Shown: positions 1 to 64,000 of the stretch, piece after piece
Numbering within the stretch: position 1 is the first letter of the stretch
Layout of the letters: each line of letters starts with the position of its first letter
Assembly: GCA_902515095.1 (NCBI GenBank)
Contig: CABXTC010000004.1
Location: 1 to 64,000 of the forward strand
Source: an uncultured Pelagibacteraceae bacterium
GTDB taxonomy: Bacteria; Pseudomonadota; Alphaproteobacteria; Pelagibacterales; Pelagibacteraceae
Reading direction: 5' to 3'
DNA length: 64,000 nucleotides
Notes under the pieces: model-generated
Told to the model about the DNA's origin: nothing
Databases searched by the model: none
The model's input: the letters and a program-made list of their open reading frames with translations, nothing else
Position numbers and translations under genes: made by a program

Positions 1-31
1 GAAATGTGTCTGTACTATCTTTAAACATATT

Positions 32-108
<77 letters not shown>

Positions 109-112
109 GCAT

Positions 113-307
113 TTAAATTCTATTTTTAAGTTTATTTAATTTTTTTACTCTTTTAATATTTTCTTGAAGAATTCTTTTTTTCTTTTCTGATGGTTTTTCA
201 TAATTATTTTTAAGTTTTATTATTTTAAAAAAACCATCTCTTTGGAGTTTTCTTTTTAAAACCCTCAAAGCTTGTTCGATATTATTATCTTTAACTTCTA
301 TTTTAAT
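113..307 (-). CDS. rpsU: 30S ribosomal protein S21, probable AUU start
   Basis: Small basic ribosomal protein of the 30S platform, which helps bring mRNA to the anti-Shine-Dalgarno region. The frame contains the family core KDNN, QALR, LKRK and YEKPSEKKKR. The open frame extends to a TTG at 319, but that codon overlaps a perfect GGAGG at 317-313, so the GGAGG would have no start behind it. An ATT at 307-305 lies 5 nt after the GGAGG. Starting there gives M-K-I-E-V-K-D-N-N, which matches the length and register of alphaproteobacterial S21 (M-Q-V-x-V-R-D-N-N). I therefore place the start at ATT (64 aa). The gene identity is secure; the start codon is an inference. Confidence 0.9.
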   Translation of the reverse strand: MKIEVKDNNIEQALRVLKRKLQRDGFFKIIKLKNNYEKPSEKKKRILQENIKRVKKLNKLKNRI

Positions 308-312
308 AACTA

Positions 313-317
313 CCTCC
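313..317 (-). promoter_or_regulatory. Shine-Dalgarno GGAGG that decides the rpsU start
   Basis: GGAGG at 317-313 is a full-strength Shine-Dalgarno. It is followed by TAGTT and then ATT (307-305). No ATG, GTG or TTG stands at a usable distance downstream in the rpsU frame. Confidence 0.75.
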
Positions 318-370
318 AAAAAAACGATTTGTTATCATCTTTGAAATTCTATGTCTATCTATTTTATTCA

Positions 371-946
371 TTAGTTCGAATTTAGTTTTTGTTGCTTTTC
401 TTTTTCTTTTTTTTCTCTTTTAATTCTTCTTTCTGCTTTCTGAATAGCATCAAGTAAATCTTTTTGTGTAAATAAATTTAGTGCTATTGGATCTTTAGGA
501 TTAAGATTATTAAAATTCCAATAACTTTTATTTCTAATAGATGTAACAGAATTTTTTGTAATACCAACTAACTTTGCTATTTGTGAGTCTTTTAAAATAT
601 TGTGTTGTTTTATTAACCATAAAGCTGAATCTGGTTTATCCTGTCTTTTGGAAAGTGGAATATATTTTTTTATTTTTTTTTCATCATTAGAAATTTCCAC
701 ATCTGTATTATTTATTTGAAGAGGCCTACTCTCATCATTTGAGGAAAGCTCTATCTCCTCTCTTGAAAGTTGACCTGCTATAATAGGATTATAAGCTTTA
801 ATTCCTTTAGCAACCTCACCATCTGCTATACCTTGTATTTCAACTTCATGCATATTGCAGAAATTTGCAATTTGTTTAAAAGTAAGTGTTGTGTTTTCCA
901 CAAGCCATACGGCTGTTGCCATTGGCATCAAAGGACTATTTGACAT
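371..946 (-). CDS. trcR: TrcR-like cell-cycle transcriptional regulator (DUF1013)
   Basis: 191-aa protein of the alphaproteobacterial DUF1013/TrcR family, a putative DNA-binding regulator. It holds two related helix-turn-helix-like segments, residues about 10-42 (TAVWLVENTTLTFKQIA) and about 106-139 (SALWLIKQHNILKDSQIA). They are joined by a charged linker, and the C-terminal tail is lysine-rich. The start codon follows the rpmE stop with no gap, so the two are translated from one message. The family name is recognised from the repeated W-L-(V/I)-x-x-x-x-L-x-x-x-Q-I-A pattern. Its targets in this organism are unknown. Confidence 0.85.
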   Translation of the reverse strand: MSNSPLMPMATAVWLVENTTLTFKQIANFCNMHEVEIQGIADGEVAKGIKAYNPIIAGQLSREEIELSSNDESRPLQINNTDVEISNDEKKIKKYIPLSKRQDKPDSALWLIKQHNILKDSQIAKLVGITKNSVTSIRNKSYWNFNNLNPKDPIALNLFTQKDLLDAIQKAERRIKREKKEKEKQQKLNSN

Positions 947-1177
947 CTAATTTTTTTTTTCCGATTTAAAGTTTTGAAATTTCTTATTAAATTTACTTAT
1001 TCTACCTTTATCCATTAATTTTTGTTTTCCACCTGTCCAAGCAGAATGAGATTTTGGATCGATTTCTAACTTAAGTAAATCACCTTCAGAACCCCAAGTA
1101 GATCTTGTTTCAAATTGAGTACCATCTGTCATTTCAACTTTTATTTTGTGGTACTTAGGATGTATATTTTTTTTCAT
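947..1177 (-). CDS. rpmE: 50S ribosomal protein L31
   Basis: 76-aa L31. The N-terminus [25 protein letters not shown] and HSAWTGGKQ match the family. No cysteines are present, so this is the zinc-free (C-minus) form usual in Alphaproteobacteria. Its stop codon directly abuts the trcR start. The last codons form a run of ten A residues (951-960 on the plus strand as T), a possible slippage tract but at the very end of the gene. Confidence 0.95.
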
Positions 1178-1212
1178 GTCGAGATTTATAGCAAAAGATT
1201 TTTTTAAAACAA

Positions 1213-1953
1213 TTAAAAGTTCATGATTTTTTCATGAAATTTTACATTAATATTTGGATTTGACGTTATAACATTTATATTTTTTATATTGTCCAAGTTT
1301 AAATCTTTAAATATGCCACCAGCCTCTTGCACCAAAACTATTCCTGCCGCGATATCCCATAAATTTAGATTTTTTTGAAAATAACCATCATATCTACCAG
1401 CAGCAACATATGCTAAATCAAGCGCTGCACTTCCAGATTTCCTATTTGTAAAATCGGGCTCATTCATCATTTTTCCACCAACAGCAAACAAACAATCATC
1501 AAGATTATTTTTATTAGAAACTCTAATTCTTTGGTTATTTAAGAAAGCTCCATTATTTTTCTCAGCATAAAACATCTCATCTTTTATAGGGTCGTAAATT
1601 AAACCTGAAACGATTTCATTATCTGATTTTAATGCAATTGAAATTGCAAAATGCGGAATTCCATGTAAGAAATTAATGGTCCCATCTATTGGATCAATTA
1701 TCCAAGTATTATTACTATCTTTATTTTTTTTTATTCCCTTTTCTTCACTAATAAATGAAAAATTTGGTCTTGCTTTCTCTAATTCTTCAATAAGAATTTT
1801 TTCAACTTTAAGATCTGAATTAGTCACAAAATCTGAAGGACTTTTTTTTGAAACCTGTAATTTTTCAATTTCTCCGAAATCTCTAATTAAAATTTTTGAA
1901 GCTTTCTCACTTGCTTTTATCATTATATTTAAATTTGAAGAAATTGAGTTCAT
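1213..1953 (-). CDS. suhB: Inositol-1-monophosphatase family protein SuhB
   Basis: 246-aa Mg2+-dependent sugar-phosphate phosphatase. The metal-binding motifs are visible: E70/E71 in ISEEKG, then D87-P-I-D90-G-T, and D200 in LWDIAAG near the C-terminus. The family hydrolyses myo-inositol-1-phosphate and related substrates, and in some bacteria SuhB also works in rRNA maturation. It lies 4 nt after efp in a minus-strand run, an order (efp-suhB) common in Alphaproteobacteria. The physiological substrate cannot be read from sequence. Confidence 0.92.
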
Positions 1954-1957
1954 ATGA

Positions 1958-2518
1958 CTAAATTTTTTTTACATATTCTAAATTTCGAGTGTCTATAACT
2001 ATCTCATCACCAGACTCTATAAATGGAGGCACCTGAATGTTTAGCCCATTAATTAATTTTGCAGGTTTATAAGACGATGAAACTGTTTGACCTTTTAAAG
2101 CTACATCCGTAGTTTCTATTTTAGAAATAATTTGATTTGGCAATTCGACTGAAATTGGATTGTCATTGTAAAAACTTATAAATACTTCTAAATTTTCAGT
2201 CAATAATTTACCTTTATCACCTACTAAACTTTTCCTTATCTCTATTTGCTCAAAAGATTTTGGTTCCATGAAAAAAAAATTTTCCTCATCTTCATATAAA
2301 TAATTATATACTGTTTCCTCTAAAGATGCCTTTTCTACTGTTTCACTTGATCTAAATCTTTCATTTAATTTTGTATTTTTATTTAAGCTTTTCATTTCAA
2401 CTTGAGCAAATGCTCCTCCTTTGCCAGGTTTTACATGTTGTGTTTTTAAAACTTGCCATAAATCATTTTTATATTCTAACAACATCCCAACTCTTATTTC
2501 GCCAGCATTTATTTTCAT
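1958..2518 (-). CDS. efp: Translation elongation factor P
   Basis: 186-aa EF-P with the KOW-like N-domain (MKINAGEIRVGMLLEY) and two OB domains. It relieves ribosome stalling at proline runs. The conserved tip lysine is K33 in KPGKGGA, the residue that EpmA beta-lysylates in many bacteria; no epm genes are in this window. The start ATG overlaps the thiE stop as ATGA (2518-2515), so translation is probably coupled. Confidence 0.96.
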   Translation of the reverse strand: MKINAGEIRVGMLLEYKNDLWQVLKTQHVKPGKGGAFAQVEMKSLNKNTKLNERFRSSETVEKASLEETVYNYLYEDEENFFFMEPKSFEQIEIRKSLVGDKGKLLTENLEVFISFYNDNPISVELPNQIISKIETTDVALKGQTVSSSYKPAKLINGLNIQVPPFIESGDEIVIDTRNLEYVKKI

Positions 2519-3129
2519 TTTAATTTTTCAATTGCTTCTATTGGTTTTAGTTTTTTATTTTTCCAAATGTAGCCTGAGATAGCTAAAAAGTTTGCCTTAT
2601 TCAATAAGAGTTTTTTAAAATTATTTGAATTAATACCTCCTATGGCAACTGTAGGAGTTTTTGTTATCTTTTTAATCTTTTTTAGCAAACTCAAGTTTGC
2701 TTTATATTTAGTTTTTTTTGTTTTTGAGGCAAAGAACGCACCAAAAGCTAAATAGTCAGCTTTGTTTTTAATTGCTATTTTTGCAAGTCCAATTGAATTA
2801 TGGCACGTAACACCAATTATTTTTTTTTTAAGAATTTTCCTGGCAGAAGTTAATTCCATATCTTTTTGACCCAAATGGCATCCATCTGTATTCAATTTTT
2901 TTGCTAGAAACACATCATCATTCATTAAAAATTTTACTTTATATCTTTTGCATATTTTTTTAATTTTTCTTCCAATAACAATCTTATTTTTAAAGGATAC
3001 TTTCTTTAGTCTTAGTTGAAAAAAACTAACTTTTTTGGTTTTGAAAATATTAGTAAGATCCTTGTAGAAAGATTTTTTAATTTTATTTGGAGAAATTAAA
3101 TAAATAAATTTTTTTTTATTGATTTTCAA
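2515..3129 (-). CDS. thiE: Thiamine-phosphate synthase
   Basis: 204-aa TIM-barrel enzyme that joins HMP-pyrophosphate to the thiazole phosphate to give thiamine phosphate. Recognisable motifs are YLISP at the start, QLRLK, MNDD (residues 69-72), DGCHLGQKD (82-90) and the phosphate-binding AIGGIN. Lysine content is very high, as elsewhere in this genome. The start is TTG at 3129, 14 nt inside the end of fba, and the gene ends in an ATGA overlap with efp. A second thiamine gene, thiD, lies at 21987. SAR11 strains are known to lack thiC and to need exogenous HMP, which this gene pair would fit. Confidence 0.9.
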   Translation of the reverse strand: MKINKKKFIYLISPNKIKKSFYKDLTNIFKTKKVSFFQLRLKKVSFKNKIVIGRKIKKICKRYKVKFLMNDDVFLAKKLNTDGCHLGQKDMELTSARKILKKKIIGVTCHNSIGLAKIAIKNKADYLAFGAFFASKTKKTKYKANLSLLKKIKKITKTPTVAIGGINSNNFKKLLLNKANFLAISGYIWKNKKLKPIEAIEKLK

Positions 3130-4126
3130 TTTCTATTGACCATTTTCCTTTTGCAGCCAAAGAGTTCATTTTAGCTCGGTGATTAAATATCTTTTGCGTA
3201 CCCTCTATATCATGAATATTTTTTGACCAAAATTGAAGTGCGCTTTGCTGAAGTGCTCTTCCATAAGAATAACTCATTATAAAATTAGTATTATTATTTT
3301 TATTAATTAAATTTAAATTTTCTGTCGCCTCTATCTCAGATTGACCTCCAGATAAAAATGCAATCCCTGGTACCTCTGAGGGAACAGAATTTTTTAAGCA
3401 CTTTAAGGTTAGACTTGCTACCTCCTCATTTGATATTTTGTCTTTAGACTTATTACCAGCTAGGATCATGTTAGGTTTTAATATAATTCCTTTTAAATCT
3501 ACCTTATGTAAAATCAGCTCTTCAAAACATTTCTTAATCACTTCCGAAGTTTTAAGAAAACACTCTTTTGCTGAATGCTCGCCTTCCATTAATACTTCAG
3601 GTTCAACTATTGGAACCATATTACATTCTTGAACTAATGCTGAGTATCTAGCTAAAGCATGTGCATTAGATTGTATTGAAAGTTTGCTAGGATAATCTTT
3701 AGATATATTATAAACACCTCTCCATTTTGTAAATTTAGCCCCAAGCTTAAAATATTCTTTAAGCCTCTCTCTTAATCCATCTAAGCCCTCAGTAATTTTT
3801 TCCTCAGGTGAACCAGCTAAAACTTTAGCACCTGTGTCAACTTTTATACCAGCGGCACTACCCATTTTTGAAATTAATTCTGGAATTTTGTTTTTTTTTG
3901 AAGTTTCTTGTTTGATTGTTTCGTCATATAAAATTACTCCCCCAATACAATCAGTCATACTTGAGGCGCTAAATAAAGTTTCTCTAAATAATAATCTATT
4001 CTCTTTTGTAGATGTAACTTTAACTGTTTCTAATCTTTTAGTCATTGTTCCAGTGCTCTCATCGGCAGCAAGGATACCTTTGCCGTCATTTAGTATTTTA
4101 AGCGCTATATTATTTAATTCAGACAT
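3116..4126 (-). CDS. fba: Class I fructose-bisphosphate aldolase
   Basis: 336-aa Schiff-base (class I, eukaryote-like) aldolase that interconverts fructose-1,6-bisphosphate with DHAP and glyceraldehyde-3-phosphate. Seen: GILAADESTGT (17-27), KWRGVY (134-139), PIVEPEV (172-178) and the lysine K217 in ILKPNM that forms the Schiff base. It is the last glycolytic gene of the run tkt-gap-pgk-fba, with one nt between the pgk stop and this gene's start. A class I enzyme needs no zinc, which suits a metal-poor ocean niche (inference). Confidence 0.95.
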   Translation of the reverse strand: MSELNNIALKILNDGKGILAADESTGTMTKRLETVKVTSTKENRLLFRETLFSASSMTDCIGGVILYDETIKQETSKKNKIPELISKMGSAAGIKVDTGAKVLAGSPEEKITEGLDGLRERLKEYFKLGAKFTKWRGVYNISKDYPSKLSIQSNAHALARYSALVQECNMVPIVEPEVLMEGEHSAKECFLKTSEVIKKCFEELILHKVDLKGIILKPNMILAGNKSKDKISNEEVASLTLKCLKNSVPSEVPGIAFLSGGQSEIEATENLNLINKNNNTNFIMSYSYGRALQQSALQFWSKNIHDIEGTQKIFNHRAKMNSLAAKGKWSIEIENQ

Positions 4127-4127
4127 T

Positions 4128-5306
4128 TTAATTTAATGCTTTTATACCAGGAAGCTCTTTTCCTTCAAGGTATTCTAAAAATGCTCCACCAGCAGTTGAA
4201 ACAAAATTAAAATTTTCTTTAACTTTAATTTCATTTATAGCTGCCACAGTATCTCCACCCCCAACAACTGAGTAAATTGATTTATTTCTATTTTTTTTAA
4301 TAATAGCTTTTGCTATTCCGTAAGTTCCATTGGCGAAATTTGGATTTTCAAAATAACCTGCTGGCCCGTTCCAAAGAACTGTTTCACTGTTTTCAATAAT
4401 GTCTTGAATTTTATTTAATGTTTTCGGACCAATATCTAGTATGAAATCATCATCTTCAATATCATTTATTTTTTTTACCCATGATTTGTCATCCATATTT
4501 TTTCCTGTCAGAACGTCCTCGGGAAAGGTAATTGTGCAGGGGTAATTTTTTAAAGTGTCAAAAATTTCTTTGATCATTAAATCACAATTTACCTCGTTGA
4601 TTGATTTACCTATTTGATTACCTTCGTATTTGATAATGTTATTAGCCATCCCACCAACGATAATAATATTATTAAATTTAGAAATTAAATTTTTGATTAA
4701 ACCAATCTTTGTTGAAATTTTAGATCCTCCAATAATACAGGTTATTGGTTTTTTAATTTCAGTTGTAACTTTTTTTAAAGCATTAATTTCCGTTACCAAT
4801 TGTAGTCCAGCAAAAGATGGAAGAAATTCAGTTATTTTACATACAGATGCATGAGATCTATGTGAACAAGAAAAGGCATCATTTACGTACAAATCTGCTA
4901 GCCCAGCTAGATGTTTTGCCAGAGATACATCATTTTTTTCCTCTCCTTCATAAAATCTTATATTTTCTAAAAATACTATTTGGTCATTTGAATATTTAAA
5001 TAAATCATCTCTTTTTAATTTAAAGATATTATCCTTAATCAATTTAATTCTTTGATTTATTTTTTTTTCAATATTTTCACAAATTGGTTTTAATGAAAGC
5101 TCTTCTTTTTTCTTACCATTTGGTCTTCCCACATGAGAAATAATAATAATTTTAGATTTTTTTCCTAATAAATAATTGATAACAGGTATAATTTTATTAA
5201 TTCTTGTTTCATCTGTAATTAACCCATTTCTTAATGGAACATTTAAATCTAATCTTAATAAAATTTTTTTTTGATTAAGATTATCTTGATCTTTTATACT
5301 TTTCAT
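4128..5306 (-). CDS. pgk: Phosphoglycerate kinase
   Basis: 392-aa monomeric kinase that transfers phosphate between 1,3-bisphosphoglycerate and ADP. Family landmarks: LLRLDLNVPL near the N-terminus, SHVGRP, the substrate motif FLENIRFYEGEEKND, CIIGGSK, WNGPAGYFE and the C-terminal VGGGDTVAA and STAGGAFLEYLEG. The start ATG shares one base with the gap stop (TAATG), so the two are translationally coupled. Confidence 0.97.
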   Translation of the reverse strand: MKSIKDQDNLNQKKILLRLDLNVPLRNGLITDETRINKIIPVINYLLGKKSKIIIISHVGRPNGKKKEELSLKPICENIEKKINQRIKLIKDNIFKLKRDDLFKYSNDQIVFLENIRFYEGEEKNDVSLAKHLAGLADLYVNDAFSCSHRSHASVCKITEFLPSFAGLQLVTEINALKKVTTEIKKPITCIIGGSKISTKIGLIKNLISKFNNIIIVGGMANNIIKYEGNQIGKSINEVNCDLMIKEIFDTLKNYPCTITFPEDVLTGKNMDDKSWVKKINDIEDDDFILDIGPKTLNKIQDIIENSETVLWNGPAGYFENPNFANGTYGIAKAIIKKNRNKSIYSVVGGGDTVAAINEIKVKENFNFVSTAGGAFLEYLEGKELPGIKALN

Positions 5307-6307
5307 TAAGAAATCTTGTGAAGATGTTCTGCTATATCACACATTCTATTTGAAAAACCCCATTCATTATCGTACCAGGCAGAAATTTTACCCATATTTT
5401 TACCAATCACACTTGTTAAATTTGTATCGATGATTGAAGAGGCAGGGTTGTGATTAAAGTCTATAGACACAAGTTTTTCTTTAGTGATTTCAAGAACCTT
5501 ATTTTTTTTACTGAATCTGTGAAAAGCTGTATTAATTTTTTCGACACTTAGTTCTTTTTTTGTGCAAAAAACAAGTTCAATTAATGAGACATTTGGAGTG
5601 GGCACTCTCATCGCCACACCTTCTAATTTTCCTTTTAGTGAAGGGATGATTTCACCAATTGCTTTAGATGCGCCCGTTGAAGTTGGCACAATAGATTGGC
5701 TTGCAGAGCGTGCTCTTCTTGGATCTTTGTGGGAATTATCTAGAATCCTTTGATCACTAGTAAAGGCGTGTATTGTTGTCATAAAACCTTTTTCAATTTC
5801 AAAATTTTCATTTAAAACATGAGCCACAGGAGCCAAACAATTTGTTGTACATGATGCAGCAGAAATAATTTTATCACTTTTTTTCAACACTAATTCATTT
5901 ACTCCATAAACGATTGTTTTGTCAGCATTTTTACAAGGAGCTGAAACAATAACTTTTTTTGCACCATTATTAAGATGAGGTTCTAGTTTATCTTTAGAAT
6001 TAAATTTTCCGGTACATTCGAAAACATAATCTACATCATATTTTTTCCAATTAATGTTATTCAAATTTGTCTCTTGACTAAATGTAATTTTATTTTTGTT
6101 GATAATTAGATGTTTGTCATCAAAATCTATATTTGCGTTAAATTTTCCATGAATTGAGTCATACTGTAAAAGTGTAGAGCAAGTTTCAGAATTTGTTCTA
6201 TTATTAATATGATTAATTTTTATATTTTTATTATTGTTTTCAATTATAGATCGAATAATCATTCTTCCTATTCTACCCATTCCATTTATTCCAACTTTTA
6301 TCTTCAT
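5306..6307 (-). CDS. gap: Glyceraldehyde-3-phosphate dehydrogenase
   Basis: 333-aa phosphorylating GAPDH. The Rossmann motif [10 protein letters not shown] (7-16) is at the N-terminus. The catalytic cysteine is C153 in [12 protein letters not shown], and [12 protein letters not shown] and WYDNEWGF follow. Its start overlaps the tkt stop (ATGA, 6307-6304) and its stop overlaps the pgk start, so it sits mid-operon. It works with pgk and fba in triose-phosphate metabolism, probably mostly gluconeogenic given ppdK and ppc elsewhere in the window (inference). Confidence 0.97.
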
Positions 6308-8307
6308 AATTTCTCTTTAATTTTTTTAACTATTTTTTCTACACTTAATCCAAAATGATTATAAATTTCATTATACGGAGCGCTTTTTCCAAAATCATTT
6401 ATTCCAAAGCTCAATCCTTTTGATCCTGTGTATTTTTTCCAATAGTTTGTCTCAGAGGCCTCTATCGAAACAATTAATTCAGTTTCAGTTAAAATCTTAT
6501 TTTTATAATTTTTGCTTTGTAGGTCAAATAATTCTTGACATGGCATTGATACCACTTTTGAATAGATGTTCTCTGTGGCCAATTTGTGACAAACATCATT
6601 TGCTAAACTTGCTTCAGACCCAGATGCTATCAATGTTACTTTTATATCATCACCGGACCTAAAAATTTCATATGCACCAAATGAAGATTTATTCTCTGAA
6701 GAATTTTTAACTCTTATAGGATTAATAGCTTGTCTTGTTAGAGCTATAACACTTGGAGAATTTTCACTTTCTAGAGCTTTCTGCCAACATTCAAATGTTT
6801 CTATCAAATCAGCAGGCCTAAAAACATTTAAATTTGGAATTGATCTTAAGCTAGTTAATTGTTCAATCGGTTGATGAGTAGGGCCATCCTCTCCTAAACC
6901 AATTGAGTCATGAGTAAAAACGTAGATGACCTTTTGTTTCATCATGGCAGCCAATCTTATTGAAGGTTTGCAATAATCGCTAAAAATCAAAAAAGTTCCT
7001 CCATATGGGATTAAACCGCTATGAAGTGAAATACCATTCATCACCCCACACATTGCATGCTCTCGTACTCCATAATGAATATAGTTTCCTGAAAAATTAT
7101 TTGGTTTAATTACTTTATGATTTTTGGTTTTGGTGTTGTTCGATCCAGCCAAGTCTGCCGAACCACCAATTAAGTTTGGAAGTTTTGAAACAATTTCTAA
7201 AAATTTTTCAGAACATTTTCTTGTCGCCATTGGCTTCAAAGTTTTTAGATAATCTACTTTTGTTTTTTCTATGGCTTCAAAAATAGTTTCTCTACTAATA
7301 CCATATCCTGGAGAAAAATTTTTTCTAAATTTATTAGCAAACGACGATTCTAACCAACTTAATTTTTTAAGTTCTTTGCTATAAATTTTTTGATGCTTAT
7401 CAGCTTTTCTGGATGCTCTAATTCCAATTGATTTCCACTCTTTAATTAAGTTATTTGGAATTTCAAAAGTATCATGATTCCAATTTAATTTTTTTCTAAC
7501 TAATTTTATCTCTTCGTTACCCAATGGACTTCCGTGAGACGAAGCCTTGCCCCCTTTATTAGGAGATCCATAACCTATTGTTGTTTTACATGAAATCGCT
7601 ATAGGTTTTTTTGATTTTTGTGCTTTTTTAAGAGCTTTTTTTATCTCTTTAAAATTATGACCATTAATTTTTAAATAATCCCAACCATAGCTTTTAAATC
7701 TTTTTTCATGATCATCTGAAACTGCTAAGTTAGTTGGACCATCTATTGAGATTGAATTATTATCAAAAAGTAAAATAAGATTTTTTAGTTTGAGATGTCC
7801 GGCAAGGCTTAGTGCCTCGTGACTTATCCCTTCCATTAAACATCCATCACCAGCTAAAACATAAGTTTTGTGATTAACAATTTTTTTTCCAACCTTTTTT
7901 TTTAAAATTTCCTCTGAAATTGCAAAACCAACTGCATTGGATATTCCTTGCCCTAGTGGACCTGTTGTAGTTTCAATACCAGTATTAGGATGATATTCGG
8001 GATGCCCTGCACATATTGAGTCAAGTTTTCTAAAATTTTTAATATCTTTAATCGAAATACTTTTATAACCAGTTAGATGAAGAAGAGAGTAAAGTAACAT
8101 CGACCCATGACCCGCAGAAAGAATAAATCTATCTCTATTTATCCAACTAGGATTTTTTGGATTAAAATTCAAAAAATCTTTGAATAAAACAGTAGCTACA
8201 TCGGCCATTCCCATTGGCATTCCTGGATGTCCGGAATTTGCCTTTTGAACTGCATCAATCGACAAAAATCTAATACAATTAGCTAATTCTTTATATTGTT
8301 TACTCAA
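6304..8307 (-). CDS. tkt: Transketolase
   Basis: 667-aa thiamine-diphosphate enzyme of the pentose phosphate pathway. Motifs: [11 protein letters not shown] near the N-terminus, [16 protein letters not shown], the ThDP/Mg2+ motif [13 protein letters not shown], and the pyrimidine-domain segments YGVREHAM and [16 protein letters not shown]. It is the first gene of the minus-strand carbon-metabolism run and diverges from the coiled-coil/zapA gene pair over about 50 bp, an arrangement common in Alphaproteobacteria. Confidence 0.97.
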
Positions 8308-8319
8308 AATTATCCTGTC

Positions 8320-8348
8320 TAGACTAAGAAGATTCTATTTAATAATAT
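8320..8348 (+). promoter_or_regulatory. Candidate sigma-70 promoter for the coiled-coil/zapA operon
   Basis: TAGACT at 8320-8325 and TAATAT at 8343-8348 are separated by 17 nt. A start site about 7 nt after the -10 box would fall near 8355, only some 6 nt before the first ATG at 8361. The match is moderate and unproven. Confidence 0.4.
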
Positions 8349-8360
8349 AAACATATATAT

Positions 8361-8684
8361 ATGAATTCTATACTTGAAAAAGAAAAAAAGCTTAATTTAG
8401 CTTTAACAAAATTAAAAAACTTAAACCTAGAGAATCCAGATATAAAAAAAAATGTTGAAATTCTTAATGGTCAAAAAAATCAATTAGAAATTGAAAAAGC
8501 GGAAATTGAGAAAAAATATAAAACTTTAGTTGATGAACATGATAATTTATCTAAAAAAATTGATGAATTGCAAAATAAAGAAAAAATTGAAGAAAAAAAA
8601 AGAATAGAATTTTCAGAAAAAATAGATGAATTAAATCAGGAGACTAACACATTAATGGATGAAATCGATAAATGGCAAACGTAA
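8361..8684 (+). CDS. Coiled-coil protein upstream of zapA (DUF4164-like)
   Basis: 107-aa protein that is almost entirely heptad-patterned coiled coil, rich in Lys, Glu, Leu and Asn, with no signal peptide or membrane segment. It overlaps the start of zapA by 13 nt. Alphaproteobacteria often carry a small coiled-coil DUF4164 gene immediately before zapA, so a role beside the ZapA division factor is plausible. I assign the family from position and composition only, because the sequence has too little complexity for a confident call. Confidence 0.7.
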   Translation: MNSILEKEKKLNLALTKLKNLNLENPDIKKNVEILNGQKNQLEIEKAEIEKKYKTLVDEHDNLSKKIDELQNKEKIEEKKRIEFSEKIDELNQETNTLMDEIDKWQT

Positions 8685-9115
8685 CTATAAAATTTAACGG
8701 TAAAGAATTTTTACTTTCATGTGATGATGGCCAAGAAGAGCATCTAGAGGAATTATTGATTCAAATTAATCAAAAATTTAATGATCTTAAAAATAATTTA
8801 GGGAATATTGGAGAAAATAAACTTTTATTAATTACAGCCGTTAAAGTGATGGATGAATATTATGAAACTAAAAAAAAGGTTGATCAAAAAAAAAAAGAAT
8901 TAAATGATTTATCTAATAAATTTAGAGAATTAAAATCACTAGTTTATGAATATAAGGATCAAAAAGAAGAAGAAATAAAAAAATTGAATGAGAATCATGA
9001 GGATTTAAAAAATGAGATTGAAATTAATCAAAAACATTATGAAAAATTAATAGATAAAGCAGCAGATGAAATCTCAAATTTTGTTGAAAAAACTAGTTCA
9101 GATAAATTATCTTGA
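8672..9115 (+). CDS. zapA: Cell division protein ZapA
   Basis: 147-aa FtsZ-ring-associated protein. The N-terminal globular ZapA domain (ANVTIKFNGKEFLLSCDDGQ, then LLITAVKVMDEYYE) is followed by a long C-terminal coiled coil from about residue 65 to 140. ZapA tetramers bundle FtsZ filaments at midcell. The C-terminal coiled coil is longer than in the roughly 100-residue E. coli protein. It overlaps the upstream coiled-coil gene and ends 9 nt before the fthC start. Confidence 0.88.
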   Translation: MANVTIKFNGKEFLLSCDDGQEEHLEELLIQINQKFNDLKNNLGNIGENKLLLITAVKVMDEYYETKKKVDQKKKELNDLSNKFRELKSLVYEYKDQKEEEIKKLNENHEDLKNEIEINQKHYEKLIDKAADEISNFVEKTSSDKLS

Positions 9116-9124
9116 TTAAACCTT

Positions 9125-9664
9125 GTGAATAAAGTTCAAATTAGAAATAAAATTTTAGGAGTCAGAAAAAAAAATAAAATTAAAAACCTTAATTTTAACT
9201 TTAATCAAATTACACAAATTCTAAAAAAAAAAAGGATGTTAGGTAAAAATGTAGGTGGATATTATCCATATAATTATGAATTTGATATAATGCAAATCTT
9301 AGAAAATTTTGAGAAAAAAAAATTCTCAATTTCACTTCCAAAAATAAGAAAAAAATTTCAGATGGACTTCTTTAAATGGTCAACAATAGATCCCTTAGCT
9401 ATTAACAAATTTGGAATACCTGAGCCAACTTCAAAAAAAATAATTTACCCAGATATTTTATTAGTCCCCCTTGTGGCCTTTGATAAACATTTAAATAGAG
9501 TTGGTTATGGTGGTGGGTTTTACGATAGATATATTAAAAAGATTAGAAAAATTAAAAAAGTTGTTACAATTGGCTTTGCTTTTTCATTCCAGAAAGTAAA
9601 AAAAATCCCAACTAGTAATTATGATGTGAAACTAGATTTTATATTGTTAAATAGGAAAGTTTAA
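9125..9664 (+). CDS. fthC: 5-formyltetrahydrofolate cyclo-ligase
   Basis: 179-aa ATP-dependent enzyme that converts 5-formyl-THF to 5,10-methenyl-THF, protecting the folate pool. The signature GYGGGFYDRY lies at residues 127-136, and an R/K-rich N-terminal helix precedes it. The start is GTG at 9125. In many proteobacteria the 6S RNA gene lies between zapA and this gene; here the gap is only 9 nt, so there is no room for it. Confidence 0.93.
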   Translation: MNKVQIRNKILGVRKKNKIKNLNFNFNQITQILKKKRMLGKNVGGYYPYNYEFDIMQILENFEKKKFSISLPKIRKKFQMDFFKWSTIDPLAINKFGIPEPTSKKIIYPDILLVPLVAFDKHLNRVGYGGGFYDRYIKKIRKIKKVVTIGFAFSFQKVKKIPTSNYDVKLDFILLNRKV

Positions 9665-10471
9665 ATGAAAATTTTATTTTTAGGTGATGTTGTTGGATTA
9701 TCTGGTTGTTCTAAAATTATAGACAATTTATCGGCTCAAATAAAAAAAAATAATATTGATTTTGTAATTATCAACGGTGAAAATGCAGACATGTCTGGTG
9801 TAGGTTTGACAAAAGAAATTTGTGAGGAATTTTTTCAAAGTGGAGTAAACGTTATTACAACTGGAAATCATATTTGGGATCAAAAAGACATAATGAATTT
9901 TATTGATAAAGAAAAAAGGTTGTTGAGACCAAAGAATTTATTTGAACCTGCACCAGGAAGAGGATTTGAAATTTACGAGACTAAAAAAAATTTAAGAATA
10001 GGAGTACTAAACTTGATGGGAAATGTTTTTATGAAAAAATGTGACAATGTTTTTGATATTTCAAGAGAGTTCTTAGCAAAATTTAAATTAAAAAAAGACT
10101 ATGATTTTTTAATAGTTGATTTTCATGGAGAAATAACAAGTGAAAAAAATGCTATTGGACATTATTTTGATGGAAAAGCTACACTTGTAATTGGGACACA
10201 TACTCACATACCGACCAATGATGCAAGAGTTTTAAAAAATGGAACTGCTTATCAAACTGATGCGGGAATGTGTGGGGATTATGATTCAGTGATAGGTATG
10301 AATAAAGAGAATTCATTGAATAAATTTATGAAAAAAGATTCAACTAAACATTTTCCAGCAAAAGGTGAAGCTACTTTATGTGGGGTGATAGTTGATTGTA
10401 ATTTAGAAAACGGACTAGCTAAAGATATAAAAAGTTTTATCTTAGGAGGTCAACTAGCTATTAATAAATAA
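9665..10471 (+). CDS. ymdB: YmdB-type metallophosphoesterase
   Basis: 268-aa TIGR00282-family binuclear metal phosphoesterase. Metal-ligand motifs: GDVVG (7-11), INGENAD (36-42), TGNHIWD, DFHGE and GTHTHIPT near the C-terminal third. In Bacillus and Deinococcus the family hydrolyses 2',3'-cAMP and affects RNA turnover and cell-fate decisions; its job in Alphaproteobacteria is not established. It starts directly after the fthC stop codon and lies 4 nt before yebC. Confidence 0.88.
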   Translation: MKILFLGDVVGLSGCSKIIDNLSAQIKKNNIDFVIINGENADMSGVGLTKEICEEFFQSGVNVITTGNHIWDQKDIMNFIDKEKRLLRPKNLFEPAPGRGFEIYETKKNLRIGVLNLMGNVFMKKCDNVFDISREFLAKFKLKKDYDFLIVDFHGEITSEKNAIGHYFDGKATLVIGTHTHIPTNDARVLKNGTAYQTDAGMCGDYDSVIGMNKENSLNKFMKKDSTKHFPAKGEATLCGVIVDCNLENGLAKDIKSFILGGQLAINK

Positions 10472-10475
10472 ATTT

Positions 10476-11198
10476 ATGGCAGGACATTCTCATTGGGCAG
10501 GTATAAAACATAAAAAGGGCAAAGCAGATAAGCAAAGATCTAAAATTTTTTCAAAGTTATCAAAAGAAATTACTGTTGCTGCAAAATTAGGTGACAAGGA
10601 TCCTGCTATGAATTCACGATTACGTTCTGCTATTCAAGCAGCAAGATCCGCCAACATGCCAAAAGATAACATTGAAAGAGCAATAGATAAGTCTACGACT
10701 AATAATGATTTAAATTTTGAAAATTTGAGATATGAGGGTTTTGGACCTGAAAAAGTAGCTGTTATTGTAGAAACCTTGACTGATAATAAAAATAGAACCG
10801 CATCAAATATAAGAACAATTTTTCAAAAAGCAGGTGGAACTTTGGGTACACAAGGTTCTGCTTCGCATAATTTTAGTCAATTAGGAGTTATCAAAATAGA
10901 GAAAAATGAAATATCTGATGAAGATATTTTTGAATTAGCTATTGACGCTGGAGCAAATGAATGTAAATCAAATATTGAATTTCATGAAATACAATGTTCT
11001 TCAAATGATATTTATACTGTTAAAAGAGAGCTTGAAAAAAAGATTAAAAATTTTATTTCCACCAGTATTGAGTGGATACCCTTAAATAGTATTGAAATTT
11101 CTAAAGATAAAAAAGATGAATTAATTAATTTTTTTGAAGCCCTAGAAGAAAATGATGATGTACAAAATGTTTTTTCAAATGAACAATTTTCAACATAA
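10476..11198 (+). CDS. yebC: YebC/PmpR family protein
   Basis: 240-aa YebC protein. The N-terminus AGHSHWAGIKHKKGKAD and the block RSAIQAARSANMPKDNIERAI are diagnostic, and GTLGTQGSASHNF follows. Members have been described as transcription regulators, and more recently as ribosome-associated factors that relieve proline stalling, which would relate it to efp at 1958. In most Alphaproteobacteria it precedes ruvC, as it does here. Confidence 0.95.
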   Translation: MAGHSHWAGIKHKKGKADKQRSKIFSKLSKEITVAAKLGDKDPAMNSRLRSAIQAARSANMPKDNIERAIDKSTTNNDLNFENLRYEGFGPEKVAVIVETLTDNKNRTASNIRTIFQKAGGTLGTQGSASHNFSQLGVIKIEKNEISDEDIFELAIDAGANECKSNIEFHEIQCSSNDIYTVKRELEKKIKNFISTSIEWIPLNSIEISKDKKDELINFFEALEENDDVQNVFSNEQFST

Positions 11199-11207
11199 AA
11201 AAAGATT

Positions 11208-11699
11208 GTGTTAATTGTTGGCATAGACCCAGGAATATCAGGCTCAATTTGCTTTTTTGAGGAGGGTAAAATTTTGGATGTTATCGAAATGCCAGTTATG
11301 ACCGATGGAAAAAAGAACAAAAAACAAGTAAATGGTGCGCAAATTTATAACGAAATTTTTAAAAGAATTGATACCAGCCACAAAGATATAAGAGTTGTAA
11401 TTGAACAAGTTTCTGCAATGCCAGGTCAAGGTGTAACGAGTATGTTTAACTTTGGACAGTCATTTGGAATATTGAAAGGAATATGTTCAGCGATGCAGTT
11501 ACCAATGTTTTTTGTTAGACCTGCTAAATGGAAAAAATATTTTAACTTAATAAACTCCCAAAAAGATGCTAGCAGGACAAGAGCTATTGAAATATTTCCT
11601 TATTTTTCGGCACAACTATCAAAAAAAAAGGACTCCAACAAAGCTGATGCTATTTTAATAGCTAGTTTTTACTACGAAACGTACAAAAAGGACGAGTAA
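11208..11699 (+). CDS. RuvC-like Holliday junction nuclease, phage-type
   Basis: 163-aa RNase H-fold nuclease starting at GTG 11208. The acidic catalytic residues align with RuvC: D7 in GIDPG, E66 in VVIEQV, and D142 and D147 in KKDSNKADA. The rest departs from cellular RuvC. The blocks EMPVMTDGKK, VSAMPGQGVTSMFNFGQSFG and RPAKWKK are, from memory, typical of RuvC-like proteins of phages and prophages. The gene keeps the normal chromosomal position after yebC, but ruvA and ruvB, which usually follow, are absent and tolQ comes next. I expect it to cut branched DNA. Whether it works with RuvAB encoded elsewhere is unknown. Confidence 0.8.
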   Translation: MLIVGIDPGISGSICFFEEGKILDVIEMPVMTDGKKNKKQVNGAQIYNEIFKRIDTSHKDIRVVIEQVSAMPGQGVTSMFNFGQSFGILKGICSAMQLPMFFVRPAKWKKYFNLINSQKDASRTRAIEIFPYFSAQLSKKKDSNKADAILIASFYYETYKKDE

Positions 11700-11753
11700 T
11701 TTCAATTTTGAAGACAAATTCATGACACATTTAAGTGTGAGAAGGCATTATAT

Positions 11754-12428
11754 ATGGAAGCTGACATCGCATCACAAGCAGTAGGTCTCGCATCAAGCTC
11801 TGACTTTTCGCTCATGAATCTTTTTTTGAGAGCAGATATCATCGTAAAATCTGTAATAATTATCCTAATTGCATGTTCTATATACTCATGGGCAGTGATA
11901 ATTGAAAAAATTAAATTATTCAAAAAAATAAATGAAAGCTCAGAGGAATTTGAGACTAAGTTTTGGAATTCAAAATCTGCAGAGTCTTTTTATAATAATT
12001 TGCCAGCTAATATAAACGATCCTATGGCACTAGTGTTTAAAGATGCAATGCAAAATTTACTTAAAAAAAGGTCTAGAACCGATTTAAATTCAAGAATGAC
12101 ATCAATGCTGGAAACTGGAATTGAAAAACAAATGTCAAAGATTACAAAAGGATTTACTTTTTTGGCAACAGTTGGCTCAACAGCTCCATTCATAGGATTA
12201 TTTGGAACAGTTTGGGGAATCATGAATTCATTTCAATCAATAGCTATTTCAAGAAATACAAGTCTAGCAATTGTTGCGCCTGGAATAGCAGAGGCACTTT
12301 TCGCAACCGCCTTAGGTTTGTTGGCAGCTATACCAGCTGTTATTGCTTATAATAAATTTAACAATGACTCTTTAAAATACACACAAAAATTAGAAAATTT
12401 CTCAAAAAGATTTCTCACTATTATTTAA
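11754..12428 (+). CDS. tolQ: Tol-Pal system proton channel subunit TolQ
   Basis: 224-aa inner-membrane protein of the MotA/ExbB/TolQ family. Three membrane segments are visible: about residues 24-44, about 130-150 (FLATVGSTAPFIGLFGTVWG) and about 167-190 (ALFATALGLLAAIPAVIAY). With TolR it uses the proton gradient to drive TolA and constrict the outer membrane at division. It starts the run tolQ-tolR-tolA-tolB, and TolR begins directly at its stop. Confidence 0.95.
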   Translation: MEADIASQAVGLASSSDFSLMNLFLRADIIVKSVIIILIACSIYSWAVIIEKIKLFKKINESSEEFETKFWNSKSAESFYNNLPANINDPMALVFKDAMQNLLKKRSRTDLNSRMTSMLETGIEKQMSKITKGFTFLATVGSTAPFIGLFGTVWGIMNSFQSIAISRNTSLAIVAPGIAEALFATALGLLAAIPAVIAYNKFNNDSLKYTQKLENFSKRFLTII

Positions 12429-12845
12429 ATGGCATTTAAATTAAATCGTTCATCTAAAGAACCTATGAGTGAAATAAATGTAACTCCATTTGTGGATGTA
12501 ATGTTAGTTTTATTAATAATATTTATGGTTACAGCTCCTTTATTAACAGTTGGTGTACAAGTAGATTTGCCAGAAAGCTCTGCAGACTCTTTACCAGAGG
12601 AACAGGAGCCTCTGACACTAACAATCAATTCTAAAGGTGAAATTTTTATACAAGAATCCAAGGTTGAATACGAAAAAATTATTGCAAAGGTATTGGCAGT
12701 TTCAAAAAATCGAACAGATACAAGAATTTATGTTAGAGGAGACAAAACAATTAATTATGGTAGGGTTCTTGAAATTATGGGATTGCTTTCTGGCTCTGGT
12801 TTCACAAAGGTTGCTTTAATTTCGGAACCATATAAAGAAAGGTAA
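12429..12845 (+). CDS. tolR: Tol-Pal system protein TolR
   Basis: 138-aa ExbD/TolR protein. After a short cytoplasmic N-terminus (SEINVTPFVDV) a single membrane helix carries the proton-accepting aspartate D23, and a periplasmic domain follows. It couples proton flow through TolQ to motion of TolA. There is no gap to tolQ and 8 nt to tolA. Confidence 0.95.
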   Translation: MAFKLNRSSKEPMSEINVTPFVDVMLVLLIIFMVTAPLLTVGVQVDLPESSADSLPEEQEPLTLTINSKGEIFIQESKVEYEKIIAKVLAVSKNRTDTRIYVRGDKTINYGRVLEIMGLLSGSGFTKVALISEPYKER

Positions 12846-12853
12846 TTAAATTT

Positions 12854-13663
12854 GTGAATAGAAGTATTGTAATCTCTTCTGTTTTGCATTTGTTCATAAT
12901 TTTTATTACTGCAATGAGCATTCCTTTTCTTGCAAAAAAACCGATTGATCTTCCTCCTATTGTGTCAGTTGAACTTATTCAAATAACTGAAAAAACTAAT
13001 ATTCCATTTGCCCCTAAGGCTAAAAAGATAATAGAAAAAGTTAAGGAAAAAGAGAAAAAATTAGTATCTGAACAAGCTCCACCAAAACAAGTTAAAAAGA
13101 AAAAGCCTGATGCAATTCCTATGCCTGAAGATCAAGTAAAAAAGATAGAAAAAATTAAAGATGATAAACAAAATCCAGAAAAAATTGATAATGAGGTCAA
13201 ACAGGTATCAGAATTTGAAAAAGATGAATTGTTTGATCCAAATAATATTGCTGCCTTAATTGATAAATCGATAGAGAATAAAGCTGAAGTTTTAAAAAAA
13301 AATCCAGATTTAAGTCAGGATCAAAATAAAAATTTTGAAAATACTGGTTTATCGTTAAGCGAGGAAGATGCATTAAAGGCACAAATTTTTGGTTGTTGGA
13401 GTATTCCATTGGGATTGCCGTATAATGAAAATTTATTAGTCAGAATACGATTGGAATTAAAACCAGATGGATCAGTTACAAAATCTGAAATTTTAGATCA
13501 TGCTAGAATGAATAAACCAGGCCAAGGATTTTATAAAGTTTTAGCAGAAAGTGCTCTAAGAGCTATTAAATTGTGTCAACCTCTAAGAGTACCTAGCACT
13601 GGATATGAAAGATGGAAAGAGCTACAATTAAATTTTGATGCAAGAGAAATGTTAGAAGGTTAA
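12854..13663 (+). CDS. tolA: Tol-Pal system protein TolA
   Basis: 269-aa inner-membrane-anchored periplasmic rod, starting at GTG 12854. A membrane anchor at residues 3-25 precedes a Lys/Glu/Pro-rich helical stretch (about 55-125). A compact C-terminal domain of the TonB/TolA type follows (from about 170: FGCWSIPLGLPYNENLLVRI) and would contact Pal, TolB and outer-membrane proteins. It is identified mainly by position between tolR and tolB and by domain layout, because TolA diverges quickly. The rod is shorter than in E. coli. Confidence 0.9.
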   Translation: MNRSIVISSVLHLFIIFITAMSIPFLAKKPIDLPPIVSVELIQITEKTNIPFAPKAKKIIEKVKEKEKKLVSEQAPPKQVKKKKPDAIPMPEDQVKKIEKIKDDKQNPEKIDNEVKQVSEFEKDELFDPNNIAALIDKSIENKAEVLKKNPDLSQDQNKNFENTGLSLSEEDALKAQIFGCWSIPLGLPYNENLLVRIRLELKPDGSVTKSEILDHARMNKPGQGFYKVLAESALRAIKLCQPLRVPSTGYERWKELQLNFDAREMLEG

Positions 13664-13671
13664 TATAGCTT

Positions 13672-15018
13672 ATGAAAATAAAAAATTTTTTAATTACTTT
13701 ATTAATTATAATTATTCCCTCTTACTCTTATAGTTTAATTGAGGTTGATATAACAAGGGGTAATCTTGATCCATTACCTGTGGCTGTTTCCCCTTTGTCA
13801 ATAGATGATGAGTCTAGAAAAAATTTTCAAAATATTCTTAAAAAAAAGAATATTGGTTCTGAAATATCAAATATTGTTGAAAATAATTTAAAAACATCAG
13901 GATTGTTTAACCCATTAAATAAAGACTCGTTCTTGCAAGCTCCAGAGATTGCTAACTTAAAACCAAGATTTGAAGATTGGAATTTAATTAAAGCACAAGC
14001 TTTAATTACAGGGAAAGTAAGTTATGTTGATGAGAAATTAAGAGTAGAATTTAGACTTTGGGATGTACTAGCGGGAAAAGAGATGATGGCATTAGCATTT
14101 ACCACTGTACCAAATAATTGGAGACGTGTTGGACATATAATTACAGATAAAGTTTATGAGAGATTGACGGGTGAAAAAGGTTATTTCGATACAAGAATTA
14201 TCTATGTTGCAGAGAAGGGTCCAAAAACTCAAAGAGTAAAAAAGTTAGCTATTATGGATCAAGACGGCGCCAATAACAAATTTTTGACACTTGGAAATGA
14301 ACTTGTGTTAACGCCAAGATTTAATCCAACAAGTCAACTAGTTACTTATCTATCTTACTTCAGGAATCTACCAAGGGTTTATTTGTTAGATATTGAAACA
14401 GGAACTCAAGAAGTTGTGGGAGATTTTCCTGGTATGACGTTTGCACCACGATTTTCTCCTAATGGAAAAAAAATTATTATGAGTTTTGCAAAAGATGGAA
14501 ATTCAGAAATTTACACTATGGATTTAGAAAATAGAATAGTCGAAAAAATTACAAATCATCCCTCTATTGATACATCTCCTTCATATTCTCCTGATGGAAA
14601 ATTTATTTCCTTTAATTCTGATAGAAGTGGTTATCAGCAAATTTATATTATGAAAAGTGACGGTAGTAATGTTAAAAGAATATCATTTGGTAGAGGAATT
14701 TATGGGACTCCAGTTTGGTCTCCAAGGGGAGATTTGATAGCATTTACAAAACTGCATAAAGGAAAATTTTATATTGGAGTTATGAGAACAGATGGGACTG
14801 GAGAAAGATTACTAACTGAAAATTATTATCAGGAAGCTCCGTCATGGTCTCCTAATGGAAGAGTTCTTATTTTTTATAGAGAAACTAAAACTGATGCAAA
14901 TGGGAAGGGATTTTCTGCAAAATTGTGGTCTATAGACTTAACAGGCTATAATGAGAGACTAGTACCTACCCCGACTGATGGATCAGACCCATCATGGTCA
15001 TCTTTATTGAGCAATTAA
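13672..15018 (+). CDS. tolB: Periplasmic Tol-Pal protein TolB
   Basis: 448-aa periplasmic beta-propeller protein. A signal peptide (residues 1-21) is followed by an N-terminal alpha/beta domain and C-terminal propeller repeats marked by [28 protein letters not shown] and [10 protein letters not shown]. TolB binds Pal and TolA and recycles them during envelope constriction. A 12-bp inverted repeat begins at its stop codon, before pal. Confidence 0.95.
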
Positions 15019-15064
15019 CAACTAATTAGCTTGATTTTTAGACTTGAAACATCTAATTAGTTGT
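15018..15064 (+). repeat. 12-bp inverted repeat between tolB and pal
   Basis: ACAACTAATTAG at 15018-15029 is repeated inverted as CTAATTAGTTGT at 15053-15064, with a 23-nt loop. No T-run follows the second arm, so it does not look like a standard terminator. The interior contains TTGATT (15031), placed 17 nt before TAATTA (15054), a weak promoter-like pair for pal. It could be an operator, an mRNA-stabilising hairpin or part of a promoter. Confidence 0.6.
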
Positions 15065-15105
15065 GAAAAACTAAGTTTTTTGAAACATTGAGCGAAGGAG
15101 CAATA

Positions 15106-15585
15106 ATGAAATTTAACAAAATTCTTAAAAATACTTTTTTAGCATTAGTTGTCTGTTTGGCTTTGAGTGCCTGTGCAACTCAAAAAGCTTCTACAGGACA
15201 AATGCAGGGTGATGTTTATACAGGTACTGATACTGTTGAATACTTAGCGTCAGGTGTTCCAGACAGAGTATTTTTTGCAACAAATGAGTCTGTTTTAACA
15301 ACTGCCTCAAGAGAAACACTAAGAAAACAAGCTGCGTGGTTAAGAAAAAATTCTAATATAACTGTTGTATTAGAAGGTCATGCAGACGAAAGAGGAACGA
15401 GAGAATACAACTTAGCCTTAGGTGAAAGAAGAGCTAATGCTGCAAAAGACTACTTGATGACATACGGCATCTCATCAGATAGAATTTCAGTTTTAAGTTA
15501 CGGTAAAGAAAGACCAGTAGACTCTGGATCAAATCCATTGGCTTGGTCAAAAAATAGAAGATCTGTAACTGTTAAAGCAAACTAA
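15106..15585 (+). CDS. pal: Peptidoglycan-associated lipoprotein Pal
   Basis: 159-aa outer-membrane lipoprotein with an OmpA-like peptidoglycan-binding domain. The signal peptide ends in the lipobox LSAC, with the acylated cysteine at C23. The binding loop is VVLEGHADERGTREYN, followed by LGERRANAAKDYL. I place the start at ATG 15106 because GAAGGAG at 15094-15100 lies 5 nt upstream and the peptide then begins with a normal lipoprotein signal. A TTG at 15088 in the same frame would put the Shine-Dalgarno inside the gene. A strong terminator follows at 15605. Confidence 0.96.
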   Translation: MKFNKILKNTFLALVVCLALSACATQKASTGQMQGDVYTGTDTVEYLASGVPDRVFFATNESVLTTASRETLRKQAAWLRKNSNITVVLEGHADERGTREYNLALGERRANAAKDYLMTYGISSDRISVLSYGKERPVDSGSNPLAWSKNRRSVTVKAN

Positions 15586-15604
15586 AAATATAATTAAAGA
15601 TTTT

Positions 15605-15644
15605 AGACCTCTTAAATATTGATTATTTAAGAGGTCTTTTTTTT
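15605..15644 (+). terminator. Rho-independent terminator of the tol-pal operon
   Basis: A perfect 14-bp stem (15605-15618 with 15624-15637) with a 5-nt loop is followed by an eight-T run (15637-15644). It lies 20 nt after pal and before cpoB. Confidence 0.95.
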
Positions 15645-15672
15645 GCCACTATTTTCAACATAACCTTAGTAG

Positions 15673-16662
15673 ATGAGCCATTTAAAATTATTTTTTAAAT
15701 TAAAAATATTTTTATTAATAAATATTTTAATCTGCTATCCATCACTAGCTGATAATCACAATATTTATGAAAGTCTCGAAATAATTAAAAAAGATTTAAA
15801 AACCTTAGAAAAAGCAGTGTACTCAAATTCAAGTGAATTTAATAATACAAATTTAAGCTTATCTAGTGGAGGCAATAACTCTGAAGATGTATTAACACGT
15901 CATTTACTAAAACTCTCTGAGATTGAAAATCAATTCCGGGAGCTCACAAATAAATTTGAGGAAATTAATTTTAAGTTAGATAAATTATCTAATAGGTTAT
16001 CAAAGGTACAATCCGATAATCAACTTAGGTTTCAAGATTTAGAAACTGTTCTATCAACTGGTGAAATAAATAATAAGATTACAAAAAAAAATTCAACTGA
16101 GAATTCAGAAATATTACCTGGTTCATCACAACCACAAGACCTAGGATCAATTTCTTACAAAGATAACTCTCAAAATGAAACAACACAAAAAATTCAATCC
16201 GTCGAAACAACAGCTTCAATTGTAACTGAAACATTCCAGGCAGAGGAAAAAATTTTACCAGAAGTTTCTGCTGCAAAACAATATGAGTTTGCCACAAGTT
16301 TCTTAAAAGTTGGAGACTATGCTACTGCTGAAAGAGCGTTTAGAGAATTTGTTATTACAAATCCTAAACATAAATTAGCTGGCAACGCACAATATTGGTA
16401 TGCTGAAACTTTCAGAATAAGACAACTTTTTACTGATGCAGCATCAGCTTATTTAGAGGGATATCAAAAATACCCAAAAGGTGAAAAAGCACCTATTAAT
16501 TTATTAAAATTAGGCGTATCAATGATACAGATTGGAGAAAAGGATCAAGGTTGTAAAATGATCAGAGGTGTTGAAAAACAGTATCCTGATGCAAATCAAT
16601 CTGTAATTCAAAAAGCAAAGTATGAGTCTCAAAAATTTGAGTGTAAGAAACAAAATTCCTAA
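15673..16662 (+). CDS. cpoB: Tol-Pal associated periplasmic protein CpoB (YbgF)
   Basis: 329-aa secreted protein. A signal peptide ending about residue 26 (YPSLADN) leads to an N-terminal coiled coil (about 65-110, used for trimerisation in the family), a low-complexity Ser/Thr/Gln linker, and C-terminal TPR repeats from about 200 (KQYEFATSFLKVGDYATAERAF). CpoB coordinates peptidoglycan synthesis with outer-membrane constriction. It keeps the expected position after pal but lies beyond the terminator, so it needs its own promoter or readthrough. Its 3' end overlaps tilS by 41 nt. Confidence 0.9.
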   Translation: MSHLKLFFKLKIFLLINILICYPSLADNHNIYESLEIIKKDLKTLEKAVYSNSSEFNNTNLSLSSGGNNSEDVLTRHLLKLSEIENQFRELTNKFEEINFKLDKLSNRLSKVQSDNQLRFQDLETVLSTGEINNKITKKNSTENSEILPGSSQPQDLGSISYKDNSQNETTQKIQSVETTASIVTETFQAEEKILPEVSAAKQYEFATSFLKVGDYATAERAFREFVITNPKHKLAGNAQYWYAETFRIRQLFTDAASAYLEGYQKYPKGEKAPINLLKLGVSMIQIGEKDQGCKMIRGVEKQYPDANQSVIQKAKYESQKFECKKQNS

Positions 16663-17650
16663 AAAATATAAAGACAAATTAAGCAATCAAAGGATTAATA
16701 AAATTTATAGAAAATTTGAAAATTCTTTCAAAATAAACAATAATTTTATTGTTGCTGTATCAGGAGGCGCTGATAGTTTAGCTTTAGCATTTTTAACAAA
16801 GTTATTTGCTTTTAAAAATAATCTCAATCCTAAATATTTTATAGTTGATCATAAATTAAGAAAAGAGTCGACCGATGAAGCATTTAAAGTAAAAAAAATT
16901 CTCAAATCTTTAAATATTAACTCACACATTCTTAGAGTTAGGAGTAAAAAACCACAAAATAGTATTCAATCATTTGCAAGAAAAAAAAGATATGATCTTT
17001 TGTTCTCTAAATGTAATAAATTAAGAATAAATAACTTAGTTTTAGGTCATCATATGGATGACTTATTTGAAAATTTTTTTTTGAGAATGATTAGGGGTAG
17101 TGGCTTAAAAGGCTTAGTATCATTAGGAGAGAAAACACAAGTTAAAAATATCAATCTACTTAGACCTCTAATCCAATTTGATAAAAAAGATTTATTATTT
17201 ATTTCCAAATTTGTTTTCAATTTTTACGTTGATGACCCCTCAAATTATGAAATAAAATTTAATAGAATTAAAATTAGAAATTTTATTGGTCAATTAAAGT
17301 CAATAGGTTTAGACAAAAAAAAATTTCAATTAACTATAGAAAATTTAAAACGTTCCGACAAAACAATCAGATTTTATGTTGAAAAAAATAAGAAAATTAA
17401 CTCATTGATGAATCAAAGAAAAAATAAGTTAATATTGAAGGAGGATTTTTTTGATAACTCTTATGAGGTGGTATTCAGATCTTTATCAGATTTGATTCTG
17501 TTTATGGGTAAAAAGCAGAATCCTGTTAGAGGCAAAAAAATTGATAATATCATAGATAAAATTGAAAATAAGAGATTATTTAAAGAAACCCTGGGCGGAT
17601 GCGTCATTAAGATGGTCAATCACACTATCATTTTAACAAAAGAACATTAA
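16622..17650 (+). CDS. tilS: tRNA(Ile)-lysidine synthase
   Basis: 342-aa N-type ATP pyrophosphatase that converts C34 of tRNA-Ile(CAU) to lysidine so that it reads AUA, a very common codon in this AT-rich genome. The PP-loop AVSGGADSLALAFL (S47-G-G-A-D-S52) and GHHMDDLFENFF are present. It is shorter than the E. coli enzyme (432 aa), in line with the reduced C-terminal domains of many small-genome versions. The ATG at 16622 gives a 41-nt overlap with cpoB. A TTG at 16637 is an alternative start. Confidence 0.92.
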   Translation: MSLKNLSVRNKIPKKYKDKLSNQRINKIYRKFENSFKINNNFIVAVSGGADSLALAFLTKLFAFKNNLNPKYFIVDHKLRKESTDEAFKVKKILKSLNINSHILRVRSKKPQNSIQSFARKKRYDLLFSKCNKLRINNLVLGHHMDDLFENFFLRMIRGSGLKGLVSLGEKTQVKNINLLRPLIQFDKKDLLFISKFVFNFYVDDPSNYEIKFNRIKIRNFIGQLKSIGLDKKKFQLTIENLKRSDKTIRFYVEKNKKINSLMNQRKNKLILKEDFFDNSYEVVFRSLSDLILFMGKKQNPVRGKKIDNIIDKIENKRLFKETLGGCVIKMVNHTIILTKEH

Positions 17651-17656
17651 AATAGT

Positions 17657-17684
17657 CTTGTTATATTAATAATAATTCTTATCT
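17657..17684 (+). promoter_or_regulatory. Sigma-32 (RpoH) type promoter of ftsH
   Basis: CTTG at 17657-17660, exactly 17 nt, then CTTATCT at 17678-17684. This matches the alphaproteobacterial heat-shock consensus CTTG-N17/18-CYTATNT at every defined position. The implied start site near 17691 coincides with the ftsH ATG at 17692, so the message would be nearly or fully leaderless. Confidence 0.75.
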
Positions 17685-17691
17685 TATAGTC

Positions 17692-19593
17692 ATGAATTTT
17701 AAAAATTTAGCGATGTGGGCGATAATTGTCTTTTTGACAATCGGTCTTTATAATATGTTTAAGAATCCTCAATCTAATACCAGAGGTTCAAATCAAGTTA
17801 TATTTTCAGAGTTTTTAGAATCTGTTGAAAATGGTGAGGTTGTAAAGGTAGAGATACAAGGCAACAACATTAATGGAGTGTATGCAAACGGAAATAGTTT
17901 TAAAACATATTCACCTAATGATCCTAATTTAATAGAAAAACTGTCTGACAAAGGAGTAAGTATTTCTGCTGCTCCACTTGAAGAAAAAATGCCATCATTG
18001 TTTGGTGTGTTACTTTCATGGTTCCCTATGTTGTTACTAATTGCAGTTTGGATTTTCTTTATGAGACAAATGCAAGGTGGAAAAGGTGGCGCCATGGGTT
18101 TTGGAAGATCAAAAGCAAAAATGATGAATGAAATGAAAGGAAAAGTAACTTTCAATGATGTTGCAGGTGTTGAGGAAGCAAAAGAAGAAGTTGAAGAAAT
18201 TGTAGAATTCTTAAAAGACCCTAAAAAATTTAGTAGGTTGGGTGGAAAGATCCCAAGAGGCGCATTGTTAGTTGGTCCACCAGGCACAGGAAAAACTTTA
18301 CTAGCTAGAGCTATTGCTGGTGAAGCTGGAGTTCCCTTTTTTACTATTTCAGGTTCAGATTTTGTTGAGATGTTTGTTGGAGTTGGAGCATCAAGAGTTA
18401 GAGATATGTTTGAACAAGGAAAAAAAAATTCTCCATGTATAATTTTCATAGATGAGATTGATGCGGTTGGAAGAAGTAGAGGAGCAGGTTTGGGTGGTGG
18501 AAATGATGAAAGAGAGCAAACACTTAACCAGCTTTTAGTTGAGATGGATGGTTTTGACACTAATGAGGGTGTTATAATTATAGCTGCAACTAACAGACCA
18601 GATGTTTTAGATCCTGCTTTATTAAGACCAGGAAGGTTTGACAGACAAGTAGTAGTTTCAAATCCAGATATAATTGGAAGAGAAAAAATATTAAAAGTAC
18701 ATGTTAAAAAAATTAAAATGGCTCCTGACGTAAATTTAAGAACTATTGCGAGAGGAACGCCAGGTTTCTCAGGTGCAGATTTAGCAAACTTAGTCAATGA
18801 GTCAGCTTTATTGGCTGCAAGGAAAAATAAAAGAATCGTCACATTAAGTGAGTTTGAGGAAGCTAAAGACAAAGTAATGATGGGTGCAGAAAGACGTTCA
18901 ATGGTTATGACTGAAGATGAAAAAAAATTAACAGCATATCATGAAGGAGGTCATGCTTTGGTGTCTTTTAATATGCCTAGTTACGATCCAATACATAAGG
19001 CAACGATCATACCAAGAGGTCGAGCTTTAGGTATGGTTATGAATTTACCAGAAAGAGATAAACATGGTTTTTCGATTAAATATTTAAAAGCACGTCTAGC
19101 TGTATGTTTTGGTGGTAGAGTAGCGGAAGAAGTAATTTTTGGAAAAGATAACATTTCAACTGGTGCAGGAGGAGGAAGTGGATCTGACATCAATCAAGCA
19201 ACTCAACTTGCAAGAGCTATGGTAACAAAATATGGAATGAGCGAAGAAATGGGACCTGTTGAATATGGCGAAAATCAAGAAGAAGTATTTCTTGGAAGAT
19301 CTGTAACCCAAACACAATCAGTTTCAGAGGCAGTAGCCCAAAAAATTGATAAAGAAATTAGAAAATTGGTTGATGAAGGCTATAACAAAGCAAAAGAAAT
19401 ACTTACTGAAAAAGTTGACGATCTACATAAAATTGCGAAAGCTTTGATGACATATGAAACTTTAACTGGTGAAGAGATAGAAAATATAATCAATAAAAAC
19501 ATATATCCTACTGATAAACAAGATTTAAAAGTCGAAGATGAAAAGAGTTCTGCTATGGGTGCAATGGGGCTCAAACCAAAAATCGTTCATTAA
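17692..19593 (+). CDS. ftsH: ATP-dependent zinc metalloprotease FtsH
   Basis: 633-aa membrane AAA+ protease that degrades misfolded membrane proteins and, in many bacteria, RpoH. Two N-terminal membrane helices (about 5-22 and 102-124) flank a periplasmic domain. Walker A GPPGTGKT is at 195-202, Walker B IIFIDEID and the second region of homology follow, and the zinc site is H417-E-G-G-H421, with Gly in place of the usual Ala. The tilS-ftsH order is conserved. Its promoter looks RpoH-dependent, and rpoH itself is at 24088. Confidence 0.98.
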
Positions 19594-19598
19594 TTTTA

Positions 19599-20654
19599 AT
19601 GGTTAGATATTACACAAGAGTGTGTAATTTCTATTACGGAAAAAATTCAAAGATTTTAGTAAATAAGAAAAAAGCTATTTCATTAAACCAATCAAAAGAA
19701 ATTTCATTTGATCAAGTTGAAATAATCACAAGAAAATCTAAAAAGATAATTTCCATTAATCAAATAAAGAATTTACCAAAGTCAGTTAGAAAAAAAATAA
19801 ATTTTGATTTAGTTAAAGTTAAATCAAAAAAAAATAATTTTTCTAATTTCAATTTTAAAAAAATACCTAACTTATTAGGTGTATTAAATTTGACACCCGA
19901 CAGCTTTTCTGATGGAGGAAAATTTAATTCAAAAGTAAGAGGGATAAATCATGCAACCAATTTAATAAATAATGGGGCAAATTTAATTGATGTTGGTGGG
20001 GAATCAACTCGACCTGGATCAAAAGCAATCAGTGATAATCTAGAATGGAGGAGGATTAATAAAGTTTTAGAGTCGCTAATCAAAAAAAGAATACCAATAT
20101 CTTTAGATACTAGAAAATCAAATATAATGGAAAAAGGTATAAATTTAGGAGTTAAATTAATTAACGATGTTTCAGGTCTAGATTTCGATACCAATACAGT
20201 AAATATATTAAAGAAGTATAAATTTCCATTCGTAATTCAACATTCACAAGGTGTGCCAGAAAATATGCAAAAAAAACCAAGTTACAAAAATGAGCTATTA
20301 GATATATATGATTTTTTTGAAAAAAAAATAAAACTAATAAGATCAAAAGGAATCACTCATAATAATATAATTTTAGATCCCGGTATAGGGTTTGGAAAAA
20401 ATTTGAAACATAATATGAGTCTAATTTATAATATTTCTATTTTTCATTCGCTTGGTTTTCCTATACTTGTAGGAAACTCAAGAAAAAAATTTATTAAGGA
20501 ATTGTCTGGAAAAAATGATAGTAAATCTCGGATTGGAGGAACATTAGCATCATCAATTTATTTAATGATGCAAGGTGTTCAAATTTTAAGAATTCATGAT
20601 GTAAATGAAATTACTCAAGGCTTAAAAATTTTTAAAAAAATTATAGATAATTAA
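19599..20654 (+). CDS. folP: Dihydropteroate synthase
   Basis: 351-aa TIM-barrel enzyme that condenses p-aminobenzoate with dihydropterin pyrophosphate in folate synthesis. Motifs: GVLNLTPDSFSDGG, DVGGESTRPGS, NDVSG, and the C-terminal LVGNSRKKFI and RIHDV. The N-terminal ~90 residues are a lysine-rich extension before the catalytic barrel; longer FolP forms of this type occur in other Alphaproteobacteria. It lies 5 nt after ftsH and abuts glmM with a 1-nt overlap (TAATG). Confidence 0.93.
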   Translation: MVRYYTRVCNFYYGKNSKILVNKKKAISLNQSKEISFDQVEIITRKSKKIISINQIKNLPKSVRKKINFDLVKVKSKKNNFSNFNFKKIPNLLGVLNLTPDSFSDGGKFNSKVRGINHATNLINNGANLIDVGGESTRPGSKAISDNLEWRRINKVLESLIKKRIPISLDTRKSNIMEKGINLGVKLINDVSGLDFDTNTVNILKKYKFPFVIQHSQGVPENMQKKPSYKNELLDIYDFFEKKIKLIRSKGITHNNIILDPGIGFGKNLKHNMSLIYNISIFHSLGFPILVGNSRKKFIKELSGKNDSKSRIGGTLASSIYLMMQGVQILRIHDVNEITQGLKIFKKIIDN

Positions 20655-21985
20655 TGACAAAAAAATATTTTGGTACTGACGGTATAAGGGGGGCCATCAA
20701 CAGTAAAAATATAAATGGGGATATGTTTTTTAAATTTGGTTTAGCGAGTGGAACATATTTTAAGTCACAAAAAAAAAGGAAACAAACCGCAATAATTGCT
20801 AAGGATACAAGACTATCAGGCTATACTTTGGAGCCAGCACTTGTATCTGGATTAGCCTCTGCTGGAATGCATGTATATACCTTAGGACCCCTACCAACAA
20901 ACGGATTGGCTATGCTTACAAAAGTTATGAAAGCTAATATGGGAATTATGATTACAGCATCTCACAACCCACACAATGATAATGGATTAAAATTATTTGG
21001 TCCTGATGGAATGAAATTATCAGATAAAATAGAAAAAAAGATAGAGAGCTTGATAGACAAAAAGATTATAAAAAGTCTTTCAAAACCAGAAAAATTAGGG
21101 AGGGTTAAAAGATTAGAAACAGGAACAGAAGATTATATTAAGATATTAAAAAAAAATTTTACTAAAGAATTTAATTTAAGAGGTCTTAGAATTGTAATTG
21201 ACTGTGCAAACGGGGCTGGTTACAGAGCTGGCCCTGAATTGTTAAAATCTTTAGGTGCCAAAGTAATTGCTATAGGTGTAAACCCTAATGGGTTAAATAT
21301 TAATAAAAATTGCGGCTCTACATTTCCTGAGAAGATAAAATCTGCTGTGAAAAAATATAAAGCTCACATAGGTATTTCACTAGATGGAGATGCTGACAGA
21401 ATAATTATGTGTGATGAAAAAAGTAATATTATTGATGGAGATCAAATTATTGCTGCTTTGGCCACAAGATGGAAAGATAAAAAAATGTTAAAAGGAGGAG
21501 TTGTTGGAACATTGATGTCTAATTATGGTCTTGAAAAATATTTAAAAGAAGAAGATATTAAATTTATACGTGCAAAGGTTGGCGATAGATATGTTAAAGA
21601 AAAAATGCAAAAAAACAAATTTAATCTAGGTGGTGAACAGTCTGGTCATATAATTTTAGGAAAATTTGCAACTACTGGAGATGGATTACTTGTTGCTTTA
21701 GAATCTTTATTTGCTCTTAGAAAGGGAAAAAAGGCTAGTGAATTTTTTGAAAAATTCAAAAAAATACCTCAAATTCTTAAAAATATAGAAGTTAAAGACA
21801 AGAATATTATAAATAAACCAGAAATCAAAAATTCAATTAAATTAGCTTCAAAATTAATTAGAGGGCAAGGAAGAATTCTAGTAAGAAAATCAGGAACAGA
21901 GTCAAAGATAAGAATAATGGGAGAAAGTTACAATAGAAATCTTCTCTCTAAATGTGTAAATATTGTCCTAAAAAAAATTAATTAA
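20654..21985 (+). CDS. glmM: Phosphoglucosamine mutase
   Basis: 443-aa hexose-phosphate mutase that makes glucosamine-1-phosphate for peptidoglycan and LPS. The phosphorylated serine is S103 in TASHNPHNDNG. The Mg2+ loop SLDGDADR, the sugar-binding GGEQSGH and the phosphate-binding RKSGTESKIRIM are present, and FGTDGIRG is at the N-terminus. It shares its first base with the folP stop. Confidence 0.97.
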   Translation: MTKKYFGTDGIRGAINSKNINGDMFFKFGLASGTYFKSQKKRKQTAIIAKDTRLSGYTLEPALVSGLASAGMHVYTLGPLPTNGLAMLTKVMKANMGIMITASHNPHNDNGLKLFGPDGMKLSDKIEKKIESLIDKKIIKSLSKPEKLGRVKRLETGTEDYIKILKKNFTKEFNLRGLRIVIDCANGAGYRAGPELLKSLGAKVIAIGVNPNGLNINKNCGSTFPEKIKSAVKKYKAHIGISLDGDADRIIMCDEKSNIIDGDQIIAALATRWKDKKMLKGGVVGTLMSNYGLEKYLKEEDIKFIRAKVGDRYVKEKMQKNKFNLGGEQSGHIILGKFATTGDGLLVALESLFALRKGKKASEFFEKFKKIPQILKNIEVKDKNIINKPEIKNSIKLASKLIRGQGRILVRKSGTESKIRIMGESYNRNLLSKCVNIVLKKIN

Positions 21986-21986
21986 T

Positions 21987-24981
<2,995 letters not shown>

Positions 24982-24989
24982 AGACGTTT

Positions 24990-25017
24990 TATCTAATTAA
25001 TATTTAAAATTTTTCAA
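24990..25017 (-). promoter_or_regulatory. Candidate sigma-70 promoter of rpoH
   Basis: On the minus strand TTGAAA (25017-25012) and TAGATA (24995-24990) are 16 nt apart. Transcription from about 24983 would leave a leader of only a few bases before the ATG at 24981. Moderate match. Confidence 0.4.
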
Positions 25018-25021
25018 TGTT

Positions 25022-26002
25022 TTATTTGCTTGTATTTCTTAGTGTTTTTAAGATTATTTCAAGCTCTTGTGGCAGAATTGAGTTAAAAATCATTTCTTTA
25101 TTTTTACTTGGGTGAATAAATCCCAATGTCTTTGCATGAAGAAACTGTCTATTTAATTCAGTTAAAATTTTTTCTAATGATTGGTCAATATCTTTAATTT
25201 TTTTAAATTTTTTCTTATATTTGTCATCACCAACTATACTGTTACCTAAATAATTCATATGAACGCGAATTTGATGAGTTCGACCTGTCTCTAATTTACA
25301 CTCCAAAAGACTTAGAGTTGGTATATTTTTATTTTCAAAAATTTCTAAAGTTTGATAATTTGTTATTGCTTTTTTTCCTTTTCTGCTACTTACCTCCATC
25401 ATTTGTCTGTTTCTTGAACTTCTTGTAATAAGTGTTTCTATCTTACCTTTCGAGGGTCTAATTTTTCCCCAAATTAGTAATTGGTAAATTCTTTTAATTG
25501 TATGCTTATTAAATTGAGTTGAAAGATGTTCATGAGTTTGATTATTTTTTGCAATTACAACTAGTCCAGATGTATTTTTATCAATTCTATGTACTATGCC
25601 AGGTCTTAGTTCATCACCTATATTTGACAGGGAGTTCTTGTTATAATTCATAAGTGCATTCACAATAGTATTATCAAAATTTCCTGCTCCTGGATGCATT
25701 ACTATTCCTGCGGGCTTGTTTAAAACAATCAAATCCTTATCCTCAAAGACTATATCTAAATTAAATTTGTAAGGTTTTAAGGATGCTTTTTTTGGCTCAG
25801 GTATAATTAGTTCTACTCGATCATTTAAAGAAATTTTTTTAGAGGGATCAGTTATTATCTGCTTATTTATTCTTAATTTACTATCGAGAATGAGATTTTT
25901 GATTCTAGTTCGACTGATAATATTTTCTCTCTTTTTAACAAAAATATCAATCCGCAGGTCATTTTCAAACTTATTGACAATCAAATTTATTTTTTTTTCC
26001 AT
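25022..26002 (-). CDS. rluD: 23S rRNA pseudouridine synthase, RluD type
   Basis: 326-aa RluA/RluD-family enzyme. An N-terminal S4-like RNA-binding domain (RIDIFVKKRENIISRTRIKN) is followed by the catalytic domain with the aspartate in HRIDKNTSGLVV and the conserved GRTHQIRVHM. RluD modifies helix 69 of 23S rRNA. The S4 domain favours RluD over RluA, but RluC cannot be fully excluded. It diverges from the tRNA-Arg gene, 23 bp away. Confidence 0.88.
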   Translation of the reverse strand: MEKKINLIVNKFENDLRIDIFVKKRENIISRTRIKNLILDSKLRINKQIITDPSKKISLNDRVELIIPEPKKASLKPYKFNLDIVFEDKDLIVLNKPAGIVMHPGAGNFDNTIVNALMNYNKNSLSNIGDELRPGIVHRIDKNTSGLVVIAKNNQTHEHLSTQFNKHTIKRIYQLLIWGKIRPSKGKIETLITRSSRNRQMMEVSSRKGKKAITNYQTLEIFENKNIPTLSLLECKLETGRTHQIRVHMNYLGNSIVGDDKYKKKFKKIKDIDQSLEKILTELNRQFLHAKTLGFIHPSKNKEMIFNSILPQELEIILKTLRNTSK

Positions 26003-26025
26003 AAAATGCTATATTAATATAATAT

Positions 26026-26102
26026 GCGCTTGTAGCTCAACTGGATAGAGCGCCTGACTTCGGATCAGGAGGTTCTGGGTTCGACTCCTAGCAGGCGCAC
26101 CA
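26026..26102 (+). tRNA. tRNA-Arg (anticodon UCG)
   Basis: A 77-nt cloverleaf with a seven-pair acceptor stem (one G:U), the anticodon loop CTTCGGA giving UCG, and CCA encoded at 26100-26102. It reads CGA/CGN arginine codons. Its 3' end is one base from the end of the convergent ABC permease gene. Confidence 0.95.
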
Positions 26103-26103
26103 A

Positions 26104-26895
26104 TTATTCACCCATATTTATTAATGTTCCTTTTACTCTTGCTTTTAAAAAAGAGAAATAAAATAAAGCTATTCCAAAAATTAGATAAATAATATTTAAT
26201 AAATAAGCTTGAATAATATTTTCATAATTTACTAAGCCATTTAATAAAATATTTCTTGTCTCATCAAAAATGTAAACTAGCGGTAAAGCTTTTGCAATTA
26301 TCTGAAAAAAATCAGGTAGAATTTCTATTGGATAATAAATGCAGCCTAGTGGGGCTAACAAGAATAAAGATGACCAAGCTATATTTTCAAAAGATGGTCC
26401 AAATCTCATTAGACCAGAGCTAACAAATAAGCCTAGCGTTATTCCAAACACATACAAACTTAAAAATAATATAAGAAGAGGAAAACCTAATTTTAAAATT
26501 GAAACTCCGAATAGAGGAGACGTTAAAATAATTGCAGGTACTAATCCAATCAAAGTTCTAACTAAAGCAGTAAAAATTAATGATGTTATTATTTCCTTTA
26601 ACTTTAAAGGTGCTATAAATAAATTTGTGAAATTTCTACTCCAGATTTCTTCCAAAAAGAGCATATTAAAACTAATACTGGATCTAAATAGAATATCATA
26701 AAGAATTGCACATGTTAGAATTATTCCAAGAGTATTATTGTAGTAATCACTATAAATTGAAAAAAATTTAGAAATAAAACCCCAAAGTATTATTTGTATT
26801 GTTGGCCAATAAATTAAATCTAAAATTCTCGGTAAAGAACTTTTTATTAGATAAAAATGTCTTAAAAAAAGACCATACATTTTATTCAAATTCAT
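26104..26895 (-). CDS. ABC-2 type transporter permease
   Basis: 263-aa inner-membrane protein of the ABC-2 family, with about six hydrophobic segments (near 28-48, 58-76, 108-130, 136-160, 172-190 and 230-250). It pairs with the ATPase encoded just upstream (4-nt ATGA overlap) to form an export system. ABC-2 permeases move polysaccharides, lipids or drugs. The substrate cannot be told here, and no sugar genes are adjacent. Confidence 0.85.
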   Translation of the reverse strand: MNLNKMYGLFLRHFYLIKSSLPRILDLIYWPTIQIILWGFISKFFSIYSDYYNNTLGIILTCAILYDILFRSSISFNMLFLEEIWSRNFTNLFIAPLKLKEIITSLIFTALVRTLIGLVPAIILTSPLFGVSILKLGFPLLILFLSLYVFGITLGLFVSSGLMRFGPSFENIAWSSLFLLAPLGCIYYPIEILPDFFQIIAKALPLVYIFDETRNILLNGLVNYENIIQAYLLNIIYLIFGIALFYFSFLKARVKGTLINMGE

Positions 26896-27620
26896 ATTAA
26901 GTCTCTTGTAAGTTTTAAAAAAACTTCCTCCATATTTTTTCGTCCATGTCTTTTTATTAATTCTTCAGGGGCTCCCTGATCAATAATCGATCCTTTATTC
27001 ATCATAAGTACTGAAGAACATAATCTTTCTACTTCTGACATGTTGTGAGAAGCAAGAAGAATAGAAGTTTTTTTTTCTTTTTGATATTCTTCCAAAAAAC
27101 TTCTTACATAGTCTCCCGTCTCAGGATCTAGAGATGCCGTTGGCTCATCAAGTAGTAAAACCGAAGGATCATTAATAATTGATTTTGCAAGGCCAACTTT
27201 ATTTTTTTGACCTGACGAAAGTTCTCCTGTAATTTTATTAATGAACTCAGTAAGTCTTAATTTTTCACAAAGATAATCAATTTTTTCATTTAGTTTTTCG
27301 ACATCATAAAGTCTTCCATAAACCTCTAAATTTTGTTTGACTGTTAATTTTTTTGGTAGCTCGATGTAAGGTGAAATAAAATTTAGTTTGTTCAACAAAT
27401 CTACTCTATGTTTTTCGACTTCCACACCATTAATTAATACTTTGCCGCTCGTTGGTTTGAGCAAACCTAATATCATGCCAATTGTTGTTGTTTTACCACA
27501 ACCATTCGGACCAAGAATTCCAATAATTTCATTTTGATCTAATTTAAATGAAATACTTTTTACAGCTTCTTTAGAATCATAAGTTTTTGATAGATCAATT
27601 ATTTCAAGAGTATTAAACAT
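26892..27620 (-). CDS. ABC transporter ATP-binding protein
   Basis: 242-aa nucleotide-binding subunit. Walker A GPNGCGKTT, signature LSSGQKNKVGLAKS, Walker B VLLLDEPTASLDPE and the H-loop LLASHNMSE are all intact. The closest general type is the CcmA/NodI-like exporters that partner ABC-2 permeases, as here (26104). Its start shares one base with the tsaC stop. Confidence 0.9.
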   Translation of the reverse strand: MFNTLEIIDLSKTYDSKEAVKSISFKLDQNEIIGILGPNGCGKTTTIGMILGLLKPTSGKVLINGVEVEKHRVDLLNKLNFISPYIELPKKLTVKQNLEVYGRLYDVEKLNEKIDYLCEKLRLTEFINKITGELSSGQKNKVGLAKSIINDPSVLLLDEPTASLDPETGDYVRSFLEEYQKEKKTSILLASHNMSEVERLCSSVLMMNKGSIIDQGAPEELIKRHGRKNMEEVFLKLTRDLI

Positions 27621-28552
27621 TAAAATTTTGCAGCTCTTTTTAATCTATCATTAATTGTTTTGCCAAGTCCTTTATTAGGAATTTTACCAACAGCTATAGA
27701 TTTATAATTTTTTTTTTTTATTATTCTCAAAATAGAATATAGATTTTTTGCCGCCTCATTTAAATTTCCTTCTTTTGATAAAAAATAATAGTTTGCTTTA
27801 TTTATTTTTTTTTTCTTGATTAATAAATATGCCTCACCTTTTTTAATTTTTTTCACATTAAGTCTTATTGGAATACCAGGAGAATAATGAATTTTAAATT
27901 GTCCAGGAGCAGAAATCTTAGAAGGATTAATATTGGTTGTTATCTTTTTTTTTAATATTTTTTGAATAAGTTTATCTTCTAAACCACCTAGTCTTAAAAT
28001 TTTTGGTTTTTTTCTAATATCAATAATTGTGGATTCAACACCAATTGATGATTTTCCACCTTCAAGTATATACTTAATTTTTTTTCCAAAGTCATCTTTC
28101 ACATCAGCAGAAGTGACGGCACTGACTCTCGACGAAATATTTGCGCTTGGTGCTGCAATGGGAAATTTAATTTTTTTTAATAGATTTCTTGTAACAGGAT
28201 GTTTTGGAAATCTTACTGCAAGCGAACTTTTTTGATTTGTTGCAATTTTTGAAATTTTGGATGTTTCTTTAAGATCAAGGATAAATGTTATTGGGCCAGG
28301 GCAAAATTTTTTATAAAGTTTCAAAAAATCACCATTTAAATTGCAATCATTTCTTAATTTTCTCAAATCATGATAATGAATTATTAAAGGATTAACTTTA
28401 GGTCTTTTTTTTAATTTAAATATTTTTGTACACGCGAGATCAGAATAAGCATTTCCTGCAATTCCGTAAACAGTTTCGGTAGGTATAGCAACACACTCGC
28501 TTTTATTTAAGAGATTTATTGCTTTTTTAATATTTGCAAGATTAATTTTCAT
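27620..28552 (-). CDS. tsaC: Threonylcarbamoyl-AMP synthase (Sua5/TsaC)
   Basis: 310-aa enzyme that makes threonylcarbamoyl-AMP for t6A37 in ANN-decoding tRNAs. The YrdC domain (residues about 1-195) carries ETVYGIAGNAY, KKRPKVNPL and PSANISSR. A C-terminal Sua5 domain follows a PGQFKIHYSPG linker, so this is the long Sua5 form. It diverges from xseB over 20 bp, so the promoters must overlap one or both genes. Confidence 0.93.
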   Translation of the reverse strand: MKINLANIKKAINLLNKSECVAIPTETVYGIAGNAYSDLACTKIFKLKKRPKVNPLIIHYHDLRKLRNDCNLNGDFLKLYKKFCPGPITFILDLKETSKISKIATNQKSSLAVRFPKHPVTRNLLKKIKFPIAAPSANISSRVSAVTSADVKDDFGKKIKYILEGGKSSIGVESTIIDIRKKPKILRLGGLEDKLIQKILKKKITTNINPSKISAPGQFKIHYSPGIPIRLNVKKIKKGEAYLLIKKKKINKANYYFLSKEGNLNEAAKNLYSILRIIKKKNYKSIAVGKIPNKGLGKTINDRLKRAAKF

Positions 28553-28572
28553 GTATTATTTGAGAGTATTAT

Positions 28573-28827
28573 ATGAAAGATAAAAATTTACCAAACGATT
28601 ATAATTCAATTTCTCTTGAAGAATTAACTACTGAGGCAAATAAGATGATCGAAGAATTAGAAAATCAAAAAGATTTAGAAAAATCATTAGAAAAATATCA
28701 CAACCTTGTTAAACTTAACAATATAATTGAGAGAAAATTTCAAAGAGACACTAAAGAAATTAACGAAAAAATAAAAGAAAAAATATCCATAATAACTCAA
28801 AAAAAAAATGCAAAAAAAATTAAATAA
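28573..28827 (+). CDS. xseB: Exodeoxyribonuclease VII small subunit
   Basis: 84-aa small helical protein. ISLEELTTEANKMIEELEN and LEKSLEKYHNLVKL match the XseB helical hairpin. It would bind XseA (not in this window) to form the single-strand-specific exonuclease VII. It precedes ispA and dxs as in many proteobacteria and overlaps ispA by 20 nt. Confidence 0.88.
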   Translation: MKDKNLPNDYNSISLEELTTEANKMIEELENQKDLEKSLEKYHNLVKLNNIIERKFQRDTKEINEKIKEKISIITQKKNAKKIK

Positions 28828-29680
28828 AATTGCCAAAGACACAAACTTTTTTTTAAAAAAATTTATTGTTAGACAAAAAAAGTCAGATTTAATTGTCGCC
28901 ATGAAATATGGTTTATTTTCAGGAGGAAAAAAAATAAGATCAAAGATCTTAGTTGATATTGGCTCAATATTTAAATTAGATTATAAAACACTCATTTCTA
29001 TTGGAGCTGCAGTTGAATGTATTCATGCATATTCTTTAATACATGATGATTTACCCTGTATGGATGATGACACTATAAGAAGAGGTAAGCCATCAGCTCA
29101 TATAAAATTTGGTGAGGCAACAGCAGTTTTAGCTGGAAATTCACTTTTAACAATGGCTTTTGAAATTTTAAGTCATAATAATTTAAGAATTCATGAAAAA
29201 ATTAAGATTGATTTGATCAATAAAATTTCAGAAAGCTCAGGCCATCTTGGAATAGCCGGGGGCCAATATTTAGATTTAAGTTATGAACGTAAAAAAGTTT
29301 CCTTTAAAAGGATTGTAGATATGGAAATAAAAAAAACAGGAAAACTTTTTAGTTTTTGTTGTGCAGCACCTTTGATAATTAAGAGAAAAAACAAAAAAGA
29401 CATTAAGAAATTTGAAGATATTGGTGCTGATATAGGATTATTATTTCAAGTTGCTGATGATCTTATAGATTACAAGGGTAGTTTAATAGCTGCTGGAAAA
29501 AAAACTGGTAAAGATAAAAAAAAGGGAAAAGCAACTCTAATTAGTTTACTAGGATATAAAAATACTATTAAATATGCTAAAGATTTAATTTTTAAAATAA
29601 ACATTGAATTAAAAAAATATGGTTCTAAATCAGAAAATTTATCTGAAACACTAAATTACATTTTAAATAGGAATAAATGA
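28808..29680 (+). CDS. ispA: Farnesyl (geranyl) diphosphate synthase
   Basis: 290-aa short-chain prenyl transferase. The first aspartate-rich motif is [19 protein letters not shown], with the four-residue spacing of bacterial FPP synthases. The second is [12 protein letters not shown]. It makes farnesyl diphosphate for quinones, undecaprenyl carriers and possibly the carotenoid/retinal route that rhodopsin needs (inference). It overlaps both xseB and dxs. Confidence 0.95.
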
Positions 29681-31590
29681 AAAAAAAATATGAATTATTA
29701 GATGAAATTAACTTTCCCTCAGATCTAAAAAAAATACCTGAGTCTAAATTACAGAAAGTAGCAGATGAATTAAGAGAAGAAATGATTGATGCTGTATCTG
29801 TTACTGGTGGACATTTAGGAGCAAGTCTTGGAGTTGTAGAGTTAAGTGTAGCGCTGCATTATATTTTTAATACACCCAATGATAAATTAATTTGGGATGT
29901 AGGGCATCAATGTTACCCTCATAAAATCTTGACTGGTAGAAAAGATAGAATAAGAACATTAAGACAAGGCAATGGTCTTTCTGGTTTTACAAAAAGATCA
30001 GAAAGTGAATATGATCCTTTTGGTGCTGCGCATAGCTCAACGTCTATATCCTCAGCTCTCGGTGTTGCAGTAGCTAATAAGTTATCAAACAAATTAGACA
30101 ATGTAATTGCAGTTATTGGTGATGGAGCTATAAGTGCAGGAATGGCTTATGAGGCTATGAATAATGCAGGTGCCTCAAAAACTAAGATGATTGTTATTCT
30201 AAATGATAATGACATGTCAATTGCTCGACCAGTAGGAGCGATGAGCACTTATTTAGCAAAAATTTTCTCAGGTAAAATTTATTTTAGTTTAAGAGAAACA
30301 ATTAAATTGATTATGTCTGCTTTTTCAAAAAGATTTAGTGCAAAAGCTGGTAAAGCTGAAGATTTATTGAGGTCAGCTGTAACAGGTGGAACTTTATTTA
30401 GCTCACTTGGTTTTTATTACATTGGTCCGATCGACGGGCATGATTTGAACTCTTTATTACCTATCTTAAAAAACGCCAGAGACTCTAAGCACGAAGGGCC
30501 AATTTTAATACATATTAAAACAAAAAAAGGTAAGGGTTATACATTCGCTGAGGAAGCAAAAGATAACTATCATGGGGTATCCAAATTTAATATAAAGACA
30601 GGTGAACAGTTTAAAAGCACAAGTAAAACACCTTCATATACTAGTGTTTTTGCAAATACCTTAATTAATCATGCTAAAAAAGATAGTAAAATTGTGGCAA
30701 TAACAGCTGCAATGCCAGACGGGACGGGTTTAGATATTTTTCGAAAAGAATTTCCAGAGAGGACGTTTGATGTTGGAATTGCCGAACAGCATGCAGTTAC
30801 TTTTGCTGCTGGTTTAGCTACTGAGAATTTTAAACCTTATGCAGCTATTTATTCTACATTTTTACAAAGAGCTTATGATCAAGTAGTTCATGATGTAGCA
30901 ATTCAGAGTTTACCAGTAAGGTTTGCGATAGATAGAGCAGGATTGGTTGGTGCTGATGGACCTACACACGCTGGAAGCTTCGATACAACTTATCTGACCA
31001 CGCTACCAAATTTTGTTGTTATGGCGGCAAGCGATGAAGCTGAGCTTGTACGAATGATTAATACTTCAACCGAAATTAATGATAGGCCATGTGCTTTCAG
31101 GTATCCAAGAGGCACGGGATTAGGTACTGCTTTACCTTCAATAAATGAAAAAATTGAGATAGGAAAGTCTAAAATTATCAAAGAGGGAAAAAAACTAGCA
31201 ATCTTAAATTTTGGAGCAAGATTAAATGAAACTCTGAAAGCTGCAGAAAATTTAATCAAAAAAGGAGTAAATATAACTGTTGTAGATGCAAGATTTGCAA
31301 AACCTTTAGATGAAAATTTAATTTGGCAATTAGCTACTACTCATGAAGCAATAATGACTATTGAAGAAGGCTCGATAGGTGGTTTTGGCTCTCATGTAGT
31401 AGATTTTTTAACAAAAAAAGGGTTAATGGATTCCAATTTAAAATTTAGATCGTTGACGCTACCAGATATCTTTATTGATCAAGATACCCCAGATAGAATG
31501 TATAAAATTGCAAATCTTGACTCTATTTCTATTGAAGAAAAAGTTTTGGACTTACTTAACTCGAATATAGTTTTGAAAAAACAAAATTAA
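29677..31590 (+). CDS. dxs: 1-deoxy-D-xylulose-5-phosphate synthase
   Basis: 637-aa thiamine-diphosphate enzyme that starts the MEP isoprenoid pathway. Landmarks: [29 protein letters not shown], the ThDP motif [26 protein letters not shown]-type [13 protein letters not shown], and GPTHAGSFD. The start ATG overlaps the ispA stop (ATGA). It is convergent with aroC, with 5 bp between the genes. Confidence 0.97.
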
Positions 31591-31595
31591 ATTAA

Positions 31596-32678
31596 TTAAT
31601 TACACTGTGCTTTATGAAGAAGATAATGGTCCAATATAACACATGAAAGCATTGCTTCACCTACTGGGACAGCTCTAATACCCACACAAGGATCGTGTCT
31701 ACCTTTCACCGAAATATTTGTATTTTTTCCAAACTTATTAATTGTTTTTCTGCTTCTTAAAATCGACGAAGTTGGTTTTACTGCAAAAGAAACAATTATT
31801 TCTTGACCAGAAGAAATGCCCCCAAGAATTCCACCAGCGTTATTAGACTTAAATTTGGTTTTTTTTCTATTTTGAGAGATTTCATCTGAATTCTCTTCTC
31901 CTGACAATTGTGCTGAATTCATGCCTGAGCCGATATTTACCCCTTTTACAGCATTTATACTCATCATAGCTGAAGCTATATCAGAGTCCAGTTTTGAGTA
32001 AATTGGTGCACCTAATCCAGCAGGAATACCATTTGCTCTTAATTCAATTACTGCTCCACATGAGGAACCAGCTTTTCTAATACTTAATAAATATTTTTCC
32101 CAAATTTTTAACATCGATTTATCTGGGCAAAAAAATGGATTTTTATAAATTATTTTATTATCCCATTTTCTTGTATCACATCCTAATATACCTAGTTGAG
32201 TTACAGCTCCTGAGATATTAAATTTTTTTCCTAATTTATTTTCTAAAACTTTTTTAGCTACGGCACCTGCTGCAACTCTGGTAGCCGTTTCTCTTGCAGA
32301 TGATCTTCCACCACCTCTATAGTCTCTTATTCCATATTTTTTAAAATATGTGAAATCAGCATGTCCTGGCCTAAATTTATCTTTAATATCATTGTAATCT
32401 TTTGAACGCATGTCCTCATTATAAATTATTAACGATATAGGAGTTCCGGTTGTTTTACCCTCAAAAACTCCTGAAAGAATTTGAACTTTATCACTTTCCT
32501 TTCTTTGAGTAGTGAATTTTGATTGTCCAGGTTTTCTTTTATTCAATTCTTTTTGAATATCTGCTTCTTTTAATTGAATTAATGGAGGACACCCATCAAT
32601 TATACACCCAATAGCTGGACCATGGGATTCACCCCAGGTTGTGAAACGAAAAGCCTTTCCAAAAGTATTAAATGACAT
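31596..32678 (-). CDS. aroC: Chorismate synthase
   Basis: 360-aa FMN-dependent enzyme, last step of the shikimate pathway. Signatures: [20 protein letters not shown] at the N-terminus, [33 protein letters not shown], and GISSGQEI. It diverges from pdxH over 33 bp. Confidence 0.97.
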
Positions 32679-32711
32679 TATCTATATTGTATAGATTATT
32701 TTGTTTAAATT

Positions 32712-33338
32712 ATGAATCAAAAAAACTCACTAGGGCTTAATAAATGCTTTTTAGATCTAGATAATCCTTTTGAATTATTTCAAAATTGGTTTGAAGAGGC
32801 AAAAAAAAAAGAAATCAACGATCCAAATGCATTAGCGCTTGGTACAGCAAATAAAGAGGGCATTCCTTCTGTAAGAATGGTTCTTCTCAAAGGTCATGAT
32901 CAAAATGGATTTGTTTTTTACACAAATTTAAACAGTCAAAAAGGAAATGAAATTAAAGAAAATCCAAATGCCTCAATGTGTTTTCATTGGAAAAGCTTAC
33001 TAAGACAAATAAGAATAGTCGGTATTCTAAAGCAAGTTGATAAGAAAACTGCAGATGATTATTATAATTCAAGAGCCTATGATAGCAGAATAGGTGCGTG
33101 GGCATCTAAACAAAGCAGCATACTTAAGAACAGAGATGAACTTTTAAACTCTTTAGAAGAATTTAAAAAAAAATATAAAGATAAAAATAACGTACCACGA
33201 CCTAGTCATTGGTCAGGTTGGAATTTAAAACCATCAACCATTGAATTTTGGCTTGATGGAGATAATAGAATACATGAAAGATTAAAATATTCTTTGGATA
33301 AAAATAATAATTGGATTAAAAGTCTTTTAAGTCCTTAA
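32712..33338 (+). CDS. pdxH: Pyridoxamine 5'-phosphate oxidase
   Basis: 208-aa FMN enzyme that makes pyridoxal phosphate. Seen: PNALALGTANKEGIPSVRMV, YTNLNSQKGNEI, CFHWKSLLRQIRI, and the C-terminal PSHWSGWNLKPSTIEFW with GDNRIHERL. All core FMN and substrate residues look intact. Its end overlaps the convergent polyprenyl synthase by 4 nt. Confidence 0.96.
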   Translation: MNQKNSLGLNKCFLDLDNPFELFQNWFEEAKKKEINDPNALALGTANKEGIPSVRMVLLKGHDQNGFVFYTNLNSQKGNEIKENPNASMCFHWKSLLRQIRIVGILKQVDKKTADDYYNSRAYDSRIGAWASKQSSILKNRDELLNSLEEFKKKYKDKNNVPRPSHWSGWNLKPSTIEFWLDGDNRIHERLKYSLDKNNNWIKSLLSP

Positions 33339-34348
33339 AAGTCTCTGGATAGGCTAAACGATGTTAAACTTTCAAGTATGTTTTTCTCTTTGCAATCTTT
33401 AAATATTGATAAGGAATTAGATGCTAAATTTATATAATGATTGGCTTTTTGATAACATCCTTTAATAATTTCATAATGTTTTATTAATGACAATGTATAA
33501 TGAAAATCATTTTCATCTCTATCTTTCTTTGAAAAAATTTTATTTAGATTTTCTCTCTCTTGAGTGTTTCCTTTTTGAAACAATAAAATTATTGGCAGAG
33601 TAATTTTTCCTTCATAGAAATCTTTTCCAATTTTTTTTCCAAATAGTTTTAATTCAGAATTGTAATCTAAGGTATCATCAGCAATTTGAAATGTTAAACC
33701 CAAATTTCTTCCATAAAACTCTAAAGCCTCTTTTTCTTTTGTTTTCATTTCAGACAAAATGGCTCCAACTTTAGTAGCTGCAGCGAATAACTCTGCTGTT
33801 TTTGAGGATATAATTTTTAAGTAAGTTTCTTCCAACATATCCACTTCTCCTTTATGTTGGAGTTGAAGAACTTCACCTTGAGCAATTTTTGAAGAAGTTG
33901 AGGATAGCAATTTTAAAACTTCAATATTTCCATCCTCTACCATCATTTCAAAACATCTACTAAGCAAATAATCTCCAATTAAGACAGAAGAATGATTATC
34001 CCATATTTTGTTTAATGTTTTTTTGCCTCTTCTTACAGATCCATTATCAATCACATCATCATGCATTAAAGTTGCTGAATGAATAAGCTCTACACACGCT
34101 GCAAGATTTATATCCCTGGTGCCTTTAGCATAGCCACATAGCTTTGCTGAACCCAAAGTTAATAAAGCCCTCAATCTTTTCCCACCAGTCTCTAGGTGAT
34201 AATCAGTCATTTTCTGAACTAAGTCGACCTTGCTCTCAAGTTTTGACTTAATTTTTTCCTCTACAAGTATTAGTTTATCCTCTACTGAGTTTTTTAGTTC
34301 AAAATAAGAATTATTTATTTGTTTTTTTAATTGAATAACTGATCCCAT
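33335..34348 (-). CDS. ispB: Long-chain polyprenyl diphosphate synthase
   Basis: 337-aa trans-prenyl transferase. First DDxxD motif MHDDVIDNG with RRGKKTLN downstream, second motif FQIADDTLDYNS. The residues before the first motif are small/medium (SATLMH), which fits a long-chain (octa- to decaprenyl) enzyme making the ubiquinone tail. The exact chain length cannot be fixed from sequence. It diverges from the S49 protease gene over 114 bp. Confidence 0.92.
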   Translation of the reverse strand: MGSVIQLKKQINNSYFELKNSVEDKLILVEEKIKSKLESKVDLVQKMTDYHLETGGKRLRALLTLGSAKLCGYAKGTRDINLAACVELIHSATLMHDDVIDNGSVRRGKKTLNKIWDNHSSVLIGDYLLSRCFEMMVEDGNIEVLKLLSSTSSKIAQGEVLQLQHKGEVDMLEETYLKIISSKTAELFAAATKVGAILSEMKTKEKEALEFYGRNLGLTFQIADDTLDYNSELKLFGKKIGKDFYEGKITLPIILLFQKGNTQERENLNKIFSKKDRDENDFHYTLSLIKHYEIIKGCYQKANHYINLASNSLSIFKDCKEKNILESLTSFSLSRDF

Positions 34349-34395
34349 ATTAGGCTACAAACTAGTATAATAAGTTTATTTTTATTACTTATCAA

Positions 34396-34423
34396 TTGAC
34401 GCACCCAATTGTTCAATTATAAG
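34396..34423 (+). promoter_or_regulatory. Candidate sigma-70 promoter of the sppA-glyQS-ppdK run
   Basis: TTGACG (34396-34401) and TATAAG (34418-34423) are 16 nt apart, 40 nt before the first ATG. Two CAATTG palindromes flank the -35 region (34393-34398 and 34406-34411), 7 nt apart. Confidence 0.55.
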
Positions 34424-34462
34424 GTGTCTTTATATTCATTGAAAATTTTGTAATTATAAAAA

Positions 34463-35269
34463 ATGTTCTCTATTTTTAAAAAAAAAAAAATTATTCCACA
34501 TATCAAGTTAAGTGGGGTCATTGGTAATGTAGGAAGATTTAAACAAGGCATAGATTTTTCTGGCCAAGAAGAGATTATTTCAAAAGCTTTTTCAGTTAAA
34601 AAAGCACCGTGTGTGGCGATTACAATTAATTCTCCTGGAGGATCTCCAGTCCAATCACATTTAATTTATAGCTTTATAAGACAACAGGCAAAAAAAAATC
34701 AAAAAAAAGTAATAGTTTTTGCTGAAGATGTGGCCGCCTCAGGTGGTTATCTTATAGCGTGTGCTGGTGATGAGATATATGCAAACTCAAGTTCAATAAT
34801 AGGATCAATAGGTGTTATCTACTCATCTTTTGGATTTACAGAATTAATAAAAAGGATTGGTGTAGAACGAAGAGTCCATACAGCAGGGAAGAATAAAAGT
34901 ACACTAGACCCATTTCTTGATGAAAAAAAAGAAGACATTGAAAGATTAAAAAACATTCAGTTAGATTTACATAAAGATTTTATAGATGTTGTTGAAAAAA
35001 GTAGAGCTTCTAAATTAAAAAAAACAGAGATAGAATTATTTTCTGGTGAATTTTGGTCTGGAAGAAAAGCTAAAGATCTTGGTTTAATAGATAAGATTGG
35101 AAATGCTAATCAAATTTTAAAAGAAAAATTTGGTGAAGATGTAATTATAAAGAAATTTGAAAAATCAAAAAGTTGGCTAAGCAAAAAACTGTCATCTTCA
35201 AATAATCATGTTGATCAATTTGCAAATATCCTAGAAGAAAAATCAGTTTGGCAAAAATATGGTCTCTAA
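34463..35269 (+). CDS. S49 family serine peptidase (SohB/SppA-like)
   Basis: 268-aa ClpP-fold protease related to signal-peptide peptidase. The nucleophile lies in [12 protein letters not shown], and the general-base lysine in a [10 protein letters not shown] segment downstream. No membrane helix is evident at the N-terminus, unlike SppA and SohB of E. coli, so it may be soluble or peripheral. Codons 6-10 are read from a run of 13 A residues (34478-34490), a slippage-prone tract. It starts a plus-strand run and overlaps glyQ by 11 nt. Confidence 0.85.
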
Positions 35270-36140
35270 GAAAAATAAAAAAAAACCAAAATTTCAAACA
35301 TTTCAGGATACAATTATAAATCTGCAAAAATTTTGGAGTAAAAATGGATGTGTAATTTTACAACCTTATGATATGGAAGTTGGAGCTGGAACTTTTCATC
35401 CAGCAACTACTTTAAGATCGCTTGGACCAAAACCATGGAAAGCTGCTTACGTGCAACCTTCGAGAAGACCTACTGATGGTAGATATGGAAAAAATCCTAA
35501 TAGACTTCAGCACTATTATCAGTTTCAAGTTATTATAAAACCTTCTCCATTAAATATTAAAAAACTTTATTTAAATAGTTTGTCAGTAATTGGAATTAAT
35601 CATAAAGATCATGATATTAGGTTTGTTGAAGACGATTGGGAAAGCCCAACTCTTGGAGCCTCAGGTTTAGGATGGGAAGTATGGTGTGATGGAATGGAAA
35701 TATCTCAATTCACATATTTTCAACAAATGGCAGGCTTTGAATGTAAACCAGTTTCAGTTGAAATAACATATGGCCTGGAGAGAATTTGTATGTTCACTCA
35801 ACAAAAGAAAAATGTATATGATTTAATCTGGAATAATGAGGGAATAGAATATAGGGAAGTTTTTCACCAAGCAGAAAAGGAGTTTTCAGCATACAATTTT
35901 GATCATGCCAACACAGAAAATCTTTTTAAAATTTTTGATATGTGTGAAAGTGAGGCAAAATCATTAGTTGAAAAAGAAATATCTCTACCAGCATACGATC
36001 AATGTTTAAAAGCAAGTCATATTTTTAATGTATTAGATGCGCGTGGAGCTATTAGTGTTGCTCAAAGAGCGGAATATATTGCTAGAATAAGAGAAATTAC
36101 GAAATCAGCTGCAGCCATTTGGGTTAATACACAAATTTAA
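35259..36140 (+). CDS. glyQ: Glycyl-tRNA synthetase alpha subunit
   Basis: 293-aa catalytic subunit of the bacterial alpha2-beta2 GlyRS. Motif blocks [46 protein letters not shown] and GLERICMF are highly conserved. glyS follows after 1 nt. The first 12 residues are a lysine-rich extension and are the least certain part of the start. Confidence 0.97.
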
Positions 36141-36141
36141 A

Positions 36142-38214
36142 ATGTCAGAATTTTTTTTAGAGCTTTTTAGTGAAGAAATTCCTTCTGGACTTCAAAAGAA
36201 TTTACGAGAAAAAATTTTAGAAGATTTCAGGGTTTTATTTGACGAAAAATCTATTAAATCAAAAAAAAGTTTTTCATTTTCCTCTCCTAATAGATTAGTC
36301 ATTGTTTTTGAAAAGCTAGATAAAGAAGTTGAAATTAAATCTAAGGAGATAAGAGGTCCAAAAACAAGCGCTCCTGAACAAGCATTGGAGGGTTTTTTAA
36401 GAACAAACAAAATTGAGAGAAAATACATTTATAAAAAAAAAACTGATAAAGACCAATTTTTTTTTTATAAAACAAAATCAAGTAAAGTAAAAACACATAA
36501 TTTACTGATCGAGTCTATTCCAAAAATTTTGAATAACTATCAGTGGAAAAAATCAATGAAATGGGGAGAATTTCAACTAAACTGGGGACGACCATTAAAA
36601 TCGATTCTGTCAATATTTGATGAAAAGATATTAAATTTTGAATTTCATCATTTATCCTCTTCAAATCTGACTTTTATAGATAAAGATTTTGAGGAAAAAA
36701 AAAAATCTTTTAAAAACTTTGAGACATATAATAAATTTTTTGAAAAACACGGTACTTTTATTGATCATAATAAAAGACTTAAGATTATAAATAGATCTTT
36801 CTCAAAAATATTGAACAAAAAAAAATTAAAGATAAATGAAAATCCTAAGTTAATTGAGGAGGTAGTAAATTTAGTTGATAACCCAAACATTTTATTATGC
36901 AAGTTTGACAAAATTTTTTTATCCGTTCCTAAGGAGATTTTAATTTTAACTATGGAAACGCATCAAAAATATTTTCCAACATTTGATTATAGAAATGAAA
37001 TTACAAATGAATTTTTGATTGTATCAAATAAAAAAGATCAAAAAGGACTCATTAAGGCTGGAAATGAAAGAGTTGTTAATGCAAGATTAAATGATGCAGA
37101 ATTTTTTTGGAGTAAAGATAAATCTCAAAACTTAGTAAAAAAAGTATCAGAATTGAAATCAATGAACTTCTTTAAAGGGCTTGGAACTTATTTTGATAAA
37201 GTACAACGTATGAGAAAACTTGGTGGAATGATTTCAGATGAACTATTAATTAGTAAAGAAAAAGTGGAATTATCTGCATCAATTTGTAAGACCGACCTGA
37301 CATCCGACCTTGTAGGTGAGTTTCCTGAGCTTCAGGGACTTATGGGTGGATATTTTTCGGAGCATCAAGGATTTGATAAAGATATCTCACTCGCAATAAC
37401 GGAGCAGTATTTGCCAATTGGTCTAAACTCTAAGGTTCCAAAAAAACCATTTAGTGTAGCTTTATCTATTACAGATAAGATTGATACATTGGTAGGTTTT
37501 TTTGGTATTAATGAAAAACCCACAAGTTCAAAAGATCCATTGGCTCTGAGAAGAACTGCACTTGGGATAATTAGGACTGTGATAGAAAATAAAAAAAATT
37601 TGAAAATAGATGATTTATTGATTTACTCTTCCCGTTTATACAAAGATCAAGGTTATAATCTTTTAAATAAAAATTTGATAGGAGATTTACACGATTTCTT
37701 GGAGGATAGATTCAAATATTACTTAAAAGAAAAAGATATACGTTACGATATAATTAATGCGTCTATCTCCTCATTTTCATTAAAAAAATTATTTTCATCC
37801 TTTGAGAAAGCTAAATGTCTGAATAAAGTTATTAATAACCAAATTGGTATAGATATCACTTCAAGTTATAAAAGAGCCTCAAATATTCTAGATAATGAAA
37901 TAAAAAATAAAAAACTTGAAATAAGCAATACAACTGATCCTGGTATTTTTAAAACTGATTTTGAAAAAAATTTATATAAAAGAATAAATGAAATTAGAAA
38001 ATATTACTCGTCAATCAATAATGATGAAAATTACGAAAAGTCTTTATCTATTTTAGCTGAGACCAAAAAAGAAGTTTTTGAGTTCTTTGATAATGTTAAG
38101 GTAAATGAAGAAAATGAGACTATAAAAAAAAATCGGTTGGAACTTATTAATATGTTATGTAAAACATTTCAAAATTATACTAATTTTCAATTGATTAAAG
38201 TAAATAATGAGTGA
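36142..38214 (+). CDS. glyS: Glycyl-tRNA synthetase beta subunit
   Basis: 690-aa beta subunit that binds tRNA-Gly. The N-terminus FFLELFSEEIPSGLQ, EIRGPKTSAPEQALEGFL, METHQKYFPTF, RLNDAEFFW and the HD-like block VGEFPELQGLMGGYFSEHQG are all family hallmarks. A C-terminal anticodon-binding domain follows. It overlaps the ppdK start by 8 nt. Confidence 0.97.
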   Translation: MSEFFLELFSEEIPSGLQKNLREKILEDFRVLFDEKSIKSKKSFSFSSPNRLVIVFEKLDKEVEIKSKEIRGPKTSAPEQALEGFLRTNKIERKYIYKKKTDKDQFFFYKTKSSKVKTHNLLIESIPKILNNYQWKKSMKWGEFQLNWGRPLKSILSIFDEKILNFEFHHLSSSNLTFIDKDFEEKKKSFKNFETYNKFFEKHGTFIDHNKRLKIINRSFSKILNKKKLKINENPKLIEEVVNLVDNPNILLCKFDKIFLSVPKEILILTMETHQKYFPTFDYRNEITNEFLIVSNKKDQKGLIKAGNERVVNARLNDAEFFWSKDKSQNLVKKVSELKSMNFFKGLGTYFDKVQRMRKLGGMISDELLISKEKVELSASICKTDLTSDLVGEFPELQGLMGGYFSEHQGFDKDISLAITEQYLPIGLNSKVPKKPFSVALSITDKIDTLVGFFGINEKPTSSKDPLALRRTALGIIRTVIENKKNLKIDDLLIYSSRLYKDQGYNLLNKNLIGDLHDFLEDRFKYYLKEKDIRYDIINASISSFSLKKLFSSFEKAKCLNKVINNQIGIDITSSYKRASNILDNEIKNKKLEISNTTDPGIFKTDFEKNLYKRINEIRKYYSSINNDENYEKSLSILAETKKEVFEFFDNVKVNEENETIKKNRLELINMLCKTFQNYTNFQLIKVNNE

Positions 38215-40867
38215 ATTAATTTTAAATTTTAATTCGAAAGAATCAAAAAAGATTAAAAATCCTAAAAATTTTTTAGGTGGCAAAGGTGCTAATTTATCTG
38301 AGATGGGAAGAATGGGTTTGCCAGTACCACCAGGATTTACCATTTCAACAAAGGTTTGTGAAATATTTTATAAAGACAAAAAAAAATTAAATTCCAAACT
38401 AATCAGCCAAATAAAAAAAGAGCTGAAAATTGTAGAAAAAAATGTATCAAAAAAATTCGGAGATTTAAAAAATCCACTCCTTTTATCTGTTAGATCAGGA
38501 GCAAGAGTTTCTATGCCGGGCATGATGGATACAATACTAAATCTCGGACTTAATGATAAAACTGTAGTTGCTTTGGCTAATAAAACTTCAAATGGTAGAT
38601 TTGCAAAAGATAGTTATAGAAGATTTATTCAAATGTATGGCAATGTCGTTATGGGTGTTGAAAGTTATCATTTTGAAGAGTTAATTGAAAATTACAAATT
38701 AACCAAAGGTGTATTATTAGATACTGATTTGGATGAGAGAGATTGGGATGGTTTAATTGAGGATTTTAAAGATACTGTTAAGGAGAAGACAAAACAAGAG
38801 TTTCCTCAAGATGTTTATAAACAATTATTTGGTGCAATAAGTGCAGTATTTTTATCTTGGGAAAGTAACAGAGCAAAAGTTTATAGAAAATTAAATCAGA
38901 TTCCATCTGAGTGGGGTACGGCTGTTAATGTCCAATCTATGGTTTTTGGAAACATGGGAAACGATTGTGCAACTGGTGTAGTTTTTACAAGAAATCCATC
39001 GGACGGATCAAATAATATATATGGAGAATACCTTATCAATGCTCAAGGTGAAGATGTTGTAGCTGGAACTAGAACACCACAATACATAACTAAAAAAGCG
39101 AAAAAGGAAGCAAAAGTTTTTGACGCTTCAATGGAAGAGTCAATGCCAAAAGTATACTCTGAGCTTTATAAAATTTTAAAAAAATTAGAAAAACATTACA
39201 AGGATATGCAAGATGTGGAGTTTACAGTTGAAAATAATAAACTTTGGATTTTACAAACGCGTGCAGGTAAAAGAACATCCAAGTCAGCAGTAAAGATTGC
39301 AGTTGATATGGTCAAAGAAAATCTAATTTCCAAAAATGATGCTATTTTAAGAATTGATCCAAATTCTTTAGATACATTATTACATCCTACTTTAGATGAA
39401 AAAAGTTCAATTAAAGTAATTGCAAATGGTCTTCCAGCATCTCCTGGTGCGGCAAGTGGAAAAGTAGTTTTTACTTCTGAAGAAGCTGAAAGACTTAATG
39501 ATATGATGCAAGATACAATTTTAGTGAGAGTGGAAACCTCTCCAGAGGATATACAAGGTATGCATGCTGCTAAAGGAATTTTAACAGCAAGAGGAGGTAT
39601 GACTAGTCATGCTGCGGTTGTGGCAAGAGGAATGGGAAGACCTTGTGTTTCTGGTTCGAGTGAAATTGATATTAATTATGATGAAAAAATTTTCAAAACA
39701 TCAACAGGTGAAGTTAAAGAAGGAGACACAATTACCATTGATGGTTCAACTGGAAGGGTAATTTTAGGTACAGTTAAAACAGTAAAACCAGAAATATCTG
39801 GAGACTTTTCTAAATTAATGAATTGGGCTGATAATATTAGAAAACTTAAAGTTAGAACAAACTCTGAAACTCCCCTAGACACTAAAACTGCAAGAGATTT
39901 TGGTGCACAAGGAATAGGACTATGTAGGACAGAACATATGTTTTTTGATGAGGAAAGAATCTTATCAGTAAGAGAAATGATCTTATCAAAAACTGAAGAG
40001 GATAGAGCAAAAGCGCTAGAAAAACTTTTACCTCATCAAAAAAAGGATTTTATAGAAATATTTAAAATAATGCATGGTCTTCCAGTTACGGTCAGATTAC
40101 TTGATCCACCACTTCATGAGTTTTTACCAAAATCAGAAAAAGAAATTTCAGAAGTTGCAAAAGTTGTTAGTGCAGATAAAAAAGATGTAGAGTCAAGAAT
40201 TCAAGAACTTCATGAACAAAATCCAATGCTGGGTCATAGAGGTTGTAGACTAGGCATTTCCTTCCCTGAGATTTATGAAATGCAATGTAGAGCAATTTTT
40301 GAGGCTTTATCAGATATTAAAAAAAATAGACAAAAATCAGCCTTTCCAGAAATAATGATACCACTTGTCTCGACAGAGGCAGAAATAAAAATAATGAAAG
40401 ATTTAGTAATTAACACAGCTAGAAAAGTTCAGGATGAAAATAAAATAAAAATAGAATTTTTAGTTGGTACTATGATCGAATTACCCAGAGCTGCGATTAA
40501 AGCAAAAGATATTGCTAAACATGCTGAATTTTTTAGTTTTGGCACTAACGATTTAACACAAACAACTTTTGGAATCAGCAGGGATGACAGTGGTAAATTT
40601 TTAAATGATTATATTGATAACAAAATCTTTTCAATTGATCCATTTGTATCTATAGACGATGGAGTAAAAGATTTAGTCAAAATGGCTGTCGAAAAAGGAA
40701 GAAAACAAAATAAAAAGATTAAACTAGGAATTTGTGGAGAACATGGCGGAGATCCTATGAGTATTCATTTTTGTTCCAAAGTTGGCTTAGACTATGTATC
40801 CTGCTCACCCTATAGGGTACCAATTGCCAGGTTAGCAGCGGCACAGGCCGAGCTAAAAAAAAATTAG
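38207..40867 (+). CDS. ppdK: Pyruvate, phosphate dikinase
   Basis: 886-aa enzyme that interconverts pyruvate, ATP and Pi with PEP, AMP and PPi. The N-terminal ATP-grasp domain begins at GGKGANLSEMGRMGLPVPPG. The swivelling domain has the phospho-histidine in GGMTSHAAVVARGMGRPCV, and the C-terminal TIM barrel has FGTNDLTQTTFG and the catalytic cysteine in LGICGEHGGDP. In SAR11, which lacks a standard pyruvate kinase in several strains, it is thought to serve PEP synthesis. The glyQ-glyS-ppdK order is typical of Alphaproteobacteria. Confidence 0.97.
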   Translation: MSELILNFNSKESKKIKNPKNFLGGKGANLSEMGRMGLPVPPGFTISTKVCEIFYKDKKKLNSKLISQIKKELKIVEKNVSKKFGDLKNPLLLSVRSGARVSMPGMMDTILNLGLNDKTVVALANKTSNGRFAKDSYRRFIQMYGNVVMGVESYHFEELIENYKLTKGVLLDTDLDERDWDGLIEDFKDTVKEKTKQEFPQDVYKQLFGAISAVFLSWESNRAKVYRKLNQIPSEWGTAVNVQSMVFGNMGNDCATGVVFTRNPSDGSNNIYGEYLINAQGEDVVAGTRTPQYITKKAKKEAKVFDASMEESMPKVYSELYKILKKLEKHYKDMQDVEFTVENNKLWILQTRAGKRTSKSAVKIAVDMVKENLISKNDAILRIDPNSLDTLLHPTLDEKSSIKVIANGLPASPGAASGKVVFTSEEAERLNDMMQDTILVRVETSPEDIQGMHAAKGILTARGGMTSHAAVVARGMGRPCVSGSSEIDINYDEKIFKTSTGEVKEGDTITIDGSTGRVILGTVKTVKPEISGDFSKLMNWADNIRKLKVRTNSETPLDTKTARDFGAQGIGLCRTEHMFFDEERILSVREMILSKTEEDRAKALEKLLPHQKKDFIEIFKIMHGLPVTVRLLDPPLHEFLPKSEKEISEVAKVVSADKKDVESRIQELHEQNPMLGHRGCRLGISFPEIYEMQCRAIFEALSDIKKNRQKSAFPEIMIPLVSTEAEIKIMKDLVINTARKVQDENKIKIEFLVGTMIELPRAAIKAKDIAKHAEFFSFGTNDLTQTTFGISRDDSGKFLNDYIDNKIFSIDPFVSIDDGVKDLVKMAVEKGRKQNKKIKLGICGEHGGDPMSIHFCSKVGLDYVSCSPYRVPIARLAAAQAELKKN

Positions 40868-40881
40868 TAAATTTTAATAAT

Positions 40882-41715
40882 TCAAATTTCTAATTTAAAA
40901 TCTATAGCTGGAGCGCTATGAGTAATACTTCCAATAGAAATTCTATCTACTCCAGTAGCAGCAACTGATTTGACAGTTTTTAGATTTATATTTCCTGAGG
41001 CTTCTGTTTCATAATATCTTTTAACAAGCTGCACACCCGTTCTGAGATTTTTAATACTCATATTATCAAACAAAACAGTATCAAATTTTAATCCAATAAT
41101 CTTTTTTAGCTGTTTTAAATTGTCCACCTCAACTGTAATTTTCTTTCCTCTTTTATTTCTTACAGCTAATGAAACCAATTCTCTTAAACTAGCACTAGCA
41201 ATATGATTATCTTTAATCAAAAATTCATCACTTAAATTAAATCTATGATTAGTACCACCTCCTAATTTCACTGCATATTTTTGAATAACTCTATAATTAG
41301 GTAAAGTTTTTCTGGTGCAACAAATTTTGCATTTTTTCCCAGCTAGTTTTACAAACTGATTTGTTTTTGTAGCTATACCAGAAATATGAGATAAAAAATT
41401 TAACGCTACTCTTTCCGCGATTAATATTGAATTAGCTTCACCTTTTATGATTGCTATTACAGAATTTTTTTTAACTGATGACCCATCTTTTTTTTTTAAT
41501 ATAAATTTAATTTTTTTATCAACCTGATTAAAAGAATATTTTGCAAATAGTAAACCTGCTACAACCGCTTTTTGATTAGAAATTATTTTTGCTTTAATAA
41601 TTTTATTATTTTTTAAGAGGTTGGACGTTATGTCTCCATAAGGATACAGGTCCTCAGTGAGAGCAAGTTTGACTCTGTCTTTGATAAAATTTTCTCTTAA
41701 TTTAATTTTTGACAC
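40882..41715 (-). CDS. nadC: Nicotinate-nucleotide pyrophosphorylase (QPRTase)
   Basis: 277-aa enzyme that makes nicotinate mononucleotide from quinolinate and PRPP. Motifs: EDLYPYGDITSNL near the N-terminus, ERVALNFLSHISGIAT, CCTRKTLPNYRVIQKYAVKL-type substrate block, HRFNLSDEFLIKDNHI, and VDRISIGSITHSAPAID. It follows nadA with 6 nt between them and is convergent with ppdK. nadB, usually the third member, is absent from this cluster. Confidence 0.96.
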   Translation of the reverse strand: MSKIKLRENFIKDRVKLALTEDLYPYGDITSNLLKNNKIIKAKIISNQKAVVAGLLFAKYSFNQVDKKIKFILKKKDGSSVKKNSVIAIIKGEANSILIAERVALNFLSHISGIATKTNQFVKLAGKKCKICCTRKTLPNYRVIQKYAVKLGGGTNHRFNLSDEFLIKDNHIASASLRELVSLAVRNKRGKKITVEVDNLKQLKKIIGLKFDTVLFDNMSIKNLRTGVQLVKRYYETEASGNINLKTVKSVAATGVDRISIGSITHSAPAIDFKLEI

Positions 41716-41721
41716 AAAGTA

Positions 41722-42711
41722 TTATCTACCGATAGCAACCATTTTTTCTACTGATAATCTAGCTTTATTAATTGTTTCTTGGTCCATGATAATTTCACCA
41801 GTTTCATTTTCTAAACAGTCTAGAATTTTGGGTAAAGTAATTTTCTTCATATGGGGACACATATTACATGGTCTTATAAATTCTACATTTGGATTTTCAA
41901 CTTGAATATTATCACTCATTGAACACTCAGTAACCATCATTACTTTTTTTGGCTGATTTTCTTTTACATAATTGATCATACCGGATGTTGAGCCTGCAAA
42001 GTCACTTGCTTTTATTACATCTGGTGGACACTCTGGATGAGCAATAATTTTGATCCCGGGATTATTTTTTCTTATATTAATAATTTCTTTTTCATTAAAT
42101 TGGTCATGTACAATACAAATTCCTTTCCATGAAATAATTTCAACATCTGTTTGAGAAGCAACATATTTTGCAAGATAATCATCAGGTAAAAAGATAACTT
42201 TTTTTACTCCAAGTGATTTGACAATTTTAACTGCATTTGCCGAGGTACAACAAACATCAGTTTCAGCCTTTACATCTGCTGAAGTATTTACATAAGAAAC
42301 AACTGGAACACCTGGATATTTTTCTTTCAATAATCTTACATCCTTACCTGTAATCGATGACGAAAGAGAACAACCAGCCTTCATATCAGGTAATAAAACT
42401 TTCTTATTTGGGCTCATCAATTTTGCAGTTTCAGCCATAAAATGTACTCCTGCCATCACAATAATATCTGCAGAAGTTTTTGAAGCTTCTACCGCAAGCG
42501 CCAAAGAGTCAGCAGAAAAATCTGCAATACCATGATATATTTCTGGTGTTTGATAATTGTGAGCAAGAATGACAGCGTTCTTTTCTTTTTTAAGTTGATT
42601 AATTTTGTGAACATATGGGGCATGTATTGACCATTCAATCTCAGGCATGACCTTTGAGATCTTTTGATAAATAGGATCGGTCGCTTTTTTTACTTCTTGA
42701 TTAAATTCCAT
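41722..42711 (-). CDS. nadA: Quinolinate synthase
   Basis: 329-aa [4Fe-4S] enzyme that condenses iminoaspartate with DHAP to quinolinate. Candidate cluster ligands lie in KAGCSLS, the AHPECPP block and the CNMCPHMK motif. The HNYQTPEIYH, ADFSADSLALA and GVHFMAETAK blocks are conserved. The iminoaspartate source (nadB or an aspartate dehydrogenase) must lie elsewhere in the genome. Confidence 0.96.
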   Translation of the reverse strand: MEFNQEVKKATDPIYQKISKVMPEIEWSIHAPYVHKINQLKKEKNAVILAHNYQTPEIYHGIADFSADSLALAVEASKTSADIIVMAGVHFMAETAKLMSPNKKVLLPDMKAGCSLSSSITGKDVRLLKEKYPGVPVVSYVNTSADVKAETDVCCTSANAVKIVKSLGVKKVIFLPDDYLAKYVASQTDVEIISWKGICIVHDQFNEKEIINIRKNNPGIKIIAHPECPPDVIKASDFAGSTSGMINYVKENQPKKVMMVTECSMSDNIQVENPNVEFIRPCNMCPHMKKITLPKILDCLENETGEIIMDQETINKARLSVEKMVAIGR

Positions 42712-42769
42712 ATATTAAAATTTATCAATTTGAAACCTACTTGTCATTGATTTAATGTGGGTCATATTT

Positions 42770-42855
42770 GCGGCCATGCTGAAATTGGTAGACAGGCACG
42801 GTTGAGGGCCGTGTGGACCTAGTCCATGAGAGTTCGATTCTCTCTGGCCGCACCA
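42770..42855 (+). tRNA. tRNA-Leu (anticodon GAG)
   Basis: An 86-nt class II tRNA with a seven-pair GCGGCCA/TGGCCGC acceptor stem, anticodon loop TTGAGGG giving GAG, a long variable arm and encoded CCA at 42853-42855. It lies between nadA and ygfZ, which are both on the opposite strand. Confidence 0.96.
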
Positions 42856-42860
42856 AAAAC

Positions 42861-43748
42861 TTAAATCTTTAGCCATTCAGGAATGAATATTTTGAAGGAT
42901 CCATTTTTACTTTTAAATAGGGAGTTTTTATCAAAATTTTCATTTAAATATTTTATTAATGCAAATGGATAATCTTCATTGATAAGAACTTTTCCAATTT
43001 CAACATCATTGCAGTATATTGTTTCATCTTCAGAAAGTTTCCCATCAATAATTTGAATTGGTAATAATCTTTTTGAAAGTTTGTTTTTTAATTTAATTCT
43101 AGCAGTATTTTCTTGTCCTACGTAGCATCCCTTTTTAAAGTCAATACCATTAAGTTCTTCAAAATTACACTCAATTCCAAATAATTTATTTTTTAACTTA
43201 TTTAAATTTTTTGGTACTATACCAAGTTTGTGACTATGGCTATGATAATTATCAATTTTATCATTTATTAAATTAAGTGTTTTTATAGATAAATAAAGTT
43301 TTTCTAAATTTATTATTAGTCTTGCACCTAAATTTTTATTTCTAGGATCTAATAAAATTGGATCTTCTCTGTATTTAAAAGTAAAACCCAGAATATCTTT
43401 TGAGTCTGCAATAGATAAATATTTTTCATATCCAAAACTAGCTACAACAAACTCATTACTTAAATCAAGAATTTCTACTTTTGTTCTGATTTTGTATAAA
43501 TTAAGTTGTTTAAATATTTCTCCAGACTGAGATTTTTCACAATCAATAAAGTAACCAGACTTATGTTTTACAACAATGAATTCATATAAAAATTTCCCCT
43601 GTGGAGTAAATAAAGAGGCAAAACAACTAGAACTGTCAGAGACCTTATTTATGTCATTACTAACTAGATTTTGAAGAAAATCTTTTGAATCTGGGCCGTT
43701 GATATAAAGTATGGCTCTATCTTCCAATATATAAAAACTATTATTCAT
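42861..43748 (-). CDS. ygfZ: Folate-binding protein YgfZ (CAF17/GcvT-like)
   Basis: 295-aa tetrahydrofolate-binding protein that helps assemble or repair Fe-S clusters. The signature KGCYVGQENTAR lies at about residue 210, and an N-terminal GcvT-like part has NGPDSKDFLQNLVSNDI. I start it at ATG 43748 (MNNSFYIL). An upstream in-frame ATG at 43811 would overlap the divergent dihydroorotase start and adds 21 residues unlike the family. Confidence 0.9.
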   Translation of the reverse strand: MNNSFYILEDRAILYINGPDSKDFLQNLVSNDINKVSDSSSCFASLFTPQGKFLYEFIVVKHKSGYFIDCEKSQSGEIFKQLNLYKIRTKVEILDLSNEFVVASFGYEKYLSIADSKDILGFTFKYREDPILLDPRNKNLGARLIINLEKLYLSIKTLNLINDKIDNYHSHSHKLGIVPKNLNKLKNKLFGIECNFEELNGIDFKKGCYVGQENTARIKLKNKLSKRLLPIQIIDGKLSEDETIYCNDVEIGKVLINEDYPFALIKYLNENFDKNSLFKSKNGSFKIFIPEWLKI

Positions 43749-43791
43749 ATTTGATTGATGCTTATTTTTAATATAATAGCTTTTATCAAAA

Positions 43792-45099
43792 ATGTTAGAT
43801 CTAATAATCAAAAATGGGCAATGTTATATTAATGGAAAGTTAGAGAACAAAGATATTGCTGTTAAAGACAGTAAAATATTAAAAATTGGTGAATTATCAG
43901 AAGAAGCAAAAGAAGTTTATGATGCACAAAACCAAATAGTCTTGCCTGGATGTATAGATACCCAAACACACTTTAGAGAACCTGGCTCAACAGATACAGA
44001 AGATCTTCATTCTGGAAGCAGAGCAGCTGTTGCTGGAGGTATTACAGCTGTATTTGAGATGCCAAACACAAATCCACCCACTTCAAACATAAAAGAATTT
44101 CAAAGAAAATTAGATCTTGCAAGAAATAGAATGTATTGTAATTACGCTTTCTATTTTGGCGCAACAGCAGAAAATGTTAATCAATTATCAGAGCTAAAAG
44201 ATTTAGAAGGATGTTGTGGTATCAAATTATTTGTTGGTTCATCAACAGGCACTCTATTAGTGGCTCTTGAAAAAGATATAGATAAAGTCTTTCAAAATTG
44301 CTCAAAAGTAGTCGCGGTTCATTCAGAGGATGAGGAAATTTTAAATATGAATAAAAAATTAATTAAAAATGGAGATGTTCATTCTCATCCTGTTTGGAGA
44401 AGTGAAGAGTGTGCTATTTCCTCAACTAGAAGAATTGTTAGAATTGCTAAAAAGTACAACAAGAAAGCTCATGTTCTTCATATAACAACAAAACAAGAAA
44501 TAGATTTCTTATCTCAACACAAAGGAAATATTACTTTTGAAATTACACCACAACATTTAACTATCTATGCACCTGATTGTTATGATAAACTTGGAACGTA
44601 TGCTCAAATGAATCCTCCGATAAGAGATAAATCTCATTACGATCGATTATGGTACGCGGTTAGAAATAATATAAATGATACAATCGGCTCAGACCACGCC
44701 CCACATTTAAAAGTAAACAAAGATAAAGAATATCCTAACTCTCCCTCTGGTATGCCTGGAGTTCAAACACTTATGCCCGTTATGTTGAATCATGTTAACG
44801 AAGGCAAACTATCTCTTACTCAATTAATTAGGTTGGTTTGTGAAAATCCAATTAAAATTTTTGGGATTAAAAATAAAGGATATATTAAAGAAGGGTTTGA
44901 TGCTGATTTTACAATAGTGGATATGAACAAAAAGATTATTATTAAAAATGAAAATATTGAGAGCAAATGTGGGTGGTCACCTTTTAATGGAGATGAATTC
45001 AAAGGAATACCAGTAGCTACAATTGTAAACGGAAAAATTAAAATGCAAAATGGTAAATTAATTGGTGAAGCTGAAGGCAAGCCAATGATCTTTGATTAA
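43792..45099 (+). CDS. pyrC: Dihydroorotase-like amidohydrolase
   Basis: 435-aa class I dihydroorotase family protein (pyrimidine ring closure). The beta-barrel metal site is altered: the usual D-x-H-x-H-x-R reads D56-T-Q58-T-H60-F-R62, so the first His ligand is Gln. The bridging-lysine region is CGIKLFVGS (K145). Later ligands lie in HSEDE, HVLHITT and GSDHAPH. From memory, a group of alphaproteobacterial dihydroorotases shares the D-T-Q motif, so this may be a normal variant. The reaction is therefore likely but not certain. It diverges from ygfZ over 43 bp. Confidence 0.82.
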   Translation: MLDLIIKNGQCYINGKLENKDIAVKDSKILKIGELSEEAKEVYDAQNQIVLPGCIDTQTHFREPGSTDTEDLHSGSRAAVAGGITAVFEMPNTNPPTSNIKEFQRKLDLARNRMYCNYAFYFGATAENVNQLSELKDLEGCCGIKLFVGSSTGTLLVALEKDIDKVFQNCSKVVAVHSEDEEILNMNKKLIKNGDVHSHPVWRSEECAISSTRRIVRIAKKYNKKAHVLHITTKQEIDFLSQHKGNITFEITPQHLTIYAPDCYDKLGTYAQMNPPIRDKSHYDRLWYAVRNNINDTIGSDHAPHLKVNKDKEYPNSPSGMPGVQTLMPVMLNHVNEGKLSLTQLIRLVCENPIKIFGIKNKGYIKEGFDADFTIVDMNKKIIIKNENIESKCGWSPFNGDEFKGIPVATIVNGKIKMQNGKLIGEAEGKPMIFD

Positions 45100-45104
45100 T
45101 AATT

Positions 45105-45917
45105 TTAAAATAAGATTTTAATCAAATAAGTAAGGTAATAATCAAAAAATTTGAAATGAAATTTATTTTTTCTTAAGAATAAATTTTTTACGTAAGAGTG
45201 ATACTCAAATCTTCTTATCCACCAATTAAGATTTTTTTTTTCATAATTCTTTATAGTATCACCATACTCATTTTGGGTATAGACAGTCAAAAATTTGTTT
45301 AAATTAAAATAATTTTTTTCAAAAAAATAAATATAAATAAAAGCCCTTGCATCAAAAAACATTCTTTCAAAACTATTGTTCGAAAATGAAATATTCTTCA
45401 ATAATTTCTTTAGAAAATTTCTTCTAAAAACCATTGTACTTGTAGGATTAAAATATGGCCAAGTATGAAATGTGAAGTATTTTTTTTTTAATTTTCTTCT
45501 AATTTTCATATTTTTATTTGGATAAAAATATATTGGATTATCTTGAAGAAAATTAAGATCCTTATTTTTTTTGAATAAACTGATAATGATTTCAATCTTA
45601 TTTTTTAAAAAATAATCATCACTATCAAGCAAAAAAATAATTTCTCCTTTTGACTTTAAAAATGATTTATTAATCGCATTAAGTTGATTGAGTGCCGGTG
45701 TTTTATTCTTTTTCTTTGAAAAAAAAATTTTTTTAACTTTTTTGTTTTTAATATTTTTAATAATTTTTTTTGAATCATCTGTAGAATTATCATCAAAAAT
45801 TATTATTTCTAAATTTTTATAGGTTTGATTTAAACAACTATTTACGCATTTTTTTAAAAATTTTTGATTATTGAAATTATTTATTAAAACAGTTGCTAAT
45901 ATATTTTTTTGAACCAT
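45105..45917 (-). CDS. Family 2 glycosyltransferase
   Basis: 270-aa GT-A fold enzyme. The N-terminus ATVLINNFNNQKFLKKCVNS, the nucleotide-sugar block IIIFDDNSTDDSKKI and the DxD-type FLLDSDDYF are visible. It overlaps the epimerase gene by 22 nt. Base composition is even more AT-rich than the surroundings and lysine/asparagine/phenylalanine are extreme. That pattern is common for fast-evolving surface-polysaccharide genes. The donor and acceptor sugars are unknown. Confidence 0.88.
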   Translation of the reverse strand: MVQKNILATVLINNFNNQKFLKKCVNSCLNQTYKNLEIIIFDDNSTDDSKKIIKNIKNKKVKKIFFSKKKNKTPALNQLNAINKSFLKSKGEIIFLLDSDDYFLKNKIEIIISLFKKNKDLNFLQDNPIYFYPNKNMKIRRKLKKKYFTFHTWPYFNPTSTMVFRRNFLKKLLKNISFSNNSFERMFFDARAFIYIYFFEKNYFNLNKFLTVYTQNEYGDTIKNYEKKNLNWWIRRFEYHSYVKNLFLRKNKFHFKFFDYYLTYLIKILF

Positions 45918-46840
45918 TTTGCGTTTGTCTGTAAAATTTTATTTAAACTATCATATTTGATTTTGTATTTAATTAATTTAAGAATATCATCTTTTGATTT
46001 ATAAATTTGGTTAATACTCTCTTTTTTATTTATTTGTTTTAAGCTAAAAAATGGTTTTTTATTAATTATTTTGGATAAACATTTTAAAACTTCAAAATTT
46101 GAGTATTCTTTATTATTTTGAATATTAAAAATATGATATTTTTTTTTAAATTTTTTTAAATTTTCAAGAACTTTTAAGTTGATGTTTGCAATATCTTGGA
46201 CGTGCATATAATTTCTAGAAGGATAAGTCTTTCTTCTATAATCATAATAAAGTATTATTTTTTTTCTTTTCATTAATTTTTTGTAAAATAAAGGAACAAT
46301 TCGACTTATAAAATTATTATTTTCACCAAGTTTTCCACTGGGATCAGAGCCAATAATATTTGGATATCTTAAAATGATTACTTTAAAATTTTTAGAAGAA
46401 ACTTTTTTTAAATATTTTTCAATTTTTAATTTGTACGTCGAATAGGGTGAAAGGTTTTTCTTAAATTTGTTTTTTTCAAATACTGATAATGAACTTGAGA
46501 ATATAAAGTGTCTAATATTTGTTTTTTTCACATTTTCAATAAATTTTATTTGTGATTTATAATTTTTAAAGTATTTTTGTTTTTTTTTTATACTTTCTCT
46601 TACACAAGTAAATGATGCCAAGTGAATTATTGTATCAATTTTATTTTTTTCAATAATCTTAGTTAATTTAGAATTTGAAATATCAATAATATTATTATGA
46701 GAGTATTTTTTTGCAAAAAAATTACCTCTTGATAGATTATCGATCACTAATGATTTTTTTCTTGTTTTTCTTAAGTATTTTTTTGCTGTGAATGAGCCTA
46801 TATAACCTAGCCCTCCGGTGATTAATAAATTTAATTTCAT
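45896..46840 (-). CDS. NAD-dependent sugar epimerase/dehydratase
   Basis: 314-aa extended short-chain dehydrogenase, GalE-like. The Rossmann motif GGLGYIGSFTAKK (residues 8-20), VIDNLSRGN, the active-site triad segments SSSLSVFE and YSTYKLKIEKYL (Tyr-x-x-x-Lys), and LRYPNIIGSDPSG are present. It probably alters a nucleotide sugar used by the neighbouring glycosyltransferase. Which epimer it makes cannot be read. Confidence 0.88.
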   Translation of the reverse strand: MKLNLLITGGLGYIGSFTAKKYLRKTRKKSLVIDNLSRGNFFAKKYSHNNIIDISNSKLTKIIEKNKIDTIIHLASFTCVRESIKKKQKYFKNYKSQIKFIENVKKTNIRHFIFSSSLSVFEKNKFKKNLSPYSTYKLKIEKYLKKVSSKNFKVIILRYPNIIGSDPSGKLGENNNFISRIVPLFYKKLMKRKKIILYYDYRRKTYPSRNYMHVQDIANINLKVLENLKKFKKKYHIFNIQNNKEYSNFEVLKCLSKIINKKPFFSLKQINKKESINQIYKSKDDILKLIKYKIKYDSLNKILQTNAKWFKKIY

Positions 46841-46850
46841 TATTCTTGTT

Positions 46851-47183
46851 TTATAAATTATTTATAGAAAATGTGTTGACCAGAATTACTCCAATTACTA
46901 TCAAGAATAACCCTAAAATAGATTGCCAAGCTAAAGTTTGTTTAAAAAAGATATAGCCTAGTATGGCAATTGTAAATATTCCCAGTCCACTCCAAGTTGC
47001 ATAAACGATTGCTATAGGTAATTTATTTACAACAAAAGTTAAAAGATAAAATGCAGTCAAATAGAATATGGCCAGGGCAAATGTGGGAATAAGTTTTGAG
47101 AAATTTTGTGATGATGGTAACAACATTGTGCCTGCAACCTCACAAAAAATTGCACCAACAAGAAATAAATAAGTCTTTATCAC
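46851..47183 (-). CDS. Small multidrug resistance (SMR) family transporter
   Basis: 110-aa four-helix membrane protein of the EmrE/SugE type. The essential membrane-embedded glutamate is E15 in AIFCEVAG, and AIVYATWSGLGI is the second signature. SMR dimers exchange protons for lipophilic cations or guanidinium. The substrate is open. Its start shares one base with the prpE stop. Confidence 0.92.
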   Translation of the reverse strand: MIKTYLFLVGAIFCEVAGTMLLPSSQNFSKLIPTFALAIFYLTAFYLLTFVVNKLPIAIVYATWSGLGIFTIAILGYIFFKQTLAWQSILGLFLIVIGVILVNTFSINNL

Positions 47184-49078
47184 TACTTGAGAATATTATT
47201 ATTTATTAGATCGGTTTTTATTTCATCTAAAATTACTGGATCATCAATAGTAGGAGGCATTTTGTACTCTTCTTTATCAGCTATTTTTCTTATTGTACCT
47301 CTTAAAATTTTACCAGACCTAGTCTTTGGAAGCCTTTTGATTACTATTGCAACTTTAAATGCTGCAACTGGACCAATTTTTTCTCTGACCATTTGAATAC
47401 ATTCTTTTGAAATATCATCATGACTTTTGCTAACACCTGCTTTTAAAACGACTAAACCTATAGGCAGTTGTCCTTTAAGTTTGTCTGCAATTCCAAGAAC
47501 CGCACATTCTGCTACTGATTGATGCTCAGATAAAACTTCTTCAATAGCACCTGTAGACAGTCTATGTCCCGCTACATTTATTATGTCATCAGTTCTAGAC
47601 ATTATCCAAATATATCCATCTTCATCAATATGACCTGCATCATATGTTTGATAAAATCCCTCATAATTTGACATATAATTTTCTTTATATCTTTGATCAG
47701 CATTCCAAAGAGTAGGAAAAGTTCCTGGGGGCAAAGGTAGCTTAACAACAATATCTCCCATTTCATTTGGCTTAGCTAAAGTTTGATCTGATTTTATAAT
47801 TTTTACATCATAGCCTGGCACAGCTTTACATGCAGAACCATATTTTGTTTTCATCATTTCAATTCCAGTACAATTTGAACTAATTGCCCAACTCGTTTCA
47901 GTTTGCCACCAATGGTCAATTACTGGAACCTTTAATAGATTCTCAGCCCACTTTATTGTATCAGGGTCTGCTCTTTCACCTGCCAGAAAGAGACTCTTAA
48001 ATTTACTTAAGTCATATTTGGAAAAAAATTTACCTTCTGGGTCTTCCTTTTTAATTGCTCTAAAAGCTGTTGGTGCTGTAAATAGAGATTTAACTTTATA
48101 ATCTGAAATAATTTTCCAAAATGCTCCTGCATCTGGAGTTCCAACAGGTTTGCCCTCAAAAAGAATAGTAGTGCATCCTTTAAACAAAGGGGCGTACACA
48201 ATGTAAGAATGTCCAACTATCCAACCTATATCACTTGCTGACCACCAAATATTTCCCTCATCAATGTTGTAAATATTTTTCATTGTCCATTTTAATGCAA
48301 CTATATGACCACCAATATCTCTGACGATCCCTTTTGGAGTACCAGTTGTTCCTGATGTGTAAAGTATATAGGCTAATTCGTTTGAATTCATTTCAGTACA
48401 GTCAGTTTCTTTTGCATTTGAAAGAGCTTCATCCCAACTGATTTCATCAGGTTCTTTCAGATTTACTTCGTGACCGCTCCTCTGAAATAAAATCATTTTT
48501 TGAATTTTATGATTTGCTTGTTTAACTGCTTCATCTACTAAAGGCTTATACTCAACAGTTCTTCCGGGCTCAAAACCACATGATGCAGTTATTAAAATTT
48601 TTGCTTTACTATCATCAATCCTACTAGCAAGCTCATTTGATGCAAATCCACCGAATACTACTGAGTGTATCGCACCTATTCTTGCACATGCAAGCATTGC
48701 TATAACAGCCTCAGGTATCATTGGCATGTAAATAATCACCCTGTCACCTTTATTTACCCCTTGATTAACTAAAGCTCCGGCAAATTTAGAAACTTTCATC
48801 CTCAATTCTTCATATGTAAATTTATCTTTGTTACCAGTTATTGGACTGTCATAGATTAGTGCAGTTCTTTTACCATTTCCTTGATCGATATGGATATCAA
48901 GAGCATTGTAACAAGTATTTGTAACTCCATCCTCAAACCATTTATAAAAAGGAGGGTTTGATTTGTTTAAAATTTTTGTTGGTTTTTTGAACCAAAAAAT
49001 ATCCTCAGATGCTTCTTTCCAAAAATTTTCCGGATTATTGATTGATTTTTCGTAAATTTCGCGAAATTTATCTGACAT
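47183..49078 (-). CDS. prpE: Propionyl-CoA synthetase
   Basis: 631-aa AMP-forming acyl-CoA ligase. The P-loop YILYTSGTTGTPKGIVRD, the acyl-binding VPVIDHWWQTETSW and the C-terminal catalytic lysine in KTRSGKILRG are intact. CGFEPGRTVEYKPL is closer to PrpE than to acetyl-CoA synthetase. It activates propionate (and likely acetate), relevant to DMSP-derived carbon in marine bacteria (inference). It diverges from proteorhodopsin over 211 bp. Confidence 0.9.
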   Translation of the reverse strand: MSDKFREIYEKSINNPENFWKEASEDIFWFKKPTKILNKSNPPFYKWFEDGVTNTCYNALDIHIDQGNGKRTALIYDSPITGNKDKFTYEELRMKVSKFAGALVNQGVNKGDRVIIYMPMIPEAVIAMLACARIGAIHSVVFGGFASNELASRIDDSKAKILITASCGFEPGRTVEYKPLVDEAVKQANHKIQKMILFQRSGHEVNLKEPDEISWDEALSNAKETDCTEMNSNELAYILYTSGTTGTPKGIVRDIGGHIVALKWTMKNIYNIDEGNIWWSASDIGWIVGHSYIVYAPLFKGCTTILFEGKPVGTPDAGAFWKIISDYKVKSLFTAPTAFRAIKKEDPEGKFFSKYDLSKFKSLFLAGERADPDTIKWAENLLKVPVIDHWWQTETSWAISSNCTGIEMMKTKYGSACKAVPGYDVKIIKSDQTLAKPNEMGDIVVKLPLPPGTFPTLWNADQRYKENYMSNYEGFYQTYDAGHIDEDGYIWIMSRTDDIINVAGHRLSTGAIEEVLSEHQSVAECAVLGIADKLKGQLPIGLVVLKAGVSKSHDDISKECIQMVREKIGPVAAFKVAIVIKRLPKTRSGKILRGTIRKIADKEEYKMPPTIDDPVILDEIKTDLINNNILK

Positions 49079-49126
49079 ATTTATTTTGATTCGTTAGTTA
49101 ATTTATTGTGGTTTTTAAATCACAAA

Positions 49127-49156
49127 TTGTATTTAATTTTAAAAAATGAGTAAAAT
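49127..49156 (+). promoter_or_regulatory. Candidate promoter upstream of proteorhodopsin
   Basis: TTGTAT (49127-49132) and TAAAAT (49151-49156) are 18 nt apart. A TTGTG/CACAA dyad (49106-49110 and 49121-49125) lies just upstream. Use of this site would give a leader of about 125 nt that includes the structured element at 49218-49262. The match is weak. The rest of the 211-bp intergenic region shows nothing else clear. Confidence 0.35.
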
Positions 49157-49217
49157 CAATGTAAATTAATGATAATTATGTCTTCTATTAAGTGTTTTTA
49201 TTTGGTATTTAACCACA

Positions 49218-49262
49218 ACTTTGGCTTAGGGAAGCCTAAGCATAGTTTATATAAACTAAAGT
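49218..49262 (+). promoter_or_regulatory. Structured leader element in front of proteorhodopsin
   Basis: Three helices can form a compact three-way junction. P1 is ACTTT (49218-49222) with AAAGT (49258-49262). P2 is a 7-bp stem (49224-49230 with 49235-49241) with a GAAG loop. P3 comes from a perfect 16-bp palindrome TAGTTTATATAAACTA (49243-49258). AACTAAAG occurs twice, at 49254-49261 and 49270-49277; the second copy abuts the Shine-Dalgarno, so P1 and P3 have alternative partners there. The helices are seen; a regulatory role is inference. Confidence 0.55.
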
Positions 49263-49289
49263 AAAAACTAACTAAAGAGGGAGTTTTTT

Positions 49290-50066
49290 ATGAAAAAACT
49301 TAAACTGTTTGCTCTAGCAGCTGTAGCCCTAACGGGATATGCAGGTATTGCTAATGCAGCAGACGCAACGATGTTAGCTCAGGATGACTTTGTTGGAATA
49401 TCTTTTTGGATAATTTCAATGGGTATGTTGGCAGCTACCGCTTTCTTCTTCATGGAGAGAGGGACTGTTAACCCTGCGTGGAAAACATCAGTAACTGTTG
49501 CTGGTCTAGTAACTGGTATTGCTTTCATTCACTATATGTACATGAGAGAAGTATGGGTTGCTACAGGTGACTCACCAACAGTATACAGATATATTGACTG
49601 GTTAATTACTGTGCCATTACAGATGGTAGAGTTCTACTTAATTCTAGTAGCAGTAAGAAAAGCAAACTCTGGAATGTTCTGGAGATTGTTAATCGGTTCA
49701 TTAGTAATGTTAATCGGTGGATATTTAGGAGAAGCTGGATACATCAACGCTACACTCGGTTTTGTAATCGGTATGGCTGGATGGATCTACATTCTTTATG
49801 AAATATTCTCTGGTGAAGCTGGAAGAGCTGCCGCTAAAAGTGGAAACAAAGCTCTAGTAACTGCGTTCGGTGCAATGAGAATGATTGTAACCGTAGGTTG
49901 GGCTATTTACCCATTAGGTTATGTATTTGGTTACCTAACAGGTGGTGTAGATGCTAACTCATTAAACGTTGTTTACAACTTAGCTGACTTCATTAACAAA
50001 ATTGCATTTGGTCTAGTAATCTGGGCTGCTGCAATGAGTTCTGGAGCTGGTGCAAGAGCTAGATAA
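49290..50066 (+). CDS. Proteorhodopsin, blue-tuned light-driven proton pump
   Basis: 258-aa seven-helix retinal protein with a cleavable signal peptide (about 1-23). The retinal Schiff-base lysine is K237 (LADFINKIAF). The proton acceptor is D103 and the donor is E114, with H81 as the acceptor's partner. The spectral-tuning residue, equivalent to position 105 of the green form, is Q111, which predicts blue absorption. A strong Shine-Dalgarno (GAGGGAG at 49277-49283) sits 6 nt before the ATG. The codon choice is less AT-biased than its neighbours, as expected for a highly expressed gene. A structured leader precedes it and a strong terminator follows. Confidence 0.98.
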   Translation: MKKLKLFALAAVALTGYAGIANAADATMLAQDDFVGISFWIISMGMLAATAFFFMERGTVNPAWKTSVTVAGLVTGIAFIHYMYMREVWVATGDSPTVYRYIDWLITVPLQMVEFYLILVAVRKANSGMFWRLLIGSLVMLIGGYLGEAGYINATLGFVIGMAGWIYILYEIFSGEAGRAAAKSGNKALVTAFGAMRMIVTVGWAIYPLGYVFGYLTGGVDANSLNVVYNLADFINKIAFGLVIWAAAMSSGAGARAR

Positions 50067-50086
50067 TTACTATTTAAAGTAAATTT

Positions 50087-50127
50087 ATAGGGCGAGTATG
50101 TTTTTACATACTTGCCCTATTTTTTTT
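50087..50127 (+). terminator. Rho-independent terminator of proteorhodopsin
   Basis: A 15-bp stem (50087-50101 with 50106-50120, one G:U) with a TTTT loop is followed by eight T residues (50120-50127). It separates the rhodopsin message from the ferredoxin gene, whose ATG is at 50147. Confidence 0.93.
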
Positions 50128-50146
50128 GATCCCTATATTAAATTCA

Positions 50147-50467
50147 ATGGCAAAAATAACATATATAACTTCCGACAACCAAACTCATACACTTGAGGTG
50201 CAAAATGGTCTCACTGTTATGGAAGGTGCAGTGCAAAATGATATCCCCGGTATAGATGCAGACTGTGGTGGGGGAATGGCATGCGCAACCTGCCATGTTT
50301 ATGTCAAAGAAGAATGGTTTAATAAGCTTCCAAAAAAAGAAGATGGTGAAGAAGACATGTTAGATATGGCATTTGAACCAAAAAAAAATAGTAGACTTAG
50401 TTGTCAAATAATAGTTTCAGACGAAATAGATGGTCTTGAAGTTAATATTCCATCTAAGCAAGCATAA
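50147..50467 (+). CDS. 2Fe-2S ferredoxin, adrenodoxin type
   Basis: 106-aa electron carrier. The cluster ligands are C40, C46, C49 and C86 ([12 protein letters not shown] and RLSCQI), the C-x5-C-x2-C spacing of the vertebrate/FdVI type. I start it at ATG 50147. A TTG at 50126 in the same frame lies inside the preceding terminator's T-run. The reductase follows with no gap, so the two probably form a redox pair. Placement behind proteorhodopsin is known in SAR11; its function there is not settled. Confidence 0.94.
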
Positions 50468-51484
50468 ATGAATAAAATTGATGCATTAATTATTGGAGCA
50501 GGTCCTGCTGGTTTATTTACTGCTCATCAATTAAAATTGATCGGTCTTGATTGTGAGGTTGTAGATAATCTAGATAAAATAGGAGGTCAATGTATTGAAC
50601 TTTATCCAGATAAACCAATATACGATATCCCTGCTGTACCTGAGTGCACTGGCGAAGAATTAACAAAAAATTTGATTAATCAATTAAAACCTTTTGATAT
50701 CAAGTTTCATTTAAATGAGAGAGTAGAAGAAGTTAAAAAAGAAAGTGACAAATGGTTTGTTAAGACAAGTAATGGTAATATTTTTTTAACTCCAAATGTT
50801 ATAATTGCAGGTGGCGTAGGTTCATTTGAACCAAGAAAATTTTCACCTAAAGAATGCGAAAAATTTGAAAATAAATCATTATTTTATTCTGTAAAAAATA
50901 AAAATATATTTAAGGGAAAAACTGTCTCAATATTTGGTGGGGGAGATAGTGCATTAGATTGGGCTGTTGAACTATCAAAAGATTGCAAGGTTAATTTGAT
51001 ACACAGAAGAGATGAATTTAGAGGGGCACAAGCTACAGCAGATAAAGTACATCAACTTGCAAAAGCAGCAAAAATAAATTTATTTACAAAATATCAAATG
51101 ATTTCAGTCAAAGGAGTCCAACAATTGGAAAGTATCGAAATAAAGCATGACAATAATGAAATTAAAAATTTAAAAACTGATTATGTTTTAGGTTTTTTTG
51201 GTTTAATTATGCAACTAGGACCAATTGCCAATTGGGGTTTAAATATTGATAAAAAAACTATTGAAGTAGATACTGAAAAATTTGAGACAAATCAAAAGGG
51301 TATATATGCAGTAGGTGATATTTGTAAATATCCTGGTAAATTAAAATTGATTTTGTCTGGTTTTCATGAAGGTGCTTTGGCAGCTAGAGCCTGTTTTAAA
51401 TTAGCGCGACCCAATGAAAAATATAGATTTGAATTTACAACAACATCAAAAAATTTATTGAAAAGGCTTGGAAAAAAAGAGTGA
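50468..51484 (+). CDS. Ferredoxin/flavodoxin-NADP reductase, thioredoxin-reductase-like
   Basis: 338-aa FAD/NADPH enzyme. FAD binding: IIGAGPAGLFTAHQ at the N-terminus. NADPH binding: SIFGGGDSALDW, and the C-terminal YAVGDICKYPGKLKL. The redox-active CxxC of thioredoxin reductase is missing, so it belongs with the TrxR-like FNR group and should reduce the adjacent ferredoxin. The gene ends in an overlap with the GST (GTGA). Confidence 0.92.
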   Translation: MNKIDALIIGAGPAGLFTAHQLKLIGLDCEVVDNLDKIGGQCIELYPDKPIYDIPAVPECTGEELTKNLINQLKPFDIKFHLNERVEEVKKESDKWFVKTSNGNIFLTPNVIIAGGVGSFEPRKFSPKECEKFENKSLFYSVKNKNIFKGKTVSIFGGGDSALDWAVELSKDCKVNLIHRRDEFRGAQATADKVHQLAKAAKINLFTKYQMISVKGVQQLESIEIKHDNNEIKNLKTDYVLGFFGLIMQLGPIANWGLNIDKKTIEVDTEKFETNQKGIYAVGDICKYPGKLKLILSGFHEGALAARACFKLARPNEKYRFEFTTTSKNLLKRLGKKE

Positions 51485-52110
51485 TAGATCTTTTTTCAGC
51501 TAATACCCCTAATGGTAAAAAAATTAGTATTATGCTTGAAGAAATTGGGTTCAATTACAAGGTAATCAAAGTAGATATTGAAAATGGTGAACAATTTAAA
51601 GATGAATTTAAAAAAATCAGTCCTTTAAGCAAAATTCCAGTAATAATAGATAATAAAAATCAAAAAACAGTCTTCGAGTCTGGCGCAATCTTAATTTACT
51701 TAGCTGAATTAAGTGGAAAATTTTATAATTCTGAAGACAGATTAGAGATTAACCAATGGCTTATGGCTCAAATGGGTTACGTTGGTCCAATGTTAGGTCA
51801 ACACCATCAATTCCACCATTATAATCCCGGAAAAAGCAAATTTGGTGAAGACAGATATTTTAAAATTTCTAAGCGAATATATAAAGAATTAGATGAGAGA
51901 TTATCTAAATCGAGGTTTTTATCAGGAGAAAATTACACAATTGCAGATATCGGAACATTTCCATGGATAGCAAGACACGAGTGGCATGATATTGGTTTAA
52001 AAAATTATAAAAATCTTACTAGATGGTATGAAAAAATTTCTGAAAGAGAAGGTGTTAAAAAAGGTTTCGCATTTATGAATAAAAGTGAAAAACCTCCTAA
52101 ACCTTATTAA
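51481..52110 (+). CDS. Glutathione S-transferase family protein (YfcG/YghU-like)
   Basis: 209-aa GST. The N-terminal thioredoxin-like domain has FSANTPNGKKISIMLEE and the glutathione-binding SKIPVIID and FESGAILIYLAE. The C-terminal helical domain has MGYVGPMLGQHHQF and TIADIGTFPWIARH. The type resembles the disulfide-bond oxidoreductases YfcG and YghU. It starts at GTG 51481, overlapping the reductase stop by 4 nt, which suggests a redox operon of ferredoxin, reductase and GST. Confidence 0.9.
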   Translation: MIDLFSANTPNGKKISIMLEEIGFNYKVIKVDIENGEQFKDEFKKISPLSKIPVIIDNKNQKTVFESGAILIYLAELSGKFYNSEDRLEINQWLMAQMGYVGPMLGQHHQFHHYNPGKSKFGEDRYFKISKRIYKELDERLSKSRFLSGENYTIADIGTFPWIARHEWHDIGLKNYKNLTRWYEKISEREGVKKGFAFMNKSEKPPKPY

Positions 52111-52211
52111 TTCATTGAATTTAACAATCTAAACAATGAAGCAAAAATACCATGACCAGATATTTCTATTGCGATAACTATAATGATAATTAAAATTAGT
52201 TTTGTATTCAT
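52107..52211 (-). CDS. Microprotein ORF 2 (34 aa, one membrane helix)
   Basis: Short frame reading MNTKLILIIIIVIAIEIS followed by an amphipathic tail ending LFRLLNSMN. Residues 4-17 are a strongly hydrophobic helix. The ATG (52211-52209) overlaps the stop of microprotein ORF 1 as ATGA, the standard translational-coupling arrangement in this genome. It ends convergent with the GST gene, with a 4-nt overlap. I recognise no family. The support is the coupling plus a coherent membrane peptide; conservation has not been checked. Confidence 0.6.
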   Translation of the reverse strand: MNTKLILIIIIVIAIEISGHGIFASLFRLLNSMN

Positions 52212-52336
52212 CTACTAAACACGAAAAATAATAAAATAATCCAAAACAAACCATAGTAATAATAAATATACCTTTTGGTAAAATAATAAGTAACTGGATT
52301 ATGAACTTTTTTTGTTTTTTTCTTTTTCTTAGTCAT
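52208..52336 (-). CDS. Microprotein ORF 1 (42 aa, basic N-terminus and one membrane helix)
   Basis: Frame beginning MTKKKKKTKKVHNPVTYYF, then a hydrophobic aromatic helix (YYYYGLFWIILLFFVF, about residues 25-40) ending SR. A poly-lysine head and one C-terminal membrane segment suggest a tail-anchored or N-in protein. The ATG lies inside the dksA stop region (ATGACTAA, 52336-52329), so ribosomes finishing dksA could re-initiate here. An in-frame ATG further upstream (52396) lies well inside dksA and is less likely. No known family recognised. Confidence 0.65.
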   Translation of the reverse strand: MTKKKKKTKKVHNPVTYYFTKRYIYYYYGLFWIILLFFVFSR

Positions 52337-52853
52337 CTGCGTGAACCTTTTCATTTTTTTCATGTTTTTCTTGTGCTGCAATAGTATATTTTGCAACCGG
52401 TCTTGCCATGAGTCTTTTTAACCCAATTGGCTCTGCTGTATCAAGACAATAACCATATGTATCATCTTTAATTCTTATTAGAGCTTTATCAATTTCTGAA
52501 ATCAGTTTTATTTGTCTGTTAATCGCTTTCATTTCTACATTTTTGTCTGTATATGAACTTGCTTGATCAACAATATCTGCAGAAATACTATTATCATCCA
52601 TACTACCATTATAAAGAGCCTCGTTATTTGCTTTCACCAATTCTTTCTTCCAATCTTGTAATTTTATTTTAAAAAATACTTTATGTTTTTCACACATATA
52701 TTTTTCATTATCTTTAGGTATATAATTTTTTGAAATTTTGATAGGAACTTTGACTATCTCTTTTGGTTTGCTAATAACTTTTGATTTAGGTTTATTTTTG
52801 ATCTTACTCTTAATTTTTGAAGTCTTTTTTTTTGCTTTGCTTGTTTTAGGCAT
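52329..52853 (-). CDS. dksA: DksA/TraR family RNA polymerase-binding factor
   Basis: 174-aa regulator that enters the RNA polymerase secondary channel with ppGpp. A lysine-rich N-terminal extension (about 1-45) precedes the coiled-coil region (NNEALYNG through IDKALIRIKDDTYGYC) with the D-x-x-D-x-A-like tip DIVDQASSYTD. The zinc-finger region keeps one cysteine (YGYCLDTAEPIGLKRL), with the other three ligands missing, so it cannot bind zinc in the standard way. Cysteine-poor DksA proteins are known. A good promoter lies upstream, and two microprotein ORFs are coupled downstream. Confidence 0.93.
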   Translation of the reverse strand: MPKTSKAKKKTSKIKSKIKNKPKSKVISKPKEIVKVPIKISKNYIPKDNEKYMCEKHKVFFKIKLQDWKKELVKANNEALYNGSMDDNSISADIVDQASSYTDKNVEMKAINRQIKLISEIDKALIRIKDDTYGYCLDTAEPIGLKRLMARPVAKYTIAAQEKHEKNEKVHADD

Positions 52854-52875
52854 AATTTCAATTTAAATTCGAGCG

Positions 52876-52903
52876 AGTATATTCAGCAAAATAAGGGTGT
52901 CAA
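52876..52903 (-). promoter_or_regulatory. Sigma-70 promoter of dksA
   Basis: On the minus strand TTGACA (52903-52898) and TATACT (52881-52876) are 16 nt apart, close to consensus. Initiation near 52869 would give a leader of about 16 nt to the ATG at 52853. Confidence 0.75.
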
Positions 52904-52932
52904 GCAACGTTAATTATTGTAATTATTTACTT

Positions 52933-54255
52933 ATGAATGTTTTTAATAGAAATATAAATAATATTTTTTTTATTTTCCTTTTTTCTCATTTAGTAATTTG
53001 GACATTAGTTCCATCACTAACAAATAAGAATTTACCTCTTGATACCATAGAAGCTTTGGCGTGGGGCAGCAATTTAGACTGGGGATTTGATAAGCATCCT
53101 CCAATGAGTGCATTTTTTCTAGAGGTTTTTTTTCAAATGTTTGGACCCCAGGACTGGGCCTATTATCTATTAAGTCAGATATTTGTCTTAATCGCTTTTT
53201 ATTATGTTTTTAAATTTGCAAATGAAATTTTAGAAAATACAAAGTTAAGTTTAGTATCTGTTTTTCTTTTAGTTTCAATCTATTTTTATAATTTTACTAC
53301 CCCAGAATTCAATGTTAACGTCTGTCAACTCCCATTTTGGGCATTAGTTGTTTATTTTTCCTGGAAAATTTATTCTTCAAAAAAAATAAAATTTTTAGAT
53401 TGTTTTTTAGTTGGATTGTTTGGAGCACTAGGTTTTCTATCTAAATATCTATTTGTATATTTACTCATATCTATTGATTTATTATTTGTTTACTTAATTT
53501 TTTTTAAAAAAGAAAAAAAATTTGATTTTAAATATCTGATTAGTATTGAAGTATTTTTAGTTTTATTAGTTCCACATTTTATTTGGCTTTATCAAAACGA
53601 TTTTATAACAATTATCTATGGTATTAAAAGAACAGGTTTGGAAAATGCAGATATCTTAAATTATATACAATATCCTATATCATTTCTGATTAAACAAATA
53701 GGAATACTCATCCCGTTTTTTTTCTTAATTTGGTTATTAATAAAAAAAATAAAATTTAAATTTAATTTTAAAGATAAAAAATTACTTTTTTTAATCACAA
53801 TAAATATTTTACCAATTTTTTTAATTTTTCTTACTTCAATTATTACGGGCTCAAAAGTAAGAACAATGTGGATGACACCTTTTTATTTATTTTTTGGAGT
53901 TTTTTTTGTTTATATATTTAAGCTTCAAATAAATTTAAAAAAAATAAATACATTTTTGTATAGCTTTTTACTTTTATTTTTTCTATCTCCAGTTCTTTAC
54001 TCATATGTATCTATTTTTCAAACTGAAAAACGAACTGACTATCCAGGTAAGGAAATTGCAAAGAAAACACAAACAATTTGGAATCAAGATTTTGAAAAAG
54101 ACATACAATTCGTTACAGGAGATGAATGGAAAGCGGGGAATCTTTCTTATCATCTAAAGTCTAGACCAGTATGGGAGGGAATTTCGACTGACGAGATATT
54201 AAAAAAATCATCACAATTTATTTGTATAGATGAAATATGTTTGGGGAGGTATTAA
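52933..54255 (+). CDS. GT39/ArnT-like membrane glycosyltransferase
   Basis: 440-aa multi-pass membrane protein of the PMT_2 superfamily, which transfers sugars from polyprenyl-phosphate donors. The first periplasmic loop has DTIEALAWGSNLDWGFDKHPP with the catalytic-type acidic residues, and about ten hydrophobic helices follow. The C-terminal soluble tail is FVTGDEWKAGNLSYHL. I start it at ATG 52933. An upstream GTG (52897) falls in the divergent dksA promoter. A family 2 transferase follows and may supply its lipid-linked sugar. Confidence 0.85.
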   Translation: MNVFNRNINNIFFIFLFSHLVIWTLVPSLTNKNLPLDTIEALAWGSNLDWGFDKHPPMSAFFLEVFFQMFGPQDWAYYLLSQIFVLIAFYYVFKFANEILENTKLSLVSVFLLVSIYFYNFTTPEFNVNVCQLPFWALVVYFSWKIYSSKKIKFLDCFLVGLFGALGFLSKYLFVYLLISIDLLFVYLIFFKKEKKFDFKYLISIEVFLVLLVPHFIWLYQNDFITIIYGIKRTGLENADILNYIQYPISFLIKQIGILIPFFFLIWLLIKKIKFKFNFKDKKLLFLITINILPIFLIFLTSIITGSKVRTMWMTPFYLFFGVFFVYIFKLQINLKKINTFLYSFLLLFFLSPVLYSYVSIFQTEKRTDYPGKEIAKKTQTIWNQDFEKDIQFVTGDEWKAGNLSYHLKSRPVWEGISTDEILKKSSQFICIDEICLGRY

Positions 54256-54264
54256 AAAAATCAA

Positions 54265-55134
54265 ATGAAAATTAAAATCCTAATTCCTGTTTATAATGAC
54301 TGGAAATCAGTTTTTAAAGTATTAGAGGAAATAAATAATTTAGATTTAAACAGTGAATTTAGAATTTCTGTAATCATTATAAATGATGCATCCAACCATG
54401 ATCTTCCAGATTTAGAAAAAAGTTTAAAAAATATAGACTCGATCAAAGTTTTAAATATGAATAAAAATCAAGGTCACACACGATCTATTGCAGTAGGATT
54501 AAAATATATATTTGAAAAAGAAGATTTTGATTATGCTATACCAATGGATGGAGATGGCGAGGATAGGCCTGAAGAAATTAAAGTGTTTTTAGATAAAGTG
54601 GAAAACTCTAAAGGGAAAACTTTTGTAGGAGAACGAGTTAAAAGATCTGAAAAAACAATATTTAAAATATGTTATCAAATACATAAGTTAATCACTCTAG
54701 TCTTTACCGGTAAATCAATAAAGTTCGGTAATTATACCTGTCTTTCTAAATCAACAGTTGAGAAATTAATCAATGAAAAAGCTACTTGGAATAGTTTTTC
54801 GGGATCATTGACAAAAGTTGATAGTGATCTAACGCCAATTCCGTCTGTTAGAGGTCCTAGATATTTTGGACCTTCTCAAATGAGTTTTATAAAATTAATA
54901 AAACACTCCCTAGCAATTATCAGTGTTTTTAGAAAAACTTTCTTAATTCGATCAGCTTTATTTATAGTCACATATATTTTGATGATTAAAAGTAATGCCT
55001 CCATAATAACTTCATTACCCTTGGTTTTGTTGTTAATAGCTGTCTACTTAGTCTCAAATCTATCATTAAGAGAAAATATGGATGAGTTTAAAAATTCTTT
55101 AAGCCAAATTAAGAATATTGATCAAATTAAATGA
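54265..55134 (+). CDS. Family 2 glycosyltransferase with C-terminal membrane helices
   Basis: 289-aa protein. The GT-A domain has ILIPVYNDWKSVFKVLEEI, IIINDASNHD, NKNQGHTRSIAVGLKY and the metal-binding PMDGDGEDRPEEI. Two membrane segments lie at the C-terminus (about 227-265). This layout resembles dolichol/undecaprenyl-phosphate sugar synthases, so it may make the lipid-linked donor for the adjacent GT39 enzyme. The sugar is unknown. Its stop overlaps the ppc start (ATGA). Confidence 0.87.
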   Translation: MKIKILIPVYNDWKSVFKVLEEINNLDLNSEFRISVIIINDASNHDLPDLEKSLKNIDSIKVLNMNKNQGHTRSIAVGLKYIFEKEDFDYAIPMDGDGEDRPEEIKVFLDKVENSKGKTFVGERVKRSEKTIFKICYQIHKLITLVFTGKSIKFGNYTCLSKSTVEKLINEKATWNSFSGSLTKVDSDLTPIPSVRGPRYFGPSQMSFIKLIKHSLAIISVFRKTFLIRSALFIVTYILMIKSNASIITSLPLVLLLIAVYLVSNLSLRENMDEFKNSLSQIKNIDQIK

Positions 55135-57821
55135 AAAAAAAAGACCTTTATTACGAAAGAATCCCAACTAAACTTTTAAGAGAAGATGTTAAATATTTAG
55201 GGAATATACTTGGAAAAGTTATTAAAACTCAGGAAGGTCAAAATTTTTTTGATTTAGTTGAAAAAGTTAGAAAATTATCAAAGACAAATAAAAAAAATCC
55301 AAATCAAAAAAAATTGAATAGCAAGGTTTTAAGCGCTATTAAAAATCTTAATCCTAAAAATACTTTAAAACTTACAAGAGCATTCTCTCATTTTATGAAT
55401 TTTATGAATTTGGCTGAATTAGTAGATGCTTCCAGAAGTCTTAATGAGCATGAAAACAATCAAAAAAAATTGAAAAATAATAGGAATTTGTTTATTGAGG
55501 AAATTTTTAAGGATTTATTTAGAAAAAAAAATATTTCAAATAATAAAATATATAATTTAGCAAAAAACTTAAATATTGGGATAGTTTTAACTGCGCATCC
55601 AACTGAAGTAAAAAGAAGAACTTTAATTCAAAAATATCATAAAATTATTGAAATACTTGAACAGAGAGAATTGTTTAAAAACAATCTCTCAAAATTAAAA
55701 ATTCTCGAGAAACAACTTTTTGATGAGCTAACAATTATTTGGAATACAGATGATCTAAAAAGAACAAAACCTTCTCCTCTTGATGAGGCTAGATGGGGTC
55801 TAGCAATTATAGAGGATAGTTTATGGGACACCATTCCAAAAGTTTATAGAAAATTAAATTCTATATTTGTAAGAAATATGGACAAAAATTTACCAAAAAA
55901 TTTTAATCCAATAGTATTTGGTTCATGGATGGGCGGTGATCGAGATGGAAATCCAAATGTGACTGCCGAGGTTACAAGAAAAGTAATTTTACTATCTAGG
56001 TGGGAAGCAGCAAAATTATACGAAAAAGCCTTAACTAAAATAATAAGATCTTATTCAATGGAAAAGTGCTCAAAAAAAATTTTGAAAAAAGTTGGCAATT
56101 CATTTGAGCCTTATAGAGTTTTTTTGAGACCTTTAAGGGATAAAATGCGAGTGACACATAGATTAATCGAGCAACATTTAGTTCAAAAAAAACCTTTAGA
56201 TCAAAAAAAATTATTAAGTTCTCGAGAAGAAATACTTAGACCCCTTAGAGTTGTAAGAGAGTCTTTAGAAGAAAATCAAAATGAAAATATCGCTAGTGGA
56301 GATTTATTAGATTTAATGAGAAGAGCTAAATGTTTTGGAATTAATCTTGCAAGATTAGATATAAGACAAGAATCTTCAAGACATAAGCAATTAATCTCTG
56401 AATTGGTTAAAGCTAAGTATAATAAGAATTATTTAAATTTTAGTGAAAAAGAGAAATTAAATTTTTTAAGATTATCGATCACCTCTAAATCCAAAAAAAT
56501 AGGAAATTTTCAATTTAGAAATAAAGAAAATAAAGAAGTTTGGTCTACATTTAAAACTCTTTCTAAAGAACCACCAGAGTGTTTAGGTGCATATGTAATT
56601 TCAATGACCACATCTGCTTCTGACATCTTGTCTGTTTCTTTTTTGCAAAAAGAGTCACAAATCAAAGATAAATTAAGAGTAGTTCCTTTGTTTGAAACTT
56701 TAGATGATCTAATTAATGCAAAATCTATAATGGAAACTTTATTCTCTCAAAATTGGTATAGAAAATTAATAAATTATAATCAGGAAGTAATGATTGGATA
56801 TTCAGATTCGAGTAAAGATGCAGGAAAAATATGCGCTAGCTGGCATCAGTACAAAGCTCAAGAGGAAATTATAAAGCTAGCAAAAAAATTCAAAATTAAG
56901 ATCACATTTTTTCATGGTAGAGGAGGGTCGGCTGGTAGAGGAGGAGGTCCAATTCAAGCTACTTTAAGATCTCAACCTCCAAATTCTGTAAATGGCAATA
57001 TTAGAATTACTGATCAAGGTGAAGTAATCCAACAAAAATATGGATATGAACCTTTAGCTAATTACAATCTTTGTAGTTACATAGGTGCAGTTACTGAAGC
57101 TACATTAAACCTCCCACCAATTCCAAAGAAAGAATGGAGAAATTTAATTGAGAAGATGTCTGAAATATCAAAAAATTCCTATCGAAAAAATATTAATCAA
57201 AGCTCGGATTTTATAGAATATTTTAAAACTGTTACTCCTCATAAAGCATTGGGTAAACTATTAATTGGTTCAAGGCCTTCAAAAAGAAAAAATGTCGATA
57301 ACATTCAAAGTCTAAGGGCTATTCCTTGGGTCTTTGCTTGGACACAAATTAGATTAATGCTTCCAGCTTGGCTAGGAAGTGCTGAGGCTTTGCGATATTC
57401 TTATATAAAAAAATTTAGAAAAATTTTATATGATATGGAAAAAAATTGGCCTTTTTTCAATTCCATGCTTGATATGCTCGATATGGTTATTTCAAAAGCT
57501 GATCCAGAGATATCAAAAATTTATGAAGAATTTCTTGCAGACAAAAAACTTAAAAGAGTTGGAAAAAAACTAAGATTTCAATTTGATACAATCAAAAAAT
57601 TAAATAAAAAAATTGCACCAAAAGAAATTCTTAAAATAAGAAAACAATTCAGGTCTGCAGTTATAGTAAGAAATATTTATTCGGAAGTTCTAAATATTAT
57701 TCAACCTATTGTTATCTATAAGCTAAAAAAAAATAAAGATAAAAAAAATAGAAAAAATTTAGAGGATGCATTGTTAACTTCTATAGCTGGGATTTCTGCA
57801 GCCATGAAAAATACCGGATGA
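55131..57821 (+). CDS. ppc: Phosphoenolpyruvate carboxylase
   Basis: 896-aa anaplerotic enzyme that makes oxaloacetate from PEP and bicarbonate. Catalytic blocks: VLTAHPTEVKRRT, FGSWMGGDRDGNPNVT, the FHGRGGSAGRGGGP loop, and the C-terminal end KNTG (the family ends xNTG). With ppdK at 38207 it links pyruvate to the TCA cycle. Embedded between a glycosyltransferase and a lyase-like gene by ATGA overlaps on both sides, so they may be co-translated. Confidence 0.97.
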   Translation: MKKKDLYYERIPTKLLREDVKYLGNILGKVIKTQEGQNFFDLVEKVRKLSKTNKKNPNQKKLNSKVLSAIKNLNPKNTLKLTRAFSHFMNFMNLAELVDASRSLNEHENNQKKLKNNRNLFIEEIFKDLFRKKNISNNKIYNLAKNLNIGIVLTAHPTEVKRRTLIQKYHKIIEILEQRELFKNNLSKLKILEKQLFDELTIIWNTDDLKRTKPSPLDEARWGLAIIEDSLWDTIPKVYRKLNSIFVRNMDKNLPKNFNPIVFGSWMGGDRDGNPNVTAEVTRKVILLSRWEAAKLYEKALTKIIRSYSMEKCSKKILKKVGNSFEPYRVFLRPLRDKMRVTHRLIEQHLVQKKPLDQKKLLSSREEILRPLRVVRESLEENQNENIASGDLLDLMRRAKCFGINLARLDIRQESSRHKQLISELVKAKYNKNYLNFSEKEKLNFLRLSITSKSKKIGNFQFRNKENKEVWSTFKTLSKEPPECLGAYVISMTTSASDILSVSFLQKESQIKDKLRVVPLFETLDDLINAKSIMETLFSQNWYRKLINYNQEVMIGYSDSSKDAGKICASWHQYKAQEEIIKLAKKFKIKITFFHGRGGSAGRGGGPIQATLRSQPPNSVNGNIRITDQGEVIQQKYGYEPLANYNLCSYIGAVTEATLNLPPIPKKEWRNLIEKMSEISKNSYRKNINQSSDFIEYFKTVTPHKALGKLLIGSRPSKRKNVDNIQSLRAIPWVFAWTQIRLMLPAWLGSAEALRYSYIKKFRKILYDMEKNWPFFNSMLDMLDMVISKADPEISKIYEEFLADKKLKRVGKKLRFQFDTIKKLNKKIAPKEILKIRKQFRSAVIVRNIYSEVLNIIQPIVIYKLKKNKDKKNRKNLEDALLTSIAGISAAMKNTG

Positions 57822-59017
57822 TACTTAAAAAAATTATTTTTTTGATTTTATTATCTTTTGTTATTACCAACACATCAAAAAGTGATTTTAAAGAAATAAG
57901 AAAAAAAGCAATAGTTAATAAACCAGAAATTGTTTTCCCAATCAAAAAAGATAAAAAAAAATGTATCACCGATATGTATATTAGCCCTGATATAAATTAT
58001 ATTAAGCCTGTATTAAAAGTTGAGGCACCTTCAGGATATGGCCTCGATGATAGATTCGACAATGCTAAAAGTAAATTTGAGGATTTTAGTTTTCCATGTA
58101 GTGGTGGAAATGTAGAAGCATGTCAAAATGTTAAAAGAGTAATTTTAGAATGGGCAAAAGCTAATGCTGCAAAAAGAACTGGCCCCTCTAATGGAGAAGG
58201 AAGACATTGGAATGATACCTTAACCGTAAATTTATATATAGCTTCACCAATGATGGCTGCGTACTCATTTGCTAAACAGGTAATAGATATTCCAAAGACT
58301 GAGGACAAAATAATTAAAGATTGGTTTAAAAGGATTGTTAAAAAAAATAAACATTTAATGTATGAATATTCAAATTATAAAACAGGATCTGGTGCAAATG
58401 GCACTCCTAAAAGAGCGCACAATCATGCCCTATCATCTGCAATGAGTCATATGCAGTTAGGCATTTTACTTAATGATGATAAACTTTTTAGAACTGCATT
58501 TAAGAATTACGAGGCAGCAATTAGATATCAACGTAAAGACGGAAGTATGCCAATTGAAACGAGAAGAGGCGGTAGAGCAATGTTTTATCAAGCAAGGGCA
58601 ATGAATGCGTTAGCTGTTATTGCTATATTAGCAGAAAACCAAGGTTATAATATTTGGGATTATGAGCATAAAGGAAAAAATTATCATAACATTGTTAAAT
58701 TTTTTATAGATTTTACTGAAAATAATGAAATCGTTTTCAAGTATGCGAAAAGCATGAAACACCCTGGACCTGCTAAAAATTACAAAAGACAAGATCTCAA
58801 TAGTAGATCGAGCAGTAATTGGGGATGGTTGTACGCTTATGCCTCAAGATTTCCTAATCATGAAAATGTCCAAAGACTAAAAAAATGGTCTCAAGATAAA
58901 AGTAATCTCAATAGTTACCAGTGGGATATAGTTCAGCATTATTTAAACATTGGAAAAAGACCTTTTGGTTCAGCCTCTTGGACAGTAGTTGAACCTAATT
59001 GTCATTTTACTAAATAG
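57818..59017 (+). CDS. Secreted alginate-lyase-like (alpha/alpha-barrel) protein
   Basis: 399-aa exported protein with a signal peptide (about 1-22). Its helical architecture and the blocks RTGPSNGEGRHWND, RAHNHALSSAMSHMQLG (Asn-His pair) and DGSMPIETRRGGRAMFYQARAMNAL resemble the Alginate_lyase / PL5 alpha-alpha toroid family, where an Asn-His pair and a Gly-Ser-(L/M)-Pro-x-Glu-x-x-Arg-Gly block line the catalytic groove. It may cleave uronic-acid polysaccharide in the periplasm, either food or the cell's own polymer. The family call is by pattern; activity is not certain. Convergent with umuC, 8-nt overlap. Confidence 0.7.
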   Translation: MILKKIIFLILLSFVITNTSKSDFKEIRKKAIVNKPEIVFPIKKDKKKCITDMYISPDINYIKPVLKVEAPSGYGLDDRFDNAKSKFEDFSFPCSGGNVEACQNVKRVILEWAKANAAKRTGPSNGEGRHWNDTLTVNLYIASPMMAAYSFAKQVIDIPKTEDKIIKDWFKRIVKKNKHLMYEYSNYKTGSGANGTPKRAHNHALSSAMSHMQLGILLNDDKLFRTAFKNYEAAIRYQRKDGSMPIETRRGGRAMFYQARAMNALAVIAILAENQGYNIWDYEHKGKNYHNIVKFFIDFTENNEIVFKYAKSMKHPGPAKNYKRQDLNSRSSSNWGWLYAYASRFPNHENVQRLKKWSQDKSNLNSYQWDIVQHYLNIGKRPFGSASWTVVEPNCHFTK

Positions 59018-60290
59018 CTCTAATTGTCGGTAGACAATAAAAATCAGCTGTATCTATTTTAGAAGAATACTGTCTTCTCATGTTCCATTTTTTATGAACA
59101 CCCGCACTTGCAAGACTTAATGTTGATCTGCCATATCTATAATTAGTATTATCAATTGATTGCATCAAACTTTTTATCTTTTCATCTTTTTCTGACGAAA
59201 ATAAATTTTTTCTTCCATCATCATTACGTATTCCTGTGAGCATGACACCTGCTTTCTGATATCGATATCCATTTTTAAAAATGCTTTCTAAAACTGAAAC
59301 TGCAGTTTTAACAGTTTCAATACTATTATTTGTTGCAATTGGAAAATCGATTGTCTTTGCATTTGAATAATAACCATAGTCTCTTTGAAAAGGACTGGTT
59401 CTAACAAAAACAGTAATTGCTTTTGCAACTAAAGACTCTGATCTAATTTTTTCAGATGCATTCAAACAATAATTTGCGACTGCTTCTTTCAATTCTTGAA
59501 ACTTTTCAATTCTTTTTCCAAACGATCTTGAAACAACACAGCTCTTTCTTTTTGTTTGTGTTGTTTCTAAATTAATGCAAGGTACTCCTCTAAGTTCCAT
59601 TGCAGTCCTAGAACTTAAAACATTAGAACATTTTTTGATCCACGTATTAGATTTATTCTTAAGTTGTTTTGCATTGTAAATTCCATTCTTTTGATAAAAC
59701 TTCGTAAGTTGTCTACCAACACCCCATACGTCATTAATCTCAACTTTTTCTAAGATAGGGTCTAAATTTTCGATTCCAATTAAACTTGTTACTCCTGATT
59801 GTTTTTTCTTTGCAATATGATTTGCAACTTTACTTAAAGTTTTAGTTTTAGCGATACCAATACTAGTTGGAATACCAGTCCATTGTAAAACTGTTTCTCT
59901 AATTTCTTTTCCAACTTTTTCAACTTCAGAATCTGGAAAATTAGATAAATCTATGAATGCTTCATCAATTGAATACACCTCTATTTCATTATTAAATCTT
60001 TTCAGAGTTCTCATTACTCTTCTAGATAAATCTCCATATAAAGAATAATTCGATGAAAAAACCTCAACTTTATTTTTAACAATAATATCTTTTGCTTTAA
60101 AATAAGGTTCTCCCATTTTAATTCCTAAAGCTTTAGCTTCATTGGATCTGGAGATAATACAACCATCATTATTAGATAAAACTACAACAGGTTTTTTTCT
60201 TATTTTTGGATTAAATAATCTTTCACAAGAAACGTAGAAAGAATTACAATCAACTAAGCCTATTTTTTTAGTACGTAGAATGGATGACAT
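59010..60290 (-). CDS. umuC: Error-prone DNA polymerase V catalytic subunit UmuC
   Basis: 426-aa Y-family polymerase for translesion synthesis. The active-site segments are GLVDCNSFYVSCERLF (D14) and VYSIDEAFIDLS. NDGCIISRSNEAKALGI and GIPTSIGIAKTKTLSKVANH are UmuC hallmarks. A little-finger domain and a UmuC-type C-terminal tail follow. It overlaps umuD by 23 nt and would be expressed from the SOS-type promoter upstream of umuD. Confidence 0.95.
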   Translation of the reverse strand: MSSILRTKKIGLVDCNSFYVSCERLFNPKIRKKPVVVLSNNDGCIISRSNEAKALGIKMGEPYFKAKDIIVKNKVEVFSSNYSLYGDLSRRVMRTLKRFNNEIEVYSIDEAFIDLSNFPDSEVEKVGKEIRETVLQWTGIPTSIGIAKTKTLSKVANHIAKKKQSGVTSLIGIENLDPILEKVEINDVWGVGRQLTKFYQKNGIYNAKQLKNKSNTWIKKCSNVLSSRTAMELRGVPCINLETTQTKRKSCVVSRSFGKRIEKFQELKEAVANYCLNASEKIRSESLVAKAITVFVRTSPFQRDYGYYSNAKTIDFPIATNNSIETVKTAVSVLESIFKNGYRYQKAGVMLTGIRNDDGRKNLFSSEKDEKIKSLMQSIDNTNYRYGRSTLSLASAGVHKKWNMRRQYSSKIDTADFYCLPTIRAI

Positions 60291-60663
60291 AAGTCACAAC
60301 CCCCCAAATGAAAACATCTTCTTCTTCATTAATTAAAATTCTATTAGAAAAATCTTTAGAGCCAGATGATAGAAATTTTTTATCTCTTTCTTGAACTAAT
60401 GTTTTAACCACAAGCTCATCATGAACATTTGCAATAACTGTTGAAAAGTTTTTTGGTTTTAAACTTTTATCGACGACTAATAAGTCTCCATCATTAATCC
60501 CAACGTCAACCATGGATTTTCCTTGCACTCTGATAATGAAAGTTGCTGGAACATTTTTGATTAAATGCATGTTCAGATCAATGTCTTCTTCGATGTAATC
60601 AGTGGCAGGTGAGGGAAAACCAGCACCAGCTTTATGTAGATAATAAGGGACCGTTAGTTTCAT
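60268..60663 (-). CDS. umuD: UmuD, S24 self-cleaving protein
   Basis: 131-aa LexA-like Ser/Lys protease. Cleavage would fall at A14-G15 in KAGAGFPSPA, the nucleophile is S50 in VQGKSMVDVG and the lysine is K87 in ELVVKTL. There is no DNA-binding domain, so it is UmuD and not LexA. I start it at ATG 60663. An upstream in-frame ATG (60693) lies inside the promoter, and translation from there would read through the -10 box and LexA operator. Confidence 0.94.
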   Translation of the reverse strand: MKLTVPYYLHKAGAGFPSPATDYIEEDIDLNMHLIKNVPATFIIRVQGKSMVDVGINDGDLLVVDKSLKPKNFSTVIANVHDELVVKTLVQERDKKFLSSGSKDFSNRILINEEEDVFIWGVVTYVIHSTY

Positions 60664-60678
60664 GTTCTTGTTTTGTTC
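60664..60678 (-). promoter_or_regulatory. LexA (SOS) operator of umuDC
   Basis: Reads GAAC-N7-GAAC on the minus strand (GTTC-N7-GTTC on plus), the exact alphaproteobacterial LexA box. It lies between the -10 box and the ATG, and overlaps the expected start site near 60675. Confidence 0.88.
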
Positions 60679-60681
60679 TAA

Positions 60682-60710
60682 TTTATAGCCCATTTACACA
60701 ATACACGCAA
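60682..60710 (-). promoter_or_regulatory. Sigma-70 promoter of umuDC
   Basis: TTGCGT (60710-60705) and TATAAA (60687-60682) on the minus strand are exactly 17 nt apart, directly upstream of the LexA box. Confidence 0.8.
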
Positions 60711-60734
60711 GAGGTTGTATTTTGAGTCCGTAAT

Positions 60735-60770
60735 TGAATCAAAAGTGAATCAAAACGTGAACATCAAAAC
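60735..60770 (+). repeat. Three imperfect direct repeats TGAATCAAAA upstream of umuD
   Basis: TGAATCAAAAG (60735-60745), TGAATCAAAACG (60746-60757) and TGAACATCAAAAC (60758-60770) stand head to tail between the divergent umuD and SOUL genes. A perfect DnaA box, TTATCCACA, follows on the minus strand at 60794-60786. Function unknown. Confidence 0.5.
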
Positions 60771-60826
60771 TATATTTTGTATGCTTGTGGATAACTTCAA
60801 CCAAAGATAGTTTAATTAAATACCAA

Positions 60827-61375
60827 ATGAAAAAAATTTTAGTAATTTTAATTTCAATATTAACTTTAAGTTCCCAAGCTATGGCATACGAGGAAGCAAA
60901 TTACAAGGTAGTAAAAGAAAATAAAGAATATGAAATCAGAAAATATTCTGATCGTTTAGTTATTCAAACAAATTCTATAGAGGGCAATGGTTTTAGAAAG
61001 CTATTTAATTATATTTCAGGAAACAATGAAAAAAATGAGGAAATTAAGATGACAGTTCCTGTTACTCAAGAGATAAAAAATGGAAATATGACAATGCAAT
61101 TTTACCTACCTTTAAAATTTAATAAAGATAATGCACCAAAACCTTCAAATTCAGATATAAAAATTTTAACTATAGAGGGTGGATATTATGCAGTAATTGA
61201 ATATTCAGGTAGATCTTCGGATAAAAATTTTACAAAAAATAAAGACACACTAGAAAAATTGCTTGAACAAGACAATATTACAATTTTAAGTCCTCCAATA
61301 AGAGCATCTTATAATTCACCATTTACTTTACCAATATTAAAAAGAAATGAAGTAATGTATAGGATAAATTTATAA
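60827..61375 (+). CDS. SOUL family heme-binding protein, exported
   Basis: 182-aa protein with a signal peptide (MKKILVILISILTLSSQAMA). The mature part has the SOUL core YEIRKYSDRLVIQT, GNNEKNEEIKMTVPVTQ and RASYNSPFTLPILKRNEVM. Bacterial SOUL proteins bind heme or tetrapyrroles; their roles are poorly known. I start it at ATG 60827. The frame is open back to 60785, but that removes the clean signal peptide. Confidence 0.88.
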   Translation: MKKILVILISILTLSSQAMAYEEANYKVVKENKEYEIRKYSDRLVIQTNSIEGNGFRKLFNYISGNNEKNEEIKMTVPVTQEIKNGNMTMQFYLPLKFNKDNAPKPSNSDIKILTIEGGYYAVIEYSGRSSDKNFTKNKDTLEKLLEQDNITILSPPIRASYNSPFTLPILKRNEVMYRINL

Positions 61376-61376
61376 A

Positions 61377-61739
61377 ATGAAAAAACTTGTATGTCATTGT
61401 GGGGCTGTAGAAGCAGAAATTAATTTAGATGGAGATTTAGCTAAAGTAATAAAATGTAATTGTTCTATTTGTAAAAGAAAAGGAGCAATTATGTCTATGG
61501 TAAAAAATGAAGATTTTAAAATTGTTAAAGGAGAAGATAAATTAAAACTCTATCAATTTCATTCAAAAGTAGCTAAACATTTCTTTTGCTCTAATTGTGG
61601 AATCTATACTCATCACAATCCAAGGATCAATCCAGCAATGACAGGATTTAATGTAGGTTGTGTTGATGAAATAGATACTTTTAAATTAAATGAAGTTTCT
61701 GTAAATGATGGTCAAAATCATCCTTTAGATAAAAAATAA
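61377..61739 (+). CDS. GFA/CENP-V family zinc protein
   Basis: 120-aa protein with the zinc ligands CHCGAVEAE, CNCSICKRKG and FFCSNCGIYTHH of the GFA fold. The family was named for glutathione-dependent formaldehyde activation, a function now disputed for most members. It lies 1 nt after the SOUL gene stop and 5 nt before the glycerate kinase, so it is probably in one operon with both. Confidence 0.85.
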   Translation: MKKLVCHCGAVEAEINLDGDLAKVIKCNCSICKRKGAIMSMVKNEDFKIVKGEDKLKLYQFHSKVAKHFFCSNCGIYTHHNPRINPAMTGFNVGCVDEIDTFKLNEVSVNDGQNHPLDKK

Positions 61740-61744
61740 TTTTA

Positions 61745-62668
61745 ATGCAACGATTTAGTTCATGTTTTGGAAGAGTAAAAAAAGATTGTTTAAAGTTTAT
61801 TAAATCTCAAGAAACAAAAGCTGATAAATTTAAAGATAAAGAAAGAATGATTAAATCTTTCTTAATACCACTATGTTTTTGGATCAGTAAAAAAGCAGAT
61901 AAAAAAAGGCCATACTTTGTAGGATTAGCAGGAGGTCAAGGTACAGGGAAAACTACAATTAGCTCTTTAATCAGGATTATTTTAACGAAATACTTTAAAT
62001 TAAATGTTTTTAGGATTTCATTAGATGATTTTTATAAAACAAGAAAAGAGCGGATAAATTTATCAAAAAAAGTTCATCCTATGCTTTTAACTAGGGGCGT
62101 ACCCGGAACTCATGACATTAATATGATGCTGAATTTTTTTAGAAAGTCAAAAAGTAAGAAATTTAAAAGATTAAAATTACCAACATTTAATAAAGCTATA
62201 GATGACAGATTTAACAAAAATAGATGGTACGATTTAAAGAAAAGGCCAGATGTTATTATTTTTGAGGGATGGTGTGTTGGTGCAAAATCAGAAAAAAATA
62301 ATACTTTAAAGAAAACAATTAATTCATTGGAAAAGGCAAAAGACCAAAAACAGATTTGGAGGAAATACGTAAACCATCAATTAAAATCAAAGTATAAAAA
62401 CTTATATTCACAATTAAATTGTTTGATTTATTTAAAAGCAAAAAATTTTAGTTTGCTACAAAAATGGAGATTAAAACAAGAGAGGAAACTTTGGATTAAA
62501 AGTAAAGTGAAATCAAAAATAATGAGTAGAGGAGACATATTAAATTTTATGCAAACTTATCAGAGAATAACTCAAAACATGTTTAGAAATATGCCCAAAT
62601 ATGCATCAGTTATATTCAATTTAAATAGTAACCATCAAATAAAATCTGCTGTATATAAAAAGAAATGA
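61745..62668 (+). CDS. D-glycerate 3-kinase, plant/fungal (GLYK) type
   Basis: 307-aa P-loop kinase. Walker A GLAGGQGTGKTT lies at residues 60-71. RISLDDFYKTRKER, RGVPGTHDINMML and FEGWCVGAK are the blocks shared with plant GLYK and yeast YGR205w, not with bacterial GlxK or GckA. It would make 3-phosphoglycerate from glycerate, closing glycolate/photorespiration-type salvage. The family also contains uridine-kinase-like members, so the substrate is probable and not proven. Overlaps the next gene by ATGA. Confidence 0.82.
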   Translation: MQRFSSCFGRVKKDCLKFIKSQETKADKFKDKERMIKSFLIPLCFWISKKADKKRPYFVGLAGGQGTGKTTISSLIRIILTKYFKLNVFRISLDDFYKTRKERINLSKKVHPMLLTRGVPGTHDINMMLNFFRKSKSKKFKRLKLPTFNKAIDDRFNKNRWYDLKKRPDVIIFEGWCVGAKSEKNNTLKKTINSLEKAKDQKQIWRKYVNHQLKSKYKNLYSQLNCLIYLKAKNFSLLQKWRLKQERKLWIKSKVKSKIMSRGDILNFMQTYQRITQNMFRNMPKYASVIFNLNSNHQIKSAVYKKK

Positions 62669-63960
62669 TTAAATTTTTATTTATAATTATAAGTATTTTA
62701 TTTTTGCTGAATAATGCAAACGCCGAAACTTTTTCTGCAGCATTAAAAAAGGCTTATAATGATAATAATGAGCTAAATGCTGAAAGAGAAAGTCTAAATA
62801 TTTCTGAGCAAGAATTGAAAATTTCAATAAGTTCTTATTTACCATCAGTAACCTTAAGTGGAAGTAAAAGTTCAGAGAATACTAATAAATTAACAAATCA
62901 GAATGGAACAGATGCAACAGTCTCAGATGTGGACCCAACTGTGCAATCAGTAACAATTACCCAAACACTAATTGATTTTGGAAGAGGTGCGGAATTAAGT
63001 AAAAGCAAAATTGGTATTGAACTAGCTAAAGCAAAGCTTTTAAAAAAAGAGCAAGAAATCTTATATAAATCAATCGAAGCTTACACGGGGTTAATCTCAG
63101 CTAATGAAAAACTTAAGATAAATAGATCCAATGTAAATCTGTTAGATCGTCAGGTTGAAACAGATAGAATTAGGCTTGAGCGAGGAAATATATCTTTATC
63201 TGATGTTGCTCAATCAGAATCCTCTTTAGCTGGATCACAAGCTAAACTGATTCAGGCTGAAAATAATTTTTTAACAAGTAAGCTAAATTATGAAAATGTC
63301 ATTGGTAAAATTAATGAAGCAGAGTCTTTAGATAAATCATCGATCACTCAGGTTAATCTTCCTGGGGAACTTAAATCTGCTATAGAAATATCAAAAAAAA
63401 AAAATCCAGATTTAATTATAGCCCAACTAGAGTATGAACAATCAAAAAAAGATACTACCAGTGCAAGATCTGATTTAGCACCAACAGCAACATTATCTTT
63501 TGATCGATCAAAAACAGACGACCTAAGTTCTACCTATGACGAAAAAGAGCAAGATACTTTAAAAGCTACAGTAACATGGCCATTTTTCTCTGGCGGTAAG
63601 AATTATGCAAATCTAAATAAAAACAAAAGCTTGGAGACACAAAAAAATCTTCTTTTAAGTAATATGACCAAAAAAAATCAGACAGATGTTGCAAGCGCCT
63701 GGTCAAATTATCAATCTAATAAAAGTCTTCTCAATTCAGTAAGAGCCCAAGTGAATGCTGCAGAAATCGCAAATGAGGGAATCGTTGCTGAATATAATAG
63801 TGGTTCAGACAGAACTACTCTTGAAGTTATTCAGTCTAACTCTTTATTATTAAATGCTCAGATTTCATTGGCAGACTCAGAGAGAAATTACATTCTTTCG
63901 CAGTTTAATCTTTTGAAATCTATTGGTTTGCTCAATAGTGAATATCTTAAAATAAGATAA
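62665..63960 (+). CDS. TolC-like outer-membrane efflux/secretion channel
   Basis: 431-aa outer-membrane factor. A signal peptide (about 1-20) precedes two structural repeats of the OEP domain (about 22-210 and 230-425), each with long helices such as LAKAKLLKKEQEILYKSIEAY. GNISLSDVAQSESSLAGSQAK and SGSDRTTLEVIQSNSLLLNAQ are repeat signatures. It would serve type I secretion or RND/MFP export; no partner lies in the window. It begins inside the glycerate kinase stop (ATGA). The last 40 nt of the window contain nothing recognisable. Confidence 0.93.
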   Translation: MIKFLFIIISILFLLNNANAETFSAALKKAYNDNNELNAERESLNISEQELKISISSYLPSVTLSGSKSSENTNKLTNQNGTDATVSDVDPTVQSVTITQTLIDFGRGAELSKSKIGIELAKAKLLKKEQEILYKSIEAYTGLISANEKLKINRSNVNLLDRQVETDRIRLERGNISLSDVAQSESSLAGSQAKLIQAENNFLTSKLNYENVIGKINEAESLDKSSITQVNLPGELKSAIEISKKKNPDLIIAQLEYEQSKKDTTSARSDLAPTATLSFDRSKTDDLSSTYDEKEQDTLKATVTWPFFSGGKNYANLNKNKSLETQKNLLLSNMTKKNQTDVASAWSNYQSNKSLLNSVRAQVNAAEIANEGIVAEYNSGSDRTTLEVIQSNSLLLNAQISLADSERNYILSQFNLLKSIGLLNSEYLKIR

Positions 63961-64000
63961 TAATTAGCTTTTTTAGTCTTAATTAAATAAATCTTGCTAA

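Follow-up and report, generated by a model that had tools for sequence, protein, structure and literature searches.

An AUU start codon conserved on rpsU in Pelagibacteraceae and a possible limit on S21 synthesis at start-codon selection

The rpsU gene, which encodes ribosomal protein bS21, lies near the beginning of the window, that is, the whole stretch of 64,000 nucleotides analysed here, and it raises the question of which codon starts its translation. Few genes are known to use AUU-class starts, and how bS21 is controlled has been worked out in Bacteroidota only; for E. coli, a review describes the regulation of rpsU as unknown (PMC10931766). An earlier note had proposed that, on the minus strand, GGAGG (317-313) is followed after 5 nt by an ATT (307-305) that serves as the start, and these coordinates were confirmed (Table 1). 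When read from the upstream TTG, the frame scores above the cut-offs of both bS21 models, with 57.9 bits for PF01165 (cut-off 27, 8e-16) and 53.2 bits for TIGR00030 (cut-off 28.95, 2e-14), and it is the sole S21 match in its own genome, the assembly of which is 92.6% complete. The Lys codon after ATT falls on position 2 of TIGR00030, which places ATT at model position 1, where the earlier note had put the beginning of the S21 N-terminus. On the minus strand, a 63-nt gap separates the trcR-type gene from rpsU, which is followed by a tRNA; an Rfam scan of positions 1-3000 of the window returned nothing but this tRNA.

Table 1. Annotated parts of the rpsU locus, with positions counted in the window.
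Feature	Position	Strand	Basis or remark
rpsU (ribosomal protein bS21, 64 residues counted from ATT)	113..307	-	PF01165 and TIGR00030 matches
ATT start codon of rpsU	305..307	-	152 ATT and 2 ATC among 154 family loci
rpsU stop codon TAA	115-113	-	
Shine-Dalgarno GGAGGTA	311..317	-	7 contiguous pairs with 16S tail GGATTACCTCCTT; 16S tail from own genome
TTG, sole in-frame standard codon upstream of the rpsU ATT	317..319	-	judged non-start; overlaps Shine-Dalgarno
Extended -10 element TG-A-TAACAA	329..337	-	spacer 17 from -35; 21 nt from -10 end to ATT
-35 element TAGACA	352..357	-	promoter pattern conserved across family loci
tRNA-Met (CAT), initiator features	32..108	-	ARAGORN and Rfam; 4 nt past rpsU stop
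trcR-type cell-cycle regulator gene	371-946	-	PF06242; directly upstream of rpsU
L31 gene	947-1177		upstream of trcR-type gene

The start codon was compared across 154 rpsU loci of Pelagibacteraceae (SAR11) with 148 distinct 50-nt upstream sequences. Among these loci, 111 come from the window's own genome, other genomes of its genus, and named records of Pelagibacteraceae, and the rest from other genera of the family; the two genome collections may overlap, and two loci (L010 and L088) are apparently identical upstream. The start position was defined by anchoring on the V of VxDNN and taking the codon four before it. This codon is ATT in 152 of the 154 loci and ATC in the other 2, while ATG, GTG, and TTG occur in none. 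The Ile codon two positions past the start is ATA in 144 loci, ATC in 6, and ATT in 3, with GTA in one. Since this neighbouring Ile site is mostly spelled ATA, the ATT is hardly a plain Ile codon. No in-frame ATG, GTG, or TTG exists upstream in 46 of the 154 loci, and in 8 of the 154 a stop codon stands at most 3 codons upstream of ATT. The distance between GGAGG (or its variants) and ATT is 5 nt in 130 loci, 6 nt in 9, 4 nt in 8, and 9 nt in 7. Because this spacing varies by non-multiples of three, the frame of the upstream and Shine-Dalgarno (SD) region is not conserved.

The window contains the motif GGAGG-N5-ATT four times, where 1.6 occurrences are expected, and 9 of 100 shuffles also reach four. 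The motif alone is thus compatible with chance, and its significance is drawn from conservation. When GGAGG-N3-9 was combined with the S21 N-terminus, the ATH form of the pattern was found in 109 of the 111 genus-level loci and the ATG, GTG, TTG, and CTG forms in none of them. The ATG form was also absent from 399 genus genomes (299 with a recognisable S21; many assemblies are incomplete). A standard start behind GGAGG in relatives, which the earlier note had regarded as a finding against its reading, was not encountered in these sets. As in infC-type genes, an AUH codon stands at the conserved N-terminus in all 154 family loci, 46 of which lack any upstream standard start, and also in 37 of 37 loci of the order's second family. 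Judged from these comparisons, AUU is almost certainly the true start of rpsU.

The alternative would be translation from the TTG at 319, which would yield a protein with an MEVV extension. This TTG is the first standard start of the frame and the only one up to ATT, as the earlier note had stated, and it overlaps the SD. It is kept in 105 of the 154 family loci, the window included, which counts against the AUU reading, as does a GTG that overlaps the SD end, besides TTG, in five loci (L021, L067, L080, L099, and L105). However, TTG is lost in 49 of the 154 loci, changes in the GGAGG-ATT spacing shift it out of frame in some genera, and the pairing upstream of it is weak (-2.4 kcal/mol). Initiation at TTG is thus very improbable. 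The call of an AUU start stood, with ATT conserved, TTG kept in 105 of 154 loci, and 46 of 154 loci without any upstream standard start. As for the pattern that the earlier note had expected in relatives, the retention of ATT and the inconstancy of TTG were borne out, whereas the N5 spacing proved not to be invariant (4, 5, 6, or 9 nt).

With the start at AUU, the 15 nt upstream pair with the 16S tail of the same genome at -12.2 kcal/mol, with GGAGG 5 nt before ATT, a strong SD at a suitable distance. The other 65 ORFs of the window all fall short of this value (best -11.7 kcal/mol, median about -4.0), and each of them was scored at the best start in its first quarter, a procedure that favours them over rpsU; the 66th ORF of the list is the rpsU frame itself. 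The rpsU SD is the strongest among the ORFs of the scored 64 kb. Some other window genes carry SDs too, and 25 of the 63 window genes of at least 100 codons lack even a 3-nt SD core. A 16S tail pattern with the common end GGATCACCTCCTTT matched none of 21 genomes. With one base opened, 9 of the 21 matched as GGATTACCTCCTT, all of them in the genus and the own genome included, and the opened pattern had no match in eight second-family genomes. The 16S tail of the own genome (L417, contig C12) reads GGATTACCTCC, and its T lengthens the pairing with GGAGGTA; many bacteria have C at the place of this T. The second-strongest SD of the window, in the plus-strand ORF 11208-11699, was set aside, as it stands at an internal codon and the ORF has an ordinary GTG start at 11208. 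This ORF is without a Pfam hit, and its N-terminus MLIVGIDPGISGSI is, presumably, reminiscent of RuvC-like resolvases.

Upstream of the SD, a promoter of the form T[AGT]GACN, a spacer of 16-18, and TG-N-TA is present in all 153 family loci that could be evaluated (the remaining one of the 154 is too short) and in none of the 154 shuffled upstream sequences. This looser pattern was chosen after inspecting the misses of a stricter first one, which gave 124 of 154 loci, including one without a -35 match, the tallied hexamer of which is an artefact. The spacer is 17 in 147 loci, 18 in 5, and 16 in 1, and the -35 variants are TAGACA (124), TGGACA (22), and TAGACT (7). In 120 of the 153 loci, the -10 element ends 21 or 22 nt before ATT. 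From the usual promoter spacing, transcription would start near 322 and leave a leader of about 15 nt before AUU. The fold of the leader RNA is nothing special compared with shuffles (z 0.00), which counts against the best reading given below. A short upstream ORF (RTG-NTA...) that governs rpsU via termination-reinitiation at ATT was also considered, and the window does contain an 11-codon ORF, read by eye, whose TAA overlaps ATT. However, the RTG of this ORF is the TG of the extended -10 element, and the phase in which it lies to ATT varies (71, 47, and 6 of 124 loci across the three phases), so that such control is barely credible. Both the upstream TTG start and the upstream mini-ORF were rejected, the former on its SD overlap, loss, and frame, and the latter on the -10 and phase evidence.

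Downstream of rpsU and on the same strand, a tRNA-Met(CAT) was found within 300 nt in 140 of 150 evaluable family loci (four of the 154 are too short to judge), a few nt past the rpsU stop in 115 loci and about 230-250 nt away in 14. Within this distance it is missing from 10 of the 150 family loci and from every one of the 37 second-family loci; the other alphaproteobacterial loci likewise have no tRNA-Met at this place. Initiator tRNAs are recognised by a CAT anticodon, unpaired C1/A72, and a G:C-rich end of the anticodon stem. The tRNA of this locus has CAT, and C1 and A72 in sequence; its anticodon-stem end AGG/CCT gives A-U, G-C, and G-C rather than three G-C pairs, as in 142 of 142 family tRNAs. 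A second-family copy of the initiator tRNA (L344) has the same A-U/G-C/G-C stem end. The initiator tRNA gene is probably single-copy, because the own genome and G012, a genome in a single contig, each show this one match only; G007 holds a second, partial match.

The spacing of a few nt suggests that rpsU and the initiator tRNA are probably on the same transcript in most of the family. This linkage (140 of 150 loci) fits a tie between rpsU and initiation capacity. It is not a general reason for the weak codon, since the second-family AUH loci and the 10 family loci are without it. In the metY-nusA-infB operon of E. coli, the initiator tRNA is found together with IF2. The tRNA adjoins an initiation component here as well, with probable co-transcription, but its partner is rpsU, with the tRNA in the downstream position, and the link was found only in the window's family.

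Starts of the AUH type on rpsU are not limited to Pelagibacteraceae. The 37 loci of the order's second family (25 distinct upstream sequences) have theirs shifted one codon upstream, with ATA in 36 and ATC in 1; an in-frame standard start is missing from 34 of them, and in the other 3 the sole such codon is an ATG that precedes the anchor by 17-21 codons. A class-wide search found S21 in 199 of 210 alphaproteobacterial genomes. From the 196 non-Pelagibacterales genomes with S21, 117 loci were read in a non-random choice (30 best scores, 48 low-scoring genomes, and 40 from the plus-strand matches listed); L238, where the anchor pattern failed and GTG is read, was omitted from the table. These 117 loci (range L215-L332) start with GTG in 54 cases, ATG in 24, TTG in 17, and AUH in 22. 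The AUH loci comprise 10 ATC, 8 ATA, and 4 ATT and span 15 families, as assigned by hand from the record handles. In 15 of the 22, the 14 codons upstream contain no standard codon; in six, a GTG overlaps the SD like the TTG of the window, and the remaining one carries a TTG 12 codons upstream. The standard start in 95 of the 117 loci counts against the best reading, and twelve further alphaproteobacterial loci outside this set (L365 and L395-L405) all have GTG, ATG, or TTG. Where other Alphaproteobacteria start rpsU with GTG or TTG, the start position is homologous and AUG is uncommon (24 of 117), but a standard alternative start is used there, unlike the AUU here. In other classes of the phylum, 58 loci gave 45 ATG, 10 GTG, and 3 TTG (two TTG read by eye), and no AUH start was seen among them. 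Within this sample, only Alphaproteobacteria show AUH starts of rpsU, and AUG is an uncommon start of the gene in that class.

The infC gene was read in the same order (loci L192-L208). In the genus of the window, it starts with GTG directly after TAA in 9 of 9 loci with a complete N-terminus, so that infC does not harbour the classic AUU loop in these nine loci. In the second family, infC starts behind AGGAG with ATA in 7 and ATC in 1 of 8 loci. In this small sample, the second family has AUH at both infC and rpsU, and the genus of the window at rpsU only.

No report of an AUU, AUA, or AUC start for rpsU was found in the accessible parts of the open-licence PMC literature, which is weak evidence of absence. 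Neither "S21" nor "rpsU" occurs in the main text of a paper on Pelagibacter structured RNAs (PMC2704228) or of one on marine transcription start sites (PMC5069720). AUU-class starts and translational control of rpsU are each known, and no report of their combination was found in the open-licence texts available. A start at AUU or AUA runs through this whole order of highly abundant marine bacteria, and 15 further alphaproteobacterial families of the sample show similar starts. Automatic annotation that accepts ATG, GTG, and TTG only would misplace the rpsU start or miss the protein. The conservation of AUU behind a strong SD in close relatives suggests a deliberate limit on S21 production, and the AUH start shared across the order argues for a second lineage that controls its S21 supply through start-codon selection.

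Comparison of the sequences shows which codon starts rpsU and that this codon is constrained, and it equally supports the SD, the promoter pattern, and the tRNA neighbour. With AUU as the start, translation of rpsU would lean on the SD and be limited at start-codon selection. The closest known systems are infC (IF3) and pcnB of E. coli and infC, cvfC1, and ccpN of S. aureus, which combine a conserved AUU/AUA-class start with a strong SD, as rpsU does here. IF3 represses infC through its AUU start, according to PMC9410913. In S. aureus, AUU and AUA starts with strong SDs give approximately a tenth of the AUG output in poor medium, as stated in PMC13009471, and a title cited there describes pcnB as translationally limited by its AUU start. 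By analogy with these cases, low yield and IF3 sensitivity may be expected for rpsU. The present case differs in that the gene is rpsU and in that infC itself has GTG in the nine genus loci read.

A mechanism can be outlined from these features. The near-consensus promoter would yield a very short leader that holds little besides the strong SD. SD pairing would hold the 30S subunit on rpsU, which must then accept a mismatched start codon, and the initiator tRNA would read AUU as formyl-methionine to give MKIEVKDNN.... As in AUU/AUA genes of the infC and pcnB type, the yield per mRNA would be low, with start-codon selection as the limit, a step that would be policed by IF3 and depend on the initiator tRNA. 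Selection would hold the codon weak, with AUG one substitution away, so that S21 supply may track the state of initiation. Most family members would probably obtain the initiator tRNA from this transcript too. Translation of rpsU is, on balance, likely to be start-codon-limited and initiation-sensitive. It is plausible that the codon couples the S21 level to initiation fidelity, and a feedback loop may run through IF3, the initiator tRNA, or S21 itself.

The same features would also be produced by plain attenuation without feedback, in which the weak start merely scales S21 output down, for instance as the initiator tRNA may require a promoter whose strength would otherwise lead to overproduction of a 64-residue protein. 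The near-consensus promoter, the tRNA a few nt downstream, and the parallel of pcnB, likewise translationally limited by AUU according to the title cited in PMC13009471, are consistent with this explanation. However, the second family has AUA and AUC starts without that tRNA, and a weaker SD would also cut output, yet the rpsU SD is the strongest in the window; simple attenuation is considered unlikely, though a real candidate.

The strength of the SD bears on another explanation, in which S21 regulates itself in a Flavobacterium-like manner, with ribosomes lacking S21 favouring the strong-SD rpsU mRNA and AUU enforcing SD dependence. According to PMC9976891, bS21-deficient ribosomes of F. johnsoniae prefer rpsU because of an extended SD, for which 9-13 contiguous pairs are reported. 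The gene is the same, and the SD here is likewise far above that of a typical gene of the genome region, being the strongest in the window, where 25 of 63 genes lack a 3-nt SD core. In contrast, the pairing here is shorter, with 7 contiguous pairs in the window with the own 16S tail instead of 9-13, SAR11-type genomes use some SDs, as several window genes do, and the part of PMC9976891 available makes no mention of an AUU start for the F. johnsoniae rpsU. Autoregulation of this kind appears doubtful for the present locus.

The start-codon-limited reading can be extended, tentatively and as an outcome that is itself rather unlikely, to an initiation-capacity operon of SAR11 type. The S21 mRNA and the sole initiator tRNA would come from one promoter. 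Through its AUU start, S21 synthesis would respond to IF3, initiator tRNA, and free 30S subunits, which would balance S21 with start-codon stringency. The IF3-sensitive codon would have moved from infC to rpsU, and pelagiphages with their own AUG- or UUG-started bS21 would escape this control. Phage bS21 was read in 137 loci (L419-L555; the best 80 of one scan and all 57 of another), in which L489 and L490 are without an anchor, and none of the phage or viral-contig loci examined requires an AUH start. Repeats were collapsed to 83 distinct viral-contig loci, where the nearest in-frame standard codon at most 14 codons away is ATG in 48, TTG in 24, and GTG in 1; among the remaining 10, 8 have a standard codon farther upstream (more than 14 codons) and 2 are false anchors (L456 and L555). 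In named phages (loci within L211-L214), bS21 starts with ATG in the Pelagibacter phages HTVC008M and Aegir and the Methylophilales phage Melnitz-3, and bS21 of the phage Mosig starts with TTG.
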